From the NCBI RefSeq assembly GCF_026967935.1, contig NZ_JAPVBL010000007.1:1-64000 (forward strand): a DNA stretch of 64,000 nucleotides. The letters are read 5' to 3'. The DNA comes from Modestobacter sp. VKM Ac-2982. Lineage in GTDB: Bacteria; Actinomycetota; Actinomycetes; Mycobacteriales; Geodermatophilaceae. The notes beneath the pieces are model-generated. The model was not told the DNA's origin. It did not search any database and saw nothing but the letters and a program-made list of their open reading frames with translations. Shown here one piece after another: positions 1-64,000 of this stretch (positions within the stretch are counted from its first letter, which is position 1; each line of letters begins with the position of its first letter). Both the position numbers and the translations under genes were made by a program.

Positions 1-610
1 TCTTGGCGCGCTCGCCGTCCCGGATGATCCAGTTGAGGTCACGCCGCATCTGCGGGGAGAGCTTCTGGCCCTCCTCCTCGACCTGGCGGAGCCGCTCGGC
101 GCCGTAGAGGCCGGCCTCGATCCGCTTGGCGAGGTCGACCTCCTCCTCGGCGGTGAGGAGGGCGACCTTGCCGATCTGCTTGAGGTAGGCGCGGACGGAG
201 TCGGCGGACGCGGTGAGCTCGGCGTCCTTGCGGGCCTGCCGCAGCGCCTCGGACTCCTCCTCGTCGTCCCACTCGAAGTCGCCGGTGGTCTCGGCGTCCT
301 TCTCCTCGTTCTCGGTGACGGCGACGCCGTCCTTGCCGGTGACGACGGTCTCGTCGAGCTTGAGGCCCTCGGCGCCGGCGTCGACGACGGCGACGGTCGC
401 CCCGTCGGAGGCGACGGCGGTCAGGACGGTGCCCTCACCGGCGCCGGGGGAGGGGGCGATCGTCGGCTTGCGGGCTGCGGCCTTCTTCGCGGGCGCCCGC
501 TTGGCCGGGGCCTTCTTGGCCGCCGCGGTCACCGGCGCGGTGGTCGACGACGAGGCGCTGCCACGGGCGGCGACCGTCCTGCTTCGACCCTGGCTGCTCA
601 CCGTGGTCAC
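1..610 (-). CDS. sigA: Primary RNA polymerase sigma factor, N-terminal part (cut by window edge)
   Basis: The essential housekeeping sigma factor (RpoD/SigA/HrdB class) directs core RNA polymerase to promoters. About 203 N-terminal residues are visible. Residues 1-75 are a Lys/Ala/Pro-rich tail, followed by an acidic stretch. [11 protein letters not shown] at about 137-147 followed by [17 protein letters not shown] is the hallmark of region 1.2, and the start of the non-conserved/region 2 part ([15 protein letters not shown]) runs off the edge. I chose the GTG at 610 because AGGACC lies just upstream; an in-frame GTG at 601 is an alternative. A promoter lies about 220 nt upstream. The family is certain, the exact start less so. 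Confidence 0.93.
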
Positions 611-833
611 GTCCGGTCCTGGCTGGTCGGCGGGCACTCGGGGTTCCTTCCCGTACTACTGCGGTGCGTTCCTGGAGGGCCGTTACGGCCCGACGGGCAG
701 CGGCTCCGGACGACGTCCCGACGAGGCAGGGCCCCACCTGCCGGCCGGGCGACACACCCCCCGCGCGGTGTTTGACCGGGCTGGGAGTGGGGATGACCTG
801 CTGGCTGGGGGAGCGACGCGGTGGAGCGTGACC

Positions 834-862
834 ATTGTAACGGCGCGCACCCGGGGGTCCAC
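834..862 (-). promoter_or_regulatory. Predicted sigA promoter (-35 GTGGAC, 17-nt spacer, -10 TACAAT)
   Basis: On the minus strand GTGGAC (862-857) and TACAAT (839-834) are separated by exactly 17 nt, a good SigA-type promoter. Transcription would begin near 827 and leave a leader of about 215 nt before the sigA GTG at 610. The 331-bp gap 611-941 between sigA and ppgK otherwise shows nothing I recognise. Confidence 0.6.
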
Positions 863-941
863 CGGTTCTGTACCGGGCGCGGCTCGATGACCGAGACGCC
901 CGGTCGACACCGGTGACACCGCGACCACCGTCAGCCCGGCG

Positions 942-1685
942 TCACTGACCGATGTGCTGCTCGGCCGCCAGGGCCGCGCCGACGATCCCGGCGTCGTTGA
1001 GCAGCTCGGCGGGGACGACCCGGGTCCGGGTCGACAGCAGCGGCACCCACTTCTCCGCCTTCTTGCTCACCCCGCCGCCCACGATGATCAGGTCGGGCCA
1101 GAGGCTGGCTTCCAAGGTGTCCAGGTACCGGTCGACGCGCTTGGCCCACTGCGGGTAGCTGAGGTCCTCGCGTTCCCGAGCCGATGCCGACGCACGCTTC
1201 TCGCCGTCCTGGCCGTCGACCTCGATGTGGCCGAACTCGGTGTTGGGCACGAGCGTGCCGTCGATGAACAGCGCGCTGCCGATGCCGGTGCCGAAGGTGA
1301 GCATCAGCACCAGGCCGCGCTCACCGCGGCCGGCGCCGTAGGCCATCTCGGCGATGCCGGCGGCGTCGGCGTCGTTGAGCGTCTGGACGGTGCCGGGGAT
1401 GACCGCCTCGAGCCCGGCGGCCATGTCGGTGCCGATCCAGCTCGCGTCCATGTTGGCGGCGGTGAAGGCCTCGCCGTGCTTCATCACCCCCGGATAGGTG
1501 ACGCCGATGCGCCCCTCCCAGCCGAACCGACCGACGATCTCGGACACCACGCCGTAGACCGGGTCGGGCAGGGCCGGCTGGGGAGTCGGGATCCGCACCC
1601 GGTCCCCGACCAGCTCGCCCTTGTCCAGGTCGACCACGCAGCCCTTGATGCCGCTGCCACCGATGTCCACTCCGAAGCCCTGCAC
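942..1685 (-). CDS. ppgK: Polyphosphate glucokinase (ROK family)
   Basis: PpgK phosphorylates glucose using inorganic polyphosphate (and usually ATP) to give glucose-6-phosphate in the cytoplasm. The 247-residue protein has the ROK/actin-like ATPase fold: DIGGSGIKG at about 7-15 (phosphate 1 loop), NDADAAG at about 114-120 (glucose binding and catalytic Asp), LTFGTGIGSA (phosphate 2) and TEFGHIE. The length is normal for the short PpgK class. The GTG start at 1685 lies 6 nt after TAGCCT, so the mRNA is probably leaderless. It follows sigA on the same strand, as in mycobacteria, and diverges from the phosphatase gene at 1745. Confidence 0.95.
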   Translation of the reverse strand: MQGFGVDIGGSGIKGCVVDLDKGELVGDRVRIPTPQPALPDPVYGVVSEIVGRFGWEGRIGVTYPGVMKHGEAFTAANMDASWIGTDMAAGLEAVIPGTVQTLNDADAAGIAEMAYGAGRGERGLVLMLTFGTGIGSALFIDGTLVPNTEFGHIEVDGQDGEKRASASAREREDLSYPQWAKRVDRYLDTLEASLWPDLIIVGGGVSKKAEKWVPLLSTRTRVVPAELLNDAGIVGAALAAEQHIGQ

Positions 1686-1691
1686 GGGGGC

Positions 1692-1697
1692 AGGCTA
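1692..1697 (-). promoter_or_regulatory. -10 box (TAGCCT) for leaderless ppgK
   Basis: TAGCCT on the minus strand is followed by 6 nt and then the GTG of ppgK, with no ribosome-binding site between. Transcription is predicted to start at the start codon. Confidence 0.6.
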
Positions 1698-1744
1698 GCG
1701 ACCCCGCCCACCGAGGGTGCACCGGTCGGGCAGGATCGCTCTCC

Positions 1745-2575
1745 GTGATGACCTCCGGCGCCGCCGCACCCGACCTGTCCACCGAGCTGCTGGAGCTGGC
1801 CCGGGCCACCGCCGAGGAGGCCGCGGTCCTCGTCGGGGCGGGGCGCAGCAGCGCCGCCGAGCAGGTCGACACCAAGTCGAGCCCGGTCGACGTCGTGACC
1901 GCGGTCGACACCGCGAGCGAGGCGCTGATCGTGCGCCGGCTGCTCGAGGCCCGGCCCGACGACGGGGTGCTGGGGGAGGAGGGCGCCTCCCACGAGGGGA
2001 CCAGCGGCGTCCGCTGGGTGGTCGACCCGATCGACGGCACCGTCAACTTCCTCTACGGCCTGCCCGCCTACGCCGTCTCCATCGCCGGTGAGGTCGACGG
2101 CCGTACCGAGGTCGGCGTGGTGCTCAACGTCGGCACCGGGGAGCTGTTCACCGCCGTCCGCGGCCAGGGTGCCTGGCTCACCGCGCCGGGGGCGGCCGCG
2201 ATGCAGCTGCACGGCAGCTCACCGGCCTCGCTGGAGCAGACGCTGGTGGCGACCGGCTTCGGCTACCGGGTGGAGCAGCGCCGCGCCCAGGGGGCGGTCG
2301 TCGCCCAGCTGCTCCCCGAGGTCCGCGACATCCGGCGCTGGGGGTGCGCCTCGCTGGACCTCTGCGCCGCGGCGGCCGGCCGGGTCGACGCCTACTACGA
2401 GCTGGACCTCAAGCCCTGGGACCACGCCGCCGGGGCGCTGATCGCGGCAGAGGCGGGCCTGGTGGTCACCGGGACCGGTGGGCGCCCGTTCGCCGAGCCC
2501 ATGGCGGTCGCCACGGCCGCGTCGGTCGCCGAGCCCCTGGTGGCCCTGCTGGAGCGGCTGCACGCCGACGGCTGA
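1745..2575 (+). CDS. suhB: Inositol monophosphatase family protein (SuhB-like)
   Basis: A Mg2+-dependent sugar-phosphate phosphatase of the IMPase/FBPase fold, probably making free myo-inositol for phosphatidylinositol or mycothiol-type pathways. The 276-residue protein carries the metal-binding motifs GEEG (about 79-82), VVDPIDGTVNF (about 97-107) and the C-terminal WDHAAGALIAAEAG (about 222-235). GTG at 1745 is immediately followed by ATG at 1748; either could be used. Its place beside ppgK and the Cei-like gene matches Rv2701c. The exact substrate cannot be read from sequence. Confidence 0.92.
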   Translation: MMTSGAAAPDLSTELLELARATAEEAAVLVGAGRSSAAEQVDTKSSPVDVVTAVDTASEALIVRRLLEARPDDGVLGEEGASHEGTSGVRWVVDPIDGTVNFLYGLPAYAVSIAGEVDGRTEVGVVLNVGTGELFTAVRGQGAWLTAPGAAAMQLHGSSPASLEQTLVATGFGYRVEQRRAQGAVVAQLLPEVRDIRRWGCASLDLCAAAAGRVDAYYELDLKPWDHAAGALIAAEAGLVVTGTGGRPFAEPMAVATAASVAEPLVALLERLHADG

Positions 2576-2597
2576 CCGGGCCGCCCCCGGTCGTCGG

Positions 2598-3146
2598 TCA
2601 GCAGTCCGCTTCGACGCTCGCCGCCGCGACCAGCGCGGCAGCCACCTCTTCCTCGCTGGCCAGCCCGGCGAAGTCCGGCCCGATCACGAGGTCGACGAGG
2701 CCGGTGGAGCGGGTGTCGACGCGGTCGGTGGCGCCGGGCAGGTACAGCCGCAGGAACTCGGCGGCCTCCCGGCCCGGGCCGCCGAACCGCAGCTCGCCGA
2801 CGCCGGTCACCTCGGCGCTGCTGGGGTCGTTGGCGGTCTCGTTGACCACGAACCCGCGGCTCTCCAGGGTCGTGGTGACCTCACCGGCCAGCCCGGGGGT
2901 GTCCGTGGCGTTGTAGACCCTGATCGACACCGTGGCCGGGTCCAGCTCGGTCGGCACGTTGCTGGCGCTGCTGCAGACCGCTGCCTCGGCCTGCTCCCGG
3001 GCCCGCTCGTCGCCGAGCACGTTCCACCACACGCCCATGGCGGCCAGCGCCAGCACCAGCAGGAACACCAGGGCGGGGACAGGCCGGCGGTTGCGGCGCG
3101 GGGCGTCGGGTCCGCGCTCGGCGGTGTCGTCGGCGAGCTCGGTCAC
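2598..3146 (-). CDS. LytR C-terminal domain membrane protein (Cei-like)
   Basis: A 182-residue protein with a charged cytoplasmic N-terminus, one membrane helix at about 24-44, and an extracytoplasmic LytR_C domain at about 70-180 (begins VSIRVYNATDTPGLAG, contains the conserved ESRGF). The LytR_C domain is known from LCP cell-wall ligases but here stands alone, as in the mycobacterial envelope-integrity protein Cei (Rv2700), whose genomic neighbours are the same. A role in envelope integrity is inferred from that. GTG start at 3146 follows GAGGA by 4 nt. Confidence 0.82.
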   Translation of the reverse strand: MTELADDTAERGPDAPRRNRRPVPALVFLLVLALAAMGVWWNVLGDERAREQAEAAVCSSASNVPTELDPATVSIRVYNATDTPGLAGEVTTTLESRGFVVNETANDPSSAEVTGVGELRFGGPGREAAEFLRLYLPGATDRVDTRSTGLVDLVIGPDFAGLASEEEVAAALVAAASVEADC

Positions 3147-3182
3147 TGGGTCCTCACGGCGGCCGGCACGTACACGGAGTCG

Positions 3183-3188
3183 ACCCTA
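3183..3188 (-). promoter_or_regulatory. -10 box (TAGGGT) for the Cei-like gene
   Basis: GCTAGGGTCG on the minus strand places a TAGGGT -10 box about 37 nt before the GTG at 3146. The same GCTAGGGTCG occurs before cspA (34753-34758). Confidence 0.45.
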
Positions 3189-3204
3189 GCGGCGTCCGGA
3201 GCGG

Positions 3205-4251
3205 CTACAGCGCACCGTCCTCGAGTGCGGCGCGTCCCAGCTCGACGCAGGGGTCGATCTTGTCGGCGTAGCCGGTGGTGTCCTTGCCGGCCATCGCACC
3301 GGCCGCCGACCGGGCCACGATGCCGGCGACGATCGCGGCGAACTTGAAGTAGGCGAAGCCCACGTACCAGTTCAGGTCCGACAGGTCGGCGCTGCTGCTC
3401 GCGGCGTACCGCTCGGCCAGCTCGAGCCGGGTCGGGAAGCCGGGCAGCGTGGTGACCTGCGAGACCGAGACGGCCCGCTCCTCGCCGGCCTGGGGCCAGT
3501 AGACGAAGAGCATCCCGAGGTCGGTGAGCGGGTCGCCCAGCGTGGACATCTCCCAGTCCAGGACCGCGCGCACCCGGCCGGGGGTCTGCGGGTCGAGCAG
3601 GCAGTTGTCCAGCCGGTAGTCGCCGTGCGTGATGCCCGTGCGCCGGGTGGCGGGCACCGTCTCCGCCAGCCGGGCGGCCAGTGCGTCCAGCGCGGGCCGG
3701 TCGGTGTCGCGGGTGGCGTCCCACTGCTTGGTCCAGCGACGCACCTGGCGCTCCAGGAAGCCCTCGGGCCGCCCGAAGTCGCTCAGCCCGACGGCGGTGG
3801 GGTCGACGCTGTGCAGGGCCGCGAGGGTGTCCATCAGGCCGTCGGCGACCGCCCGGCGCTGGGCCGGCTCGTCGGCGTACCCGGGTGGGAGCTCGCTGAC
3901 CACGTGCACGCCGGCCACGCGCTCCATCACGTAGAACGGGGCGCCGAGGACCGTGGTGTCGGTGGCCAGGTGCAGCGTGCGGGGGACCGGCACCGGGGTG
4001 CCGGCGAGCGCGGAGATCACCCGGTGCTCGCGCACCATGTCGTGCGCGGTGGCCAGCACGGCACCGGTCGGCGGCCGCCGCAGGATCACCGCGTCGTCCT
4101 CGGAGCCGCCCTCCGGGGTCACCACGTAGGTGAGGTTCGACATGCCGGCGGCGATCAGCTCGACCCGGACCGAACGCCACTTCTCGTGCCCGAGAGCACC
4201 TGCCAGGTAGGGGCCGACGACCCCCGGATCAGCACCCACTGGAGTCCCCAC
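3205..4251 (-). CDS. Phosphotransferase family protein (APH/choline-kinase fold)
   Basis: A 348-residue cytoplasmic protein of the aminoglycoside-phosphotransferase-like kinase fold, of the type often called acyl-CoA-dehydrogenase-associated (ACAD10/11-like). Visible landmarks are ILRRPPTG (about 56-63, nucleotide loop and Lys/Arg region), the Brenner-type catalytic loop THGDYRLDN (about 208-216) and the metal-binding AVLDWEMSTLGDP. The substrate is unknown. The reading frame is open further upstream, but GTG at 4251 lies 6 nt after TACCCT, giving a leaderless start that also fits the protein's natural N-terminus. It is not part of the Rv2699-Rv2703 order, so it is an insertion. Confidence 0.82.
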   Translation of the reverse strand: MGTPVGADPGVVGPYLAGALGHEKWRSVRVELIAAGMSNLTYVVTPEGGSEDDAVILRRPPTGAVLATAHDMVREHRVISALAGTPVPVPRTLHLATDTTVLGAPFYVMERVAGVHVVSELPPGYADEPAQRRAVADGLMDTLAALHSVDPTAVGLSDFGRPEGFLERQVRRWTKQWDATRDTDRPALDALAARLAETVPATRRTGITHGDYRLDNCLLDPQTPGRVRAVLDWEMSTLGDPLTDLGMLFVYWPQAGEERAVSVSQVTTLPGFPTRLELAERYAASSSADLSDLNWYVGFAYFKFAAIVAGIVARSAAGAMAGKDTTGYADKIDPCVELGRAALEDGAL

Positions 4252-4257
4252 GGCGGC

Positions 4258-4263
4258 AGGGTA
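4258..4263 (-). promoter_or_regulatory. -10 box (TACCCT) for the leaderless phosphotransferase gene
   Basis: TACCCT on the minus strand, 6 nt before the GTG at 4251. It fixes the start choice. Confidence 0.6.
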
Positions 4264-4318
4264 GCCTCTGGCGCTCCCCGCCTCGACCGGCCTCCCGGAG
4301 GGCCGGATGTGTCGGTCT

Positions 4319-4557
4319 CCCGCAGGCGGGCACAAACCGGGGCCGGACGGCGTTGGGCGGCTGGCTGGGTGCAGGACGAGCAGCAGGCGTGCTCGTCCAC
4401 CAGCCGAGCCGGACGTGGTCCGGTGCACGACCGAGCGACCCGGGAGGGGGGCCACGTGGCCCCCGGACCGGCGCGAGATCCCCGGCCGCCCTGGCGGCCG
4501 GCACCACCGCCGTCGGCGCCTGTTGCCGACGGCAGACGAGCGGGCCCGTGGGCCCGC
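4319..4557 (+). other. Hairpin-rich leader upstream of the DUF4193 gene
   Basis: The 332-bp gap 4252-4583 holds a run of perfect stem-loops on the coding strand of the downstream gene: 4374-4398 (9-bp stem), 4409-4423 (6 bp), an 18-bp palindrome 4447-4464 centred on CACGTG, 4482-4501 (9 bp), 4509-4533 (9 bp) and 4540-4557 (8 bp). The last ends just before the purine-rich ribosome-binding stretch (GAGAGAGTGAGGGG). I recognise no known RNA family. In such GC-rich DNA single stems occur by chance; the succession is what stands out. Confidence 0.4.
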
Positions 4558-4583
4558 GACGAAGAGAGAGTGAGGGGCACCCC

Positions 4584-4886
4584 ATGGCCCAGGACTACGA
4601 CGCCCCCCGGCGCAACGAGGCCGACGAGCTCGGCGAGGACTCCCTGGAGGAGCTGAAGGCCCGCCGGGCCGAGGCGCAGTCCTCCTCGGTGGACGTCGAC
4701 GAGACCGACTTCAACGAGGCCCTCGAGCTCCCCGGAGCCGACCTGTCGAACGAGGAGCTCACCGTCCGGGTGCTGCCCAAGCAGGAGGACGAGTTCACCT
4801 GCTCGCGCTGCTTCCTCGTGCACCACCGCAGCCGGCTGGCCGCCACCCGCAACGGGCAGCCGGTCTGCCGCGACTGCGCGGCCTGA
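4584..4886 (+). CDS. DUF4193 zinc-ribbon protein
   Basis: A 100-residue actinobacterial protein of unknown function, matching Rv2699c in family and position. The N-terminal half is acidic (DELGEDSLEELKARRAEAQ), and the C-terminus has a treble-clef-like pair C73-x2-C76 and C95-x2-C98 that would bind one Zn2+. ATG at 4584 is preceded by a purine-rich ribosome-binding stretch; upstream codons in the same frame are rejected. It is preceded by an unusual hairpin-rich leader. The family name is secure, the function unknown. Confidence 0.88.
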   Translation: MAQDYDAPRRNEADELGEDSLEELKARRAEAQSSSVDVDETDFNEALELPGADLSNEELTVRVLPKQEDEFTCSRCFLVHHRSRLAATRNGQPVCRDCAA

Positions 4887-4976
4887 AGAAGGACCCCCGT
4901 GCCCCCACCGCTCGCCAGCTCACGGCGGGCCCCTGCACGGGGGCCGTTCCAGCACGTCACCGTTGGAGGGGAACCG

Positions 4977-5924
4977 ATGAGCCAGCAGCCGCGTGACGTC
5001 CCGCCGACCCGCCCCGTGGGCGGGACGCCGGTCGAGGGCGAGGTCGTCGGCGCCGACGGCGGACTCGGTGCCGCCGCGCGGGCCCTGGCCGATGCCGTGG
5101 CCGGGCTGCTCGGCCGGGACGAGCCCGGCAGGGGCACCCGCGCACCGGACGGCAGCGGACCGGGCCGGTCGGCTGCCGGTGCCCGGGCGGCGGGCGGCGT
5201 CCTGGCCGACGTCGTCTCCGCGGTCGCCGCCGCGGCGCGGGACGCACGGACAGGCTCGGCGCGGGACGCGCGGGCCGGCTCGGGGCGGGAGCGCTCCGCC
5301 GGCACCGGTACGGACCCCCGCGGCGGCTCGGCGCCCTCGGGTCTGCTGAGCGACCTCCTGGACGCGGCCGCACCTCGCCTGCCGATCCGGGACGGGGCGC
5401 GGCTGCGACGGGCCCATCCGGGGGCCTCGGACGCGGAGATCGCCGACGCCCTCGTCGCCCGGGCGGCCCGGCTCACCGGTGGGGTCGGTGCCGCGACCGG
5501 TGGGCTGGCGGCGGCACAGTGGTTCGCGCCACCGACCCTGGTCGCCGTCCCCCTGGAGCTCGGTGCACAGACGGTGCTGGTGGCCGCCGTCGAGGTCGTG
5601 CTGGTCGGGGAGCTGCACGAGCTGGCCGGCCGTCCGGCCCCGGGCGATGCCCGCGCCCGGGCCGGTGCCTACCTGGCGAGCTGGAGCACCCAGCGGGCGG
5701 TGGGGAGCTCGTCGTCGGGTGGGCTGTTCGCCGCGTTGAGCACGGCCGGGACGACGGCGCTGCGGCGCCGGGTCACCCGGCGGCTGGCCCGGAGCACGAC
5801 GTCGGTGGCCCCCCTGCTGGTCGGTGCGACGCTGGCCGCCCGCGGCAACCGCAAGGCGACGGCCGCGCTGGCCGATCGGCTGCGGTCCGACCTGGGGCTG
5901 CCCCCGGCCGGTCCGCGCACCTGA
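4977..5924 (+). CDS. Hypothetical Ala/Gly/Arg-rich protein with hydrophobic core segment
   Basis: I do not recognise this 315-residue protein. The N-terminal half is low-complexity and probably disordered (repeated ARDARTGSARDARAGS-type stretches). The C-terminal half, from about 145 (PRLPIRDGARLRRAHPG) onward, looks folded, with a hydrophobic region at about 190-225 (ATGGLAAAQWFAPPTLVAV, then LGAQTVLVAAVEVVLVGEL) that could be membrane-associated. ATG at 4977 has GGAGGGG 6 nt upstream, so the longer frame from 4899 is rejected. It sits where mycobacteria carry the DUF3093 gene Rv2698. Confidence 0.7.
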   Translation: MSQQPRDVPPTRPVGGTPVEGEVVGADGGLGAAARALADAVAGLLGRDEPGRGTRAPDGSGPGRSAAGARAAGGVLADVVSAVAAAARDARTGSARDARAGSGRERSAGTGTDPRGGSAPSGLLSDLLDAAAPRLPIRDGARLRRAHPGASDAEIADALVARAARLTGGVGAATGGLAAAQWFAPPTLVAVPLELGAQTVLVAAVEVVLVGELHELAGRPAPGDARARAGAYLASWSTQRAVGSSSSGGLFAALSTAGTTALRRRVTRRLARSTTSVAPLLVGATLAARGNRKATAALADRLRSDLGLPPAGPRT

Positions 5925-5962
5925 CCGCCGGGTCGGCCCGCACGCGCACCGGTCGGCGCGGC

Positions 5963-5968
5963 TAGCCT
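5963..5968 (+). promoter_or_regulatory. -10 box (TAGCCT) for leaderless dut
   Basis: TAGCCT followed by 7 nt and the GTG of dut at 5976, with no ribosome-binding site. Confidence 0.6.
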
Positions 5969-5975
5969 CGCCGCC

Positions 5976-6503
5976 GTGCCCGTTCCCCTGCCCGACCAGC
6001 CGCTGGCCGGCGTCGCCGCCGAGGTCGACGTGCCCGTCGTCCTCGGTTCCGCCGCCGTCCTCCCGGCCTACGCCCTGCCCGGTGACGCCGGTGCCGACCT
6101 GTGCCTAGCCGAGGACGTGGAGCTCGCACCGCACCAACGCGCGCTGGTGGGCACGGGGGTCGCGGTGGCGATCCCCGAGGGGTTCGCCGGCTTCGTGCAC
6201 CCGCGCTCGGGTCTGGCGCACCGGCTCGGGCTCAGCCTGGTGAACGCACCGGGCACGATCGACGCGGGCTACCGGGGCGAGATCAAGGTCAACCTGGTCA
6301 ACCTGGACCCCACCACCACCCTCCGGCTGTCCCGCGGCGACCGCGTCGCCCAGCTGGTGGTCCAGCCGGTCGTGCGGGCCCGCTTCCTGCCGGTCGGAGA
6401 GCTGCCCGGCAGCGAACGTGGCAGCGGAGGGCACGGCTCCACCGGCGGCTCGGCCGCGCTGGCCGCCGACCTGACCCACACCTCTCTGGAAGGACGGGCC
6501 TGA
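5976..6503 (+). CDS. dut: Deoxyuridine 5'-triphosphate nucleotidohydrolase (dUTPase)
   Basis: Dut hydrolyses dUTP to dUMP and pyrophosphate, keeping uracil out of DNA and feeding dTMP synthesis; it acts as a trimer. All five motifs are present in 175 residues: PGDAGADL (35-42), PRSGLA (76-81), [14 protein letters not shown] (90-103, catalytic Asp at about 96), [11 protein letters not shown] (121-131) and the flexible C-terminal [11 protein letters not shown] (148-158). There is a roughly 20-residue N-terminal extension and a 15-residue tail relative to the core. It is followed after 2 nt by the DUF3710 gene, as in M. tuberculosis (Rv2697c-Rv2696c). Confidence 0.97.
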
Positions 6504-6505
6504 CG

Positions 6506-7456
6506 ATGCCGTTCGGACGTCGACGCAACCGGATCGACCGCAGCCTCCGGGAGCGGGGAGTGCCCCCGGAACCCCAGGTGCGGGAGCGTGAGGAGACCGC
6601 GACCAGTGGGCCGTGGGACGAGGCCGACGCCCCGGAGGACGGTCGGCCGCGCGTCGACCTGGGCTCCCTGCGGCTGCCGGCTGCCGCGGGCATGGAGCTG
6701 CGGGTGGACGTCAACGCCCAGCAGCAGGTCGTCGGGGCCAGCCTCCGCGCCGGGGACTCCCTGCTGCAGCTGTCGGTCTTCGCCGCCCCGCGCGCCGGCG
6801 GACTCTGGGACGAGGTGCGCGCCGAGCTCATGCGCGGGGCGAGTGGGCAGGGTGGCCGGCTGACCGAGGTGGACGGGCCCTTCGGCCGTGAGCTGGTCGG
6901 GTCCATCCTGGTCGCCGCGCCGCCGCAGCAGGGGGAGACCGGGGCGCCGAAACCGGTGCGCCGTCCGGCCCGGTTCCTCGGCGTCGACGGCCCGCGGTGG
7001 TTCCTCCGCGGGATGATCAGCGGTTCGGCGGCCAGCACACCCGAGGCGGCTGCGCCGCTGGAGGCGGCGTTCCGGTCGGTCGTCGTCGTCCGGGGGGCGC
7101 AGCCGATGCCGGTGCGCGAGCAGCTTCCCCTCACGCTGCCCCCGCAGGCAGCCCAGCAGGTCGCCCGCAGGCAGGCCGCGGGCCAGGGTGCGCGCCCGGC
7201 TGCCCGCCGGCCCGCGGCACCGCCGGCTGCCCCGCCGCCTGTTGCCGCGCCCCCTGCCGCCGCGCCGGTCGCCCCGCCTGCCTCGCCGGTGGCGCCGTCT
7301 GCCTCGCCGGTGGCGCCGTCTGCCTCGCCGGTGGCGCCGTCTGCCTCGCCGGTGGCCCCGCCGCCGGCCGCACCTCCGGCGGCACCCCCCACCGAGCCAC
7401 CCCCCACCGAGCCAGCCCCCACCGAGCCACCCACCGAGCCCCGGAACGCCGGGTGA
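6506..7456 (+). CDS. DUF3710 domain protein with Pro/Ala-rich repeat tail
   Basis: A 316-residue protein. The DUF3710 core spans about 45-215 (VDLGSLRLPAAAGMELRVDV, then PRWFLRGMISG), preceded by a basic and acidic linker (MPFGRRRNRIDRS). Residues about 235-316 are a disordered Pro/Ala tail containing four ASPVAPS units encoded by exact 21-bp repeats and then PTEP repeats. Function is unknown. It matches Rv2696c in position. ATG at 6506 is 2 nt after dut with GGAAGGA nearby; its stop overlaps the next gene's GTG (GTGA), so translation is probably coupled. Confidence 0.87.
   Translation: MPFGRRRNRIDRSLRERGVPPEPQVREREETATSGPWDEADAPEDGRPRVDLGSLRLPAAAGMELRVDVNAQQQVVGASLRAGDSLLQLSVFAAPRAGGLWDEVRAELMRGASGQGGRLTEVDGPFGRELVGSILVAAPPQQGETGAPKPVRRPARFLGVDGPRWFLRGMISGSAASTPEAAAPLEAAFRSVVVVRGAQPMPVREQLPLTLPPQAAQQVARRQAAGQGARPAARRPAAPPAAPPPVAAPPAAAPVAPPASPVAPSASPVAPSASPVAPSASPVAPPPAAPPAAPPTEPPPTEPAPTEPPTEPRNAG
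7280..7356 (+). repeat. Tandem 21-bp repeat inside the DUF3710 gene
   Basis: Three identical 21-bp units (7280-7300, 7301-7321, 7322-7342) and a partial fourth encode ASPVAPS. They are in frame, so copy-number change by slippage would alter tail length without frameshift. Confidence 0.9.
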
Positions 7457-8250
7457 GCGAGCCCGTCCGGCACGACTACGGCCCCGGGCCGGACCAGTTC
7501 GTGGAGGTGTCCCTGCCGGCCGGCGACGGTCCGGCACCGGTGGTGGTCGTCCTGCACGGCGGGTTCTGGCGGGCCCGCTACGGCATCGAGCTGGCCCGCC
7601 CGCTGGCCGCCGACCTGGCCGCTCGCGGCTGGGCCGCGGTGGCCGTGGAGTACCGCCGGGTGGGCGCCGGTGGTGGCTGGCCCACCACGCTGCAGGACGT
7701 CGCCGCGGCGGTGGACGCCCTCCCCGACGTGCAGGGCGCAGCGCGCCTGGACCTGACCGACGTGACCGTCCTCGGTCACTCCGCGGGCGGGCACCTCGCG
7801 GTGTGGGTCGCCGGCCGCGGCCGGTTGCCCGCCGGGGCGCCGGGGGCGGACCCGCGGGTCCCGGTGAGCGCGGTCGTCGCCCAGGCCGGGGTGCTGGACC
7901 TGGAGGCTGCGGTCACCGCCGACCTCGGCGACGGGGCAACGGTGGACTTCCTCGGCGGGACGCCGGCCGAGGTGCCCGACCGGTACGCCGTTGCCGACCC
8001 GGTGCGACTGCTGCCGACCGGACTGCCGGTGCTCTGCGTGCACGGCGCGGAGGACACCTCGGTGCCGCTGGACCAGAGCCGGCGGTACGCCGCCGCCGCG
8101 ACCGCGGCCGGGGACACCGTCGAGGTGGCGGTCGTCCCCGGCGACCACATGGTGCTGATCGACGTCTCCGGTGCGGCGTGGAGACGCACCGTGGACTGGC
8201 TGGCCGAGCGTCGGACAGCGGCCCCTGGCAGCACTACCCTGGGATCGTGA
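7453..8250 (+). CDS. Alpha/beta hydrolase (BD-FAE / kynurenine-formamidase-like)
   Basis: A 265-residue cytoplasmic serine hydrolase. Features: oxyanion-hole motif LHGGFW (about 35-40), nucleophile elbow GHSAGGH (about 105-111), acid VHGAEDTSVP (about 197-206) and His in GDHMVLID. The HGGFW and GHSAGGH pair resembles the BD-FAE/kynurenine formamidase branch, but the true substrate is unknown. GTG at 7453 overlaps the DUF3710 stop, and its own stop overlaps the next GTG. It corresponds in place to Rv2695. Confidence 0.85.
   Translation: MSEPVRHDYGPGPDQFVEVSLPAGDGPAPVVVVLHGGFWRARYGIELARPLAADLAARGWAAVAVEYRRVGAGGGWPTTLQDVAAAVDALPDVQGAARLDLTDVTVLGHSAGGHLAVWVAGRGRLPAGAPGADPRVPVSAVVAQAGVLDLEAAVTADLGDGATVDFLGGTPAEVPDRYAVADPVRLLPTGLPVLCVHGAEDTSVPLDQSRRYAAAATAAGDTVEVAVVPGDHMVLIDVSGAAWRRTVDWLAERRTAAPGSTTLGS
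8235..8240 (+). promoter_or_regulatory. Internal -10 box (TACCCT) before the OB-fold gene
   Basis: TACCCT lies 6 nt before the GTG at 8247, inside the end of the hydrolase gene. Besides read-through from dut, the OB-fold gene may have its own leaderless transcript. Confidence 0.5.
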
Positions 8251-8648
8251 CCGAGACCAGGACCGGTGCCTCCACGGAGCCCGGCGCGCGGGGCTGGCTG
8301 TCCCGCAAGCTGCAGAAGCTCACCGCCGACGACCGGGCCGTGGACGCCCAGGAGCTGCGCTCCGGGGTGGCGTCGGCCGGCTGCTCGGCGGTCAGCACGT
8401 GCCGCAAGGGCGAGGTCGTCACGGTGACCGGGCGGATCAAGTCGGTGGTCTACACCCCGCGCGAGACGGTGCCGACCCTGGAGGCCGAGCTGTTCGACGG
8501 TTCCGGTTCGGTCACGCTCGTCTGGCTCGGCCGCCGCCGGATCCCCGGCATCGAGCCGGGTCGCCGGCTCACCGCGCGCGGGCGGTTCGCCTCCTTCGAG
8601 GGTCGGCAGGTCATCTACAACCCCTGGTACGAGCTGAGCGCCGGGTGA
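8247..8648 (+). CDS. OB-fold nucleic-acid-binding protein
   Basis: A 133-residue protein made almost wholly of one tRNA-anticodon-type OB fold from about 45 to 130 (KGEVVTVTGRIKSVVYTP, then TLEAELFDGSGSVTLVWLG, then LTARGRFASFEGRQVIYNPWYEL). OB folds of this kind bind single-stranded nucleic acid; the partner is unknown. It matches Rv2694c in family and place. GTG at 8247 overlaps the hydrolase stop by 3 nt. Confidence 0.87.
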   Translation: MTETRTGASTEPGARGWLSRKLQKLTADDRAVDAQELRSGVASAGCSAVSTCRKGEVVTVTGRIKSVVYTPRETVPTLEAELFDGSGSVTLVWLGRRRIPGIEPGRRLTARGRFASFEGRQVIYNPWYELSAG

Positions 8649-8687
8649 CCCGGTCGTCGATGCGGGCATGACCGGAGGGACCCGCCG

Positions 8688-9473
8688 GTGAGCGAGCCCG
8701 GACGCGGGGGGGCGACGTTCGACCGCCACCTGGTGCTGGACCAGCTGGGTGGCTGGCGCGGCATGGTCGACGCCTCGCTGCCCACCATCGCGTTCATCGT
8801 GGCCAACTCGGTCGGCGGGCTCACCGTCGGCATCTGGGCGGCCCTCGCCTCCGCGGTGCTGGTCTTCCTGCTGCGGCTGCTCCGCCGGGAGAGCCTCCAG
8901 CAGGCCGTCAGCGGGCTGTTCGCCGTCGCCGTCGCCGTGGCGATCGCCGCGTACTCCGGGCAGGCCCGCGACTTCTTCGTGCTGGGCATCGTGCGCAACG
9001 CCGGGATCGCCCTGGTGCTGCTCGCCTCGATCCCCTTCCGGCGTCCCCTGGTCGGGGTGATCGCCGAGTTCCTGGCGCCCAGCCACCTGGGGGCCATGTC
9101 CACCCACCGGTTGCCGTCACTGCGTGACCGTGCGCGCCGGGACCCGGCCGCGACGGCCGTGCCGGTCGAGGGTGGCGCCACGGTGCCGGTGGCCGCCGGC
9201 GACCGGGTGCCGGACCCGGAGCCGGAGCGGCACTGGCGTGACGACCCGCGGATGCTGCGGGCCTACGGCTGGCTGACCGTGCTGTGGGCTGGGGTCTTCC
9301 TGTTGCGCGCGGTCGTGCAGGGCTTCTTCTACCTGCGCGACGAGGTGGAACTGCTGGCGACGTCCTCACTGGTGCTGGGTCTGCCGCTGACCGCAGCCGA
9401 GCTCGTGATCACCCTGTGGGTGGTGGCCCGGCTGCACCGGCACCGCTCGGAAACGCAGCCCCCGGCCGCCTGA
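8688..9473 (+). CDS. DUF3159 integral membrane protein
   Basis: A 261-residue membrane protein of the actinobacterial DUF3159 family (Rv2693c in position). After LDQLGGWRGMVDASLPTIAFI there are about five or six hydrophobic helices: roughly 25-45, 48-66, 72-92, 100-120, then a 50-residue hydrophilic stretch, and two more at about 190-210 and 225-250. Function is unknown. GTG at 8688 follows GGAGGG by about 10 nt. Confidence 0.87.
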   Translation: MSEPGRGGATFDRHLVLDQLGGWRGMVDASLPTIAFIVANSVGGLTVGIWAALASAVLVFLLRLLRRESLQQAVSGLFAVAVAVAIAAYSGQARDFFVLGIVRNAGIALVLLASIPFRRPLVGVIAEFLAPSHLGAMSTHRLPSLRDRARRDPAATAVPVEGGATVPVAAGDRVPDPEPERHWRDDPRMLRAYGWLTVLWAGVFLLRAVVQGFFYLRDEVELLATSSLVLGLPLTAAELVITLWVVARLHRHRSETQPPAA

Positions 9474-9500
9474 CGGCGCCGCTCCACGGGGGGTCTGCTG

Positions 9501-10169
9501 TCAGCAGCTCCCGTCGGGGCACATGACCGCCTGGAGCTGCTCCTCGATGTCGCCGTGGGTCACGAACAGCAGCTCGTCCCCGGCCTCCAGCGGTTCGTCG
9601 GGATCGGGGGCGATGACCCGGTCGCCACGCAGGATGGTGGTGAGCACCGTCTCCCGGGGGAACGGCACCTCGCGCACCGGCCGGCCCACCCACGGGGTGT
9701 CCTCGGCGAGGGTGATCTCGACCAGGTTCGCCGCGCCCTTGCGGAAGCTCATCAGCCGGACGACGTCGCCCACGGTGACCGCCTCCTCCACCAGGGCGGC
9801 GAGCACCCGGGGGGTCGAGACGGCGACGTCCACGCCCCACGCCTCGGTGTAGAGCCACTCGTTGCGCGGGTCCTTGACCCGGGCGACCACCCGGGCGACC
9901 GCGAACTCGGTCTTGGCCAGCAGCGAGACGACCAGGTTGGCCTTGTCGTCACCGGTGGCCGCGATGACCACGTCGCAGGTGGCCAGCTGGGCCTCCTCGA
10001 GGGAGGAGACCTCGCAGGCGTCCGCCTGCACCCACTCGGCGCCCGGGACCGCCCGAGGCTTGACCCGGGAGCCGTTCTTCTCGATGAGCATCACGGCGTG
10101 GCCGTTGCCCAGCAGCTCGGTGGCGATGGACCGGCCGACCGCGCCGGCCCCCACGATGGCGACGCGCAT
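9501..10169 (-). CDS. TrkA-type RCK potassium-transport regulator, second copy (CeoC-like)
   Basis: A 222-residue cytoplasmic gating/regulatory subunit with an RCK_N Rossmann domain (VAIVGAGAVGRSIATELL at 3-20, binding NAD(H) or ATP) and an RCK_C domain from about 140 (LVEITLAEDTPWVGRPV, then LEAGDELLFVTHGD). Proteins of this type control K+ channels or symporters. The ATG at 10169 overlaps the stop of the upstream TrkA gene by one base (TGATG), so the two are translated together. The pair corresponds to ceoB/ceoC. Confidence 0.92.
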   Translation of the reverse strand: MRVAIVGAGAVGRSIATELLGNGHAVMLIEKNGSRVKPRAVPGAEWVQADACEVSSLEEAQLATCDVVIAATGDDKANLVVSLLAKTEFAVARVVARVKDPRNEWLYTEAWGVDVAVSTPRVLAALVEEAVTVGDVVRLMSFRKGAANLVEITLAEDTPWVGRPVREVPFPRETVLTTILRGDRVIAPDPDEPLEAGDELLFVTHGDIEEQLQAVMCPDGSC

Positions 10170-10837
10170 CAGTGCTGCCCTCCCGCGGGGCCCTGCTCGA
10201 CGGCCTGGTGCACCCGGTGGGTGAGCTCGTCGGTGGCGGCGACGACGAGGTGGTCGCCGGTCTGCAGCACCGTGGTCGGGGTGATGAGCTGGGCCTCGCC
10301 GAAGCGCACCAGCCAGGCGGCCCGGGCACCGGAGGCGTTCTCCAGCTCGGCCAGCGGTCGGCCGACCCAGACATCGGTCACGGTGATCCGCATCAGCAGG
10401 ACCGTGCCGGTGGGCTCGCGCCAGATCTCGGTCACCTTCACCGAGAGCAGCTCCCGCATCAGCCGGCTGACCGTCCACGGGACGGTGGCGACGCTGGGGA
10501 TGCCCATCCGCTCGTAGACCTCGGCCCGCTTGGAGTCGTAGATCCGGGCGACGACGTGCTCGACACCGAACGTCTCGCGGGCGACGCGCGCGCCGATGAT
10601 GTTGGAGTTGTCCCCGCTGCTGACCGCGGCGAAGGCCCCGGCGGAGTCGATGCCGGCGTCCAGGAGGGTCTGCCGGTCGAAGCCGAGGCCGGTCACCTGG
10701 CGGCCGCCGAACTCGGGGCCGAGCCTGCGGAAGGCCTCGGGGTCCTGGTCGATCACCGCGACGCTGTGGCCGATCACCTCGAGTCGCCGGGCGATCGCCG
10801 AACCGACGCGGCCGCAGCCCATCACGACCACGTGCAC
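10169..10837 (-). CDS. TrkA-type RCK potassium-transport regulator, first copy (CeoB-like)
   Basis: A 222-residue RCK protein: RCK_N from VHVVVMGCGRVGSAIARRL, with the acidic ribose-binding VIDQDPEAF and SSGDNSNIIGARVARE, and RCK_C from about 140 (LMRITVTDVWVGRPLAEL, then LQTGDHLVVAATDE). It is the same size as its downstream partner and probably forms a hetero- or homo-oligomeric gating ring. GTG at 10837 is chosen by family N-terminus; in-frame GTGs a few codons on are possible. It is divergent from a KimA-like transporter. No TrkH/KtrB channel is seen in the window. Confidence 0.9.
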   Translation of the reverse strand: MHVVVMGCGRVGSAIARRLEVIGHSVAVIDQDPEAFRRLGPEFGGRQVTGLGFDRQTLLDAGIDSAGAFAAVSSGDNSNIIGARVARETFGVEHVVARIYDSKRAEVYERMGIPSVATVPWTVSRLMRELLSVKVTEIWREPTGTVLLMRITVTDVWVGRPLAELENASGARAAWLVRFGEAQLITPTTVLQTGDHLVVAATDELTHRVHQAVEQGPAGGQH

Positions 10838-11012
10838 CTGTGTCCCACCCGTCTGCCGAACCCTGCCGCCCCCGCGGACCGCCGGGGCGTACAGCGCGCG
10901 AACGTACACCCGAAGCGGGGCCGTGGTGGCGCACCGGGGCGTGCCGGGCACCGCAGGTTGCCCATGTGAGTGAGGTCGCCCCGTCCCGGCCCACGGGTGG
11001 TCCCGGCGTCCG

Positions 11013-11018
11013 TACCAT
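11013..11018 (+). promoter_or_regulatory. -10 box (TACCAT) for the leaderless KimA-like gene
   Basis: TACCAT, 7 nt, then GTG at 11026. It lies in the 188-bp divergent region between the RCK genes and the transporter. Confidence 0.6.
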
Positions 11019-11025
11019 CGCCGCC

Positions 11026-13056
11026 GTGCCGACCCTGTCCGACCTCGGACAACTCCCGAAACGACTCGTCCTCGGCCGGCCGGTCCGTAGCGACCGTGCC
11101 GGCGAGTCGCTGCTGCCCAAGCACCTCGCGCTGCCGATCTTCGCCAGCGACCCGCTCTCCTCCGTCGCCTACGCGACGCAGGAGATCCTCATCTTCCTGA
11201 CGCTGGCCGGGACGACGTTCCTGTTCCTCACCCCGTGGCTGGCCGCGCTCGTGGTCCTGCTGCTGGCCGTCGTCGTCCTCTCCTACCGCCAGGTGGTGCA
11301 CGCCTACCCCTCGGGGGGCGGCGACTACGAGGTGGCGATGAAGAACCACGGCCAGTTCGCCGGCCTCGTCGTCGCCAGCGCACTGCTCGTGGACTACGTG
11401 CTCACCGTCGCGGTGTCGGTCAGCTCCGGCACGGACAACATCATCTCCGCGTTCCCCGAGCTCGCCGAGCACCGCGTCCTCATCTCCGTCGGGCTCGTCG
11501 CCCTGCTCGTGGCGATCAACCTGCGCGGGGTGCGGGAGTCGGGGCGGACCTTCGCCTTCCCCACCTACGCGTTCATCGCCTGCATCCTGGTGATGATCGG
11601 CACCGGGCTGATCCGGGAGCTCGTCACCGGCGGCGACGTGGTGGCCGAGAGCGCGGGCTACGCGATCCAGCCCGAACCGGGCTACGAACAGGTGACCGGC
11701 CTGGCGCTGATCTTCTTCGTGCTGCGGGCCTTCGCCTCCGGGTGCACGGCGCTCACCGGGGTGGAGGCGATCGCCAACGGCGTGCCGGCGTTCCGCCCCC
11801 CGAAGAGCCGGAACGCGGCGACGACCCTGGCGCTGATGGGCGGCATCGCCGCCACGATGTTCGCCGGCGTCACGGCGATGGCGCTGCTGGCGGACGTGAA
11901 GTACGTGGAGAACGCCTGCGACCTGGTGGGCTTCGACTGCGAGAACCAGCCGCAGCGGACCGTGATCGCGCAGGTGGCCGCGGCGACCTTCGGCGGCGCG
12001 GACTCCATCGGCTTCTACCTCGTCCAGGCGGCGACGGCGCTGGTGCTGATCCTGGCGGCCAACACGGCGTTCAACGGCTTCCCGCTGCTCGGCTCAGTGC
12101 TCGCGCAGGACCGGTTCATGCCCCGCCAGCTGCACACCCGCGGCGACAAGCTGGTCTACAGCAACGGGATCCTGCTGCTCGCCGGCTTCGCGATCCTGCT
12201 GCTGATCGTCTTCGAGGCCGACTCCACCCAGTTGATCCAGATGTACATCGTGGGCGTCTTCACCAGCTTCTCCATCGGCCAGTGGGGCATGGTGCGGCAC
12301 TGGAACCGCGAGCTGCGCAGCGAGACCGAGCCCGCCGCGCGTGGCCGGATGCAGCGCTCCCGGTTGATCAACGCCGTCGGCGGCACGCTGACCAGCGTCG
12401 TCCTGTTCATCGTCGTGGTGACCAAGTTCGTGGGTGGAGCCTGGATCGTGCTCGCCGCGATGCCGGTGATCTTCCTGCTGATGCGGGCGATCAACCGGCA
12501 CTACTCGCAGGTGGCCGCGCAGCTGGTGCCCGACAGCGACGCGCGGACCAAGCCCAGCAGGGTGCACGCGGTCGTCCTGGTCTCCAAGGTGCACAAGCCG
12601 ACGCTGCGGGCGCTCGCCTTCGCCCGCGCCACCCGGCCCGACGTGCTGACCGCGCTGACGGTCAACGTGGACGGCGCCGAGACCCGCGCTCTGCAGCGGG
12701 ACTGGGAGCGCTACGACATCCCGCTGCCGCTGACCGTGCTCGAGTCGCCGTACCGGGAGATCACCCGCCCCGTCCTGGACTTCGTCAAGGACATCCGGCG
12801 CGCCGGCCCGAGGGACCTGGTCGTGGTCTTCGTGCCGCAGTACGTGCTGGGCCACTGGTGGGAGAACGTGCTGCACAACCAGAGCGCGCTGCGGCTGCGC
12901 ACCCGGCTGCAGTTCCTGCCCGGGGTCATGATCACCAGCGTGCCGTGGCAGCTGGAGGGCTCCCATGACCGCGAGGGCGGGGACGGGAGCGGCCCGGCCC
13001 CCGGCGACCTGCGGCGCGGGCTGACGTCCGAGACCGAGCAGACGCCGTATGGCTGA
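11026..13056 (+). CDS. APC-superfamily permease, KimA-like (probable K+ importer)
   Basis: A 676-residue protein with 12 predicted membrane helices (about 35-475) and a roughly 190-residue cytoplasmic C-terminal domain. It aligns by eye with the Bacillus high-affinity K+ importer KimA (YdaO) through FASDPLSSVAYATQEIL, SYRQVVHAYPSGGGDYEVA, LVDYVLTVAVS, SGCTALTGVEAI and the C-terminal HNQSALRLRTRLQF. Residues at the positions I recall as K+-coordinating in KimA are present (about D42, D123, T127, T244). It is annotated generically as amino-acid permease in mycobacteria (Rv2690c). The divergent RCK pair supports potassium as substrate; this is inference. Confidence 0.85.
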   Translation: MPTLSDLGQLPKRLVLGRPVRSDRAGESLLPKHLALPIFASDPLSSVAYATQEILIFLTLAGTTFLFLTPWLAALVVLLLAVVVLSYRQVVHAYPSGGGDYEVAMKNHGQFAGLVVASALLVDYVLTVAVSVSSGTDNIISAFPELAEHRVLISVGLVALLVAINLRGVRESGRTFAFPTYAFIACILVMIGTGLIRELVTGGDVVAESAGYAIQPEPGYEQVTGLALIFFVLRAFASGCTALTGVEAIANGVPAFRPPKSRNAATTLALMGGIAATMFAGVTAMALLADVKYVENACDLVGFDCENQPQRTVIAQVAAATFGGADSIGFYLVQAATALVLILAANTAFNGFPLLGSVLAQDRFMPRQLHTRGDKLVYSNGILLLAGFAILLLIVFEADSTQLIQMYIVGVFTSFSIGQWGMVRHWNRELRSETEPAARGRMQRSRLINAVGGTLTSVVLFIVVVTKFVGGAWIVLAAMPVIFLLMRAINRHYSQVAAQLVPDSDARTKPSRVHAVVLVSKVHKPTLRALAFARATRPDVLTALTVNVDGAETRALQRDWERYDIPLPLTVLESPYREITRPVLDFVKDIRRAGPRDLVVVFVPQYVLGHWWENVLHNQSALRLRTRLQFLPGVMITSVPWQLEGSHDREGGDGSGPAPGDLRRGLTSETEQTPYG

Positions 13057-14338
13057 GCGCCGCCGCCGTCCCGCTGCCCGGCCGCAGCGGCAGGCGCCCG
13101 ACTCCGGCGGCGGCTGGGTGGGTCGCCGCTTCGAGGTGACCGTGGGCCCGGTGGCGCACGGCGGGCACTGCGTGGCGCGGCACGAGGGCCGGGTGGTCTT
13201 CGTGCGGCACACGCTGCCCGGGGAGCGCGTGGTCGTCGAGGTGACCGAGGACCGGCAGAAGGGCTTCTGCCGCGGCGACGCCGTCGAGGTGCTGGAGGCG
13301 GCCCCGGAGCGGGTGGAGCGCCCGTGCCCGTACAGCGGACCGGGGAAGTGCGGCGGCTGCGACTGGCAGCACGTCAGCCACGCCGGCCAGCTGGTGCTCA
13401 AGGCCGACGTCGTCCGCGAGCAGCTGTCCCGGCTCGCCGGGCTGGACGTCGACGTCACGGTCGAGGCGCTGCCCGGCGGGCCGCTGCGCTGGCGGTCCCG
13501 GGCCCGGTTCGCCGTCGACCGCACCGGTTCGCCCGGGTTGCGCCGGCACCGCTCGCACGACGTCGTCCCGCTCGACGACTGCCCGATCACCGCCGAGCCG
13601 GCCGCCCAGGCGGTGCTGGCCCGGCGCTGGCTGGACGCCGGGGCCGTCGACGTCGCCGTCGACTCGGCCGGCGTGGTGACCACGACGACGCTGGACCGCC
13701 GCGGCCGGCCGCTGGACACCCAGGTGCTGCGGCCCGGGGCCGAGGTGCCGGAGGAGCCGGCCGGGCGGGCGCAGCGGACCGCGGGTGGCCGGGACTGGGA
13801 GGTCGAGGGCACCGGCTTCTGGCAGGTGCACCCGGCCGCCGCCGACGCGCTCGTGGACGCCGTCCTGGGCTTCGCCGCGGTGCAGCCGGGGGAGACGGTG
13901 CTGGACCTCTACGCCGGTGCCGGCCTGTTCGGCGGGGCGCTGGCGCCCGGGGTCGGTGCCGCGGGCCGGGTGGTCTGCGTCGAGTCAGACGCCGCGGCCT
14001 GCGCCGCCGCTGACGTGAACCTCGCCGACCTGCCGCAGGCCGAGATCTGGCAGGGCGACGTGGACGCCCCGGGTCTCACCGAGCTGCTCGGTGACCTCGG
14101 CCGTCCCGACGTCGTCGTCCTCGACCCGCCCCGGGCCGGGGCCGGCAAGGACGTCAGCCGGGTGCTCGCCGGCTCCGGCGCCCGCGCCGTGGTCTACGTC
14201 GCCTGCGACCCGGCGTCCCTGGCCCGCGACGTCGCCGCGTTCGCCGGCGCCGGCTACCGACTGGCGGACCTGCGGGCCTTCGACTGCTTCCCCATGACCG
14301 CTCACGTGGAGTGCGTCGCCCTGCTGGTCAGGGCGTAG
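13049..14338 (+). CDS. TrmA/RumA-family RNA (uracil-C5) methyltransferase
   Basis: A 429-residue SAM-dependent methyltransferase. Order: TRAM domain (about 22-85, RFEVTVGPVAHGGHCVARHEG), a 4Fe-4S-type Cys set (C93, C101, C104 and a Cys in LDDCPI near 180), the central RNA-binding part, then the Rossmann domain with DLYAGAGLF (SAM), DPPRAG, the catalytic loop VYVACDPASLARD (nucleophilic Cys) and FDCFPMTAHVECV. It methylates U in tRNA or 23S rRNA; which one is not decidable here. ATG at 13049 overlaps the permease gene by 8 nt. Confidence 0.92.
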   Translation: MAERRRRPAARPQRQAPDSGGGWVGRRFEVTVGPVAHGGHCVARHEGRVVFVRHTLPGERVVVEVTEDRQKGFCRGDAVEVLEAAPERVERPCPYSGPGKCGGCDWQHVSHAGQLVLKADVVREQLSRLAGLDVDVTVEALPGGPLRWRSRARFAVDRTGSPGLRRHRSHDVVPLDDCPITAEPAAQAVLARRWLDAGAVDVAVDSAGVVTTTTLDRRGRPLDTQVLRPGAEVPEEPAGRAQRTAGGRDWEVEGTGFWQVHPAAADALVDAVLGFAAVQPGETVLDLYAGAGLFGGALAPGVGAAGRVVCVESDAAACAAADVNLADLPQAEIWQGDVDAPGLTELLGDLGRPDVVVLDPPRAGAGKDVSRVLAGSGARAVVYVACDPASLARDVAAFAGAGYRLADLRAFDCFPMTAHVECVALLVRA

Positions 14339-14354
14339 CAGGGCGCGGCGAGGG

Positions 14355-14492
14355 TCAGAGCGGGCTGGGGCTGGTGTCCTCGCGTGGCAGGACCCACCGG
14401 TCGTCGGCCTTGCGGATGAGGAAGTCGGCGAGCAGGAGCGCTTCGTGAACGGCCTCGGTGAGCAGGTCACGGACGTTGCGGTAGGTGGTCAC
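14355..14492 (-). CDS. Small hypothetical protein (45 aa)
   Basis: A short frame GTG-to-TGA coding VTTYRNVRDLLTEAVHEALL followed by LADFLIRKADDRWVLPREDTSPSPL. GGAGG sits 8 nt before the GTG at 14492, an unusually good ribosome-binding site for this genome. The first 30 residues should form an amphipathic helix. Not recognised. A perfect 8-bp-arm palindrome lies 49 nt upstream (14541-14559). Confidence 0.55.
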   Translation of the reverse strand: MTTYRNVRDLLTEAVHEALLLADFLIRKADDRWVLPREDTSPSPL

Positions 14493-14540
14493 GTCAGGGC
14501 CTCCAGTACTGCCGAGTGAGCGGGTCAGGCGTCCCCGGGG

Positions 14541-14559
14541 CGGATCGTCGAACGATCCG
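14541..14559. promoter_or_regulatory. Perfect palindrome CGGATCGT-CGA-ACGATCCG
   Basis: Eight-base arms with a 3-nt centre, 49 nt upstream of the 45-aa gene on the minus strand. It could be an operator or a small hairpin; no regulator is identified. Confidence 0.4.
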
Positions 14560-14688
14560 TGTGTCCTGGGTCACGGTCGTCATCGGCACCTGCGCGCGTC
14601 GCCCGTACTGCGATCCAGTGCGCTCTCACTCGGCCGTGGTGGTCGGTCCAGGCCTGTCCGCCGGCCTGGCCGGTCAGGTCGCTGGGCC

Positions 14689-14694
14689 TACGCT
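14689..14694 (+). promoter_or_regulatory. -10 box (TACGCT) for a leaderless small membrane protein gene
   Basis: TACGCT followed by 6 nt and GTG at 14701. Confidence 0.55.
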
Positions 14695-14700
14695 GGCGCT

Positions 14701-14970
14701 GTGGCTGATCCGGCGAGTGGTGAGCGGCTGGCCGACTGGGCGCGTTCGGCACACACCTGGCTGTTGCTGCGCCCGGTGAGCCGCGGGTTCTGGGCCGTGG
14801 CAGCGGTCTTCCTCGTCGGGACCGCCGTCGCCAACGCGGCCGACGGCAACTGGCTGTCGGCGGTGTTCGGCGTCCTGCTCGCCGGGGTCGCCGGCTCCCG
14901 GCTGTGGGCCCTGCGCGGGACCGGCGAGGACCGGCCGCCGTCGGGTCAGGCGCGCACGGCCAGCAGGTAG
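14701..14970 (+). CDS. Small hypothetical membrane protein (89 aa)
   Basis: Starts VADPASGERLADWARSAHTW and has two membrane helices at about 27-45 (GFWAVAAVFLVGTAVANAA) and 50-66 (WLSAVFGVLLAGVAGSRLW), then a short polar tail. The start is fixed by TACGCT 6 nt upstream; the frame is open further upstream but that part is Arg-rich and shadow-like. The 3' end overlaps the convergent methyltransferase gene by 25 bp. Function unknown. Confidence 0.6.
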   Translation: MADPASGERLADWARSAHTWLLLRPVSRGFWAVAAVFLVGTAVANAADGNWLSAVFGVLLAGVAGSRLWALRGTGEDRPPSGQARTASR

Positions 14971-15608
14971 GCCTGGCGGCTCTTCTCGTGCGGGGGCTCC
15001 GGCTCGCGGAGCACCCGGGTCCGCACACCGCACCCCGCGGTGGTGAGCTGCTCCTCGACCCGGTCGGGGTCCAGCCGCCAGCCGTGCAGCGAGATGTCGT
15101 GCCCGTAGCCCTGCCGGTGGTGCACGGGATCGTCGTCGCCCGCCTGGAACGCGACCAGCAGTGGCGCGCCCGGCCGCAGCACCCGGGCCAGCTCGCCGAA
15201 CACCTGCGGCTGCCGCTCCGGCGCGGTGTGGATCACGGAGTACCAGGCGAGCGCCCCGGCCAGCCCGCCGTCCGGCAGCGGCAACCCGGTCAGCGAGCCG
15301 ACCTCGAAGCGCAGCTGCGGGTGGCGCCTGCGTGCGATCTCGACCATGCCCGGGGAGAGGTCGACGCCGAACGCCTCCACCCCCAGGGCGTCCAGGTGGG
15401 CGGTGATCCGGCCCGGTCCGCAGCCGAGGTCGCCGACCGGGCCGCCACCGGCGGCTCGGACCTGTTCGGCGAGGACGCCGAGCAGGGCCCGGTCCATCGG
15501 GCTCTCCGCCAGCGCCGTCCGGACCAGCTCTTCGTAGGAGGCCGCCACCGTGTCGTAGGCGGCGCGGGTCTCGGCCAGGTGGTCGGTGGCGTCGCCCAGC
15601 TCGGTCAC
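14946..15608 (-). CDS. Class I SAM-dependent methyltransferase (small-molecule type)
   Basis: A 220-residue Methyltransf_11/25-type enzyme: motif I VGDLGCGPGRITAHL (about 58-72), motif II FGVDLSPGMVEIARRR, post-motif LPLPDGGLAGALAWYSVIH, and the C-terminal strand region with DISLHGWRLDPDRVEEQL. The substrate is unknown. GTG at 15608 lies 7 nt after TACGGT on the minus strand, a leaderless start; the longer upstream frame is rejected. Confidence 0.85.
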   Translation of the reverse strand: MTELGDATDHLAETRAAYDTVAASYEELVRTALAESPMDRALLGVLAEQVRAAGGGPVGDLGCGPGRITAHLDALGVEAFGVDLSPGMVEIARRRHPQLRFEVGSLTGLPLPDGGLAGALAWYSVIHTAPERQPQVFGELARVLRPGAPLLVAFQAGDDDPVHHRQGYGHDISLHGWRLDPDRVEEQLTTAGCGVRTRVLREPEPPHEKSRQAYLLAVRA

Positions 15609-15615
15609 GCCGGGG

Positions 15616-15621
15616 ACCGTA
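15616..15621 (-). promoter_or_regulatory. -10 box (TACGGT) for the leaderless methyltransferase gene
   Basis: TACGGT on the minus strand, 7 nt before GTG at 15608. Confidence 0.55.
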
Positions 15622-15687
15622 CGGCGCGGTGCCGACAGGTCACGGTACGGACAGCGGGCGGTCCGAGGCCCGCTCTCGGCGGTCACC

Positions 15688-15711
15688 GGACCCGGACCCG
15701 GACCCGGACCC
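15688..15711 (+). repeat. Hexanucleotide microsatellite (GGACCC)4
   Basis: Four perfect GGACCC copies, then a degenerate one, about 70 nt upstream of the methyltransferase promoter in a 256-bp intergenic gap. Confidence 0.9.
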
Positions 15712-15864
15712 GGTTCCGGCTCGTCGACGGATGGCAACGCTCTGCAACGACGTCCCGCGCATGTCGAGAGTCCGCCACCGACTGGCCTGGTGGAACCGGT
15801 GACCACCCGGACACTGGCCGCCCTGGTCGCTGCGGAACGCGTGACCTCGAAGAAGGGACTCCGT

Positions 15865-16248
15865 ATGCGCATTCGCCGCCTGTTCTCCGCCGTCCTGGTG
15901 GGCGCCGGTCTCAGCGTCGCCGTGGCCACACCCGCCCAGGCCGATCACGTCCTGCAGATCGTCACGATCGCCGGCGAGGACACGTGCCGGCTCGGCGGCA
16001 CCCTTCTCGGGACCGGAGTCAACGTCGAAGGCAGGCTGGTGCAGCGCAAGGTCGAGGACGGCGTCACGACCAGCTACCGGTGCCAGTTCCGCGGGATCTC
16101 TCCGGAGGACGGCGAGGGATTCGTCATGCCGCGGAACGGCCTCCGGCTCACGGTGCCGTGCTGGCTGGAGCCCGGTGACGACGAGGCGCAGAGCGTCGGG
16201 CGTCTGCGTGTCACTCCGAGCGGGAACGCCACCGCCGACTGCCGGTAG
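15865..16248 (+). CDS. Small secreted hypothetical protein
   Basis: A 127-residue exported protein: signal peptide MRIRRLFSAVLVGAGLSVAV with cleavage likely after PAQA (about residue 26), mature part DHVLQIVTIAGEDTCRLGG onward with four Cys (in DTCRL, YRCQF, VPCWL and the C-terminal DCR), suggesting two disulfides. ATG at 15865 has AAGGGA about 9 nt upstream. No family recognised. Confidence 0.75.
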   Translation: MRIRRLFSAVLVGAGLSVAVATPAQADHVLQIVTIAGEDTCRLGGTLLGTGVNVEGRLVQRKVEDGVTTSYRCQFRGISPEDGEGFVMPRNGLRLTVPCWLEPGDDEAQSVGRLRVTPSGNATADCR

Positions 16249-16292
16249 CCGCACCTGACCACCGTGTGAAGGTGACGGGGCCCTGAGCCGTT

Positions 16293-16360
16293 CGATCATG
16301 GAGTCCCGGTGGCGACCCGCCGAGGACGGCCGGCGCGCCGCCCCGCTGGCTCCATGATCG
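16293..16360. repeat. Inverted repeat CGATCATGGAG ... CTCCATGATCG
   Basis: Perfect 11-bp arms at 16293-16303 and 16350-16360 with a 46-nt spacer, in the gap between the secreted protein and the next gene. A CATGATCG-like piece recurs at 19197-19204, so this may be part of a dispersed intergenic repeat. Confidence 0.5.
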
Positions 16361-16461
16361 CGCGGGCGGGATCCGTCGCACACCGGGTCCGGCAGGTCAC
16401 GCTTCGAACACACGTGCGATCCGCGGTCGAGGTCGCCGCGGCGTCCGCGCACACTGACCGG

Positions 16462-16830
16462 GTGGACGTCGCACTGCCACCGGGCTGGCCGGACGAGGTC
16501 TGGCCGCCCGGCGCCCCGGACTGGGAGCGGACCGCGGTCAGCTGGCTGTTCGACCTGGTGCCGCCGGACTACCGGGCGCACGAGGTGCTCCGGCGGTACC
16601 CGGTGCTGCTGGCCCGGTTCGCCGGTGACCACGTCGCCGCGGGGCTCGAGGCGGCGCGGGCCGGCTGGCGGACCGTCCGGGTGGAGCTCGCCGACCAGCT
16701 GCCGCCAGAGGCCATGGAGGCGGCGATCAGCGCCTACGAGCGAGAGGGGGCGCGGCTCACCCGGGCCGCGCGGGGGGTCGAGGTGGTCGCGGGGGCACTG
16801 CGGGGTGAGCGCTGGGTGCCCCGGCTCTGA
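16462..16830 (+). CDS. Hypothetical protein (122 aa)
   Basis: Not recognised. A Trp/Pro-rich start (VDVALPPGWPDEVWPPGAPD) is followed by an all-helical body (WERTAVSWLFDLVPPDYRAH, RRYPVLLARFAGDHVAAGLE, QLPPEAMEAAISAYEREGAR). GTG at 16462 lies 6 nt after CACACT, so a leaderless start is possible; the frame is open upstream to 16309, but that part is basic and shadow-like. It is co-directional with dxs 102 bp downstream. Confidence 0.65.
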   Translation: MDVALPPGWPDEVWPPGAPDWERTAVSWLFDLVPPDYRAHEVLRRYPVLLARFAGDHVAAGLEAARAGWRTVRVELADQLPPEAMEAAISAYEREGARLTRAARGVEVVAGALRGERWVPRL

Positions 16831-16865
16831 GTCCGCTGTCCACAGGGCAGGCCGCCGGTTCGCCG

Positions 16866-16871
16866 TTACAG
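16866..16871 (+). promoter_or_regulatory. -10 box (TACAGT) for dxs
   Basis: GTTACAGTGG gives a good -10; no convincing -35 is seen. The start site would leave a leader of about 55 nt with GAGAGGA about 14 nt before the dxs GTG. Confidence 0.45.
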
Positions 16872-16932
16872 TGGGGTTTCACCGGTTGCGCCCCACCGGA
16901 CGCCGCCGTCGTCGAGAGGACCCTGCCCCGTC

Positions 16933-18852
16933 GTGTCGTTGCTCAGCTCGTTGACCGGGCCCGCCGACCTCCGGGCACTGCGCCCCGACCAGCTGCCGGT
17001 CCTGGCCGGCGAGATCCGCGATGCGCTCGTGGCCGCGGTCGCCAAGACCGGTGGCCACCTGGGCCCGAACCTCGGTGCGGTCGAGCTGACGATCGCCGTC
17101 CACCGGGTGTTCGAGTCCCCGCGCGAGCCGATCATCTTCGACACCGGCCACCAGGCCTACGTGCACAAGCTGCTCACCGGCCGGCTCGACGGCTTCGCCC
17201 AGCTCCGCCAGCGGGACGGGCTGTCCGGCTACCCCAGCCGGGCCGAGAGCGAGCACGACTGGGTGGAGAACAGCCACGCCTCGACGTCGCTGTCCTACGC
17301 CGACGGGCTGGCCAAGGCCTTCGCCGTCCGCGGTGACACCCGCCCCGTGGTGGCGGTGATCGGCGACGGTGCACTCACCGGCGGGATGGCCTGGGAGGCG
17401 CTGAACAACATCGCCGCCGCGCAGGACCGCCCCGTCGTCATCGTGGTCAACGACAACGGCCGCTCGTACTCCCCGACGATCGGTGGGGTGGCCGACGCAC
17501 TCGCCACGCTGCGGCTGCGTCCGGGGTACGAGGAGGCGCTGGCCGCCGTCCGGCAGGCCCTGCACCGCGCACCCGTCGTCGGCACGAAGCTCTACGACGC
17601 GCTGCACGCGATCAAGAAGGGGCTCAAGGACGTCCTGGCCCCGCAGGGCATGTTCGAGGACCTCGGCATGAAGTACGTCGGCCCGGTCGACGGCCACGAC
17701 GTGGAGATGATGGAGTCGGCGCTGCGCCGAGCCCGCTCCTTCGGTGGGCCGGTCATCGTGCACGCCGTCACCACCAAGGGCTTCGGCTACCCGCCGGCGG
17801 AGACCGACACCATCGACGCCTGGCACTCCACCGGCGTCTTCGAGCCCGACAGCGGGCTCTCCTCGGCCGCCAAGGGCCCGGAGTGGACCGACGTCTTCGC
17901 CGACGAGCTGGTGCGGATCGGCACCGAGCGCTCCGACGTCGTGGCGATCACCGCGGCGATGCTGCACCCCACCGGTCTCGCGCCGTTCGCCGAGCGGTTC
18001 CCGGAGCGCACCTACGACGTCGGCATCGCCGAGCAGCACGCGCTGACCTCGGCCGCCGGGCTCGCGATGGGCGGCCTGCACCCCGTCGTCGCGATCTACT
18101 CGACCTTCCTTAACCGCGCCTTCGACCAGCTGCTGATGGACGTCGCGCTGCACGGCCAGCCGGTCACCCTGGTGCTCGACCGGGCCGGCGTGACCGGCTC
18201 CGATGGCGCCTCGCACAACGGCATGTGGGACATGTCGATCTGCTCGATCGTCCCGGGGCTGCAGCTGGCGGCGCCGCGTGACGAGGCCACGATGCGGGAG
18301 GCGCTCCGCGAGTCTGTGCAGGTCTCCGACGGGCCCACCGTCATCCGCTTCCCGAAGGGCGCGCTGCCGCCGGAGGTGCCGGCGATCGAGCGGCGCGGTC
18401 GGGTCGACGTGTTGCGCCGCGGCACGACCCCCGAGGTGCTGCTGGTCGCCGTCGGCTCGCTGGTGCCGATGTGCCTGGCGGTCGCCGAGCGCGCCGCCGA
18501 CCACGGCATCGAGGTCACCGTCGTCGACCCGCGCTGGGTGATGCCCGTCGCCGACGAGCTGGTCACGCTGGCCGGTGAGCACCGGCTGGTGGTCACCGTC
18601 GAGGACGGCGGCCGGGCCGGCGGGGTGGGCACGTTGCTGTCACAGGCACTGCAGGACGCCGACTGCGACGTGCCGGTGCGCACGCTGGGCCTTCCGCAGC
18701 GGTTCTTCGACCACGGCAGCCGCGGTCAGGTGCTCGCCGACGTCGGCCTCACCGAGCAGGACGTCGCCCGGCGGATCGTGGAGTGGGCCGCCCGCGTGGC
18801 CGACCGCGCCGCGGTCCCGGCGGAGACCGAGCCTGCCGAAGGGCAGCAATGA
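16933..18852 (+). CDS. dxs: 1-deoxy-D-xylulose-5-phosphate synthase
   Basis: DXS condenses pyruvate and glyceraldehyde-3-phosphate, with thiamine diphosphate and Mg2+, in the first step of the MEP isoprenoid pathway (DXP also feeds thiamine synthesis in many bacteria). The 639-residue protein has the full layout: GHxxxNLG-type [12 protein letters not shown] (42-53), TPP motif [16 protein letters not shown] (144-159) with VVNDN (about 171-175), transketolase pyrimidine domain with [11 protein letters not shown] (about 357-367; catalytic Glu), and the C-terminal domain. The stop overlaps the ATG of the thiamine-binding gene. Confidence 0.97.
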
Positions 18853-19139
18853 GCGATCAGGTCATCGCCGAGATCCAGGTCGCGCCGTCGCCACCCGGCA
18901 CCCCGGACGACCCGCACGCCTTCGTCGAGGCGGCGATCCGGGTGATCCAGGCCTCCGGGTTGCGGTCGGAGGTCGGCGCGCTGGGCACCACGCTGGAGGG
19001 CGACGCCGACACGGTGTGGGCGACCCTGCGGGCCGCGCACGAGGCGATGATCGCCGCCGGCGCCAAGGCCGGGATCTCGCACGTCAAGATCGCCTCGGTG
19101 GATCGCACGATGGACAGCCTCACGCACAAGTTCCGCTGA
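18849..19139 (+). CDS. Thiamine-binding protein (MTH1187/UPF0045 family)
   Basis: A 96-residue ferredoxin-like alpha/beta protein. [54 protein letters not shown] and the C-terminal [12 protein letters not shown] align by eye with the MTH1187/YkoF-like family, several members of which bind thiamine. ATG at 18849 overlaps the dxs stop (ATGA), so it is translationally coupled to a TPP-dependent enzyme. Its role (thiamine buffering, delivery or sensing for Dxs) is inference. Confidence 0.82.
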
Positions 19140-19147
19140 CCGACGCA

Positions 19148-19184
19148 CGAGAGCGCCGCACCCACCAGGGGTGCGGCGCTCTCG
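19148..19184 (+). terminator. Intrinsic-type terminator after the dxs operon
   Basis: Perfect 16-bp stem (19148-19163 with 19169-19184), 5-nt loop, followed by TCGTCT. It sits 8 nt after the thiamine-binding gene stop. Confidence 0.75.
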
Positions 19185-19218
19185 TCGTCTCCGCGCCATG
19201 ATCGCCGTCCTCACGCGC

Positions 19219-19258
19219 CGGTCGCCGACCTCACGCTGTGACGTGAGGTCGGCGACCG
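19219..19258. terminator. Second perfect hairpin between convergent genes
   Basis: Seventeen-base perfect arms (19219-19235, 19242-19258) with a CTGTGA loop, flanked by CTCAC and GTGAG that can extend the stem. No U tract follows. It could end transcription from the fadB side or be a REP-like element. Confidence 0.5.
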
Positions 19259-19279
19259 GGAGGTGAGTCCGGCGGTCCG

Positions 19280-21358
19280 CTACGCGGGGAGGGAGGCCAC
19301 GCTCCTCGGGAGGAACCGCTTCCCGGTGACGGCCTCGGAGACGCCGGCCCGGTCCAGGTAGGCGCTGATCCCGCCCAGCCAGAACGGCCAGCCGGCGCCG
19401 AGCAGCATCGCCAGGTCGATGTCCTGCACGGCCTGGACGACGCCCTCCTGCAGCATCAGCCCGATCTCCTCGGCCAGCGCCCGCTCGGCCCGGGAGCGCA
19501 GCTCCTCTGCGGTCAGCGGGGAGTCACCGGCGTCGATCCCGGCCAGCTCCGGGTCGATCACGCCGGGTTCGACGAAGACCGAGGTCTTGCCCAGCTCGAC
19601 CATCCGCCGCAGCCCCGCACCGACGCCGAAACGGTCGGGGAACGCCTCGTGCATCCGCTCGGCCACGTGCAGCGCGACCGGTGGGCCGACCAGCGTGAGC
19701 AGCTCGAACGGCGTCATCGGCAGGCCCAGCGGCTCCAGCGCCGTCTCGGCGACCGCCACCGGGGTGCCGGCGTCCACGGCCGCGGTGACCTCGCCGAGGA
19801 ACCGGGTGAGCAGCCGGTTGACCACGAAAGCCGGGGCGTCGGCGACCAGCACGCAGGACTTGCCCAGCTGCTTGCCGACGGCGAACGCGGTGGCCAGCGT
19901 GGCGTCGTCGGTCCGCTCGGCGCGCACCACCTCCAGCAGCGGCAGGACGACGACCGGGTTGAAGAAGTGCAGGCCCACGACCCGTTCGGGGTGCTGCAGC
20001 CCGGCGGCCATCTCGGTCACCGAGAGCGCGGAGGTGTTGGTGGCCAGCACGCACTCAGGCCGCACCACCGCCTCCACCTCGGCGAAGACCTGCTGCTTGA
20101 CCGACAGCTCCTCGAACACCGCCTCGATCACCAGGTCGGCGTCGGCGAAGGCGGCCTTGTCCAGCGAGCCGGTGACCAGGCCGCGGAGCCGGTTCAGTGC
20201 GTCGGGGGAGAGCCGCCCGCGGCCGGCCAGCTTCTCCAGCTCGGCGTGCACGTAGCCGACGCCCTTGTCGACGCGCGCCTGGTCGACGTCGGTGAGGACG
20301 ACGGGCACCTCCAGCCGGCGGACGAACAGCAGCGCCAGCTGGGAGGCCATCAGCCCGGCGCCGACGACGCCGACCTTCGTCACCTTCCGGGCCAGCTTGC
20401 GGTCCGGCGCACCTGCCGGGCGCTTGGCCCGCTTGTTGACCAGGTCGAAGGCGTACAGGCCGGCCCGCAGCTCGTCGCTCATCAGCAGGGCGGTCAGCGC
20501 GTCGTCCTCGGCCGCCGTCCCGGCGGTGAAGCCGGCGTCGCCGGCCCTGGCCAGGTCGAGCAGTTCCACCGCGCGCAGCGCACCGGGGGAGGCGTTGCGG
20601 GTCCGGGCGGCGACGAGCTGCCGGGCCCGGCCGATCGCGTCGTCCCAGGCCGACCGATCGACCTCGGGACGGCGGACGGTCACGTCGCCGGCGAGCACGC
20701 CGGCCGCCCACTCCAGCGAGCGCTCCAGGAAGTCGGCCGGCTCGAACACCGCGTCGGCGATCCCCAGCTCAGCCGCCTTCGGCCCGGGGGTGACCTTGTT
20801 CTGCGCCAGCGCGTTCTCCACGATCACGGTGACCGCGGCGTCGATGCCGACGAGCTCCGGCAGCAGCTGCGTGCCGCCCCAACCGGGCACGAGGCCGAGG
20901 AAGACCTCGGGGAAGGCGACGACCGCGGTGCTGGCGATCGTCCGGTGGTGGCAGTGCAGCGCCAGCTCCAGGCCACCGCCCATCGCCGCACCGTTGACGA
21001 ACGCGAACGTCGGGACAGCCGAGTCCTTGAGCCGGCGGAACACCCGGTGCCCGGTCTCCGCGATCTCCCGGGCGTCGGCAGCCGAGGTGATCGACGGGAC
21101 GCCGGAGAGGTCGGCGCCGACGGCGAAGATGAACGGCTTGCCGGTGACGGCGACGGCCGCCGGGGCGGGGGAATGGGCCTCGATCTCGTCCAGTGCGGTG
21201 TCCAGCGAGGCGAGCCCACCGGGGCCGAACGTGGAGGGCCGGGTGTGGTCGTGCCCGTTGTCCAGCGTGATCAGCGCCAGCTCACCGGCCAGCCCGGGCA
21301 CCCGCAGGTACCGCACCTTGGCGACGGTGACGACCTCGTCGGCGAACACTGCACTCAC
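19280..21358 (-). CDS. fadB: Multifunctional fatty-acid oxidation protein (enoyl-CoA hydratase / 3-hydroxyacyl-CoA dehydrogenase)
   Basis: The large subunit of a beta-oxidation complex, 692 residues. The N-terminal crotonase domain (about 15-300) shows VTGKPFIFAVGADLSG (oxyanion loop), NGAAMGGGLELALHCHHR and FPEVFLGLVPGWGGTQLLPE (catalytic Glu). The dehydrogenase domain (about 320-690) starts with the Rossmann loop VGVVGAGLMASQLALLF, then ATNTSALSVTEMA and LHFFNPVVVLPLLEVV. GTG at 21358 overlaps the thiolase stop by 4 nt, so fadA-fadB is one operon; the frame continuing upstream to 22276 is a shadow of fadA. Confidence 0.93.
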   Translation of the reverse strand: MSAVFADEVVTVAKVRYLRVPGLAGELALITLDNGHDHTRPSTFGPGGLASLDTALDEIEAHSPAPAAVAVTGKPFIFAVGADLSGVPSITSAADAREIAETGHRVFRRLKDSAVPTFAFVNGAAMGGGLELALHCHHRTIASTAVVAFPEVFLGLVPGWGGTQLLPELVGIDAAVTVIVENALAQNKVTPGPKAAELGIADAVFEPADFLERSLEWAAGVLAGDVTVRRPEVDRSAWDDAIGRARQLVAARTRNASPGALRAVELLDLARAGDAGFTAGTAAEDDALTALLMSDELRAGLYAFDLVNKRAKRPAGAPDRKLARKVTKVGVVGAGLMASQLALLFVRRLEVPVVLTDVDQARVDKGVGYVHAELEKLAGRGRLSPDALNRLRGLVTGSLDKAAFADADLVIEAVFEELSVKQQVFAEVEAVVRPECVLATNTSALSVTEMAAGLQHPERVVGLHFFNPVVVLPLLEVVRAERTDDATLATAFAVGKQLGKSCVLVADAPAFVVNRLLTRFLGEVTAAVDAGTPVAVAETALEPLGLPMTPFELLTLVGPPVALHVAERMHEAFPDRFGVGAGLRRMVELGKTSVFVEPGVIDPELAGIDAGDSPLTAEELRSRAERALAEEIGLMLQEGVVQAVQDIDLAMLLGAGWPFWLGGISAYLDRAGVSEAVTGKRFLPRSVASLPA

Positions 21359-22578
21359 TTCGCTGCACCTTCCCAGTTCGGGTTCTCCCAGATCACGGTG
21401 CCGCCCATGCCGATGCCGATGCACATGGCGGTGAGGCCGTAGCGGACGTCGGGCCGCTCGGCGAACTGCCGGGACAGCTGGGTCATCAGCCGCACACCGG
21501 AGGAGGCCAGCGGGTGGCCCACGGCGATCGCGCCGCCCCACGGGTTGACCCGCGCGTCGTCGTCGGCGATGCCGAAGTGGTCCAGGAACGCCAGCACCTG
21601 GACGGCGAAGGCCTCGTTGAGCTCGAACAGCCCGATGTCGGTGATGGTGAGCCCGGTCCGGGCCAGCGCCTTCTCCGTCGACGGGATCGGCCCCACGCCC
21701 ATCACCTCGGGCTCCACGCCGGCGAAGCCGAAGCCGACCAGCCGCATGCCGACGTCCAGCCCCAGCTCCTCGGCGACCTCCTCGGCGGCGAGCAGGCAGC
21801 CGGTCGCGCCGTCGTTCAGCCCGGCCGCGTTGCCGGCGGTGACGTGGCCGTGCGGGCGGAACGGCGTCTTCAGCGCCGACAGCCCCTCCAGCGTGGTGTT
21901 CGGCCGCGGCGGTTCGTCGACCGTGGCCAGCCCCCAGCCGGCCTCGGCGGAGCGGGTCGCCACCGGCACCAGCTCCGGGCCGATCCGTCCGGCGGCCACC
22001 GCCGCGGCGTACTTCTGCTGGCTGGCCAGGGCGAAGGCGTCGGCCCGCTCCTTGGTCAGGTGCGGGAACCGGTCGTGCAGGTTCTCCGCGGTCGAGCCCA
22101 TCACCAGCGCGGAGCCGTCGACGATCTTCTCGCTGACGAACCGCGGGTTCGGGTCGACGCCCTCGCCCATCGGGTGGTGCCCCATGTGCTCGACGCCGCC
22201 GGCGATCGCGACGTCGTAGGCGCCGAAGGCGATGCCGCTGGCCGTCGTCGTCACCGCGGTCATCGCCCCGGCGCACATCCGGTCGATGGCGTAGCCGGGC
22301 ACGCTCTTCGGCAGCCCGGCCAGCAGTGCAGCGGTGCGGCCGATGGTCAGGCCCTGGTCGCCGATCTGGGTGGTGGCGGCGATGGCGACCTCGTCGACCC
22401 GCTCGGCCGGCAGCGACGGGTTCCGGCGCAGCAGCTCGCGGATGCAGCGCACGACCAGGTCGTCGGCGCGGGTCTCGGCGTAGATGCCCGCCGGACCCGC
22501 CTTGCCGAACGGGGTGCGCACGCCGTCGACGAAGACGACCTCACGCAGTTGGCGTGGCAACCGCTCTCCAGATGACAC
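21355..22578 (-). CDS. fadA: Acetyl-CoA C-acyltransferase (3-ketoacyl-CoA thiolase)
   Basis: The thiolase that cleaves 3-ketoacyl-CoA to acetyl-CoA plus shortened acyl-CoA. The 407-residue protein has the nucleophilic Cys at about 102 (DRMCAGAMTAV), NEAFA, His at about 355 (GHPLASSG) and the second Cys at about 386 (CIGIGMGGT), all standard. GTG at 22578 has GGAGG 6 nt upstream. It is first gene of the fadA-fadB operon, with two dyads in its upstream region (22598-22625 and 22630-22645). Confidence 0.94.
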   Translation of the reverse strand: MSSGERLPRQLREVVFVDGVRTPFGKAGPAGIYAETRADDLVVRCIRELLRRNPSLPAERVDEVAIAATTQIGDQGLTIGRTAALLAGLPKSVPGYAIDRMCAGAMTAVTTTASGIAFGAYDVAIAGGVEHMGHHPMGEGVDPNPRFVSEKIVDGSALVMGSTAENLHDRFPHLTKERADAFALASQQKYAAAVAAGRIGPELVPVATRSAEAGWGLATVDEPPRPNTTLEGLSALKTPFRPHGHVTAGNAAGLNDGATGCLLAAEEVAEELGLDVGMRLVGFGFAGVEPEVMGVGPIPSTEKALARTGLTITDIGLFELNEAFAVQVLAFLDHFGIADDDARVNPWGGAIAVGHPLASSGVRLMTQLSRQFAERPDVRYGLTAMCIGIGMGGTVIWENPNWEGAAK

Positions 22579-22597
22579 AGGACCTCCGCGATGAGCT

Positions 22598-22625
22598 CGG
22601 TGCCGCCCTGGACAGGGCGGCACCG
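22598..22625. promoter_or_regulatory. Perfect dyad with 13-bp arms in the fadA leader
   Basis: Arms 22598-22610 and 22613-22625 (CGGTGCCGCCCTG and its complement) separated by GA, 20 nt before the fadA start. Either an operator or an mRNA hairpin close to the ribosome-binding site. Confidence 0.5.
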
Positions 22626-22629
22626 CGAA

Positions 22630-22645
22630 GTTACCCGCTGGTAAC
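22630..22645. promoter_or_regulatory. Operator-like dyad GTTACC-CGCT-GGTAAC before fadAB
   Basis: Perfect 6-bp arms, 4-nt centre, 52 nt upstream of fadA. The size and shape suit a TetR-family repressor of fatty-acid degradation. No such regulator gene is in the window. Confidence 0.5.
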
Positions 22646-22792
22646 CGCAGGCTCCACACCCTCCGGGGTGACCGGCCGGTTCTAGATCACGGTCCGGCAA
22701 CAGTGCCGCCATGTGCTTGCGGTCACACCCGAGGCAGTAAACGATCACTTCCGGAAAACTCCCGGATCCAACGAAGGAACGGCAGGTCGAAC

Positions 22793-23881
22793 ATGGCGCG
22801 ACAGCGCACCCTGATGACTGCTCTCGCAGCCTCACTCGTCTTCTCGATGGCCGCCTGTGGCAGCGACGACGACGGTGGTGGTGGCGGCGGCGGTGGCGGC
22901 GGCGAGGCCGCCGGCAAGGTCGGGGTGATCCTCCCCGACACCGCGTCCTCGGCGCGCTGGGCGAGCGCGGACGCCCCGCTGCTGGAGGCAGCCTTCGAGG
23001 AGGCCGGCGTCGAGGCCGACATCCAGAACGCGCAGGGCGATGCCCAGCGGATGGCGACGATCGCCGAGCAGATGATCACCGGTGGGGTCACCGTCCTGGC
23101 GATCGTCAACCTGGACTCCGCCTCCGGCGCCGCCATCCAGCGGCAGGCCGAGCAGCAGGGCGTCCAGACGATCGACTACGACCGGCTCACCCTCGGTGGG
23201 GAGTCCGACTACTACGTCTCCTTCGACAACACCGAGGTCGGCCGCCTGCAGGGCGAGGGCCTGGCCCAGTGCCTCGGCGACGAGCCGGCGAACATCGCGT
23301 TCCTGAACGGGTCGCCGGACGACAACAACGCCACGCTGTTCTCCGAGGGCGCGCACGAGGTCCTCGACCCGATGACCCAGTACACGCAGGTCGCCGAGCA
23401 GGCCGTGCCCGAGTGGGACAACCAGCAGGCCGCGACGATCTTCGAGCAGATGTACACCCAGGCCGGCGGTGACATCCAGGGCGTGCTGGCCGCCAACGAC
23501 GGCCTCGCCAACGCGGTCATCTCCATCCTGGGCCGCAACAACGTCGCCGGCACCGTGCCGGTGACCGGGCAGGACGCCACCACCGAGGGCCTGCAGAACA
23601 TCCTGGCCGGCAACCAGTGCATGACCGTCTACAAGCCGATCGAGGCGGAGGCCACCGCACTGGCCGAGCTCGCGGTGGCCCTGGTCAACGGTGAGACCCC
23701 GGAGGTCGACGGCGAGGTGGAGGACGTCGAGGGCGACCGCACCGTCCCGGCCGTGCTGCTGGACCCGGTCTCGGTCTTCCGGGACAACGTCAAGGAGGTC
23801 GTCGACGACGGCTACGTCGACGCCGCCGACCTGTGCACCGGTGAGTACGCCGCCGCCTGCACCGAGCTCGGCATCCAGTAG
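22793..23881 (+). CDS. Sugar ABC transporter substrate-binding lipoprotein (XylF-like)
   Basis: A 362-residue lipoprotein that captures a sugar, most likely a pentose such as xylose, outside the membrane. The signal peptide ends in a lipobox with lipidated C22 (SMAACGSDD), followed by a linker of ten Gly. Then a periplasmic-binding type 1 fold: VGVILPDTASSARWASAD, DYDRLTLGGESDYYVSFDN, GSPDDNNA and LAANDGLANAVI resemble D-xylose-binding proteins. ATG at 22793 is the natural signal-peptide start. It is first gene of an operon with ATPase and permease. Confidence 0.9.
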   Translation: MARQRTLMTALAASLVFSMAACGSDDDGGGGGGGGGGEAAGKVGVILPDTASSARWASADAPLLEAAFEEAGVEADIQNAQGDAQRMATIAEQMITGGVTVLAIVNLDSASGAAIQRQAEQQGVQTIDYDRLTLGGESDYYVSFDNTEVGRLQGEGLAQCLGDEPANIAFLNGSPDDNNATLFSEGAHEVLDPMTQYTQVAEQAVPEWDNQQAATIFEQMYTQAGGDIQGVLAANDGLANAVISILGRNNVAGTVPVTGQDATTEGLQNILAGNQCMTVYKPIEAEATALAELAVALVNGETPEVDGEVEDVEGDRTVPAVLLDPVSVFRDNVKEVVDDGYVDAADLCTGEYAAACTELGIQ

Positions 23882-23893
23882 TCCACCTGCCAG

Positions 23894-23923
23894 CAGGGGC
23901 GCCCTCTCCGGGGGGCGCCCCTG
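23894..23923 (+). terminator. Attenuator hairpin between substrate-binding and ATPase genes
   Basis: Eleven-bp perfect stem (23894-23904 with 23913-23923), 8-nt loop. A partial terminator here would give more binding protein than ATPase and permease, common in ABC import operons. Confidence 0.6.
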
Positions 23924-23952
23924 TCGGCCTGTCCAGCCGAGAAGGGACCCAC

Positions 23953-24759
23953 GTGTCCGCTCCAGAACGCGATCACGGCACCACGGCCGTCGGCCGACCC
24001 ACCCTTGAACTGCGGGGGGTGGACAAGAGCTTCGGCGCCGTCCAGGTGCTGCACGACGTCCACCTCACCGTCTACCCCGGGAAGGTCACCGCACTGGTCG
24101 GTGACAACGGAGCGGGCAAGAGCACGCTGATCAAGGGCATCGCGGGCATCCACCCGTTCGACTCGGGCGAGGTGGAGTTCGAGGGCGAGCGAGTCACGCT
24201 GCACAGCCCCCGGGACGCCGCCAAGCTCGGGATCGAGGTGGTCTACCAGGACCTCGCGCTGGCCGACAACCTCGACGTCGTCCAGAACATGTTCCTGGGG
24301 CGGGAGCGCAAGCGCGGCGTTCTGCTCGATGAGCAGTCGATGGAGGTGGCGGCCCGGGAGACGCTGGCCAAGCTGTCGGTCCGCACCCTGAAGTCCGTCC
24401 GGCAGCTGGTGTCCAGCCTCTCCGGCGGACAGCGGCAGACCGTGGCCATCGCCAAGGCCGTGCTGTGGGAGTCCAAGCTCGTCATCCTCGACGAGCCGAC
24501 CGCGGCACTGGGCGTGGCGCAGACCCGGCAGGTGCTCGACCTGGTCCGCCGGCTGGCCGACGCCGGCCACGCCGTCGTCTTCATCACGCACAACATGGTC
24601 GACGTGTTCGAGGTCGCCGACCGGGTGGCCGCGCTCTACCTGGGGCGAGTGGCCGCCGACGTCCCGATCGACCAGGTCGACCGCACCCAGGTCATCGAGC
24701 TCATCACCTCCGGCCGATCCGGTGACCTGGGCCTCTCGGCCGAAGACCTCGAGGACTGA
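23953..24759 (+). CDS. Sugar ABC transporter ATPase, single-domain (XylG-like half)
   Basis: A 268-residue ABC ATPase with Walker A GDNGAGKST (50-58), Q-loop VVYQDLAL, signature LSGGQ (about 155), Walker B LVILDEPTAAL and the switch His in FITHNM. Sugar importers of the RbsA/XylG type normally fuse two ATPase domains in about 500 residues; this one has a single complete domain, like the FrcA/GtsA-type transporters, and presumably homodimerises. GTG at 23953; the intergenic attenuator lies just upstream. Confidence 0.9.
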   Translation: MSAPERDHGTTAVGRPTLELRGVDKSFGAVQVLHDVHLTVYPGKVTALVGDNGAGKSTLIKGIAGIHPFDSGEVEFEGERVTLHSPRDAAKLGIEVVYQDLALADNLDVVQNMFLGRERKRGVLLDEQSMEVAARETLAKLSVRTLKSVRQLVSSLSGGQRQTVAIAKAVLWESKLVILDEPTAALGVAQTRQVLDLVRRLADAGHAVVFITHNMVDVFEVADRVAALYLGRVAADVPIDQVDRTQVIELITSGRSGDLGLSAEDLED

Positions 24760-24768
24760 GAGGACGTC

Positions 24769-26052
24769 ATGTCGAGCAACACATTGACCGCCGCCGAGGC
24801 GAGCGGTCCGCAGAAGCCCGCGGCGGGCTTCGAGGGCGACCGGCAGGACAACACCCTCGGCGGCGCCGTCCGGGGCTACCTGGACAAGCTCCGCGGCGGT
24901 GACCTGGGGGCGCTTCCGGCCGTCCTGGGCATCATCACCCTCGGCATCCTGTTCACGGTGCTGCGGCCGGGCACCTTCCTGACCCCGCTGAACCTGGCCA
25001 ACCTCGCGGTGCAGGCCACCCCGATCATCGTGCTCGCGATGGGCCTGGTCTTCGTCCTGCTCCTGGGCGAGATCGACCTGTCGGCCGGCGTGGTCAGCGG
25101 GGTCTGCTCGGCGGTCCTGGCCCAGGTGCTGGTGCAGAGCGGGTTCGGCTGGCCGGTCGCCGTCCTCGCCGCGATCGCCACGGGTGCGGTGATCGGGGTG
25201 TTCACCGGCAGCCTGGTCGGCATGGTCGGCATCCCGTCGTTCGTGGTGACCCTGGCGCTGTTCCTGGGCTGGCAGGGCGTGACCCTGCGGCTGATCGGCC
25301 AGGGCGGCACCGTGCCCGTGCGGGAACCGGTGATCCGGGCACTGGCCAACGAGAACCTGCCGCTGGCGGTCGGCTGGGCGCTGGCCGTGCTGGTGGCGGT
25401 GGCCTACGCGGTGATCGAGCTCTGGCGCTGGCGGGCCAAGCGGGCCCGCGACCTGGCGCACCAGCCGCTGGTGCTGGTCGTCCTCCGGGTCGTGCTCATG
25501 GCCGTGGTGGTGCTGGGCGTGACCTCGATCCTCAGCCAGGACCGGGCGCTGTCGGCGGCGGTCGACCTGGCCGGCATCCCGTACGCCATCCCGCTGGTCA
25601 TCCTGCTGCTGCTGGTGGTCACGTTCGTGCTGTCCCGCACCAGCTTCGGCCGGCACATGTACGCGGTCGGCGGCAACGCCGAGGCAGCCCGCCGGGCCGG
25701 CATCAACGTGACCCGGATCCGGGTGCTGGCCTTCGTGATCTCCTCCAGCCTGGCGGCGATCAGCGGCATCCTCGCCACCTCGCGGCTGAGCTCGGTGACA
25801 CCGGACGCCGGCGCGGGCAACACGCTGTTGTACGCGGTCGGTGCCGCGGTCATCGGTGGCACCAGCCTCTTCGGCGGTCGCGGACGGGCCCGCGACGCGC
25901 TGCTCGGTGGCCTGGTCATCGCGATCATCGCCAACGGGCTGGGGCTGCTCGGTGTGGCGGCGTACCTGAACTTCGTCATCACCGGCGGGGTGCTGCTGCT
26001 GGCGGCATCGGTCGATGCACTGGCCCGGCGGCGGGCGGCCACGGCGCGCTGA
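24769..26052 (+). CDS. Sugar ABC transporter permease (XylH-like)
   Basis: A 427-residue membrane permease of the BPD_transp_2 family, with about ten or more helices. Landmarks are LGEIDLSAGVVSG, FVVTLALFLGWQGV, SRTSFGRHMYAVGGNAEAAR (cytoplasmic EAA-like loop) and [20 protein letters not shown]. The XylH-type long form has extra helices in the middle (about 205-285), as here. ATG at 24769 is 9 nt after the ATPase stop with GAGAGGA upstream. Confidence 0.92.
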   Translation: MSSNTLTAAEASGPQKPAAGFEGDRQDNTLGGAVRGYLDKLRGGDLGALPAVLGIITLGILFTVLRPGTFLTPLNLANLAVQATPIIVLAMGLVFVLLLGEIDLSAGVVSGVCSAVLAQVLVQSGFGWPVAVLAAIATGAVIGVFTGSLVGMVGIPSFVVTLALFLGWQGVTLRLIGQGGTVPVREPVIRALANENLPLAVGWALAVLVAVAYAVIELWRWRAKRARDLAHQPLVLVVLRVVLMAVVVLGVTSILSQDRALSAAVDLAGIPYAIPLVILLLLVVTFVLSRTSFGRHMYAVGGNAEAARRAGINVTRIRVLAFVISSSLAAISGILATSRLSSVTPDAGAGNTLLYAVGAAVIGGTSLFGGRGRARDALLGGLVIAIIANGLGLLGVAAYLNFVITGGVLLLAASVDALARRRAATAR

Positions 26053-26060
26053 CGCAGGGA

Positions 26061-26120
26061 CGACGACCCGGCCCACGGCCCGGCGCGCAGTGTCGCGCGC
26101 CGGGCCGTGGGCCGTCGTCG
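26061..26120 (+). terminator. Strong terminator hairpin between permease and RNase D genes
   Basis: A stem of about 26 bp (26061-26088 with 26095-26120, one 2-nt bulge) and a 6-nt loop, between convergent genes; probably bidirectional. Confidence 0.75.
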
Positions 26121-26137
26121 TCCTGCCGGGTCGGAGA

Positions 26138-27397
26138 TCAGCCGGCGATGGCCTCGGTGAGCAGGTCGCAGGTCAACTCGACCTGCCACTCCCGCGCACC
26201 ACCGGCACGCAGCGCCTCGGCCACGGCCGCAGCGTCGGCCGGCCGGGGTGGCGCCCACATCAGCCGCCGGACCAGGTCGGGGGAGAGCACGTTCTCCACC
26301 GGCACGGACCACTGCTCCGACACCTGCGCCAGGGCGGCGCGGGCGGCCTTCAGCCGGGCTGCGGCGTCGGGGTCGCGGTCGGCCCAGCGGTTCACCGGCG
26401 GCGGCCCGTCACCGGGGCGGCTGTGCGGCGGCAGCTGGTCCTCCGGCAGCTCCCGACCCCGGACCAGGGCGCCGAACCAGGTGGTCACCAGCTTCCGGTT
26501 GGCCCGGCCGCGGAACACCGGGAGCTCCAGCAGCGCGCCCTCGCTCTTCGGGTCGGCCTGCACGGCCGAGACGATGGCGGCGTCGGGCAGCACGCGGCCG
26601 GGGGCGATGTCGCGTCGCCGGGCCAGCTCGTCGCGGGCCTGCCACAGCGCCCGCACCATGCTCAGCTGGCGCCGGCTGCGCAGGCCGTGCATCCCGGAGG
26701 TCTTCCGCCACGGGTCGACCTTGGGCGCCGGGGGGCCGGCGGTGAGGATCGCCGCGAACTCCTGCCGGGCCCACTCGGTCTTGCCCTGCTCCTCCAGGAT
26801 CTGCGCCAGGGCGTCCCGCAGCTCGACCAGCACCTCGACGTCCAGCGCCGCGTAGACCAGCCAGTCCGCCGGCAGCGGGCGGGTGCTCCAGTCTGCTGCG
26901 GAGTGCCCCTTCTGCAGGGAGAGGCCCAGCAGCGACTCGACGACGGCGCCGAGCCCCACGCGGGGGAGCCCGGCCAGCCGGGCGGCGAGCTCGGTGTCGA
27001 AGAGCCGGGCGGGCACCAGGCCCAGCTCGGCCAGGCAGGGCAGGTCCTGGTTGGCCGCGTGCAGCACCCACTCGGCGTCGCCGATCGCGGTCTGCACGGC
27101 GGTCAGGTCCGGCAGCGGCACCGGGTCGATCAGGCCGGTGCCGGCGCCGGCCCGGCGCAGCTGCACGAGGTAGGCGCTCTGGCCGTAGCGGTAGCCCGAG
27201 GCCCGCTCGGCGTCCACGGCGACCGGGCCGCTGCCGGCGGCCAGCGCATCGGCGTAGGCGACCAGCGCGGTGGAGGTCTCGATGACGGGCGGCAGCCCGT
27301 CCCGCGGGGCGAGCAGCGGGGTCGCGGGCGGGCCCTCGTCGACGGCGGGCTCCACCGCCGGGTCGGTGGGCAGCTCGGCGACGGGGTCGGTGCTCAC
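26138..27397 (-). CDS. HRDC-domain ribonuclease D family protein
   Basis: A DEDD-type 3'-5' exoribonuclease, probably for tRNA or stable-RNA 3' processing. The 419-residue protein shows Exo I VAVDAERASGYRY (D-x-E, about 58-70), Exo II LHAANQDLPCL, Exo III YAALDVEVLVEL, and an HRDC domain at about 230-310 (ELARRRDIAPGRVLPDAAIV), followed by a C-terminal helical part. Same family and place as Rv2681. GTG at 27397 overlaps the stop of the upstream HTH gene by 4 nt (GTGA), and there is no good ribosome-binding site, implying translational coupling. Confidence 0.92.
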   Translation of the reverse strand: MSTDPVAELPTDPAVEPAVDEGPPATPLLAPRDGLPPVIETSTALVAYADALAAGSGPVAVDAERASGYRYGQSAYLVQLRRAGAGTGLIDPVPLPDLTAVQTAIGDAEWVLHAANQDLPCLAELGLVPARLFDTELAARLAGLPRVGLGAVVESLLGLSLQKGHSAADWSTRPLPADWLVYAALDVEVLVELRDALAQILEEQGKTEWARQEFAAILTAGPPAPKVDPWRKTSGMHGLRSRRQLSMVRALWQARDELARRRDIAPGRVLPDAAIVSAVQADPKSEGALLELPVFRGRANRKLVTTWFGALVRGRELPEDQLPPHSRPGDGPPPVNRWADRDPDAAARLKAARAALAQVSEQWSVPVENVLSPDLVRRLMWAPPRPADAAAVAEALRAGGAREWQVELTCDLLTEAIAG

Positions 27398-27669
27398 TGG
27401 AGGAGCCCCGAGCGGAGGCTCCGGGGCACCGGGTGCGCCTGGTCGCCGGTGCCTGCGCGCGGGCGGTGCGCCAGGTGGCTCTTCACGGTCAGTGCGGACA
27501 GGTCCACCTTCTCGCCGATCTCCTCGTTCGTGTGCCCGCCGGCGACGAGCCGCAGGGCGTCCCGTTCCCGGGCGGACAACTCCCCGACAGCTTCCTCCAC
27601 CCCGGTGTGGGCGGCGCCGGCGAGCGGGCGGGCGAGGACGCCGTCGGACCACTGCTGGCCCTGGGGCAT
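27394..27669 (-). CDS. Orphan LuxR-type helix-turn-helix protein (91 aa)
   Basis: Residues 30-66 (GELSARERDALRLVAGGHTN, then EEIGEKVDLSALTVKSHLA) are a clear LuxR/GerE HTH, including recognition helix and the conserved VKSHLA. There is no receiver or sensor domain. After SHLA the usual RxxRKLGxxxRxxLV dimerisation helix is replaced by HRPRAGTGDQAHPVP, one residue short and Pro-rich, before the tail SLRSGLLQ. ATG at 27667-27669 follows GGGAGGG. It is co-translated with the RNase D gene. Either a stand-alone regulator or one losing function. Confidence 0.75.
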   Translation of the reverse strand: MPQGQQWSDGVLARPLAGAAHTGVEEAVGELSARERDALRLVAGGHTNEEIGEKVDLSALTVKSHLAHRPRAGTGDQAHPVPRSLRSGLLQ

Positions 27670-27704
27670 CGGCCCTCCCGTGCTCGGACCGGACCGACGG
27701 CACA

Positions 27705-27725
27705 GGTGATCAGCAGCTGACCACC
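27705..27725. promoter_or_regulatory. Near-perfect dyad upstream of the LuxR-type gene
   Basis: GGTGATCAGC-A-GCTGACCACC: 10-bp arms with one mismatch, about 36 nt before the HTH start. A candidate (auto)operator. Confidence 0.45.
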
Positions 27726-27795
27726 TGGCGAGCGGCCCGGCGTGTCCGCGCACTCAGCGACGTCTGGTCACGCCGAGTGCAGTACGGGCCGGAGT

Positions 27796-28413
27796 CTAGG
27801 CCCCGTCGGTCGGGGCCTGCTCGATCGCGGCGATCAACCGGATGCCGGGCGGGGGCAGGCCGGCGGCCGTGCCCAGCACCTCGAGGAAGGCGGTGAGGTG
27901 CCGGTCCAGGTCGGTGCCCTCCGCGGTCCAGGAGGCCCGGATCTCCACGTCGACCGAGTGCTCCGGGGCGGCGATGGATCCGAAACGGGTGGAGGCGGTG
28001 CGGGTGACCGTGCCACCGACGGAGTGGTGTGCGGCCCCGGACTCGGCCAGCGCGTCGATCAGCCAGCTCCAGGCGACCTCGGAGAACATGCTGTCGTCGA
28101 CCATGTCGGAGTCGGTGCTGGCCGAGACGTAGCCGACGCAGCGGGTGGTGCCCTGCCAGGCCTCGTGGCCCTCCGGGTCGAACAGCAGGATGAACCGGCC
28201 GCTGGCCAGCTCCTCCTCCTCGTCCTCGGGGTGGCCGACCCGCAGGCCGATCGCGTGGGACCAGGGGGCGAGCCGCTGCGGCGCCGGGATGTGCTCGACG
28301 ACGACCTCCGGGCGGGGGCGCACCGTCGCCAGGGCCTCCAGCGCGGCCTGGAACGCAACCGGTCGCTCCGGCGGCGGGGCGCCGTCGTCGAGGCGCTTGC
28401 GCTGCTGGGCCAC
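27796..28413 (-). CDS. DUF3000 domain protein
   Basis: A 205-residue actinobacterial protein of unknown function, matching Rv2680 in place. The conserved core runs from FQAALEALATVRPRPEVVVE through LAPWSHAIGLRVG, RFILLFDPEGHEAWQG and RIRASWT-like segments to a C-terminal VLGTAAGLPPPGIRLI. GTG at 28413 lies 6 nt after TACCCT (leaderless). It is divergent from hemE. Confidence 0.87.
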   Translation of the reverse strand: MAQQRKRLDDGAPPPERPVAFQAALEALATVRPRPEVVVEHIPAPQRLAPWSHAIGLRVGHPEDEEEELASGRFILLFDPEGHEAWQGTTRCVGYVSASTDSDMVDDSMFSEVAWSWLIDALAESGAAHHSVGGTVTRTASTRFGSIAAPEHSVDVEIRASWTAEGTDLDRHLTAFLEVLGTAAGLPPPGIRLIAAIEQAPTDGA

Positions 28414-28419
28414 CTGGGC

Positions 28420-28425
28420 AGGGTA
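28420..28425 (-). promoter_or_regulatory. -10 box (TACCCT) for the leaderless DUF3000 gene
   Basis: TACCCT on the minus strand, 6 nt before the GTG at 28413. Confidence 0.6.
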
Positions 28426-28558
28426 GGTCGCCCGTCACCGCAGCGGAGGCCCCGACGCGCCGCCCCGCCCAGCCGACGCACAGCCGTGACCTCCGCCCGT
28501 GCCCGGCCCGGTGGAGGGGCGGAGCCGACCCCGCCGACGTCTGGGAGGATCGGCGTCC

Positions 28559-29605
28559 GTGGGAACAGCAGCAGGACCGGCCGCCGACTCCGATCTCGTC
28601 CGAGCGACCAGGGGCCTCCCGGTGTCGCGCACACCGGTCTGGTTCATGCGCCAGGCGGGGCGGTCGCTGCCCGAGTACCGCGCGCTGCGCGAGGGCACCG
28701 CGATGCTCGAGGCCTGCCAGGACCCCGACCTGGTCACCGAGATCACCATGCAGCCGGTCCGCCGGCACGGCGTCGACGCGGCCATCCTCTTCTCCGACAT
28801 CGTGCTGCCCCTGGTGGTGGCCGGGGTCGACATCGAGATCAAGCCGGGCGTCGGGCCCGTGATCGCGTCCCCGCTGCGCACCGTCGCCGACGTCGACGCA
28901 CTGCCGCCGCTGGAGCCCGACCGGCTGGACTTCCTCGCCACCGCCGTCCAGCGGCTGGTGGGCGAGCTCGGTGCCACGCCGCTGATCGGCTTCGCCGGGG
29001 CGCCCTTCACCCTCGCGACCTACCTGATCGAGGGCGGGCCCTCCAAGGAGCACGCCCGCACCAAGGCGTTCATGTACGCCGAGCCGGCGGCCTGGCAGCG
29101 GCTGCTGGAGCGGCTCGCGGTCAGCGCCGCGACGTTCCTGCGGGTACAGGTCGACGCCGGGGCCAGCGCGGTGCAGCTCTTCGACTCCTGGGCCGGGGTG
29201 CTCTCGGCGGCCGACTACGCCGGCCGCGTGCTGCCGCACTCGCGTGCCGTCTTCGACGGGCTGGCTCGCCCAGAGGTGCCGAAGGTGCACTTCGGGGTGG
29301 GCACGGGGGAGCTGCTCCCGTTGATCGGGGACGCCGGTGCCGACGTCGTCGGTGTCGACTGGCGGGTCCCGTTGGACGAGGCCGCCCGTCGCGTCGGCCC
29401 GGGGTACTCGCTGCAGGGCAACCTCGACCCCGCCGTCCTGCTGGCCGACCGGGAGACCGTCGACCGCGAGGTGCGCCGCATCGTCGAGCAGGGCCGGGCC
29501 GCCCGCGGGCACGTGTTCAACCTGGGCCACGGCGTGCTGCCGGACACCGACCCCGGCGTGCTGACCCACGTCGTGGAGCTGGTGCACGAGCTCACCGCGA
29601 GATGA
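28559..29605 (+). CDS. hemE: Uroporphyrinogen decarboxylase
   Basis: HemE decarboxylates uroporphyrinogen III to coproporphyrinogen III. The 348-residue protein opens with the signature [17 protein letters not shown] (about 26-42), then [19 protein letters not shown] (catalytic Asp), [17 protein letters not shown], and ends with [19 protein letters not shown] at 28559 is chosen: upstream codons in frame look like shadow. The stop overlaps the next gene's ATG, and the two form a heme operon as in Rv2678c-Rv2677c. Confidence 0.97.
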
Positions 29606-30975
29606 GCGTTCTCCGGCTGGTCGTGGTGGGCACCGGGATCACCGGGCTCACCGCGGCGTTCGAGTGGCGCCGCGCCCACCCGGACGGCGAGGTCGTCGTC
29701 CTGGAGGCCGGCAACCGCATCGGCGGCAAGCTGGACCGGGTCGACCTCGCCGGTCGCTGGTACGACACCGGCCCCGAGGCGGTGCTCGCCCGGGTGCCCG
29801 AGGCGGTCGAGCTGATCGAACAGCTCGGCCTGGCCGACCAGCTGGTGCCGGCGCGGACCACCCAGGCCGCCATCGTGCTGCCCGAGGGCCGGTACCCGCT
29901 CCCGGCCGGCACGCTGCAGGGGGTGCCGACGACCGCCGACGGCCTCGACGGCGTGCTCACGCCCGCCGGCGTCGCCCGGGTGCGGGCCGAGGCGGAACTG
30001 CCCCCGCTGCGGCTGGACGGCGACGTCTCCGTCGGTGGCCTGCTGCGGGAGCGGCTGGGCGACGAGGTGGTCGACCGGCTGGTCGAGCCGCTGCTCGGCG
30101 GCGTCTACGCCGGTCGCCCCGACGACCTCTCCCTCGCCGCGACCATGCCGGCGCTCGCCGCCGAACTGCCGACGGCCACCTCGCTGCTGGGCGCCGCCGT
30201 CGCCGCCCGGGACGCCGGGGCGCGCAGCCGCGGCGACGTCGACGGCCCGGTGTTCGTCACCGTCCGCGAGGGCGTCGGCTCGCTGCCCGCGGCTCTGGTG
30301 CGGGCCTCGGGTGCCGACGTCCGGCTGCACACCCGGGTGACGGCGCTGCGCCGCACCGCGGGCGGGTTCGAGCTGGACGTCGACGGCGGCGGGACGCTGA
30401 CCGCGGACGCCGTCGTGCTGGCCACGCCGGCCGGCCCGACCGCGCGGCTGCTCGCCGACGTCGCCCCGGATGCGGTCGAGCCACTGGAGGGCATCCCGTA
30501 CGCGTCGATGGCCGTGGTCGCGATGGCGTTCCCCGACCAGCCGGTCGCCGCCGGCTCGGGGCTGCTCGTGCCTCCGGTGACCGGCCGGCTGGTCAAGGGC
30601 GTCACCGTCTCCTCGTCGAAGTGGCCGCACCTGTCCGGTCCCGAGGGCGCGCCGGTGCTGCGGGTCCGGTCGTCGGTGGGTCGCTTCGGCGACGACGCCG
30701 CCCTGCGGTGGGACGACGCCGAGCTCACCGCCGCGGTGGTCGCCGACGTCGCCGAGCTCCTCGACCTCGAGCGGCCCGAACCTGTGCAGACCGAGCTGGT
30801 GCGCTGGGTCGACGGGCTGCCGCAGTACCTGGTCGGCCACCCGCAACGCGTCGCTGCGATCCGCTCGGCGGTCGACGCCGTCCCCGGGCTGGCCGTGGCC
30901 GGGGCCGCCTACGGCGGGGTCGGGGTGCCCGCCTGCATCCGCGACGCCCGCCGGGCGGTCCAGGCGCTGGGCTGA
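29602..30975 (+). CDS. cgoX: Coproporphyrinogen III oxidase, FAD type (HemY/CgoX)
   Basis: A 457-residue FAD enzyme of the protoporphyrinogen-oxidase family, beginning with the dinucleotide fold [16 protein letters not shown] (7-22) and [10 protein letters not shown]. In actinobacteria this family oxidises coproporphyrinogen III to coproporphyrin III in the coproporphyrin-dependent route. The C-terminus carries the FAD-anchoring [24 protein letters not shown] at 29602 overlaps hemE by 4 nt (ATGA). It was formerly named hemY/hemG. Confidence 0.93.
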
Positions 30976-30990
30976 ACGCCGCCCGGACGC

Positions 30991-31030
30991 ACCGGAGGCC
31001 GGCACCCCGATCGGGGTGCCGACCTCCGGT
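30991..31030. terminator. Terminator hairpin between cgoX and dps
   Basis: Eighteen-bp arms with one mismatch (30991-31008, 31013-31030), GATC loop, between convergent genes. Confidence 0.7.
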
Positions 31031-31045
31031 GGGAGTGCAGCGGGC

Positions 31046-31516
31046 TCAGTTCTGCGCTGCCTCGGCCTGCCACATCCAGTGGTGCTTCTCGAGTGCGCCG
31101 GTGATCTCGATGATCAGGTCCTGGGTGACCTCGTCGTCCTCGGTCGCCTCGATGCGGTCGCGCATCCGCGCCACGATCAGGCCGAACACCTCGACGAAGT
31201 AGCGGATCGCGTCGTCGGCGTGCACCCACTCCACCGGCGGCTGCGGGATGCCGCTGGACTGCACCGTGCCGGCGCGGCCGTCGGGCAGCACGCCGATCGC
31301 GGCGGCCCGCTCGGCGGCGGTGTCCTGGTACTCGCGGGCGGTGGCGACGACGTCGTCCAACTGCAGGTGGATGCTGCGGAAGTTGCGGCCCACCAGCGTC
31401 CAGTGCACCTGCTTGCCGACCAGGCTGAGGTCGATCAGGTCGACGACGGCGCCCTGCAGCGCCTCGCCGGTGACCTTCTGGACGTCTTCGGACAACGGGC
31501 TCTGGATCACGGCCAT
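31046..31516 (-). CDS. dps: Dps-family DNA-protecting ferritin-like protein
   Basis: A 156-residue Dps dodecamer subunit that stores iron and detoxifies peroxide. The intersubunit ferroxidase residues are at the canonical spacing: H38, H50, D65, E69 ([14 protein letters not shown], then EYQDTAAER). ATG at 31516 has AGGAGG 6 nt upstream. It lies between cgoX and chdC, on the opposite strand, tying iron storage to heme synthesis by location. No iron-regulator box could be recognised upstream. Confidence 0.94.
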
Positions 31517-31664
31517 GCTGTTCCTCCTACGGTCGGGAAGGTGTCCTCCGGTACAAGATCCGGATGGAGGGTGTTGTTCCCGGCCCCGGCGGCCGGATGC
31601 ACGCGTGTCCGGCCTCACGGCCGGGGTGGACCGACGTCCCGCATCGCGCCGTCGGCCGGCGGTC

Positions 31665-31670
31665 CACAAT
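31665..31670 (+). promoter_or_regulatory. -10 box (CACAAT) before chdC
   Basis: CACAAT, 6 nt (GAGGAC), then ATG. It could give a leaderless message; GAGGA could alternatively act as a very close ribosome-binding site if transcription starts further upstream. Confidence 0.45.
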
Positions 31671-31676
31671 GAGGAC

Positions 31677-32393
31677 ATGAGCGAGCAGACCGAAGAGCGC
31701 AGCATCGGCAAGCGGGCGAACGAGCTGAACGCCCTCATCCGCTACACGATGTGGTCGGTGTTCAAGCTGGCCCGCCCCCTCGACGACGACCAGCGCAGCG
31801 CCGCTGCCGACGAGGTCACCGCGCTCTTCGACGAGCTGGCCGGCAAGGACGTCGTCGTCCGCGGTGTCTACGACGTCGCCGGTCTGCGCGCCGACGCCGA
31901 CCTGATGATCTGGTGGCACGCCGAGACCCCGGAGGCGCTGCAGGAGGCCTACGGCCGGTTCCGCCGCACCACCCTGGGTCGCCGGCTCGACCCCGTCTGG
32001 TCGCAGATGGCGCTGCACCGCCCGGCCGAGTTCAACCGCAGCCACGTGCCGGCGTTCCTCGCCGACGAGGAGCCGCGCCGCTACGTCTGCGTCTACCCGT
32101 TCGTGCGCTCCTACGAGTGGTACCTGCTCCCCGAGGAGGAGCGGCGGGACATGCTCAAGGAGCACGGCATGCAGGCCCGGCCCTACCCCGACGTGCGGGC
32201 CAACACCGTCTCCTCCTTCGGGCTCGGCGACTACGAGTGGATGCTCGCCTTCGAGGCCGACGAACTGCACCGCATCGTCGACCTCATGCGCGACCTGCGG
32301 GCCAGCCGCGCCCGCCGGCACGTGCGCGAGGAGGTGCCGTTCTACACCGGCACCCGCAAGGAGATCGCGGAGCTGGTGGCGGACCTGCCCTGA
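31677..32393 (+). CDS. chdC: Coproheme decarboxylase (chlorite dismutase family, HemQ/ChdC)
   Basis: ChdC converts coproheme to heme b, the last step of the coproporphyrin-dependent pathway, using peroxide. The 238-residue protein is the actinobacterial type: start [20 protein letters not shown], central [20 protein letters not shown] with the catalytic Tyr region at about 136-149, and [20 protein letters not shown], where H163 is the probable axial heme ligand. It follows hemE-cgoX with dps between, and matches Rv2676c. Confidence 0.94.
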
Positions 32394-32398
32394 CTCTG

Positions 32399-32555
32399 GC
32401 GATCCTCCGGATCGCACCGCGGCCAGGAGCCGTGCCCCGGCTGCGTTGAGCCGTTGGCCGTGATCCGGCAGGGAGCCTCCGGCCCCGCGTCCGGATCACG
32501 GAGCCGCTGGCCGCGGTTCCCGGCGGGACCCTCCGGGCCCGCGCCGGGTCCCGCG
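32399..32555. repeat. Cluster of REP-like hairpins, including a tandem duplicated unit
   Basis: A 7-bp stem (32399-32415) is followed by two similar units of about 53 bp (32448-32500 and 32501-32555). Each unit starts GAGCCG(T/C)TGGCCG, has a CTCCGG(C/G)CCCGCG centre, and closes with complementary ends (GTGATCCGG with CCGGATCAC in the first). The arms of the two units differ but remain paired, implying selection on structure. Confidence 0.6.
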
Positions 32556-32599
32556 GGGTCGCTGGCGCGACAGAGCGGCGGGTCCGTACTCGTGCCCGA

Positions 32600-32645
32600 C
32601 ACACGAACGGCGCGTTCCCCGGTCAGGGAACGCGCCGTTCGTGTG
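32600..32645. terminator. Bidirectional terminator between chdC and msrB
   Basis: A perfect 20-bp stem (32600-32619 with 32626-32645) with a 6-nt loop, between convergent genes. Confidence 0.8.
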
Positions 32646-32656
32646 CTGCTGGGTGC

Positions 32657-33076
32657 TCAGGCGTCGGGGGAGTCCAGCTTGATGCTCACGGAGTTGATGC
32701 AGTAGCGGTCGCCGGTGGGGGTCTGGGGGGCGTCGGCGAAGACGTGGCCCAGGTGGCTGTGGCAGCTGCCGCAGAGCACCTCGGTACGCACCATGCCGAG
32801 CGCACGGTCCTCACGGAGGACGACGTTGTCCTGCTCCGACGGCTCGTAGAACGACGGCCAGCCGCAGTGCGAGTCGAACTTGGTCTCGGAGCGGAAGAGC
32901 TCGGCGCCGCAGGCTCGGCAGGAGTAGGTGCCGACCGCCTTCGTGTCGACGTACTCACCGGTCCAGGGCCGCTCGGTGCCCGCCTGGCGGAGCACGGCGT
33001 ACTCCTCCGGCGACAGCTGGGCGCGCCACTCCTCGTCGCTCTTGACGACCTGGGGCTGGTGGGCGGATGTGGTCAT
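32657..33076 (-). CDS. msrB: Peptide-methionine (R)-S-oxide reductase
   Basis: MsrB repairs methionine-R-sulfoxide in proteins. The 139-residue protein has the structural zinc set C53/C56 and C102/C105 ([20 protein letters not shown]), GWPSF, and catalytic C126 in [10 protein letters not shown]71 (SHCGWPSF) is the likely resolving Cys. ATG at 33076. It is the standard position relative to chdC (Rv2674). Confidence 0.96.
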
Positions 33077-33164
33077 GGCCCCACGGTACGGCGGCTCCGC
33101 CACCTCCGCCGGGGCCCGTGCCGCCCCGGTCGACAGCGCCCCGACCTGCTGCCGGAGCGTGCGC

Positions 33165-33701
33165 TCAGCCGCGCGGCCACCAGCGGGCGAGCCGGGTGAG
33201 CTGGTCCTCGACCAGCGGGCGGAGCTGGATGCTCGTGCTCGCGGTGGCACCCGACGTCCCTCGGAGCAGCACCTCGTGCGCGCCGGCCTGGAGCACCATC
33301 GGCGCCCTCACGGTGAGGGAGAGGCTGCCGTCCGGACCGGCCACCCCGGAGCCGAGCTGCCCCCGCAGGCGCGCGGGGAGTTCGGCGGTGACCTTCTCCT
33401 CCGGCGAGAACCCCGTTCCCAGGACGGTCACCGGCTCCTCCCGCAGCGGCCACGGGTCGGTGACCGTCGCGGTCGGGCCGTCGTCGACGACGTCGGCAGT
33501 CGGATCGGGGTCAGCGGCCGGGGAGGGCTCGAGGTCGATGGGGTCGGTCAGCCCGTCTGCCACGGCCACCACCACGGTCGACGGGCCGGCGGTGGCCGAG
33601 GCCGCACCGGCCGCGCCGATGGTGGACGCGGCCAGGGCCAGACCGAGGACGGGACCGAGGACTCGGCCGCGGACGGCGCGGGACGTGCTGCGTCGGGACA
33701 C
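33165..33701 (-). CDS. Secreted hypothetical protein with Ig-like (IPT/TIG-type) domain
   Basis: A 178-residue exported protein: signal peptide to about residue 33 ([20 protein letters not shown]), an acidic Pro/Asp linker ([16 protein letters not shown]), and a beta-sandwich segment with [20 protein letters not shown], reminiscent of IPT/TIG folds. It ends [11 protein letters not shown]. There is no sortase signal or lipobox. GTG at 33701 has GAGGAGA upstream. Function unknown. Confidence 0.72.
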
Positions 33702-33924
33702 AGGTCTCCTCGGACGGGCGGACGGAGGGTCCGCGTGCTGGGCGGCGGACCCATCGATCCTGTCATCGCCCAGCGCAAGGGTCGATCAACATCCGGTAAC
33801 GAAGTTCGCTCTGCTAACCAGCCGTCGGACGCCCCGGGCTGTGCGGCCGCGGTGCCGCGGCCAGGTGCTCGTACCGTGAGCCCGGCGCCGCGTCCGGTGG
33901 CGCCGCCGTCCGCCGAGAGGAACC

Positions 33925-34383
33925 ATGAGCACCCCGCAGCCCCTGGCCGACACCTGGTTCACCCGCGATCTCCCTGTGCTCCGGGCGATCGCCCGGCTGA
34001 TCGACGAGCCCCCGCACGGCAGCGCCCCCTACCTCGGAGCCGTCGTGCCGGCCAGCGGCCTGCCCAAGCCGCAGGTCGTCTCCGCGGCCAACGCCCTGGT
34101 CACCGCCGGCTACGCCGAGGCGCTCACCAACCACGCCGGGGAGATCGTCCGGTTCACCGCCGTCTCCGGTGAGGCCCGCCGGCTCACCGGTCTCTGGCCC
34201 ACGCCGCAGAGCGAGTGGGACCGGCTCCTGGAGCAGGTCCGCGCCCGGGCCGCCGGAGCGATGACCGACGTCGAGCGGGAACGCTGGCGCACGTTCGCCG
34301 ACGCCGCAGCTGCCATCGGGCCCGACGACGGGGCGTTGCTGATGGCCGCCCTGATCGGCGGGTACGTGCCCCGGGCGCGCTGA
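33925..34383 (+). CDS. Hypothetical protein, possible winged-helix
   Basis: A 152-residue protein. PVLRAIARLIDE, GLPKPQVVSAANALVTAGYA and EIVRFTAVSGEARRLTGLWP resemble a winged-helix arrangement (helix, recognition helix, wing, then C-terminal helices), so a DNA-binding role is possible but not shown by a named family. ATG at 33925 has GAGAGGAA 6 nt upstream. The 223-bp region before it holds no gene. Confidence 0.68.
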   Translation: MSTPQPLADTWFTRDLPVLRAIARLIDEPPHGSAPYLGAVVPASGLPKPQVVSAANALVTAGYAEALTNHAGEIVRFTAVSGEARRLTGLWPTPQSEWDRLLEQVRARAAGAMTDVERERWRTFADAAAAIGPDDGALLMAALIGGYVPRAR

Positions 34384-34400
34384 CCACCGGGGCCGGACGC

Positions 34401-34440
34401 GACAGTGCCCCCGCCCGATTGCTCGGGCGGGGGCACTGTC
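34401..34440. terminator. Terminator hairpin before cspA
   Basis: Perfect 18-bp stem (34401-34418 with 34423-34440), TTGC loop, between convergent genes. Confidence 0.8.
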
Positions 34441-34481
34441 GGTGGTTCGAGAGGGCTGCGTTCAGCTCCTCGGTCTATGGA

Positions 34482-34685
34482 TCAGACCGGGTTGACGTTC
34501 GCCGCCTGCGGGCCCTTCTGGCCCTGCTCGATGTCGAACGAGATGCGCTGGCCCTCATCGAGCGAGCGGTACCCGCTGGTCTGGATGGCCGAGTAGTGGA
34601 CGAAGACGTCCGGGCCGCCGCCGTCCGGGGTGGCGAAGCCAAACCCCTTCTCTGCGTTGAACCACTTCACTGTTCCTTCGGGCAT
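34482..34685 (-). CDS. cspA: Cold-shock protein (CspA family)
   Basis: A 67-residue single-domain RNA chaperone: RNP1 KGFGFA (13-18), RNP2 VFVHYS (27-32), start [17 protein letters not shown] at 34685 has AGGAG 7 nt upstream. A TAGGGT -10 at 34753-34758 gives a leader of about 60 nt, short for a cold-shock thermosensor. It is probably a constitutive or growth-phase Csp. Confidence 0.96.
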
Positions 34686-34752
34686 TGCTCGCTCCTAGCT
34701 GAGGTCGTGCGTCGGGGTCCTGCCAATGCGCAGGGCCTTCCCGACGAGTACG

Positions 34753-34758
34753 ACCCTA
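34753..34758 (-). promoter_or_regulatory. -10 box (TAGGGT) for cspA
   Basis: GCTAGGGTCG on the minus strand, identical in ten bases to the -10 region of the Cei-like gene. No clear -35. Confidence 0.45.
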
Positions 34759-34834
34759 GCGGGTTCTGGCGATCTGTGGGAGGTCAGGGGCACAAAGATC
34801 CCCGGCGAGCCGATCCGGGCCGTCCTGCGGAGGG

Positions 34835-35272
34835 TCAGAGCAGGCGTCCGGAGGCGTCCCGGGCGGCGTCCTCGGACCAGGCCTGGCGGGCGTAGGCGTT
34901 CGGTGCGTAGGCATCCGGAGCGGCGCCGGCCCGGGGCCGGGCACTCCCCGTCGGACGGGGTGGGGCAGCGGTCAGCGCCAGGGGCCCCGGCCGCCAGGCC
35001 TGCACGGTGAGTGGCTCGGGGGCCGCCCACTCCTCGAGCGCCAGCCGGGCGCGCTCGAGCGCGACCGCCCGCAGGTGGCGGCGCCAGCGGTGTCCGGCGA
35101 GGTCGATCCCGACGAGCACGGCGACGAGGACGGCGACGGTCAGAAAGGCGTTGGTCAGCGCGCTGGCCACGTCCAGGCCCGTGAGCTCGGGCCAGCTGAC
35201 CTGCTCCAGCTGGTAGCCGACGACCTCGATGACGACGTACAGCACGCCGTACACCAGGAACGCGACCCGCAT
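34835..35272 (-). CDS. Hypothetical membrane protein
   Basis: A 145-residue protein with two membrane helices at about 3-21 (VAFLVYGVLYVVIEVVGY) and 38-60 (ALTNAFLTVAVLVAVLVGID), then a basic juxtamembrane stretch (RWRRHLRAVALERARLALEE) and a Pro/Ala/Tyr-rich tail. ATG at 35272 has AGGAG 8 nt upstream. Not recognised. Confidence 0.68.
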   Translation of the reverse strand: MRVAFLVYGVLYVVIEVVGYQLEQVSWPELTGLDVASALTNAFLTVAVLVAVLVGIDLAGHRWRRHLRAVALERARLALEEWAAPEPLTVQAWRPGPLALTAAPPRPTGSARPRAGAAPDAYAPNAYARQAWSEDAARDASGRLL

Positions 35273-35386
35273 GACCCCGCTCCTGTCGCTGTCTGACCGT
35301 GGGACCGAACGCTTTCTCAACGACAGGAACCGCCGCACGCGACAGCCGAGGACGGCCGGCTCACCCCTGCGGGGGAGGTGGCGGCG

Positions 35387-36241
35387 TCAGGTGCGCCGGT
35401 AGAGCTCGGTGAGCAGGGCGATGGCGGCCGGGGACGCCGGGTGCGGGTCGTCGCGCCACCAGGCCAGCCGGACGGCGACCGGCTCGGCGTCCCGGATCGG
35501 CCGGTAGGCGACCCCGGGGCGTCGGTACTGGGCGGCGGTCGCCTCCGCGGTGACCCCGACGCAGCGGCCGGTGGCGATCGCGGTGAGCCAGTCGTCGACG
35601 TCCTGGGTGTGCACGATCTCCGGGCGCGCGTCCTCCGGCCACAGCTCCGGCGTCGTCGTCCCGGTCCGGCGGTCGACCAGCAGGGTCCGCTCGGCGATCT
35701 GGGCCATCCGCAGCGAACGGCGGCGGGCCCAGGGGTCGTCGGCCGCGACCGCGCACACGCGCCGTTCCATCCCGACCAGCGCGCTGCCGAAGCGGTGCGG
35801 GTCCGGCGGTACCCGGAGCACGGCCACGTCACAGGCGCCCTCGGCGAGGCCGGCCGTGGGGGAGTTGGTGCGCACCAGTTGGAGTTCGGTGCCCGGCTGC
35901 TGGGCAGCCCAGCGGCGCTGGAAGTCCAGGGTGTGTCGGCCCATCGCGGACCAGGCGTGCCCGATCCGCAACCGGGTCGCGGTGCCGCCGGCTTCCTCGA
36001 CCAACTGGCCGACCTCCGTCAGGACCCGGCGGGCGCGGTCGAGGACCCGCTGCCCGGCCGCGGTGAGCGAGACCTCGCGCGCCGTGCGCCGCAGGAGCCG
36101 GGTGCCGAGCTCGGCCTCGAGGGCGGCGAGGCCGCGGGACACGGCGGCCTGGGAGACGCCCAGCTCGATCGCGGCGTCGGTGAACGTGCCGGTGTCCACG
36201 ATGGTGACCAGGCACCGCAGGTGTCGTAGCTCGACGCTCAT
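35387..36241 (-). CDS. LysR-family transcriptional regulator
   Basis: A 284-residue LTTR: N-terminal HTH (MSVELRHLRCLVTIVDTGTF, then TDAAIELGVSQAAVSRGLAA) followed by the linker helix and the periplasmic-binding-like effector domain (RLRIGHAWSAMG to LLTELYRRT). It is divergent from an EamA-type exporter, the usual arrangement for an activator or repressor of that exporter. ATG at 36241; an in-frame earlier start (36283) would run into the intergenic operator. Confidence 0.92.
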   Translation of the reverse strand: MSVELRHLRCLVTIVDTGTFTDAAIELGVSQAAVSRGLAALEAELGTRLLRRTAREVSLTAAGQRVLDRARRVLTEVGQLVEEAGGTATRLRIGHAWSAMGRHTLDFQRRWAAQQPGTELQLVRTNSPTAGLAEGACDVAVLRVPPDPHRFGSALVGMERRVCAVAADDPWARRRSLRMAQIAERTLLVDRRTGTTTPELWPEDARPEIVHTQDVDDWLTAIATGRCVGVTAEATAAQYRRPGVAYRPIRDAEPVAVRLAWWRDDPHPASPAAIALLTELYRRT

Positions 36242-36245
36242 GCGC

Positions 36246-36294
36246 TCAGCGTATGCATGAGCCATCGGTTGCATTTTGCGCATGCACCCGCGCG
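36246..36294. promoter_or_regulatory. LysR-type operator region between the divergent genes
   Basis: GTATGCAT (36250-36257), TTGCAT (36269-36274) and GCATGCA (36280-36286) lie close together: an AT-richer patch with repeated TGCAT/ATGCA half sites that fits the T-N11-A style of LysR binding. The sites are seen; their function is inferred. Confidence 0.45.
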
Positions 36295-36309
36295 AGCGAT
36301 GGTCGACCG

Positions 36310-37239
36310 GTGACCAGCACCCGGCAGATCGACCAGCCCGCGGCGGAACGCCTCGCCCAGGTCGCCGGACGTCCGGCCGGCCGCATCGCCCTCGGGACCG
36401 GCGGGGCGGGCGCCGGTGTGGCGCTCATGCTGAGCAGTGCGCTGGCCAACCAGGTCGGCGCGGCGGTCGGTGCACTGGCGTTCCCGGCGATCGGTGCCGT
36501 CGGGGTGGTGGCCGTGCGGCAGTGGGTCGCCGGGATCGTGCTGGTGGGCGTCGTCCGCCCCCGGCCATGGCGGCTCACCGCCGCCCAGTGGCGGCCGGTC
36601 CTGCTGCTGGCCGTGGTGTTCGCGACGATGAACCTGTCGTTGTACGCGGCCATCGAGCGGATCGGTCTGGGACTGGCGGTGACGCTGGAGTTCCTCGGCC
36701 CGCTCGGTGTGGCGCTGGCCGCCTCGCGGCGGCGACGCGACCTGGTCTGCGCGCTGGTGGCCCTGGCGGGGGTGGTCGCCCTCAGCCGGCCGCAGCCGAC
36801 GACCGACCACGCCGGGATCGCCCTGGGCCTGCTGGCCGCCGCCTGCTGGGCGGGTTACATCCTGGTCAACCGGCAGCTGGGTGCCCGGGTCCCCGGCGGT
36901 ACCGGCCCGGCGACTGCGGCAGGGCTGTCGGCGCTGGTGTTCCTCCCCATCGGCATCGCGGTGCTGGTCGCGCACCCGCCGTCGCTGGTGACCGCGGGGT
37001 ACGCCGTCACCGCGGGCGTGCTGGCCTCAGCGGTACCGCTGTTCGTCGACCTGCTGGCGCTGCGCCGGGTGCCCGCCGGCGCCTACGGGGTGTTCATGAG
37101 CATCCACCCGGTGATCGCCACCGTGGTCGGCCTGGTGGTGCTGGGCCAGGAGCAGCCCTGGGACGCGTGGCTGGCCATCGCCGCGATCGTCGGCGCCAAC
37201 GTCGCCGGTCAGCTCCCGGCCCGGCACCGGGCCGGCTGA
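36310..37239 (+). CDS. EamA/DMT-superfamily exporter (RhtA-like)
   Basis: A 309-residue, ten-helix drug/metabolite transporter. Two EamA repeats are visible, the second around ALGLLAAACWAGYILVNRQL to PAGAYGVFMSIHPVIATVVG, which is the RhtA-type signature (threonine/homoserine export), preceded by GLAVTLEFLGPLGVAL. The substrate is not certain. GTG at 36310 avoids the upstream operator; an ATG at 36253 would overlap it. Confidence 0.88.
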   Translation: MTSTRQIDQPAAERLAQVAGRPAGRIALGTGGAGAGVALMLSSALANQVGAAVGALAFPAIGAVGVVAVRQWVAGIVLVGVVRPRPWRLTAAQWRPVLLLAVVFATMNLSLYAAIERIGLGLAVTLEFLGPLGVALAASRRRRDLVCALVALAGVVALSRPQPTTDHAGIALGLLAAACWAGYILVNRQLGARVPGGTGPATAAGLSALVFLPIGIAVLVAHPPSLVTAGYAVTAGVLASAVPLFVDLLALRRVPAGAYGVFMSIHPVIATVVGLVVLGQEQPWDAWLAIAAIVGANVAGQLPARHRAG

Positions 37240-37261
37240 ACGCCGTCCGGCGACCGTCCCG

Positions 37262-38026
37262 TCAGGCGGACGCCGGCCGGTCGTCGTCCCCGGTGCCGGC
37301 CTCTGCCTGCTCCTCCGCCCGGCGCTGTGCCCGCAGGGCGTCCTGCTCGCGCCGGCGCCGGATCTCCCGCCGCGCCAGCACCCACGCCAGCAGGATCGGC
37401 CAGACGTACTGCGCCTTGTCGGCGACCCACCGCACCCAGGCGGGGGCCTGCCAGTCCGGCAGGTCCACGTCGGGCCAGGGGATCGACGGCAGGTCGACGT
37501 CCGGCCACGGGATCGACGGCAGGTCCCAGTCGGGCCAGGGGAGGGCCACGGTCAGCCGGACGACGAGCAGTCCGAGCAGCAGCGGGAGGACCACCTTCGC
37601 GACGCCCCCGACCACGGCGAGCACCGCGTACCGACGGGGTCGCTGCCGGATCCGCTCCTCCCGGAGCGCGGCCGGCGACCCCGCCTCCGGTTCCAGGTCG
37701 ATCCCGCCGGTGCCGAAGGCCGCGCCCACGCTGCCGCCGGGGTGCCAGGTCGCCCGCTTCGGCTTCCCGAGGGCGGTGTACTGCACCGTCACCGAGCCGA
37801 GGTCCGGATCCGCGCGGGCCGGCTGGTCGTCCGGGCCGGCGTCGGGCTCGCCCTTGAGCCGGTCACCGGGCTTGAGCCGCAGGGTGTCCTCGGCGGACTT
37901 CTTGGCCGCCACCACCTGCCCGTCGACGCTCCACCGGACCGTCCGCGACACCGAACCGGTCCCCTCCACCCGGTGCCGGCGCTCGTGCGCCACCAGGTCC
38001 CAGGCCTGGGTCGGGTGTTCGGCCAC
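37262..38026 (-). CDS. Hypothetical membrane protein with WPDVDLPSIP repeats
   Basis: A 254-residue protein: an N-terminal beta-rich domain (AWDLVAHERRHRVEGTGSVS, then VTVQYTALGKPKRATWHPGG), a membrane helix at about 137-158 (LAVVGGVAKVVLPLLLGLLV), three decapeptide repeats of the PWPDVDLPSI type, a second hydrophobic helix near 205-220 and a charged tail. GTG at 38026 lies 6 nt after TAACGT (leaderless). No family recognised; it neighbours the PrimPol gene. Confidence 0.7.
   Translation of the reverse strand: MAEHPTQAWDLVAHERRHRVEGTGSVSRTVRWSVDGQVVAAKKSAEDTLRLKPGDRLKGEPDAGPDDQPARADPDLGSVTVQYTALGKPKRATWHPGGSVGAAFGTGGIDLEPEAGSPAALREERIRQRPRRYAVLAVVGGVAKVVLPLLLGLLVVRLTVALPWPDWDLPSIPWPDVDLPSIPWPDVDLPDWQAPAWVRWVADKAQYVWPILLAWVLARREIRRRREQDALRAQRRAEEQAEAGTGDDDRPASA
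37457..37543. repeat. Three tandem 30-bp repeats
   Basis: Units 37457-37486, 37487-37516 and 37517-37543 (last one diverging) encode the proline-tryptophan decapeptide repeats of the membrane protein. Confidence 0.85.
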
Positions 38027-38032
38027 GGTGCG

Positions 38033-38038
38033 ACGTTA
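38033..38038 (-). promoter_or_regulatory. -10 box (TAACGT) for the leaderless membrane-protein gene
   Basis: TAACGT on the minus strand, 6 nt before GTG at 38026. Confidence 0.5.
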
Positions 38039-38056
38039 GCGCGGCGAGCCCTCGCC

Positions 38057-39124
38057 TCAGTCCTCCGCGGCGGGGACCTTCTTCGCGCGGCTGGGCTGCA
38101 CCCGCATCGGCTCGCCGGGCATCTTCGGGTAGTCGGGGGGATAGGGCATCTCGCCCAGTCCCAGGTCCCGCTCCTGCTGGTCGGCCAGCTCGACCAGGGG
38201 GGTGAGGTCGAAGGCGTGGTCGGCGAGGCCGGCGTGCTTGTCACCGACGGCGGCGAAGCGGGCCGGCATGGTGCGGACGTCGAAGTCGAAGGGCGAGACG
38301 TCGGGCAGCTCGTCCCAGTCGACCGGGGCGCTCACCGGGGCGTGCGGCTTCGGCCGGATCGAGTAGGCGCTGGCGATCGTGCGGTCCCGGGCCATCTGGT
38401 TGTAGTCGATGAAGATCTTCTCGCCGCGTTCCTCCTTCCACCAGTTCATCGTGACCCGGTCGGGGATGCGGCGTTCCAGCTCCCGGCCGAACGCGATCAC
38501 CGCCCGGCGCACCTCCGGGAAGGTCCAGCGCGGCTGGATGGGGACGTAGACGTGCACGCCCCGACCGCCGGAGGTCTTCGGCCAGCCCTCCATGCCGAAC
38601 TCGTGCAGCAGTTCGCGGACGTGCGGGGCCACCCACACGGCGTCGGAGAAGTCGGTGCCCGGCTGCGGGTCGAGGTCGATCCGGACCTGGTCGGGGGACT
38701 CGACGTCACCCTTGGACACCGGCCAGGGGTGGAAGGTGAGCGTCCCCAGGTTCGCGCACCAGGCGACGACGGCGACCGAGTCCGGGGCGATCTCGTCGGC
38801 GGTCCGTCCGCTGGGGAAGCTGATGTGCGCCGTCGGCACCCACTCGGGGGCGTTCTTCGGCACCCGCTTCTGGTAGAACGCGTCGCCGGTGTTGTCGGCC
38901 CGGGTGGACATCCGGGCGCCCTCGAACACCCCGCCCGGCCACCGCTCCAGCGTCGTCGGCCGGTCGCGCAGGGCGAACAGGATGCCCTCGCCGACGGCGA
39001 CGAAGTACTCGACGACGTCGATCTTGCGGATGCCCTTGTCCCCGAAGTAGGGCTTCTCCGGGCTGCTCACCCGCACCTCGTGGCCGTCGAGCTCCAGGAC
39101 GACGGCGTCCTTGCTGCTGGCCAT
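38057..39124 (-). CDS. LigD-type primase-polymerase (PolDom/PrimPol), stand-alone
   Basis: A 355-residue archaeo-eukaryotic-primase-type DNA/RNA polymerase used in end joining or gap repair. Catalytic motif I RIDLDPQPGTDF (D-x-D, about 147-158), SGGRGVHVYVPI, and motif III EKIFIDYNQMARDRT with the third Asp. The N-terminal VSSPEKPYFGDKGIRKIDVV is typical of LigD PolDom and of mycobacterial PrimPolC. It is separated from a LigC-type ligase by one gene, on the same strand. No Ku gene in the window. Confidence 0.92.
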   Translation of the reverse strand: MASSKDAVVLELDGHEVRVSSPEKPYFGDKGIRKIDVVEYFVAVGEGILFALRDRPTTLERWPGGVFEGARMSTRADNTGDAFYQKRVPKNAPEWVPTAHISFPSGRTADEIAPDSVAVVAWCANLGTLTFHPWPVSKGDVESPDQVRIDLDPQPGTDFSDAVWVAPHVRELLHEFGMEGWPKTSGGRGVHVYVPIQPRWTFPEVRRAVIAFGRELERRIPDRVTMNWWKEERGEKIFIDYNQMARDRTIASAYSIRPKPHAPVSAPVDWDELPDVSPFDFDVRTMPARFAAVGDKHAGLADHAFDLTPLVELADQQERDLGLGEMPYPPDYPKMPGEPMRVQPSRAKKVPAAED

Positions 39125-39180
39125 GAGGCTCCGTTCGGGTCAGGCAGGACCGGGTGCGGGGTCGATCCTGCCCGAGCCGG

Positions 39181-40743
39181 TCACGCCGGGCAGGTCGCCC
39201 CGTCCTGCGGGACGGCGAGGTCGATCAGGTACGCGTTCACGGCCGCCGTCACGCACTCGGTCTTGGGGTAGGCAGTGTGCCCGCTGCCCTGCCAGGTGAG
39301 CAGCACCCCGTTCTCCAGGTCCTCCGCGAGGTCGACCGCGCCGGTCAGCGGGGTCACCGGGTCGCCCTGCGTGCCGATGACCAGGATCGGCGCGCTGCCC
39401 GCGGCGTCCCGCTCGGGCAGGGGCGTGCGCGGGGCGTCCCACGCCGAGCAGGTGTAGAGGCCGAGTGCGGCGTCGGCGCCGAAGAGCGGGTAGCGCGCGT
39501 TCCAGTCCGCGACCAGGGCCTGCACGTCGGAGGCGCTGAACTCCTCGTCGGTGTCGGCACAGTTCACCGCCAGGTTGGCGTCGACCACGTTGCTGTAGGT
39601 GCCGTCGTCGTTGCGGCCGGTGTAGGTGTCGGCCAGGGTCAGGATCCCGGCGGAGTCACCGTTCCGGGCGGCAGCCAGCGACTGGGCCAGCTGCGGCCAG
39701 GCCGAGGGCTGGTAGAGCGCCGAGCGGACGCCGCCCAGGATCAGGCCCGGCGTCGCCTGCCGGGTCTCGCCCTCCCGGCTGCTCGGGATCGGGGCGGTGG
39801 CGGCCTGGGTGAGCAGGTCGTTGAGGAACGCGCGCGGGTCGGGCCCGAGCGGGCAGCCGCTGATCAGCGACAGGCAGTTGGCGGCGAAGGCGTCGTAGGC
39901 GGCCTCGAAGCCCTGGGCCCGCGCCTCGGCCGCCTCCTGCAGGGTGGCGTCGGGGTCGACCGCGCCGTCGAGCACCATCGCCCGCACCTGCTCGGGGAAC
40001 AGCTCGGCGTAGGTGGAGCCCAGCGTGGTGCCGTACGAGTACCCCAGGTAGTTGAGCTGGTCGTCACCGAGGGACCGCCGGACCAGGTCCAGGTCGCGGG
40101 CCGCGTCCACCGTGGAGAAGGCGCCCAGCGCCTCCTGGTACTCCTCGCTGCAGCCGGCCGCGACCTCCTCGACCTGGGTGAACAGGGCGTCCTGCGCGGC
40201 GGCGTCGGTGGCCCGCGGGTCGGCCGCGAAGAGCTCGTCCTTCTGCTCGTCGGAGATGCACTCGACCGGGGTGGACAGCCCCGTCCCCCGCGGGTCGAGG
40301 CCGACGATGTCGAACTGGTTGACGACCGCCTCGGGGAGGGTCAGCGCCGCCTGGATGGCCGCGTCGGCGGCGGACTGCCCGGGGCCACCGGGGTTCACCA
40401 TCAGCGAGCCGATCGGGTAGGTCTGCCCGGCGAGGCTGGCCCGCACCAGGAACAGCTGCAGGGTGCCGCCCTCGGGGTCCTCGTAGCTGACCGGCACCGT
40501 CGTCGTCCCGCAGGAGAAGAGGAGGTCGCGCTCCGAACCGGGTCGCCCGGCGATGATCGGGTCGATCTGGCTGTCGCAGTCGGTCCACTCGATCAGCGGC
40601 GCCTCCAGCTCGGCCGGCGGGGCCTCCGAGGACGAACCGGCCGCGGCCGTCTCCTCCTCTCCCGAGGAGGTGCACCCGGCGAGGGTCAGCGCGAGAGCGA
40701 GGAACGCTCCTCCGGAGGTGGCCAGGCGGCGGTGCGCGGTCAT
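39181..40743 (-). CDS. Secreted alpha/beta-hydrolase lipoprotein (tripeptidyl-aminopeptidase-like)
   Basis: A 520-residue exported hydrolase: signal peptide with lipobox LTLAGC (Cys at about 24), then the TAP fold with oxyanion MVNPGGPGQSA, nucleophile GYSYGTTLG, acid VIGTQGDPVTP and His GSGHTAYPKTEC in the C-terminal TAP domain. Relatives are the Streptomyces Tap/SlpD/SlpE proteases and mycobacterial Rv2672. ATG at 40743 lies 8 nt after TACCCT. It lies between PrimPol and LigC genes on the same strand. Confidence 0.9.
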   Translation of the reverse strand: MTAHRRLATSGGAFLALALTLAGCTSSGEEETAAAGSSSEAPPAELEAPLIEWTDCDSQIDPIIAGRPGSERDLLFSCGTTTVPVSYEDPEGGTLQLFLVRASLAGQTYPIGSLMVNPGGPGQSAADAAIQAALTLPEAVVNQFDIVGLDPRGTGLSTPVECISDEQKDELFAADPRATDAAAQDALFTQVEEVAAGCSEEYQEALGAFSTVDAARDLDLVRRSLGDDQLNYLGYSYGTTLGSTYAELFPEQVRAMVLDGAVDPDATLQEAAEARAQGFEAAYDAFAANCLSLISGCPLGPDPRAFLNDLLTQAATAPIPSSREGETRQATPGLILGGVRSALYQPSAWPQLAQSLAAARNGDSAGILTLADTYTGRNDDGTYSNVVDANLAVNCADTDEEFSASDVQALVADWNARYPLFGADAALGLYTCSAWDAPRTPLPERDAAGSAPILVIGTQGDPVTPLTGAVDLAEDLENGVLLTWQGSGHTAYPKTECVTAAVNAYLIDLAVPQDGATCPA

Positions 40744-40751
40744 GATCGGCA

Positions 40752-40757
40752 AGGGTA
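40752..40757 (-). promoter_or_regulatory. -10 box (TACCCT) for the TAP-like gene
   Basis: TACCCT on the minus strand, 8 nt before the ATG at 40743 and directly before an in-frame TTG; probably leaderless or near-leaderless. Confidence 0.45.
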
Positions 40758-40829
40758 GGAGCCGAACCTGGGAGCGGCAGCCAGGTTCGGCGTGAGGATG
40801 CGCTCAGTCCCCGCGGACCCGGCTGCTCC

Positions 40830-41903
40830 TCAGCCGCCGAGGACCTCGGCGAGGTCGTAGCGGACCGGGACCTCCAGCTGCTCGTAGGTGCACGACCGGG
40901 GGTCCCGATCGGGGCGCCAGCGCAGGAAGTGGCCGGTGTGCCGCAGCCGGCTGCCCTCCAGCTGGTCGTACTTGACCTCCACCACCAGCTCGGGCCGCAG
41001 CGGCACCCAGGACAGGTCCTTGCCGGCGTTCCAGCGGCTGGTGGCCCCCGGCATCCGGTGCTCGCCGTCCGTGTCCGTCTGGGCGTTCGCCCAGTCCTGC
41101 CAGGGGTGCCCGTCCAGCGCCTCGGCCCGGTGGGGCGCCAGCTCCTCGACCAGTTCGGCCCGGCGCTTCATCGAGAAGGACGCCGCGACGCCGATGTGCT
41201 GCAGCGCGCCGGCGTCGTCGTAGAGGCCCAGCAGCAGCGAGCCGACCACCGGCCCGCTCTTGTGCCAGCGGAAGCCGGCCACCACGCAGTCCGCCGTCCG
41301 GACGTGCTTGACCTTGGTCATCACCCGCTGGTCGGGGGAGTAGGGCTGGTCACCCCGCTTGGCGATGACGCCGTCCAGGCCGGCGCCCTCGAACTCGGCG
41401 AACCAGCGCTGCCCCACCTCGGCGTCCGAGGTGACCGTGGTGACGTAGACCGGTGCCTGCGCACCGGCCAGCGCCTCGCGCAGCCGGGCCTGCCGCTCGG
41501 CGAACGGCGTGGCCAGCAGCGACTCGTCGCCCAGTGCCAGCAGGTCGAACGCGACGAAGGACGCCGGGGTCTCGGTGGCCAGCCGGGTCACCCGGGAGGC
41601 GGCCGGGTGGATCCGCTGCAGCAGCGACTCGAAGTCCAGCCGGTCCCCACGCGGGACGACGATCTCGCCGTCGACCACGCAGCGCTCGGGCAGCTGCGCC
41701 TTCACCGCCTCGACGACGTCGGGGAAGTAGCGGGTCAGCGGGCGTTCGTTGCGGCTGCCCAGCTCGACCTCGTCGCCGTCCCGGAAGACGATGCACCGGA
41801 ACCCGTCCCACTTCGGCTCGTAGAACCAGCCGTCACCGGTGGGGAGCTTCGCCACGGGCTTGGCGAGCATCGGCTTGACCGGAGGGCTCACGGGCAGGTC
41901 CAT
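40830..41903 (-). CDS. ligC: ATP-dependent DNA ligase (LigC type)
   Basis: A 357-residue ligase: adenylation motif I EPKWDGFRC (Lys about 30), motif III DGEIVVP, motif IIIa FVAFDLLAL, motif IV LDGVIAKR, motif V VKHVRTADCVVAG, then an OB domain from about 215 to the end. There is no polymerase or phosphoesterase domain, so it is the LigC class rather than full LigD. Mycobacterial LigC works with PrimPolC in repair of short gaps; the PrimPol gene is nearby here. Confidence 0.92.
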   Translation of the reverse strand: MDLPVSPPVKPMLAKPVAKLPTGDGWFYEPKWDGFRCIVFRDGDEVELGSRNERPLTRYFPDVVEAVKAQLPERCVVDGEIVVPRGDRLDFESLLQRIHPAASRVTRLATETPASFVAFDLLALGDESLLATPFAERQARLREALAGAQAPVYVTTVTSDAEVGQRWFAEFEGAGLDGVIAKRGDQPYSPDQRVMTKVKHVRTADCVVAGFRWHKSGPVVGSLLLGLYDDAGALQHIGVAASFSMKRRAELVEELAPHRAEALDGHPWQDWANAQTDTDGEHRMPGATSRWNAGKDLSWVPLRPELVVEVKYDQLEGSRLRHTGHFLRWRPDRDPRSCTYEQLEVPVRYDLAEVLGG

Positions 41904-42029
41904 GCCGGCCAGTCAAGCAGTCGGGACGACGCCGAGGCAGCCGGTCCGCGCCGCGAGAAGCGGGCAGCAGGCATCGGCGGCACGATCGAGCCGCGCAGGT
42001 CGGCTGCGCAGCCCGGCCTCGTCGACGGA

Positions 42030-43568
42030 TCAGAAGGGCGGTGGGTCGTCGGCCGGTGGTACTGCTCCCGGTGGTGGTCCGGACTGCCGCGTGGGGGTGT
42101 CCGGTGGTCGGGAGTCGGGTGGGCGCTGGCCGGGTGGTCGGGTGATGCGGGTGACCCCGGAGGGGGTGGTGACGTGCAGGGTGCCGTCGCGGTCGAGGCG
42201 GTACTGCCAGCCAGGGGCGAAGGTCTTGAGTCGGTGGTGAGAGCGGCACAGGCAGCAGAGGTTGGTGCAATCGGTGGGGCCGCCGCAGGCGTGGGCGGTG
42301 ACGTGGTCCAGGTCGGTCCAGCCGACCCGTTGCCCGCAGTTGGGGAACCGGCAGCGCCGGTCGCGGGTGATCACGAACGACCGCTGGCGTTCGGTGGGGG
42401 TGTAGGCGGTGGTGGCCGGTGGCGGGCCGAGCACCGGACAACCGCACGGCTGGCTGGCGCTGCCATCGCCGCTGCCATCGCCGCGGTCGGGGTGGTGCGG
42501 GCAGCCACGGCGGGCGAGGCGGCCCAGTTCAGCCGGGGTGATCGTGGCCAGCAGCTGCCCGTCGGGTCCGATGAGGGCGTAGGTGAGGCTGCCGCCGTCG
42601 GGGGTGGTGAGCCCCAGCGCACCGACCCGGGCCAGTAGTTCGCGGAGGTGGGCGGCGGTGATCGGCAGCCCGTTCACCTCACCCGGGGTGCTGCTCGCAC
42701 CGGCCAGGGCGTCCAGGTCCGCGGTGACCGTGACGTTCGCGGCCACCGCGGGCAGCCCGGAGTCGGCCGGGCGGCGGATCAGCGTGGACAGGACGTGTGC
42801 GCGGAGTGCGCCGATGGGCCGCTGGTCGCCGTCGGCCTTGAGCATCCGGGCCAACTGGTCGACGAGGTCGTGGCACTCCACGGCCTCGTCGGTGGGCAGG
42901 TCCGCGGCCAGCGTCGATCGCCCGTCGGTGGGGGAGGGGAAGATCCGCACGTCGGCGTTCTTCGCGGCGGCCTCCCGGCGTTCCTCGGCAGCGGCGGCAT
43001 CGAGACGAAGCAGTTCCTCGGTGGCCCGTTTCTCCAGCCGGGCCACCGAGAGATCGCGCGCCTCACCCAGCAATGCGGCCTCGACCTGCCCGGCGATCTC
43101 GGCCGGGGTGTGTTCCAGCACGTCGGCGAGCACCTGGGCCCGGCGTTCGTCCAGCTGCCCGGTGGAGAGGGCGGCGAAGGTGGCGGGCAACTTCTCCGAC
43201 CAGGTCAGCGCCCGCCGCAGCCGCACCGCCGCCGTCCCACGGCCGAGGTTGAGGACCGCGGACAGCTCGGCGAGGAAGAACTCGCTGATCTCCGCGCCAC
43301 CGGTCTCACTGGCCCAGCCCGGCCGGCGGGCACCGGGGCCATCCGGGTCCAGCGCCGCCGGCCGCCGGCCAGCCAGGGCCAGGATCAGCTCAGCCTCCTC
43401 CGCGGCGCCCATCGCCCGCTGGCGCTGCACCGACCGCAGTCGGACAGCCAGCTGCTCATCGGAGGGAGCAGCCTCCCGCGCGCCGTGCGCCGTGCCCGTG
43501 AAGAAGACGTCGACCGCCACACCCCAGAACCCCGGAGGCATCGCCGTCGTCGTCACGCATTCGAACAT
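42030..43568 (-). CDS. DUF222 / HNH endonuclease protein (13E12-type)
   Basis: A 512-residue protein: the DUF222 domain fills about 50-330, and an HNH nuclease domain lies near 425-475 (FPNCGQRVGWTDLDHVTAHA, then CTNLCCLCRSHHRLKT), followed by a Pro-rich tail. The family is abundant in actinobacteria (REP13E12 proteins) and often mobile. ATG at 43568 lies inside a near-consensus LexA box, so SOS control is likely; downstream GTG or ATG codons could also serve as start. Function in vivo unknown. Confidence 0.88.
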   Translation of the reverse strand: MFECVTTTAMPPGFWGVAVDVFFTGTAHGAREAAPSDEQLAVRLRSVQRQRAMGAAEEAELILALAGRRPAALDPDGPGARRPGWASETGGAEISEFFLAELSAVLNLGRGTAAVRLRRALTWSEKLPATFAALSTGQLDERRAQVLADVLEHTPAEIAGQVEAALLGEARDLSVARLEKRATEELLRLDAAAAEERREAAAKNADVRIFPSPTDGRSTLAADLPTDEAVECHDLVDQLARMLKADGDQRPIGALRAHVLSTLIRRPADSGLPAVAANVTVTADLDALAGASSTPGEVNGLPITAAHLRELLARVGALGLTTPDGGSLTYALIGPDGQLLATITPAELGRLARRGCPHHPDRGDGSGDGSASQPCGCPVLGPPPATTAYTPTERQRSFVITRDRRCRFPNCGQRVGWTDLDHVTAHACGGPTDCTNLCCLCRSHHRLKTFAPGWQYRLDRDGTLHVTTPSGVTRITRPPGQRPPDSRPPDTPTRQSGPPPGAVPPADDPPPF

Positions 43569-43576
43569 ACGTACGA
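43561..43576. promoter_or_regulatory. Actinobacterial LexA (SOS) box overlapping the HNH start codon
   Basis: TCGAACATACGTACGA differs by one base from the actinobacterial SOS consensus TCGAAC-N4-GTTCGA. The ATG of the HNH gene (43568-43566, minus strand) is inside the box, so LexA binding would block transcription initiation at or around the start. Confidence 0.75.
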
Positions 43577-43720
43577 GGTCTGACAGTCTTCGGCCCGACG
43601 AAGTGGGGGCGGTGAACAACCCAGGGATCTGCCTGCCGGCTGGGAGCGATTGGCCGGCCCCGCCGCGTCGTCGGCTTCGCGCGCCCACGTCCTGCACCAC
43701 GTGGTGCTGAGGCCCGGGCC

Positions 43721-44431
43721 TCAGCGCAGGGAGTAGCGGGTGAACAGGACGCCGTCCTCGGTGAGCGCCTGCACGAGCTCGGCCCGGGGCGGTGCCGGGA
43801 GAGCCGACGGCAACAGACCGGGGCCGCCGCCGACCAGCAGCGGGGCGATCGACAGGTCCAGCTCGTCGACCACCCCGGCGGCCAGGGCGGCGGTGAACAG
43901 CGCCGGACCGCCCTCGCACAGCACCTGCTCGTGACCCCGTTCGGCCAGGGCGTCCAGCGCGGTCGGCAGGTCGACGTCGTCGTCGCCGCAGACCAGCAGC
44001 ACGACGCCGGCGCCGGTGAGCGCCGCCCGCCGGTCGGCGTCGGCCGCGGCGCAGGTGACCAGCAGGGTCGGCGTGACGGCAGCGGTGGCCAGCTGGTCGT
44101 CCGGTCGCAGGGACGCCCGCCGGGACACGACCACCACCGGGGCGACCGCCGGGCGGCCGAGCTGAGCCCGCAGCCGGCCGACGGCGGAGTCGGGGAGCAC
44201 CGGCCGGTAGCCCTCGGCCGCCGCCGTCCCGGCGCCGACCAGGACGGCGTCGGCGAGCGCGCGCAGCGTGCGGAACACCCGCAGGTCGCCGTCCGACCCC
44301 AGCCCGCCGCTGCGGCCGTCGACACTGATCGCGCCGTCGAGCGAGGCCACGAAGTTGACCCGCAGGTGCCGGCCGGCCGGCAACCGGTAGGCGTCGGCCA
44401 GCTCGGCCGGGTCCTGCGGGAGCGGCGGCAC
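43721..44431 (-). CDS. Pyrimidine reductase family protein (RibD C-terminal-like)
   Basis: A 236-residue NADPH-dependent reductase of the RibD_C/DHFR-like fold: RVNFVASLDGAISVDGRSGG, VFRTLRALADAVLVGAGTAA, CEGGPALFTAALAAGVVDEL. It lacks the deaminase domain of full RibD, like Rv2671, which in M. tuberculosis is linked to folate/riboflavin reduction. GTG at 44431 is only 2 nt after the treZ stop, so it is in the treZ operon although the pathways differ. Confidence 0.87.
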   Translation of the reverse strand: MPPLPQDPAELADAYRLPAGRHLRVNFVASLDGAISVDGRSGGLGSDGDLRVFRTLRALADAVLVGAGTAAAEGYRPVLPDSAVGRLRAQLGRPAVAPVVVVSRRASLRPDDQLATAAVTPTLLVTCAAADADRRAALTGAGVVLLVCGDDDVDLPTALDALAERGHEQVLCEGGPALFTAALAAGVVDELDLSIAPLLVGGGPGLLPSALPAPPRAELVQALTEDGVLFTRYSLR

Positions 44432-44433
44432 GC

Positions 44434-46185
44434 TCAGTGGGTGGCCAGGACGACGGCGCTCTCCGCCGGCACCGTCACCTGCGCCCCGTCCAGCTCGGGC
44501 AGCTCCCCGCTGGCGAACAGCACCTGGGTGGCCGCGGTGTCCAGGTCGATCTCCCGCGGCTCCTCGGACAGGTTGGCGACGACCCGCAGCGACCCGCGGT
44601 GCACGACCAGCCACCGGTCCGCGTCGTCCCAGTGCACCTGCACCGCGGACAGGTCGGGGTCGACCAGCTCCGGGTGCCGGCGGCGCAGCGCGAGCAGCGC
44701 CTTGTGCACCGCGAACACGTGCGCGTGCGGCTCCCGGTCCAGCTCCGACCAGTCCAGCTTCGAGCGGGTGAAGGTCTCCGGGTCCTGCGGGTCGGGGACC
44801 ACGGCGGCGTCCCAGCCGTGCTCGGCGAACTCGCCGATCCGGCCTTCGGCGGTGGCCCGGCCCAGCTCCGGCTCCGGGTGGCTGGTGAAGAACTGCCACG
44901 GGGTGGCGGCGCCCCACTCCTCGCCCATGAAGAGCATCGGGGTGAAGGGGCTGGTCAGCACCAGGGTGGCGCCGACGCCGAGCAGGCCGGGGGAGAGCGA
45001 GGCGGAGATCCGGTCGCCGACCGCCCGGTTGCCGATCTGGTCGTGGTCCTGCAGGTAGGCGAGGAACTTCCAGCCCGGCAGGGCCGCGGTGTCCACCGGG
45101 CGACCGTGGTGCCGCCGACGGAAGCTGGACCAGTCACCGGCGTGGAAGAACGCGCCGGTGAGCACCTTCGCCAGCCCGCCGAGCCCGGCCGCCTCGAAGT
45201 CGGCGTAGTAGCCCTGCCCCTCGCCGGTCAGCTGGGCGTGCAGGGAGTGGTGGAAGTCGTCGCTCCACTGCGCGTCCAGGCCGGTGCCGCCGGCCACCCG
45301 GGGCGTGACCATCCGCGGGTCGTTGAGGTCGCTCTCCGCGATCAGGGTGAGCGGGCGGCCCTCGGCGACCGAGAGCCGGGCGACCTCGGCGGCCATCTCC
45401 TCGAGCACGTGCGTGGCCCGCTCGTCGACGAGCGCGTGGACGGCGTCCAGCCGCAGGCCGTCGGCGTGCATGTCGCGCAGCCACATCAGCGCGTTGTCCA
45501 GGATGTGGCGCCGCACCTCGTCGGAGTCCGGACCGGAGAGGTTGATCGAGTTGCCCCAGGTGTTCGCCCCCTCGGCGAAGACCGGGAAGAACTCCGGGAG
45601 GTAGTTGCCCGACGGCCCCAGGTGGTTGTAGACGACGTCCTGGATGACGCCGAGGCCGCGCTGGTGGCAGGCGTCGACGAAGCGCTGGTAGCCCGCGGGC
45701 CCGCCGTAGGTCTCCTGCACCGCGTACCAGGCGACGCCGTCGTAGCCCCAGTTGTGCGTGCCGTTGAAGCCGTTCACCGGCAGCAGCTCGACGAAGTCGA
45801 CGCCCAGGTCGACCAGGTGGTCCAGGTTCCGGATCGCCGCGTCGAAGGTGCCCTCGCGGCTGAAGGTGCCGATGTGCAGCTCGTAGACGACGCCACCGGC
45901 GAGCGGGCGCCCGGTCCAGGCGCCGTCGCCCCAGCGGTGGGCGGACGGGTCGAAGCGGCGGGAGAGACCGTGCACACCGTCGGGCTGACGGCGGGAGCGC
46001 GGGTCGGGGCGCGGCGTCGGGTCGTCGCCGAGCAGGTAGCCGTAGTCGGAGTCGGGGGAGGCGGGGACCGTGGCGTGCCACCAGCCGGCGTCGTCCCGCT
46101 GCATGTCGTGCACCTCGCCGTCCACCTGCAGGCGGACCCGCGCGGGCAGCGGCGCCCAGACGGTGAACTCGACGGGCTCGGACAT
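44434..46185 (-). CDS. treZ: Malto-oligosyltrehalose trehalohydrolase
   Basis: TreZ releases trehalose from maltooligosyl-trehalose. The 583-residue GH13 enzyme has an N-terminal CBM48-like domain (about 1-90), the barrel with [11 protein letters not shown] (nucleophile Asp), [12 protein letters not shown] (acid/base Glu) and [10 protein letters not shown] (third Asp), and a C-terminal beta domain. ATG at 46185 has GGAGG 8 nt upstream. It is separated from treY-treX by an efflux operon on the other strand. Confidence 0.95.
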
Positions 46186-46401
46186 GCGGGGGCCTCCAGG
46201 GCGGTGCGGGGGACGGGCAGGTCGATCATGCCCGGGCGCCCGGCCGTCAACCGTCGCCGGTGCGCACGTCTCGGGCCGGACCGCGTCCACCTGGAGGACG
46301 ACCTGCTCAGGGCGGCGATCCCGTCGCCGGGATGACCACAGGGTGGCCTCCCGGCCGCTAGGTTCTGCACGCTTCCGTTCCGCGCGACGAAGAGAGCCGA
46401 C

Positions 46402-47427
46402 ATGACGGTGGTCCGGACCTGGGTCCTGCCCGTGCTGCGCATCCTGATCTGGGCGGTGATCGCGGTGGCGCTCGTCGTCCTCGCCTTCCGCGGCAGTGGC
46501 GGGACCGACCCGACCGGCGCCACCAGCGCCCCCGGCGTGGACCTGGGGTCGCCCTCGATCCCGGTCGCCCGCGGCACGGTGACCAACACCGTCTCCGTGC
46601 AGGGCTCCATCGCCGCCGACCCGGCGGTGCCGGTCAAGGCGACCGCAGCCGGGACGGTGAGCCGGCTGCACGTCAGCGCCGGGGCTCCGGTGGCGGTCGG
46701 CGACGAGCTGCTGGACGTCCGGTTCGAGGAGGAGCGCGACCCGGTCGTCGGCTCGGACGCCGAGGGCAACCCGACCTCGACCCCGCGCGACCCGCTGGTG
46801 AAGGTGGTGACGGTCACCGCGACGGCGGCCGGCCGGCTGGCCACCCTCGACGTCCTGAAGGACCAGGTGGTCGCCGTGGGGGACGCCGTCGGCACGATCT
46901 CCCCCGGCACCCTCTCGGTGACCGCATCGCTCTCCCAGGCCGACCAGTTCCGGCTGCTGAGCCCGCCCGCCACCGCCGAGGTCACGGTCACCGGCGGTCC
47001 GGCGCCGTTCACCTGCACCGGGCTCACCCTCGGTGCCCCGCCGAGCGGGGAGGACCAGGCCAGCGCGGGGGTGGACCCGATGACCGGCATGCCGATCACC
47101 GCCACCACCACCGCCCGGTGCGCCGTCCCGGCCGGGGTGACCGTCTTCTCCGGGATGGCGGCGACGGTGGCCGTCCAGGCCGGCGAGGTCGCCGACGCGC
47201 TGGTGGTGCCGGTGACCGCGGTGCAGGGCTCGGTGCAGAACGGCGTGGTCTGGGTGCCCGGCGCCGACGGCGCCCCCGAGGAGCGACCGGTCACCCTGGG
47301 GCTCACCGACGGGCAGCAGGTGGAGATCACCGGCGGCCTGACCGAGGGGGAGTCGGTGCTGGAGTTCGTCCCGGTGCCCGACGACGCGGCCGCCGACCCC
47401 TACGGCATGGGCGGGCCGTACGGGTGA
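46402..47427 (+). CDS. MacA/HlyD-like membrane-fusion (adaptor) protein
   Basis: A 341-residue periplasmic-adaptor-type protein anchored by one N-terminal helix (about 10-30). A split lipoyl/barrel-sandwich hybrid is visible ([20 protein letters not shown], then [20 protein letters not shown]), then a beta-barrel part and [20 protein letters not shown] near the C-terminus. It opens an efflux operon with MacB-like ATPase and permease. GTGA overlap with the next gene. ATG at 46402. Confidence 0.85.
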
Positions 47428-48152
47428 GCCTGCTGGAGCTGTCCGGGATCGGCCGGGACGTGCGGCTGCCCGACGGGAGCCTGCTGCCGGTGCTGGCCGG
47501 CGTCGACCTGAGCATCGCGGCCGGCGAGCACGTGTCGATCGTCGGCCGGTCCGGTTCGGGGAAGTCCACGCTGCTCAACGTGCTGGGCCTGCTGGACAGC
47601 CCGACCGCCGGCACCTACCTGCTGGACGGGCAGCCGACCGACGCTCTCGGTGGACGGCGGCGGTCCCGGCTGCGGGGGGAGACCTTCGGCTTCGTCTTCC
47701 AGCAGTTCAACCTGCTGCCGCGGCGCACCGCCGAGGAGAACGTCGCCGCGCCGCTGCTCTACGCCCGCGGCCGGGACTTCCTCACCCGCAACCGGACCGC
47801 CCGGGCGATGCTCGACCGGGTCGGCCTCGGCCCCCGTGCGCTGTCGGTGCCGGAGAAGCTCTCCGGCGGTGAGCAGCAGCGGGTGGCGATCGCCCGGGCA
47901 CTGGTCCGCGGGCCCCGGGTGGTGCTCGCCGACGAGCCGACCGGTGCGCTGGACGTCGAGACCGGGGCTGCCGTGATGGCGCTGCTGGCCGAGGTGACCG
48001 CCGAGAACGGTGCCGCCCTGGTGACGATCACCCACGACCTCTCGGTGGCCGCCCTGGCCGGGCGCCGGTTCCGGCTCGACCACGGCCGGCTCACCCCGGT
48101 CCCGGCCGGGGACGCGCTCGCTGCGGCGACCAGTGACCGGACCGACGCATGA
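47424..48152 (+). CDS. ABC efflux ATPase (MacB/LolD type)
   Basis: A 242-residue ATPase: Walker [10 protein letters not shown] (41-49), Q-loop [17 protein letters not shown] typical of the MacB/LolD branch, signature [15 protein letters not shown], Walker [13 protein letters not shown], switch TITHD. It pairs with the FtsX-type permease that overlaps its 3' end by 4 nt (ATGA). Natural substrates of such systems are peptides, antibiotics or lipids; not determinable here. Confidence 0.93.
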
Positions 48153-49360
48153 CCGGGCTGCTGGGCACGCTCAGCGAGGCGTGGGGCGAGGTCCGGGTGC
48201 ACAAGGCCCGGGTGCTGCTGTCGCTGGTCGGGGTCTTCCTGGCCGTCCTGGCGATGACCACGGTGACGGCGCTGGGCCAGATCGCCGCGCAGGTGCAGCA
48301 GGAGCAGGCCGAGGCCAGCGGCGGGCGGACGGCGACCATCGGCGTCTCCGCCTACGACCCGATGACCGGGAGCGTGCCGCAGCAGCAGTGGGACGCCGGG
48401 GTCGATGCGCTGGTGACCCGGTACGGGCTCCCCGAGCAGGCGGTGGCCACCCTCGCCCAGGAGAACGGGCTCTACCGGTTCCCCGGGGGCACGCAGGCCG
48501 TGGAGACCAGGCGCGTCTCGCCGTCCTACGGACCGCTGCACCGCATCCAGCCGGTCGAGGGCCGCTGGTTCCGCGACGGTGACCGGCAGAGCCTGTCGCC
48601 GGCGCTGGTGGTCAACCGGGACTTCCTGACGCTGCTGGGCGTGCCGGACCTCAGCACCCGGCCGACCGTGGTGATCGGTGGCCCCCAGCCGGTGCTGGCC
48701 ACGATCGTCGGGGTGCTCGACTGGAACGAGGGCTTCCCGAGCGCCTACCGGATCGACTCCTCGGCCGGTGACGCCGTCACCGCGGCCGGGGTCCCGGGGT
48801 TCTGGTCGCCGCCCACGCTGGAGCTCTGGGTGCCCTCCGCGCAGGCCGACGCGGTCGTCACGGCGGTCCAGGCAGACCTGGCGCGGCTGCTGCCCGGTGC
48901 GGAGGTGCAGGCTTACCGGCAGGACCCGGAGAACCTGGAGGACACCATCGCAAAGCTCCGGCTCGCCGTCCGCGCCGCCGGGCTGGTGGTGCTGGCCCTC
49001 GGTGGTCTCGGGGTGCTGAACATCGGGCTGGTCACCGTCCGCCAGCGGATCCGGGAGATCGGCGTCCGGCGGAGCTTCGGGGCGACCTCGGCGCGGGTCT
49101 TCTCCGCGGTCGTGCTGGAGAGCGTCGTGGCCACCGCCCTGGCGGGGCTCGCCGCTGTCGCGCTGTCGGTGGCGATCGTCCGGAACCTGCCGCTGGAGCG
49201 GTGGCTGGCCGGCGGCGTCCCGCTGGTCGACGCACCCGGTTTCCCGGTCTCGGCGGCGGTCGAGGGGCTGGTCGCGGCGACCGCCGTCGGCGCGCTGGCC
49301 GGCCTGGTGCCCGCGTTGATCGCCGTCCGGGTGAAGGTGATCGACGCGATCCGGTTCTGA
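48149..49360 (+). CDS. FtsX/MacB-type ABC permease
   Basis: A 403-residue permease with four helices: one near 23-45 (VLLSLVGVFLAVLAMTTVTA), a large extracytoplasmic MacB_PCD domain at about 50-265, and three C-terminal helices (AAGLVVLALGGLGVLNIGLV, VVLESVVATALAGLAAVALS, and AATAVGALAGLVPALIAVRV). The motif RQRIREIGVRRSFGAT after helix 2 is the FtsX hallmark. Third gene of the efflux operon, closed by a terminator. Confidence 0.92.
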   Translation: MTGLLGTLSEAWGEVRVHKARVLLSLVGVFLAVLAMTTVTALGQIAAQVQQEQAEASGGRTATIGVSAYDPMTGSVPQQQWDAGVDALVTRYGLPEQAVATLAQENGLYRFPGGTQAVETRRVSPSYGPLHRIQPVEGRWFRDGDRQSLSPALVVNRDFLTLLGVPDLSTRPTVVIGGPQPVLATIVGVLDWNEGFPSAYRIDSSAGDAVTAAGVPGFWSPPTLELWVPSAQADAVVTAVQADLARLLPGAEVQAYRQDPENLEDTIAKLRLAVRAAGLVVLALGGLGVLNIGLVTVRQRIREIGVRRSFGATSARVFSAVVLESVVATALAGLAAVALSVAIVRNLPLERWLAGGVPLVDAPGFPVSAAVEGLVAATAVGALAGLVPALIAVRVKVIDAIRF

Positions 49361-49364
49361 CCGT

Positions 49365-49401
49365 CCGGTCCTCGCCACCCCGGTCTGGTGGCGAGGACCG
49401 G
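49365..49401. terminator. Terminator hairpin between the efflux operon and treY
   Basis: Perfect 15-bp stem (49365-49379 with 49387-49401) and 7-nt loop at a convergent junction. Confidence 0.75.
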
Positions 49402-49407
49402 GCCGGG

Positions 49408-51756
49408 TCAGTCCCGGACGAGCAGGGCGACCGGCAGCTGTGCGCAGAGCTCGCTCAGCCGGATGCCGCCGGAGTCGGAGACCAGCCGGGTGCCGGTGAG
49501 CAGGTCCCGCCAGGCCCCGGTCCGCGAGCCGACGGAGGTGTCGCCCCAGCCGGTCTCGGCCAGGTGCACCGGCCGCCGGGTCGCCACGGTGACCACGCCG
49601 CCGCGGTCGAAGGCGACGACGGAGTCGGCCGCTGGACCGCGGGCCGGCACCGGGGTGTACCCCGACCAGGCCTCGGGGACGTCCCGGCGGTGCCGCAGCG
49701 TCCGGGAGACCACCAGGAGCTTGGCCGCACCGGTCTCGTCGACCGGCGGCACCCAGCCACCGTCGAGCCGGGCCAGCAGCTCGCGGCGCAGCCCGTAGTC
49801 GACCGGACGCCGGTTGTCCGGGTCGACCAGCGAGAAGTCCCACAGCTCGCTGCCCTGGTACACGTCCGGGACCCCGGGGGCGGTCAGCTGCAGCAGCTTC
49901 TGCGACAGCGAGTTCGACCAGCCGAAGGGCGCGATCCGGGCCACGAACCGCTCGATCTCCGCGTGCGTGGTGGCGTCGTCGAACGCGGCGTCCACCAGGG
50001 CGTGCAGCTGGTCCTCGAACTCCTGTACCGGGTTGGTCCAGGTGGTCGAGGTGCCCGCCTCCCGGGCTGCCTTCTCCACGTAGGCGTGCGCCCGCTCCCG
50101 GGACAGCGGCCACGCGCCGATCAGGTTCTGCCACACCAGGTGGGCCAGCGGGCGGTCGGCCAGCGGGTGCCGGTCCAGCCAGCCGTGCACCAGGCCGGCC
50201 CACTCCGACGGCACCTCGGCGAGCACGGCCAGCCGGGCCCGCACGTCCTCGCTGCGCTTGGTGTCGTGGGTGGACAGCGTCGTCATCGACGCCGGCTTGA
50301 CCTCCAGGCGGTGCTGCTGGGCGGCGTGGAACTCCTCCACCGTCGTCCCGAACCGGGCCGGGTCACCGCCCACCTCGTTGAGCGCGACGAACCGCGACCA
50401 CCGGTAGTAGGCGCTGTCCTCGACCCCCTTGGCCATCACCGGGCCCGAGGTCTGCTCGAACCGGGTGGCCAGCTCGGTGCCGGCCGAGCCCAGCAGCGGG
50501 TGCAGGGCGTCCACGGCGGCGGTGAGGTCGGGTCGGCGGAGCTTCACCGCGGCCACCGTGGCGTCCAGGTGCTCGCGGCCGTCGGGCAGGTAGCTGCGGT
50601 AGACCGGGAAGCCGGCCAGCAGCTCGGCCAGGCCCTCGGTGACCTGCTCGGCGGACACCCCGGGCAGCTCACCGACGATCCGGTGCAGCCGGGCCACCTC
50701 CGACCCCAGCATGCCGTCGGTGACCTCGCGCTTGCAGTCGTGCACGAGCTGGGCATAGTCGACCGGCCCGCCGGCCAGCTCGGAGTCCAGCGCGGTGACC
50801 AACGCCTCGCCGGCGGGGTCGACGAGCACGTCGTCGACCTCGGCGAGCGCGTCGTACCCCGTCGTCCCGGCCGTCTTCCAGCTCTCCGGCAGCTCCTCGC
50901 CGGGCTCGAGGATCTTCTCCACCACGGTCCACCGGTCGCCCGTCGCCTCGGCCAGCAGGTCCAGGTAGCCCTTCGGGTCGGCCAGCCCGTCAGGGTGGTC
51001 GATCCGCAGTGCGTCGACCGCGCCGTTCTCCACCAGCTGGACGATCAGCGCGTGGGTGGCGCGGAAGACGTCCCGGTCCTCCACCCGCAGTCCCGCCAGG
51101 GTGTTGATCGCGAAGAACCGCCGGTAGTTCAGCTGGTCGTCCGCGCGCCGCCAGTCGACCAGCTCGTAGTGCTGCCGGTCGTGCACCTCCTGGGGCGTGC
51201 CCCCGGCGGTGCCCGGGGCGATCGGGAAGCGGTTGTCGTAGTAGTGCAGCTCGGGGCCGTCGGCGGTCTCCGCGACCTGCAGCTCCGAGACGTCGTCCGC
51301 GCTGCCCAGCACCGGGATCCGGATCCTGCCCCCGCCGAAGTCCCAGTCGACGTCGAAGGCGTCGGCGTGGGCCGACTCCTTCCCGTGCTGGAGCAGGTCC
51401 CACCACCAGCGGGACTCGGCCGGGTCGCTGACGCCCATGTGGTTGGGCACCAGGTCCAGCACCAGGCCGAGCCCGTGCTCGTGCAGCGCGGTGACGAACC
51501 GGTCGAGACCGGCCCGCCCGCCGCGCGGCTCGTCGATGTGCGCGTGGTCGACCGTGTCGTAGCCGTGCGTGCTCCCCGCTGCCGAGCGCAGCAGCGGGGA
51601 GGAGTACGCGTGGGTCACGCCGAGGTCGGCCAGGTAGCCGGCCACGGCCGCCGCGTCGTCGAGGGTGAAGTCGGCGGTGACCTGCAGCCGGTAGGTGCTC
51701 GCCGGCACCTCCCGGCGTCGGCTCTCGGCCGGGCGACTCGCGGCCGGCTGGGTCAC
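49408..51756 (-). CDS. treY: Maltooligosyl trehalose synthase
   Basis: TreY rearranges the reducing-end alpha-1,4 bond of maltodextrins to an alpha,alpha-1,1 bond. The 782-residue GH13 protein starts STYRLQVTADFTLDDAAAVA and shows DLVPNHMG, DALRIDHPDGLADP (nucleophile Asp), VVEKILEPGEELP (acid/base Glu) and TLSTHDTKRSEDVRARL (third Asp), each family-typical. GTG at 51756 overlaps the treX stop (GTGA), so the two are coupled. Confidence 0.96.
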   Translation of the reverse strand: MTQPAASRPAESRRREVPASTYRLQVTADFTLDDAAAVAGYLADLGVTHAYSSPLLRSAAGSTHGYDTVDHAHIDEPRGGRAGLDRFVTALHEHGLGLVLDLVPNHMGVSDPAESRWWWDLLQHGKESAHADAFDVDWDFGGGRIRIPVLGSADDVSELQVAETADGPELHYYDNRFPIAPGTAGGTPQEVHDRQHYELVDWRRADDQLNYRRFFAINTLAGLRVEDRDVFRATHALIVQLVENGAVDALRIDHPDGLADPKGYLDLLAEATGDRWTVVEKILEPGEELPESWKTAGTTGYDALAEVDDVLVDPAGEALVTALDSELAGGPVDYAQLVHDCKREVTDGMLGSEVARLHRIVGELPGVSAEQVTEGLAELLAGFPVYRSYLPDGREHLDATVAAVKLRRPDLTAAVDALHPLLGSAGTELATRFEQTSGPVMAKGVEDSAYYRWSRFVALNEVGGDPARFGTTVEEFHAAQQHRLEVKPASMTTLSTHDTKRSEDVRARLAVLAEVPSEWAGLVHGWLDRHPLADRPLAHLVWQNLIGAWPLSRERAHAYVEKAAREAGTSTTWTNPVQEFEDQLHALVDAAFDDATTHAEIERFVARIAPFGWSNSLSQKLLQLTAPGVPDVYQGSELWDFSLVDPDNRRPVDYGLRRELLARLDGGWVPPVDETGAAKLLVVSRTLRHRRDVPEAWSGYTPVPARGPAADSVVAFDRGGVVTVATRRPVHLAETGWGDTSVGSRTGAWRDLLTGTRLVSDSGGIRLSELCAQLPVALLVRD

Positions 51757-53861
51757 GGGGCGGCCTGCAGGACGACGGTGGCGCGCGCCGCGACGGTCAA
51801 CGTGTCACCGGCCTTCACCACCAGCGGATCGACCTCGCTCATCTCCGCGGTGTCCACCACGACCGTCCAGCCCTCGGCGTACTCGCTGCTGGGCAGGGTG
51901 AACTCGATGTCCTCGTGCCAGGCGTTGAACACCAGGTAGAAGCAGTCGTCGACGACGGGCTCGCCCCGCTCGTCGGTGGACCGGATCCCGTGGCCGTTGA
52001 GGTACACGCCGATGGACTTGGCGTAGTGGGCGTCCCAGTCCTCCTCGCTCATCAGCTCACCGGCGTGGGTGAACCAGGCGACGTCCTGGACCGGGTCGCC
52101 CTCCGCGCGGCGCACCGGGCGGCCGTGGAAGAACCGCCGACGGCGGAACGTCGGGTGGTCGGTGCGCAGCTTGGTGACCAGCTTGGTGAACTCCAGCAGG
52201 CCCTCGTCGATGTCCTCCCAGTCGATCCAGGTGAGCTCGGAGTCCTGGCAGTAGCCGTTGTTGTTGCCGCCCTGGGTGCGGCCGAGCTCGTCGCCGTGCA
52301 GCAGCATCGGGACGCCTTGGGACAGCATCAGCGTGGTGATGAAGTTGCGCCGCTGCTGGGCCCGAAGCGCCTTGATGGCGGGGTCCTTGGTCTTGCCCTC
52401 GACCCCGCAGTTCCAGCTGCGGTTGTGGCTCTCGCCGTCGTTGTTGTCCTCGCCGTTGGCCTCGTTGTGCTTCTCGTGGTACGAGACCAGGTCGTTCAGC
52501 GTGAACCCGTCGTGCGCGGTGACGAAGTTGATGCTGGCCACCGGACGCCGGCCGGAGTGCTGGTAGAGGTCGGCCGAGCCGGTGATCCGGCTGGCGAACT
52601 CACCGATGGTGGCGTTCTCGCCCCGCCAGAAGTCGCGAACGGTGTCGCGGTACTTGCCGTTCCACTCCGTCCACAGCGCCGGGAAGTTGCCGACCTGGTA
52701 GCCGCCGTCACCGATGTCCCACGGCTCGGCGATCAACTTCACCTGGCTGACGATCGGGTCCTGGTGGCAGAGGTCGAAGAACGCCGACAGCCGGTCGACC
52801 TCGTGGAACTGCCGGGCCAGGGACGACGCCAGGTCGAAGCGGAACCCGTCGACGTGCATCTCGGTGACCCAGTAGCGGAGCGAGTCCATGATCAGCTGCA
52901 GGGACTGCGGCGTCCGGACGTTGAGCGAGTTCCCGGTGCCGGTGGTGTCCATGTAGTACTGCTCGTCGTCCTCGACCAGCCGGTAGTACGCCGAGTTGTC
53001 GATGCCCCGGAAGGACAGCGTCGGGCCCATGTGGTTGCCCTCGGCGGTGTGGTTGTAGACGACGTCGAGGATGACCTCGATGCCCGCCTCGTGCATGGCC
53101 CGGACCATGCCCTTGAACTCCTGCACCTGCTGGCCGTCGGTCTGCTGCGCGTACTCGTTGTGCGGGGCGAAGAAGCCGATCGTGTTGTAGCCCCAGTAGT
53201 TGCGCAGGCCCTTCTGCAGCAAGGTGTCGTCCTGCACGAACTGGTGCACCGGCATCAGCTCGATCGCGGTGATCCCGAGCTCCTGCAGGTGCTCGATGAT
53301 CGCCGGGTGGGCGACGCCGGCGTAGGTGCCGCGCAGGTCCTCGGGGATCCGCGGGTGGGTCATCGTCAGGCCCTTGACGTGCGCCTCGTAGATGACCGTC
53401 TTGTTGTACGGGGTCTTCGGTGGACGGTCCACGCCCCAGTCGAAGTAGGGGTTGATCACGACGGACTTCGGCATGTGCGCCGCGGAGTCGTCGTCGTTCT
53501 TCTTGCCGGTGGCGAAGTGGTAGCCGAACACCGCCTCGTCCCAGTCGACCTGGCCGTCGATGGCCTTGGCGTAGGGGTCGAGCAGCAGCTTGTTCGGGTT
53601 GCAGCGGTGCCCCTGCCCGGGGTCGTGCGGGCCGTGCACGCGGAAGCCGTAGCGCTGGCCGGGCTGGACGCCGGGGAGGAACGCGTGCCAGACGTAGGCG
53701 TCCATCTCGGGGAGGCGGATGCGCTCCTCGTTCCCTGCCTCGTCGAACAGGCACAGCTCGATCTTCTCGGCCACCTCGCTGAAGATCGCGAAGTTGGTGC
53801 CGGTGCCGTCGTAGGTCGCCCCGAGGGGATATGCGGAACCGGGCCACACCTGGGTGGTCAT
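51753..53861 (-). CDS. treX: Glycogen debranching enzyme (isoamylase type)
   Basis: The TreX/GlgX enzyme hydrolyses alpha-1,6 branches to supply linear maltodextrins to TreY. The 702-residue protein has a CBM48 N-terminal domain (PLGATYDGTGTNFAIFSEVA), then the barrel with VDGFRFDLASSLAR (nucleophile), LIAEPWDIGDGGYQVG (acid/base) and VTAHDGFTLNDLVSY (third Asp). ATG at 53861 follows AGGAGG by about 9 nt. A long upstream region (to 54457) separates it from uvrB. Confidence 0.96.
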   Translation of the reverse strand: MTTQVWPGSAYPLGATYDGTGTNFAIFSEVAEKIELCLFDEAGNEERIRLPEMDAYVWHAFLPGVQPGQRYGFRVHGPHDPGQGHRCNPNKLLLDPYAKAIDGQVDWDEAVFGYHFATGKKNDDDSAAHMPKSVVINPYFDWGVDRPPKTPYNKTVIYEAHVKGLTMTHPRIPEDLRGTYAGVAHPAIIEHLQELGITAIELMPVHQFVQDDTLLQKGLRNYWGYNTIGFFAPHNEYAQQTDGQQVQEFKGMVRAMHEAGIEVILDVVYNHTAEGNHMGPTLSFRGIDNSAYYRLVEDDEQYYMDTTGTGNSLNVRTPQSLQLIMDSLRYWVTEMHVDGFRFDLASSLARQFHEVDRLSAFFDLCHQDPIVSQVKLIAEPWDIGDGGYQVGNFPALWTEWNGKYRDTVRDFWRGENATIGEFASRITGSADLYQHSGRRPVASINFVTAHDGFTLNDLVSYHEKHNEANGEDNNDGESHNRSWNCGVEGKTKDPAIKALRAQQRRNFITTLMLSQGVPMLLHGDELGRTQGGNNNGYCQDSELTWIDWEDIDEGLLEFTKLVTKLRTDHPTFRRRRFFHGRPVRRAEGDPVQDVAWFTHAGELMSEEDWDAHYAKSIGVYLNGHGIRSTDERGEPVVDDCFYLVFNAWHEDIEFTLPSSEYAEGWTVVVDTAEMSEVDPLVVKAGDTLTVAARATVVLQAAP

Positions 53862-54290
53862 GAAAGTTCGTCCTCCTGAGCTGGTCGCCCCTGGGCTCGG
53901 GGCGGGGGGCGCGGGTCGTCACGGCTGAACCGGGGGGTTCGTCGTCGGATGCCCGCGTCCGGTCCTCCGCACACCTGTGACGCGCAGGACACCGTCGGCG
54001 TTCGGAGGACGATCGCGGGCGGTCCTCGGGGTGAGTCTGCCAAGGCCGGTCCACCCGACCCCGCCGCACGACCCGCCGGGCCGACCCGAGGGCTCCGCTG
54101 CGGCGCCGACGACGCCCGCCGCCCCCCGGGACGACGACGCCCTCCGCGGCGGGCCGGGAGGGCGTCGGCGCCCGGGTGCGGCAGGGTCTGCGCCGGGCTG
54201 GCCGGGCGCAGCAACCCGGCGCCGCCGACCTCGCCCGGTGACCCGGGTGGCACTGGCGGCGACCGGCGCTGCTCGCTCCTGCGGGCGCTG

Positions 54291-54319
54291 ACGGTAGGGG
54301 TCCACCGGCGTGTCGACAA
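54291..54319 (-). promoter_or_regulatory. Predicted treX promoter (-35 TTGTCG, 17-nt spacer, -10 TACCGT)
   Basis: On the minus strand TTGTCG (54319-54314) and TACCGT (54296-54291) are exactly 17 nt apart. The start site would fall near 54284, about 420 nt before the treX ATG. Confidence 0.5.
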
Positions 54320-54444
54320 GGCCCCACGGCGGCGGCGACCCGATCTCCCGTCCCACGGGCCCCATGCGGCCCGTCCGGACGGGGTCGTGCCCGGGACGCC
54401 GCGGCCGGGACGGCGCTCGGGCCCCTTCTGTCACAGGCCCGTCG

Positions 54445-54450
54445 TACCGT
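54445..54450 (+). promoter_or_regulatory. -10 box (TACCGT) for leaderless uvrB
   Basis: TACCGT, 7 nt, then GTG at 54458; no ribosome-binding site. Confidence 0.55.
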
Positions 54451-54457
54451 CGTCGGC

Positions 54458-56581
54458 GTGCGTGCATCCACCGACATCCGGCCCACCCAGGGGCGGTTCC
54501 GTGTCGTCAGCGAGTTCCAGCCCTCCGGCGACCAGCCCACGGCGATCAAGGCCCTCGCCGAGCGGGTGAACGCCGGCGATCAGGACACCGTCCTGCTCGG
54601 CGCCACCGGCACCGGCAAGTCGGCCACCACGGCCTGGCTGATCGAGCAGGTCCAGCGCCCGACCCTGGTGATGGCGCCGAACAAGACCCTCGCCGCGCAG
54701 CTGGCCAACGAGTTCAAGGAGCTGATGCCCGACGCCGCCGTCGAGTACTTCGTCTCCTACTACGACTACTACCAGCCCGAGGCCTACGTCCCGCAGACCG
54801 ACACCTACATCGAGAAGGACTCCTCGGTCAACGACGAGGTCGAGCGGCTGCGGCACTCCGCGACGAACAGCCTGCTCACCCGGCGCGACGTGGTGGTCGT
54901 CTCGACGGTCTCCTGCATCTACGGCCTGGGCACGCCCGAGGAGTACGTCGAGCGGGCGCTGAAGATCAAGGTGGGGGAGGAGCGCGACCGCGACGAGCTG
55001 CTGCGCACCCTGGTCACCGAGCAGTACACCCGCAACGACCTCGCCTTCACCCGCGGCACGTTCCGGGTCCGGGGCGACACCATCGAGGTGTTCCCGGTCT
55101 ACGAGGAGCTCGCCTGCCGGATCGAGATGTTCGGCGACGAGGTCGAGCGGCTGTACTACCTGCACCCGTTGACCGGCGAGGTCATCCGCGAGGTCGACGA
55201 GCTGTTCGTCTTCCCCGCCACCCACTACGTCGCCGGACCCGAGCGCATGGAACGGGCCATCGGTGGCATCGAGGCCGAGCTCGAGCAGCGGCTGGCCGAG
55301 CTGGACAAGCAGGGCAAGCTGCTGGAGGCCCAGCGGCTGCGCATGCGCACCACCTACGACATCGAGATGATGCGACAGGTCGGGTTCTGCTCGGGCATCG
55401 AGAACTACTCACGGCACATCGACGGCCGGGCGCCCGGCAGCGCCGGCGCCTGCCTGATCGACTACTTCCCCGATGACTTCCTGCTCGTCATCGACGAGTC
55501 GCACGTGACGGTGCCGCAGATCGGCGGCATGTACGAGGGCGACATGAGCCGCAAGCGCACGCTGGTCGAGCACGGCTTCCGGTTGCCCTCGGCGATGGAC
55601 AACCGCCCGCTGCGCTGGGAGGAGTTCACCGACCGCATCAAGCAGACCGTCTACCTCTCGGCGACCCCGGGCCACTACGAGCTCGGCCGGGTCCAGGGTG
55701 ACGTGGTGGAGCAGGTGATCCGCCCGACCGGGCTGGTCGACCCGGAGGTCGTCGTCAAGCCGACCAAGGGCCAGATCGACGACCTGGTCCACGAGATCCG
55801 GCTGCGTACGGAGAAGGACGAGCGGATCCTGGTCACCACGCTGACCAAGAAGATGTCCGAGGACCTCACCGACTACCTGCTCGAGCTCGGCATCAAGGTG
55901 CGCTACCTGCACTCGGAGGTCGACACCCTGCGCCGGGTCGAGCTGCTGCGGGAGCTGCGGCAGGGCGAGTACGACGTGCTGGTCGGCATCAACCTGCTGC
56001 GGGAGGGCCTCGACCTGCCCGAGGTGTCGCTGGTGGCGATCCTCGACGCGGACAAGGAGGGCTTCCTCCGCTCGGGCACCTCGCTGATCCAGACCATCGG
56101 CCGCGCCGCGCGCAACGTCTCCGGCCAGGTGCACATGTACGCCGACAAGATCACCCCGTCGATGGCCCAGGCGATCGACGAGACCAGCCGGCGGCGCGAG
56201 AAGCAGATCGCCTACAACACCGAGCACGGCGTCGACCCGCAGCCGCTGCGCAAGAAGATCGTCGACATCCTCGACGGCATCTACAAGGCCGCCGAGGACG
56301 CCGAGGACATGACCTCGACCGAGCTGCTGGGCGGTTCGGGGCGGCAGCAGTCGCGTGGCAAGTCGCCGGTGCCGGGGCTGTCGTCGCGGAGCAAGGCGAA
56401 GGCCGGCTCGATCGACGTCCAGGGGCTGCCGCGCAACGAGCTGGCCGACATGATCACCTCGATGAACGAGCAGATGCTGGCTGCGGCCCGTGAACTGCAG
56501 TTCGAGGTGGCGGCCCGGCTGCGCGACGAGCTGACCGAGCTGAAGAAGGAGCTGCGGCAGTTCGACGCCGCGCACGCCTGA
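54458..56581 (+). CDS. uvrB: Excinuclease ABC subunit B
   Basis: UvrB is the damage-verifying helicase-like subunit of nucleotide excision repair. The 707-residue protein has Walker A GATGTGKS (48-55), the beta-hairpin region [24 protein letters not shown]-like [13 protein letters not shown], helicase motifs [20 protein letters not shown] and QTIGRAARN, and the C-terminal UVR domain ([14 protein letters not shown]) that binds UvrC. A 30-residue Ser/Gly/Lys linker precedes the UVR domain. GTG at 54458. Confidence 0.98.
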
Positions 56582-56696
56582 CCCGGGTCCGAGGTCCTCA
56601 CCGTTTCCGGGAACTCAGCGGGGCGGCCGTTCGTAGGGGACCCTGGGGCCTGGACTGCCGGGGTCGGTGCGCTGTCGCGCCGGACCGGGCAGGCCT

Positions 56697-56810
56697 CACG
56701 TGGAGGGGAGTATCCCGCCCGCGGCAGTGTCGTCAACACGGGATCCCACGGTCCCCGGCGCTGCCGGCCGACCCGCTGGCGGGTCGGTGGGAGAGACCTC
56801 CGGTGCTGAC
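56697..56810 (+). ncRNA. yybP-ykoY-type (manganese) riboswitch leader of terC
   Basis: The leader carries both conserved elements of the class in order and spacing: GGAGGGGAGTAT (from 56703) and, 80 nt on, GGGAGAGACCTCCGGTG (from 56789). GGAGG of the first pairs with CCTCC of the second to form P1, and TGTCGTCAACACGGG-type and GACCCGC/GCGGGTC stems fill the middle. The next gene is terC, a classic yybP-ykoY target. The GGAGG ribosome-binding site of terC lies about 20 nt downstream, so translational control is plausible. Confidence 0.85.
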
Positions 56811-56836
56811 AAGAGCCAGACGACCGGAGGAAATGC

Positions 56837-57961
56837 ATGGACGTCCCCCTGTGGGTGTGGGGCATCACGGTGGCTGCGATCATCGGGATGCTCGTCTTCG
56901 ACTTCTTCGGCCACGTGCGCACGCCGCACGCGCCGACCCTGAAGGAATCCGGCACCTGGTCGGCGGTCTACATCGCCATCGCCCTGCTGTTCGGCCTGGT
57001 CGTGCTCGTCTTCTGGGGCGGCACCTACGCCGGTGAGTACTTCGCCGGCTGGGTCACCGAGAAGAGCCTCTCGGTCGACAACCTGTTCGTCTTCGTGCTG
57101 ATCATGGCCAGCTTCGCGGTACCGCGTGAGCTGCAGCAGAAGGTCCTGCTGTTCGGCATCGCCTTCGCGCTCGTGCTTCGGACGATCTTCATCTTCCTCG
57201 GCGCTGCGGCCATCGAGAACTTCAGCTGGGTCTTCTACCTCTTCGGCGGCTTCCTCATCTGGACCGCGATCGCCCAGGCCCGCAGTGGCGGTCACGACGA
57301 CGAGGAGGAGTTCAAGGAGAACTCGGTCCTGCGGCTGACCCGCAAGGTGCTCCCGACGACCGAGGAGTACCACTCCGACCGGCTGGTCACGAAGATCAAG
57401 GGGAAGCGGTTCATCACCCCCCTGATGATCGCGCTGATCGCCATCGGCAGCGCCGACATCCTCTTCGCCGTCGACTCGATCCCGGCGATCTTCGGTCTCA
57501 CCCAGGAGACCTACCTGGTCTTCACCGCGAACGCGTTCGCGCTGCTGGGCCTGCGCCAGCTGTTCTTCCTCATCGACGGACTGCTCGACAAGCTCGTGTA
57601 CCTGGCCTACGGCCTGTCGGTCATCCTCGGGTTCATCGGCATCAAGCTGCTGATCCACGCCCTGCACGAGAACACGCTGCCGTTCATCAACGGCGGTGAG
57701 CACGTGACGCTGATCCCGGAGATCCCGACCTGGTTGTCGCTGCTGGTCATCCTGGTGACCCTGGTGGTGACCACCTGGGCCAGCCTGCGCAAGAACAAGA
57801 AGGACGCCCAGCGGCGGCAGGAGCGCGACGCCGCGGAGCCGGGTGCCGACTCCGCGGGGCGGCACATCGGGGCGCCGGGTGACCCGGACGCCGACACGAC
57901 CGAGACGCCGGCTGACCCCCGTGGGGTGCCGGTCAGCCGACCGGAGACGCGCACCGACTGA
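56837..57961 (+). CDS. TerC-family membrane protein, copy 1 (Mn2+ exporter-like)
   Basis: A 374-residue integral membrane protein. About nine helices; family signatures VTEKSLSVDNLFVFVLIMAS (about 73-92) and IGSADILFAVDSIPAIFGLT (about 202-221), then FTANAFALLGLRQLFFLIDG. TerC/Alx/MeeY proteins export Mn2+ or supply it to secreted enzymes. A charged C-terminal tail follows after about 310. ATG at 56837 with GGAGG 8 nt upstream; controlled by the manganese riboswitch upstream. Confidence 0.93.
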   Translation: MDVPLWVWGITVAAIIGMLVFDFFGHVRTPHAPTLKESGTWSAVYIAIALLFGLVVLVFWGGTYAGEYFAGWVTEKSLSVDNLFVFVLIMASFAVPRELQQKVLLFGIAFALVLRTIFIFLGAAAIENFSWVFYLFGGFLIWTAIAQARSGGHDDEEEFKENSVLRLTRKVLPTTEEYHSDRLVTKIKGKRFITPLMIALIAIGSADILFAVDSIPAIFGLTQETYLVFTANAFALLGLRQLFFLIDGLLDKLVYLAYGLSVILGFIGIKLLIHALHENTLPFINGGEHVTLIPEIPTWLSLLVILVTLVVTTWASLRKNKKDAQRRQERDAAEPGADSAGRHIGAPGDPDADTTETPADPRGVPVSRPETRTD

Positions 57962-57971
57962 GCAGGGGGCG

Positions 57972-58003
57972 GCCTCGGGGACGACGACCGTCGTCCCCGA
58001 GGC
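57972..58003 (+). terminator. Terminator between the two terC genes
   Basis: Perfect 14-bp stem (57972-57985 with 57990-58003), GACC loop, 10 nt after the first terC stop. Confidence 0.75.
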
Positions 58004-58100
58004 AGCTGGCGGGGAACCGCACACCATCGGCAGACGCCCGGTGGGCTCCGGCCCGCCGGGCGTCCTGCGCGCCCGCAGAGTGGTTCGTGCAACCAACTTG

Positions 58101-58106
58101 TACAGT
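58101..58106 (+). promoter_or_regulatory. -10 box (TACAGT) for leaderless terC copy 2
   Basis: TACAGT, 7 nt, GTG at 58114. The second terC is thus transcribed separately, with no room for a riboswitch. Confidence 0.6.
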
Positions 58107-58113
58107 CCCGCGC

Positions 58114-59211
58114 GTGGAGCTCCCCGTCTGGTTCGAGATCTCGACGTTCGTGGGGCTGACCGTCCTGCTGCTCGCCGACCTCGCCCTCGTCGTCCGTCGT
58201 CCGCACGAGCCCTCCGTGAAGGAGGCGACCCTGTGGGTGGTCTTCTACGTGGGCCTGGCGCTGGCCTTCGGCGGCATCGTGCTGGCGGTCACGAACGGCC
58301 AGTTCGCCACGGAGTTCTACGCCGGGTGGCTGACCGAGTACTCGCTCTCGGTCGACAACCTCTTCGTCTTCGTGATCATCATGGCCCGCTTCCGGGTGCC
58401 CCGGAAGCTCCAGCAAGAGGTCCTGATGGTCGGGATCATCATCGCGCTGGTGCTCCGCGGCCTCTTCATCCTGGCTGGAGCCGCCGTCATCGAGCGGTTC
58501 ATCTGGGTCTTCTTCCTCTTCGGCGCCTTCCTCGTCTACACCGCGATCAACCTGGTCCGGCACCGCGAGGAGGACGAGGACTACGAGGAGAACGGGCTCA
58601 TCCGCCGGATGCGCAAGGTGCTGCCGATGACCCAGGACTTCCACGACAGCAAGATCCGGGTCGTCGAGGGCGGCAAGAAGCTGTGGACGCCGATGATCGT
58701 GGTCTTCCTGGCGCTGGGCACCACCGACCTGCTCTTCGCGCTGGACAGCATCCCGGCCATCTTCGGGCTGACCCGCGAGCCGTTCATCGTCTTCACCGCG
58801 AACATCTTCGCGCTGATGGGCCTGCGCCAGCTGTACTTCCTGCTCGGCGGGCTGCTCAAGCGACTGGTCTACCTGTCGCTGGGGCTGGCCGTGATCCTCG
58901 CCTTCATCGGCGTCAAGCTGATCCTCGAGGCGCTGCACGAGAACCAGTACCCCTTCGCCGGTGAGCGCGAGCCGCTGGAGAGCATCCCGGCGATCCCGAC
59001 CTGGCTGTCCCTCACGGTGATCCTGGTGGTCCTGCTCGTCGCCACCGTGGCCAGCCTGATCAAGACCCGCGGCGAGGTGCCCGACGCCGAGGGCGCCGCG
59101 ATCGACCCGGCCGCCACCGACACCGGCGAGCCCGGTCGGGCGGATGCGCTCACCGAGGACGAGCGGCGCGCGCAGGCCGCCACGGGCGAGGACCAGCCCC
59201 GCAGGAGCTGA
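58114..59211 (+). CDS. TerC-family membrane protein, copy 2
   Basis: A 365-residue paralogue of the preceding protein: same topology, with YSLSVDNLFVFVIIMARFRV and LGTTDLLFALDSIPAIFGLT, then FTANIFALMGLRQLYFLLGG. The acidic cytoplasmic loop between helices (about 150-165, REEDEDYEENG) differs from copy 1. Probably a Mn2+ or related metal transporter with distinct regulation. The frame is open 9 codons upstream but the leaderless GTG at 58114 is preferred. Confidence 0.93.
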   Translation: MELPVWFEISTFVGLTVLLLADLALVVRRPHEPSVKEATLWVVFYVGLALAFGGIVLAVTNGQFATEFYAGWLTEYSLSVDNLFVFVIIMARFRVPRKLQQEVLMVGIIIALVLRGLFILAGAAVIERFIWVFFLFGAFLVYTAINLVRHREEDEDYEENGLIRRMRKVLPMTQDFHDSKIRVVEGGKKLWTPMIVVFLALGTTDLLFALDSIPAIFGLTREPFIVFTANIFALMGLRQLYFLLGGLLKRLVYLSLGLAVILAFIGVKLILEALHENQYPFAGEREPLESIPAIPTWLSLTVILVVLLVATVASLIKTRGEVPDAEGAAIDPAATDTGEPGRADALTEDERRAQAATGEDQPRRS

Positions 59212-59215
59212 GCCG

Positions 59216-59245
59216 GACGGCGGCCCGGTCGCCCGGGCCGCCGTC
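59216..59245 (+). terminator. Terminator after terC copy 2
   Basis: Perfect 13-bp stem (59216-59228 with 59233-59245) with a TCGC loop, just after the stop. Confidence 0.75.
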
Positions 59246-59261
59246 TCGCGCGGCCGACCGG

Positions 59262-59394
59262 TCAGCGGGGCGGGATCGTCCCTGGCTCCACCGTGGAGCC
59301 GCCGGCGGCCACCAGGGCTCCGTCCCGCCAGACCTCGCGCCCCCGGCGGGCCAGGCCGGTGAGGGTCGGGCCGGCGCGTGGTTGGCTGCCGGTC
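59262..59394 (-). pseudogene. Possible 3' remnant of an amidohydrolase-like gene
   Basis: On the minus strand, the frame ending at 59262 codes LTGLARRGREVWRDGALVAA followed by GGSTVEPGTIPPR, reading like the C-terminal strand of an amidohydrolase or cyclic-imide deaminase (VWRDGxLV). Its upstream part runs into the MFS gene, so no intact gene can exist. It may also be a shadow. Confidence 0.25.
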
Positions 59395-60732
59395 ATGAGC
59401 CCCCCGACGGACGCCGGCCGCATCGCAGGCCTGGTCGGGATCCTCTTCGGCCTCGCCGGCATGGGCAGTGCCGCGGTCGCGGTCACGCTGCCGGCCATCG
59501 CCGCTGATCTCGACCTGACGACCGGCGGCGTCTCCTGGGTGATCAGCCTCTACGCGCTGATGCTGGCCGTGGCGACCGCCGTGTACGGCCGGATCGCCGA
59601 CCTGGCTGGCATCCGGCTTCCGCTGGTCGTCGGCGTGGCCCTGATGACCGCCGGCGCGGTGCTCGGCGGCCTGGCCCCGAGCTACCCGGTGCTGCTGGGT
59701 GCCCGCGTCCTCCAGGGCCTGGGTGCGGCTGCGGTCCCGGTGCTCGGCATGGCGATCGTCAGCGCGCGGTACGAGGGAGCCGTGCGCACCGCCGCGCTGG
59801 GCAAGGTCGCCGGCACCGCGGCAGCGGTCAGCGCCCTGGGGCCGTTGGTCGGTGGGCTGGTCGCCGACGTCGCCAGCTGGCGGGCGGTCGTGGTGCTGCC
59901 GGCGCTCGGGCTGCTGGTGGTGCCGGTGCTGTGGCGCTCGGTCCCCGCCGTGGGCACCGGTGCCCGGCTGGACGTGCTGGGCGCGGTCCTGGTCGCCGGC
60001 ACCGCCGCCGGCCTGGTGCTGCTCGTGCAGTCCCCGGCCTCCGGGGTGGTCATCGCCGCCGTCGGTGCCGCGCTGCTGGGGTTGGGCGTCCCGGCGGTCG
60101 CCGCCCAGGTGCGCCGCCGGCCGGAGGGCTTCCTGCCCACGGCCGTCCTCCGGGAGCCGGTGGTGGTCCGCAGCGCGCTGGCCGCCTCGGCTGTCCCGGC
60201 CGCCTGGTTCGCGCTGCTGATCGCCGTCCCCGCCGTGCTCGCGGGCGAGGGGTGGACGCCGCTGCACATCGGCCTGGCGCTGGTGCCCAGCGCCGTCACC
60301 GGCTTCCTCGCCCCGCGGCTGGCCGGCCCGCTGCTGGCCCGGCTCGGCCCCGCCCGGTCGCTGGCCATCTCCGGCGTCATCGCGACCGTCGCGCTGCTGG
60401 TCGCTGCCCTCGGTGCCAGCGCTGGTTCCGCCCCCGGCCTGGTGACGGCCGTCGTCCTGGTGACGGTCGCCTTCGGGCTCGGCCAGCCGGCACTGATGGC
60501 CGCGGTCGGCGGCGCCGTTCCCGACGAGGTGCGTGGCGTCGCGCTCGGCATCGCGACACTGGTCTTCCTGGTCGGCGGCGGGGTGGGGTCGGCGGTGGTC
60601 GGCGGTGCGGGCGAGGTGCTCGGGCTGGACCGCAGCCTGCTGCTGCTCGCGGTGCTGCCGCTGATCGGTGCGTTGGGCCTGGTCCGCAGCATCCGGGCGG
60701 AACGGCGCGACCCGGGAGCACTCACCCCTTAG
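59395..60732 (+). CDS. MFS transporter (DHA-type efflux)
   Basis: A 445-residue, 12-helix major-facilitator protein. Helix 1 GLVGILFGLAGMGSAAVAVT, motif A-like YGRIADLAGIRLPL between helices 2 and 3, motif C-like LGPLVGGLVADVASWRAVVV at helix 5. Probably a drug or metabolite exporter of the DHA family. ATG at 59395; the open frame before it is Arg-rich and rejected. The position near uvrB resembles Rv1634. Confidence 0.87.
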   Translation: MSPPTDAGRIAGLVGILFGLAGMGSAAVAVTLPAIAADLDLTTGGVSWVISLYALMLAVATAVYGRIADLAGIRLPLVVGVALMTAGAVLGGLAPSYPVLLGARVLQGLGAAAVPVLGMAIVSARYEGAVRTAALGKVAGTAAAVSALGPLVGGLVADVASWRAVVVLPALGLLVVPVLWRSVPAVGTGARLDVLGAVLVAGTAAGLVLLVQSPASGVVIAAVGAALLGLGVPAVAAQVRRRPEGFLPTAVLREPVVVRSALAASAVPAAWFALLIAVPAVLAGEGWTPLHIGLALVPSAVTGFLAPRLAGPLLARLGPARSLAISGVIATVALLVAALGASAGSAPGLVTAVVLVTVAFGLGQPALMAAVGGAVPDEVRGVALGIATLVFLVGGGVGSAVVGGAGEVLGLDRSLLLLAVLPLIGALGLVRSIRAERRDPGALTP

Positions 60733-60766
60733 CAGTGCTCAGCACCAGGGTGGTCCTGCGCTGGGC

Positions 60767-60772
60767 TAGCGT
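60767..60772 (+). promoter_or_regulatory. -10 box (TAGCGT) for the leaderless S9 peptidase gene
   Basis: TAGCGT, 7 nt, then ATG at 60780. Confidence 0.6.
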
Positions 60773-60779
60773 GCCCGGC

Positions 60780-62837
60780 ATGCGGCCGACCGACCTCTCC
60801 CTGCTGCGCGTGCCCGGTGTGCCGACGGTGTCCCCGGACGGGGCGACCGCCGTCGTCGCCGTCAGCCGGCTGGACCTGGACGCCGACGAGTACCGCGGCC
60901 AGCTGTGGACCGTCCCGACCGACGGCTCGGCGCCGGCCCGGCCGCTCACCCACGGCCACCTGGACTCGGCGCCCGTGTTCTCCCCGGACGGGCGCTGGCT
61001 GGCCTACCTGTCGGCCGAGCCGAAGGGGAAGCCGCAGCTGCACGTGCTGCCCGCCGGCGGTGGCACGGCCCGGCGACTGACCGACCACCACCTGGGCGCC
61101 GGCACCCCGGTGTGGTCGCCGGACTCCCGCCGGCTGGCCTACACCGCGCGGGTGCCCGAGCAGGGGCGGTACGGCACCGACGAGGACGTGTCGCCGGATG
61201 CGGAGCCCCCGCGGCTGATCACCACGCTGAAGTACCGGGCCGACGGCGTCGGGTTCACCAACGACCGCCGCAGTCACGTCTTCGTCGTCGACCTGCCGGC
61301 CGACAACGCCGAGACCGCCGACGAGCAGCCCACGCCGTTCCAGGTCACCGGTGGAGACGCGGACGACACCGACGTGGCCTGGCGTCCGGACGGCGCGGAG
61401 CTCGCCTTCGTGTCCGCGCGGCACGAGGGTGCGGACACCGACCGGGTCACCGACGTGTACGTCGTCCGGCCCGACGGCGGTGGGCTGCGCCGGGTCACCG
61501 ACTCCCGGTCCGCCTGCGCCCACCCGGCGTACGACCCGGACGACCCGGCCGGCAGCACGATCTACCTCTCCGCGATCCCCGACCTGGGCCCGCTGGGCCG
61601 GGACTTCGTCGGCCGCAACACCACGCTGGCGAAGGTCGATGCCGCCGGCGGGCCGGTGGTGCCGCTGTTGGACCCGGAGGAGCACGACCGGGGCGACGAG
61701 ACGCCGGCCACCGTGGTGGCCGGAGGCGCCGCCCTCATCGGGATCCAGCGGCGCGGGGCGGTCGAGCTGCTGCGGGTGCCGCTGGACGGTGGCGAGCCGG
61801 AGGCGCTGGTCGAGGGGCAGTACACCGTCCGCGGGATCGGTGCCGGGGGCGGCGTCGTCGTCGCCACCGTCGCGCACGACCGCTCGGCGGGCGAGCTCAT
61901 CGCGCTCACCCCCGGACGGCGCCGGCTGATCACCAGTTTCGGTGCGCCGCTGCAGGCCACCGGCCGGCTGCACCGGATGCGCGAGACGACGGCCACCGCG
62001 CCGGACGGCTACCCGGTGCACGGCTGGGTCACCACGCCGCCCGGTCCCGGGCCGCACCCGGTGCTGCTGACGGTGCACGGCGGGCCGTTCAGCCAGTACG
62101 GGTGGACGCTCTTCGACGAGACCCAGGCCTACGTCGAGGCCGGCTACGCCGTGCTGATGTGCAACCCCCGCGGGTCGTCGGGCTACGGCCAGGCGCACGG
62201 GCGGGTGATCAAGGAGCACATGGGCGAGCTGGACGCCGACGACGTGCTCGCCTTCCTGGACGCGGCGCTGGCCGACCCGGGGCTGGACGCCACCCGCGTC
62301 GGGCTGATGGGCGGCTCGTACGGCGGGTTCATGACCACGCTGCTGCTCGGCCGCACCGACCGGTTCGTCGCCGGCATCAGCGAGCGGGGGTTCAACGACC
62401 CGGTGAGCTTCGTCGGCTCCTCCGACATCGGGTTCTTCTTCCCCGACGAGTACGTGGGCACCGACCCCGAGCGCGTCGCCGCACAGTCGCCGATGGCCTC
62501 GGCGCACCGGATCACCACGCCGACGATGGTGATCCACTCGGAGGAGGACTGGCGCTGCCCGCTGGAACAGGGCACCCGGCTCTACGTGGAGCTCAAGCGC
62601 CGCGGCGTCCCCACCGAGCTGCTGCTGTTCCCGGGGGAGGGGCACGAGCTGTCGCGGTCCGGCCGGCCGAAGCACCGCCAGGCCCGGCTCGAGCACGTGC
62701 TGCGCTGGTGGGGGCGCTGGCTCCCGACCCCGCAGAACAGCTCGGCCATGGGCGCGCTGCCGGCCGGGTCCGGCGGCGGCTCGGCCGGGCCGGACCCCGC
62801 CGAGCCGCTGACCGTGCAGGCGACCCGGGTCGACTGA
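60780..62837 (+). CDS. S9-family prolyl oligopeptidase / acylaminoacyl peptidase
   Basis: A 685-residue cytoplasmic serine peptidase. An N-terminal WD40-like beta-propeller (about 1-380; repeats such as FSPDGRWLAYLS, WSPDSRRLAYTA, WRPDGAELAFVS) gates a C-terminal alpha/beta hydrolase with TVHGGPFSQYGW (oxyanion), nucleophile GGSYGGFMTT, acid HSEEDWRCP and His GEGHELSR. It trims short peptides or N-acyl amino acids. The C-terminal 30 residues are a Gly/Pro-rich tail. Start fixed by the leaderless promoter. Confidence 0.93.
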   Translation: MRPTDLSLLRVPGVPTVSPDGATAVVAVSRLDLDADEYRGQLWTVPTDGSAPARPLTHGHLDSAPVFSPDGRWLAYLSAEPKGKPQLHVLPAGGGTARRLTDHHLGAGTPVWSPDSRRLAYTARVPEQGRYGTDEDVSPDAEPPRLITTLKYRADGVGFTNDRRSHVFVVDLPADNAETADEQPTPFQVTGGDADDTDVAWRPDGAELAFVSARHEGADTDRVTDVYVVRPDGGGLRRVTDSRSACAHPAYDPDDPAGSTIYLSAIPDLGPLGRDFVGRNTTLAKVDAAGGPVVPLLDPEEHDRGDETPATVVAGGAALIGIQRRGAVELLRVPLDGGEPEALVEGQYTVRGIGAGGGVVVATVAHDRSAGELIALTPGRRRLITSFGAPLQATGRLHRMRETTATAPDGYPVHGWVTTPPGPGPHPVLLTVHGGPFSQYGWTLFDETQAYVEAGYAVLMCNPRGSSGYGQAHGRVIKEHMGELDADDVLAFLDAALADPGLDATRVGLMGGSYGGFMTTLLLGRTDRFVAGISERGFNDPVSFVGSSDIGFFFPDEYVGTDPERVAAQSPMASAHRITTPTMVIHSEEDWRCPLEQGTRLYVELKRRGVPTELLLFPGEGHELSRSGRPKHRQARLEHVLRWWGRWLPTPQNSSAMGALPAGSGGGSAGPDPAEPLTVQATRVD

Positions 62838-62862
62838 CGAGGGCGCTGTCCCGCGCCCTCGC

Positions 62863-63297
62863 TCACCTGCGGCGGCGGACCACCGCGTAGCCGAGGCCGA
62901 GCAGCGCCGCGACCAGGGCGGTCTCGAGCGCCCGGGCCCGGGCGCTGGCGCGGATGATGCCGACGGCGTCCGGGCGTGCCTGCCGGGTGCCCAGCAGAGC
63001 TCCGCCGAGCGACGAGTCGACTCCCGCCCCGACGGTGACGATGTGCTGCGACGGTGAGTCGAGCCGGGCGGTGAGCCCGGCGCCGGCCAGTGCGCCGGCC
63101 AGCTCGGCGAGGTCGGCGCGGCCCGGCCGGGTCCCGGTGCCGGCGGTGGCCGCCGCCCGGAGGCCGAGCACGAACCCGCGGACGTCGTCGGCGACCACGT
63201 GGACGTCACCGCCCGCGGCGGTGACCCGCACGGGCGCACCGTCGACCTCGATCGACAGGTCGGCCGTCACGTCGAGGCGGGCCACCTCCGGGGTCAT
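62863..63297 (-). CDS. Hypothetical protein (144 aa)
   Basis: Not recognised. A beta-rich first half (VARLDVTADLSIEVDGAPVR, then VTAAGGDVHVVADDVRGFVL) is followed by a helical middle (LRAAATAGTG to LAGALAGAGLTARL) and a hydrophobic C-terminal helix (ALETALVAALLGLGYAVV) ending in RRRR, which looks like a tail anchor with positive cytosolic end. ATG at 63297 overlaps the stop of the upstream gene (ATGA), so it is co-translated with it. Confidence 0.65.
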   Translation of the reverse strand: MTPEVARLDVTADLSIEVDGAPVRVTAAGGDVHVVADDVRGFVLGLRAAATAGTGTRPGRADLAELAGALAGAGLTARLDSPSQHIVTVGAGVDSSLGGALLGTRQARPDAVGIIRASARARALETALVAALLGLGYAVVRRRR

Positions 63298-63542
63298 CCC
63301 TTGCTGGCGTTCTCGGCGGTGGTGATGCGCAGCGTCCCGTTCAGCCGCCAGGTGGCGCGGGGCGCGTCCGCGCCCGTCTCCCGCGGGACCTCGACGGTCA
63401 TGTCGACGAACTCGTAGTTGATCGCCGCGCCCTTGCCCGTCAGGTAGGCCCACATCTCCTTGCCCAGATCGGCGAAGCTGGTCGTCTCGTGGGACTTGAT
63501 GTCGCGCTTGCCGGTCGCAGTGTCGCTGTTCGACGTGGTCAT
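63294..63542 (-). CDS. Hypothetical protein (82 aa), coupled to the next gene
   Basis: Not recognised. A polar N-terminus (MTTSNSDTATGKRDIKSHET) leads to DLGKEMWAYLTGKGAAINYE and a beta-hairpin-like end with FVDMTVEVPRETG and WRLNGTLRITTAENASKG. GAGGAG lies 6 nt before the ATG at 63542, a strong ribosome-binding site. It overlaps the downstream gene by 4 nt, so the two probably act together. Confidence 0.68.
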   Translation of the reverse strand: MTTSNSDTATGKRDIKSHETTSFADLGKEMWAYLTGKGAAINYEFVDMTVEVPRETGADAPRATWRLNGTLRITTAENASKG

Positions 63543-63705
63543 GGAGCTCTCCTCGCTCGGGCGGTGGCCGCAGGGACACGGCGCTTCCGGACGTGCCGCG
63601 GGCGCGCTCGTCCACGGCTTCGGTTGCGCACTACCCGGTATGGCGTCGGCGAACCGACATCCGGAGCGGGCGGCTGAGGAGAGGTGGCCGGGCCACGAGC
63701 CGGTC

Positions 63706-63711
63706 TAGCGT
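63706..63711 (+). promoter_or_regulatory. -10 box (TAGCGT) for a leaderless small gene
   Basis: TAGCGT, 6 nt, ATG at 63718. Confidence 0.55.
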
Positions 63712-63717
63712 GTCCGC

Positions 63718-63996
63718 ATGGCGCTCATCTACCCGGTCCAGGCCGACCTCCCGGAGCCCGACGAGGACAGCGACGCCGACTTCGCCGAGCTCGCGGCCGA
63801 CCTCTCCGACAACTGGCTGGTCGAGATCGCCGTGGGGGAGGACGGGGACGACGCGTGCTTCGGCCCGCTCACCGCGAAGGCGGCCTGGGACCTGGCGGTC
63901 GACCTCGACGAGCGTCGGCCCGAGTGGTCGATCTCGGTGGTGCCGCTGCACGTGGCCGGGACGGCGGACGAGCTCGTGGACCTCTTCGAGGACTAG
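63718..63996 (+). CDS. Small acidic hypothetical protein (92 aa)
   Basis: A strongly acidic cytosolic protein (MALIYPVQADLPEPDEDSDA, C-terminus DELVDLFED). A predicted alternation of strands (NWLVEIAVGE, WSISVVPLHV) and helices (DFAELAADLSD, KAAWDLAVDLDER). Not recognised. Leaderless start at 63718; divergent from the 82-aa gene. Confidence 0.65.
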   Translation: MALIYPVQADLPEPDEDSDADFAELAADLSDNWLVEIAVGEDGDDACFGPLTAKAAWDLAVDLDERRPEWSISVVPLHVAGTADELVDLFED

Positions 63997-64000
63997 GAGC

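Follow-up and report, generated by a model that had tools for sequence, protein, structure and literature searches.

The Escherichia coli alx riboswitch responds to Mn (PMC10550928 among the sources) and precedes a single gene, whose Alx/TerC product is 39% identical to the TerC1 protein of the locus described here. In Bacillus subtilis, meeY (ykoY) is under a Mn riboswitch and meeF lies in a constitutive yceCDEmeeF operon that is further stress-inducible (PMC10550928), and in Vibrio parahaemolyticus, mneA (GDT1/UPF0016) and terC stand behind yybP-ykoY riboswitches and are induced by Mn (PMC13274385). Corynebacterium glutamicum cg2157 (terC) carries a predicted yybP-ykoY leader, which scored 49.13 bits with the then-current Rfam model and is matched by an RNA-sequencing 5′-UTR (PMC3890552).

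The window, a 64,000-nucleotide stretch of Modestobacter sp. VKM Ac-2982 DNA, contains two tandem terC genes, placed about 150 bp apart by the initial annotation. Both belong to the TerC/Alx family and are separated by 152 bp.

56837–57961, + strand: terC1, TerC/Alx family (TIGR03718), 374 aa
58114–59211, + strand: terC2, TerC/Alx family, start placed at GTG 58114 rather than at 58087

In profile searches terC1 and terC2 score 170.2 and 166.3 bits with Pfam TerC, and 377.3 and 380.1 bits with TIGR03718, above its curated NCBIfam cut-off of 246.4 bits. The longest listed terC2 open reading frame begins at 58087, but GTG 58114 is preferred because in alignment it matches the terC1 start and the starts in relatives. 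The suggestion that the pair might export different metals is not supported, TerC1 and TerC2 being of the same subfamily with the same invariant acidic positions; their alignment revealed no difference in its support. Both proteins presumably export Mn, and terC2 is proposed to be an old paralogue of terC1.

As with meeY and meeF, TerC paralogues of one cell would comprise one Mn-riboswitched and one constitutive copy (putatively so for terC2), but meeY and meeF are not described as neighbours in the available part of PMC10550928. The V. parahaemolyticus genes represent the same two target kinds, GDT1 and TerC, as are found in Geodermatophilaceae; they occupy separate loci, however, and the part of PMC13274385 considered mentions no leaderless partner. 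The cg2157 leader resembles that of terC1 in being a predicted yybP-ykoY leader on an actinobacterial terC, but its account, in the part available, mentions no adjacent second terC, SigE-type promoter or Mn test (PMC3890552).

Structure of the terC1 leader

Sequence comparison confirms the assignment of positions 56698–56839, upstream of terC1, to the known yybP-ykoY (Mn2+) riboswitch class, with Mn as its presumed ligand. The predicted aptamer comprises the following elements.

56698–56804, + strand: candidate Mn2+ riboswitch aptamer, yybP-ykoY class, alx-like subtype, from model R1, covariation and the alx core
56702–56706, + strand: P1.1 5′ strand GGAGG, fully paired with CCUCC at 56797–56801
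56707–56712, + strand: invariant L1 segment GGAGUA, shared by all 33 aligned leaders and E. coli alx
56713–56716, + strand: P1.2 5′ strand UCCC, partner GGGA at 56789–56792
56723–56765, + strand: helices GGCAGUG/CGCUGCC and GGGAUC/GGUCCC around conserved UCGUCAACAC, from covariation
56768–56787, + strand: hairpin CCGACCCGC/GCGGGUCGG, from covariation, differing in sequence and length among relatives

The leader contains GGGGAGUA (56705–56712), CGUCAACACG (56731–56740) and GGGAGAGACCUCCGG (56789–56803), and both conserved class segments, L1 (GGGGAGUA) and L3 (CGUCAnNACG), are present. Of 88 leaders, 79 have a fully paired P1.1, compensatory versions included, and 79 a fully paired P1.2, as UCCC:GGGA, UUCC:GGAA, CUCC:GGAG or CCCC:GGGG. 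Since the covariation score, calculated over 31 pairs in 33 leaders, was in addition reached by none of 500 shuffles, P1 pairing exceeds chance. The two hallmark segments and the pairing P1 stem of the initial annotation are thereby borne out, as is its placing of the riboswitch on terC1 and not on terC2: a scan of the own genome returned two matches, terC1 and a distant third terC.

Model R1 was built from 33 of the 88 leaders, all from Geodermatophilaceae, and matches the terC1 leader of the window by construction because that leader is among its inputs. It recovers the E. coli alx leader with a score of 34.5 bits and, across 83 sources, an E-value of 2.3e-5; the alx leader shares with the terC1 leader the core AGGGGAGUA, UCGUCA-UACG and GAGACCU; E. 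coli mntP gave no R1 match. The match on alx stops 63 nt before the annotated start, and the alx expression platform therefore differs, the part between aptamer and gene being unlike that of terC1.

A search with RF00080, suggested at the outset as a check, gave no significant match to the terC1 leader (9.6 bits, against a gathering score of 45). This gathering score is a detection threshold rather than a defining property of the class, and it cannot serve as a refutation because known members are also rejected: E. coli mntP scores 41.6 bits, under gathering, and the alx region, like the terC1 leader, is not reported, having no match at E ≤ 1. As an identity test for the terC1 leader RF00080 was hence set aside. 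At gathering it matched none of 20 sources with related loci, and at E ≤ 1 none of 8, alx included. The failure may be a matter of Rfam release, since an older Rfam model reported the C. glutamicum terC leader. Other Rfam matches of the terC1 leader (SSRC10 among them) and of the terC1–terC2 gap were all far under gathering.

Among 89 class-wide R1 matches examined (the top 90 of a longer list that was itself capped, minus one at a contig end), TerC follows in 82 and GDT1 in 3, on the same strand and within 1.3 kb. R1 ends at the start codon, yet a TerC or GDT1 gene follows in 85 of these 89. Within Geodermatophilaceae, 84 of 85 matches have the typical targets (TerC, GDT1/UPF0016), one of the 84, in genome G007, with a 23-codon open reading frame in between, and 6 of the 7 matches without terC precede GDT1 genes. 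One search in this survey of relatives was considered for the best 80 of its 565 entries.

A predicted translational switch

Two further elements, the first overlapping the 3′ end of the aptamer, suggest that the leader is built as a translational ON switch.

56797–56804, + strand: predicted switching strand CCUCCGGU, whose partner is the P1 5′ strand in the ON state and the ribosome-binding site in the OFF state
56823–56830, + strand: ribosome-binding site ACCGGAGG, able to form 8 bp with the switching strand in the window

P1.1, P1.2 and the pairing of the ribosome-binding site all recur among relatives. GGAG lies within the longest pairing of the switching strand in 75 of the 88 leaders and is not covered by it in the other 13; in shuffled regions, pairings of 7 or more arose in 191 of 1,760 trials. 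In the computed ligand-free fold the ribosome-binding site has a mean unpaired probability of 0.003, which rises to 0.47 when P1 is forced, at a cost of 4.0 kcal/mol. Without Mn2+, CCUCCGGU would thus mask the terC1 ribosome-binding site; binding of Mn2+ to the aptamer would pull CCUCCGGU into P1, free the site and allow translation of TerC1. This direction of switching is the one that the predicted folds favour. Control by transcription termination (Rho-dependent or intrinsic) or by mRNA decay instead of ribosome-binding-site exposure seems decidedly unlikely. Riboswitches of this class usually act in one of two modes, of which transcription termination is one (PMC13274385), and the switching mode of this leader cannot be read from its sequence alone. 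Against such control speaks the complementarity in 75 of the 88 leaders, and a scan of the + strand between aptamer and terC1 found no terminator with a T-rich tail. If the leader indeed senses Mn through a translational switch, Mn-specific protection would be expected at GGAGUA and CGUCAACA, together with exposure of 56823–56830.

A putative SigE-type promoter upstream of terC1

A sigma-70 promoter was considered for terC1, but a scan of the upstream + strand detected none, and the 110 nt that precede the aptamer contain no TANNNT; a SigE-type motif was for this reason sought, and found.

56609–56635, + strand: putative ECF/SigE-type promoter of terC1, −35 GGGAACT (56609–56615), N16, −10 CGTA (56632–56635)

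The −10 element is one letter off the SigE consensus GGGAACY-N16-17-CGTT (PMC8022548). The pattern GGAACN-N16/17-CGT(T/A/C) occurs in 39 of 45 Geodermatophilaceae terC1-type leaders (0.23% in shuffles) and in none of 37 leaders from other families, 34 of which have TANNNT there. Exact GGGAACY-N15-17-CGTT is present in 24 of the 45, and 40 of the 53 SigE-type motif occurrences in 44 loci fall within 160 nt upstream of a riboswitch. The whole own genome holds four copies of GGGAACY-N16-CGTW, one of them at terC1, compared with one for the reversed-pattern control; its third terC is riboswitched without a SigE-type promoter. SigE itself is encoded in this genome (342.3 bits, cut-off 265), and in one Geodermatophilaceae genome the same riboswitch class lies on sigE.

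These motifs point to a SigE-type ECF sigma factor that would transcribe terC1 from 56609–56635 under stress. Another ECF factor (SigH/SigR-like) could take its place, which we regard as somewhat unlikely: GGAA and GTT cores are common to sigmaH, sigmaM and sigmaE/H promoters of C. glutamicum (PMC5483222), and the own genome has other sigma-factor-like genes, with 15 matches to the SigE model, one above cut-off; the terC1 motif is nonetheless closest to the SigE consensus (PMC8022548), and the riboswitch on sigE in one relative also speaks for SigE. In B. subtilis, as far as the available description goes, stress sigma factors act on the TerC copy without a riboswitch, whereas the SigE-type promoter here lies on the riboswitched copy.

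The intergenic gap and the presumed promoter of terC2

The initial annotation had also placed a terminator between the two genes. Two near-perfect hairpins are indeed found there, but neither has a U-run, so that 'terminator' is a likely label.

57969–58006, + strand: hairpin right after the terC1 stop, putative terminator, 18-nt arms, 94%, without U-run
58033–58064, + strand: second hairpin, 14-nt arms, 93%, without U-run
58101–58106, + strand: TACAGT, −10 element of a promoter presumed to give a leaderless terC2 mRNA, 7 nt before GTG 58114

Gap folding covered 25 of the 26 unswitched loci, with L023 and five riboswitched loci left out. A hairpin with z ≤ −3 follows terC1 in 18 of these gaps and is missing from that stretch in 7; UUUU after terC1 is absent from all 25, and a terminator scan of the window gap returned no site. 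Termination after terC1 is likely; transcription would mostly end at the hairpins, which could plausibly stop read-through into terC2.

Because GTG 58114 lies 7 nt after TACAGT, the terC2 mRNA is probably leaderless, as the initial annotation had proposed. The geometry is common to relatives: 25 of 26 unswitched Geodermatophilaceae terC2 genes have TANNNT 7–8 nt ahead of GTG (shuffle chance 0.5%), and the same holds for none of five riboswitched ones and none of 20 terC2 genes from other families, examined among those found. The shuffles used for this element, for the switching-strand pairings, for gap folding and for the SigE-type motif preserved base composition only. It is unlikely that terC1 and terC2 are co-transcribed, with hairpins acting as processing or stability elements and the promoter of the riboswitched gene driving most of terC2 too. 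Such an operon would fit the missing U-runs and the other families, where 17 of the 20 loci examined have an operon in which terC2 begins 1–12 bases beyond terC1; the promoter-like element at leaderless spacing in those 25 of 26 genes argues against it, and the five Geodermatophilaceae terC2 genes with their own riboswitch and a TANNNT upstream of that riboswitch would be hard to explain if they depended on read-through.

If a sigmaA-type promoter drives terC2 independently and steadily, yielding a leaderless mRNA, terC2 would be the constitutive member of the pair, which is plausible. A repressor acting at the inverted repeat TGGTTcgtgcAACCA (58081–58095) is decidedly unlikely: the repeat closely precedes the −10 element and locus L006 retains a shifted version, GTTGG...CCAAC, but L004, L005 and L007, the nearest relatives, vary in the left arm.

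In 33 Geodermatophilaceae terC pairs, counted after 30 of 145 TerC rows (below about 151 bits) had been dropped, the first gene is always riboswitched. Eight second genes also have a riboswitch, directly in 7, since in G007 it opens onto the 23-codon open reading frame and terC2 has its own leaderless-type promoter. In one of the seven (G047) a third terC lies on the other strand between the pair.

Discussion

The class of the terC1 riboswitch is already known; its wiring with a putative SigE-type promoter and a presumably leaderless neighbour is a new variant. That terC1 is a doubly gated exporter gene, requiring both stress transcription and Mn, and terC2 the baseline copy is the reading we consider probable. 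The wider proposal is put forward tentatively, at slightly less than even chances: that the SigE envelope-stress response of Geodermatophilaceae has the Mn riboswitch built into it, with a SigE-AND-Mn gate on terC1, a leaderless terC2 baseline, sigE itself Mn-riboswitched in one lineage, and a second terC that has gone at least three times from leaderless to riboswitched or the reverse. The part of the open literature examined describes neither a Mn riboswitch driven by an ECF promoter nor one on sigE, which does not prove that none exists.

The leaders compared here form a set of predicted Mn riboswitches, widespread in actinobacteria, which went unreported by the Rfam 15 model in the loci tested, and that of terC1 offers a testable translational switch in high-GC bacteria. 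The tandem lends itself to a natural comparison of two paralogous exporters, the first presumably under double gating and the second probably leaderless, and some relatives have a riboswitched second copy. Geodermatophilaceae are known for desert life and radiation tolerance, and manganese is thought to protect proteins. In this family manganese sensing would be linked to an ECF stress sigma factor and, where sigE carries its own Mn riboswitch, the sigma factor itself would be adjusted by manganese as well.

Detection and structure of the terC1 leader

The best named relatives indicate that the genome is Modestobacter-like, within the Geodermatophilaceae. terC1 and terC2 encode proteins that are 50% identical by protein alignment; the same invariant acidic positions are found in both, in the third TerC of this genome and in E. 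coli Alx. An MFS gene is next downstream of the pair. The features of the locus are:

54458–56581, uvrB, upstream of terC1
56609–56635, + strand, candidate SigE-type promoter GGGAACT-N16-CGTA (motif likeness)
56797–56804, + strand, switching strand CCUCCGGU, able to pair with the 5′ strand of P1 or with the ribosome-binding site
56823–56830, + strand, ribosome-binding site ACCGGAGG, complementary to the switching strand
56837–57961, + strand, terC1, TerC/Alx protein
58114–59211, + strand, terC2, TerC/Alx protein, GTG start

The initial annotation placed a yybP-ykoY manganese riboswitch on terC1 alone. The corresponding Rfam model, RF00080, has no match in the window at gathering and scores 9.6 bits on the terC1 leader at a relaxed threshold. 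It is silent as well on the E. coli alx region, both at gathering and at E ≤ 1, and the leader was therefore compared across relatives instead. E. coli mntP scores 41.6 versus a gathering threshold of 45. RF00080 of Rfam 15 misses both E. coli alx and every actinobacterial leader tested, and surveys based on it may overlook this alx-like subtype.

We compared 83 loci, drawn partly from the best 80 of 565 matches; the window's own (L003) is truncated at the gene start, and the remaining 82 all carry GGGAGTA upstream of the terC start. Six more leaders before other terC genes of these loci bring the set to 88. An alignment of 33 Geodermatophilaceae leaders on a structure with 31 pairs has 92.0% of cells paired and 20 pairs changed on both sides; its covariation score of 0.289 is equalled by none of 500 shuffles, and slid controls reach at most 0.092. 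P1 is invariant within these 33. Across the 88 leaders its halves vary in step, P1.1 as GGAGG:CCUCC, GAAGG:CCUUC and GGGCG:CGUCC, and P1.2 as UCCC:GGGA, UUCC:GGAA and CUCC:GGAG.

Distribution and probable ligand

The covariance model built from the 33 leaders (R1) matches the E. coli alx leader at 34.5 bits (E 2.3e-5 over 83 sources). The alignment takes in AGGGGAGUA, UCGUCA-UACG and GAGACCU and stops 63 nt short of the annotated alx start; R1 has no match on E. coli mntP. Its two matches in the own genome are the terC1 leader, by construction, and the leader of the third terC (contig 7). R1 matches 50 of 56 family genomes and at least 117 of 197 in the class. From a longer list, 90 top class matches were chosen and 1.3 kb fetched for each; the 89 read have a same-strand TerC in 82 cases, GDT1 in 3 and neither in 4 (L158, L160, L166 and L179, one with a GreA-like ORF, judged by eye, nearby). 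The Vibrio Mn exporter MneA is described as a UPF0016 member (PMC13274385). The 85 family matches lie upstream of TerC (78), GDT1 (6) or sigE (1); those before GDT1 (L089, L090, L091, L092, L093, L094) have TAGGGT, TAGGCT or TAGGAT beginning 12–16 nt before the match. We take GDT1 to be the UPF0016 family of MneA, and the TerC/GDT1 gene context argues for Mn as the ligand.

Predicted switch mechanism

The ligand-free model fold conceals the ribosome-binding site (pair probability 0.96, unpaired 0.003), and forcing P1 raises the energy by 4.0 kcal/mol and leaves the site half open (0.47). The longest switching-strand pairing spans GGAG in 75 of the 88 leaders and comprises 7–10 pairs in 75 of 88; pairings of at least 7 arise in 191 of 1,760 shuffled-region trials. 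We infer a translational ON switch, the same direction as in E. coli alx, whose expression is reported to increase with Mn (PMC9603457).

A candidate SigE-type promoter for terC1

The + strand upstream of terC1 yielded no sigma-70-like site in the scans. The candidate promoter resembles the mycobacterial SigE consensus quoted in PMC8022548, GGGAACY-N16-17-CGTT. With CGTT, CGTA or CGTC allowed and up to 160 nt upstream, this form occurs in 39 of 45 family terC1-type leaders, in none of five riboswitched terC2 leaders, the single terC3 leader or 37 leaders of other families, and in 0.23% of shuffles preserving base composition. TANNNT takes its place in the six family exceptions, the five terC2 leaders and 34 of the 37 other-family leaders. 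The strict GGGAACY-N15-17-CGTT is present in 24 of the 45. Across 44 family loci, 40 of 53 SigE-like occurrences fall in the 160 nt that precede a riboswitch, the remaining 13 elsewhere in 588,100 strand-bases. GGGAACY-N16-CGTW occurs four times in the whole own genome (reversed control pattern, once); the other three sites lie 8–61 nt before possible starts, of proteins that by eye are one without a name, one zinc-ribbon-like and one Bax-inhibitor-like. The genome itself encodes SigE (342.3 bits).

In one family genome (G002) a riboswitch (R1, 73.3 bits; locus L088, G002:C1:4695000-4696500, record 4696224-4696353, minus strand) directly precedes sigE (NF007229, 346.3 bits); AGGTCTC near its start codon could, by eye, pair with the aptamer's GAGACCT. 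In the stretch scanned ahead of the riboswitched third terC (G000:C7:351377-351513; L095:1178-1314), no promoter of SigE type or TANNNT form was found.

terC2 and the history of the pair

Folding of 25 terC1–terC2 gaps gives z ≤ −3 within 75 nt after terC1 in 18; four long gaps (L028, L029, L032, L040) and L007, L015 and L039 do not reach it. UUUU is present in none of the 25, and the predicted hairpins are likely terminators without a U-run.

The 115 strongest TerC matches from the 56 family genomes include 33 close-order same-strand pairs, which carry a riboswitch on the first gene in every case and directly before the second in 7. One of those 7 (G047) has a third terC on the opposite strand between its tandem genes. 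In an eighth pair (G007; L040:4107-4261, L198), a riboswitch between terC1 and terC2 runs into a 23-codon ORF, and a separate leaderless-type promoter for terC2 follows that ORF; riboswitch and ORF are possibly the remnant of a lost terC. For the other 25 second genes none was detected by the R1 search, whose filters can miss low-scoring matches. Riboswitched terC genes on the other strand also adjoin the tandem at L023:1855-1995 (minus strand) and G043:C18; the one between the tandem genes of G047 (G047:C138) is riboswitched too.

In the named loci, 25 of 26 family terC2 genes without their own riboswitch have a GTG start with TANNNT 7 or 8 nt ahead of it, a spacing found in 0 of 5 riboswitched terC2, 0 of 20 terC2 from other families and 0.5% of shuffles. 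On sequence grounds this spacing is that of leaderless mRNAs; such transcripts are reported to make up 33% of the mRNAs of C. glutamicum (PMC3890552) and 38–40% of primary starts in M. marinum (PMC8022548). In other families terC2 starts 1–12 bases after terC1 in 17 of 20 loci, a spacing that suggests an operon behind one riboswitch.

In a quick tree of 121 proteins, with a long outgroup branch, all 50 terC2 rows group together in a single clade (support 99), which makes the pair an old one. At least three changes in the riboswitched state of terC2 are required by the starred branches of this tree; as a label, that state clusters only weakly, with 19 of 500 shuffles scoring as low. Locus L008 carries a tandem of two terC1-type genes with a riboswitch on each (1464-1613 and 2856-3003) and a SigE-type promoter on the upstream copy only.

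Proposed regulatory model

The most economical reading of these sequences is that terC1 would be transcribed by SigE and its translation gated by Mn, and that terC2 would be expressed steadily from a leaderless mRNA. The closest precedent is B. subtilis meeY/meeF, where, as described in PMC10550928, stress factors act on the riboswitch-free copy, unlike the SigE-type promoter on riboswitched terC1. Each part belongs to a known kind, and the novelty lies in how they are combined.
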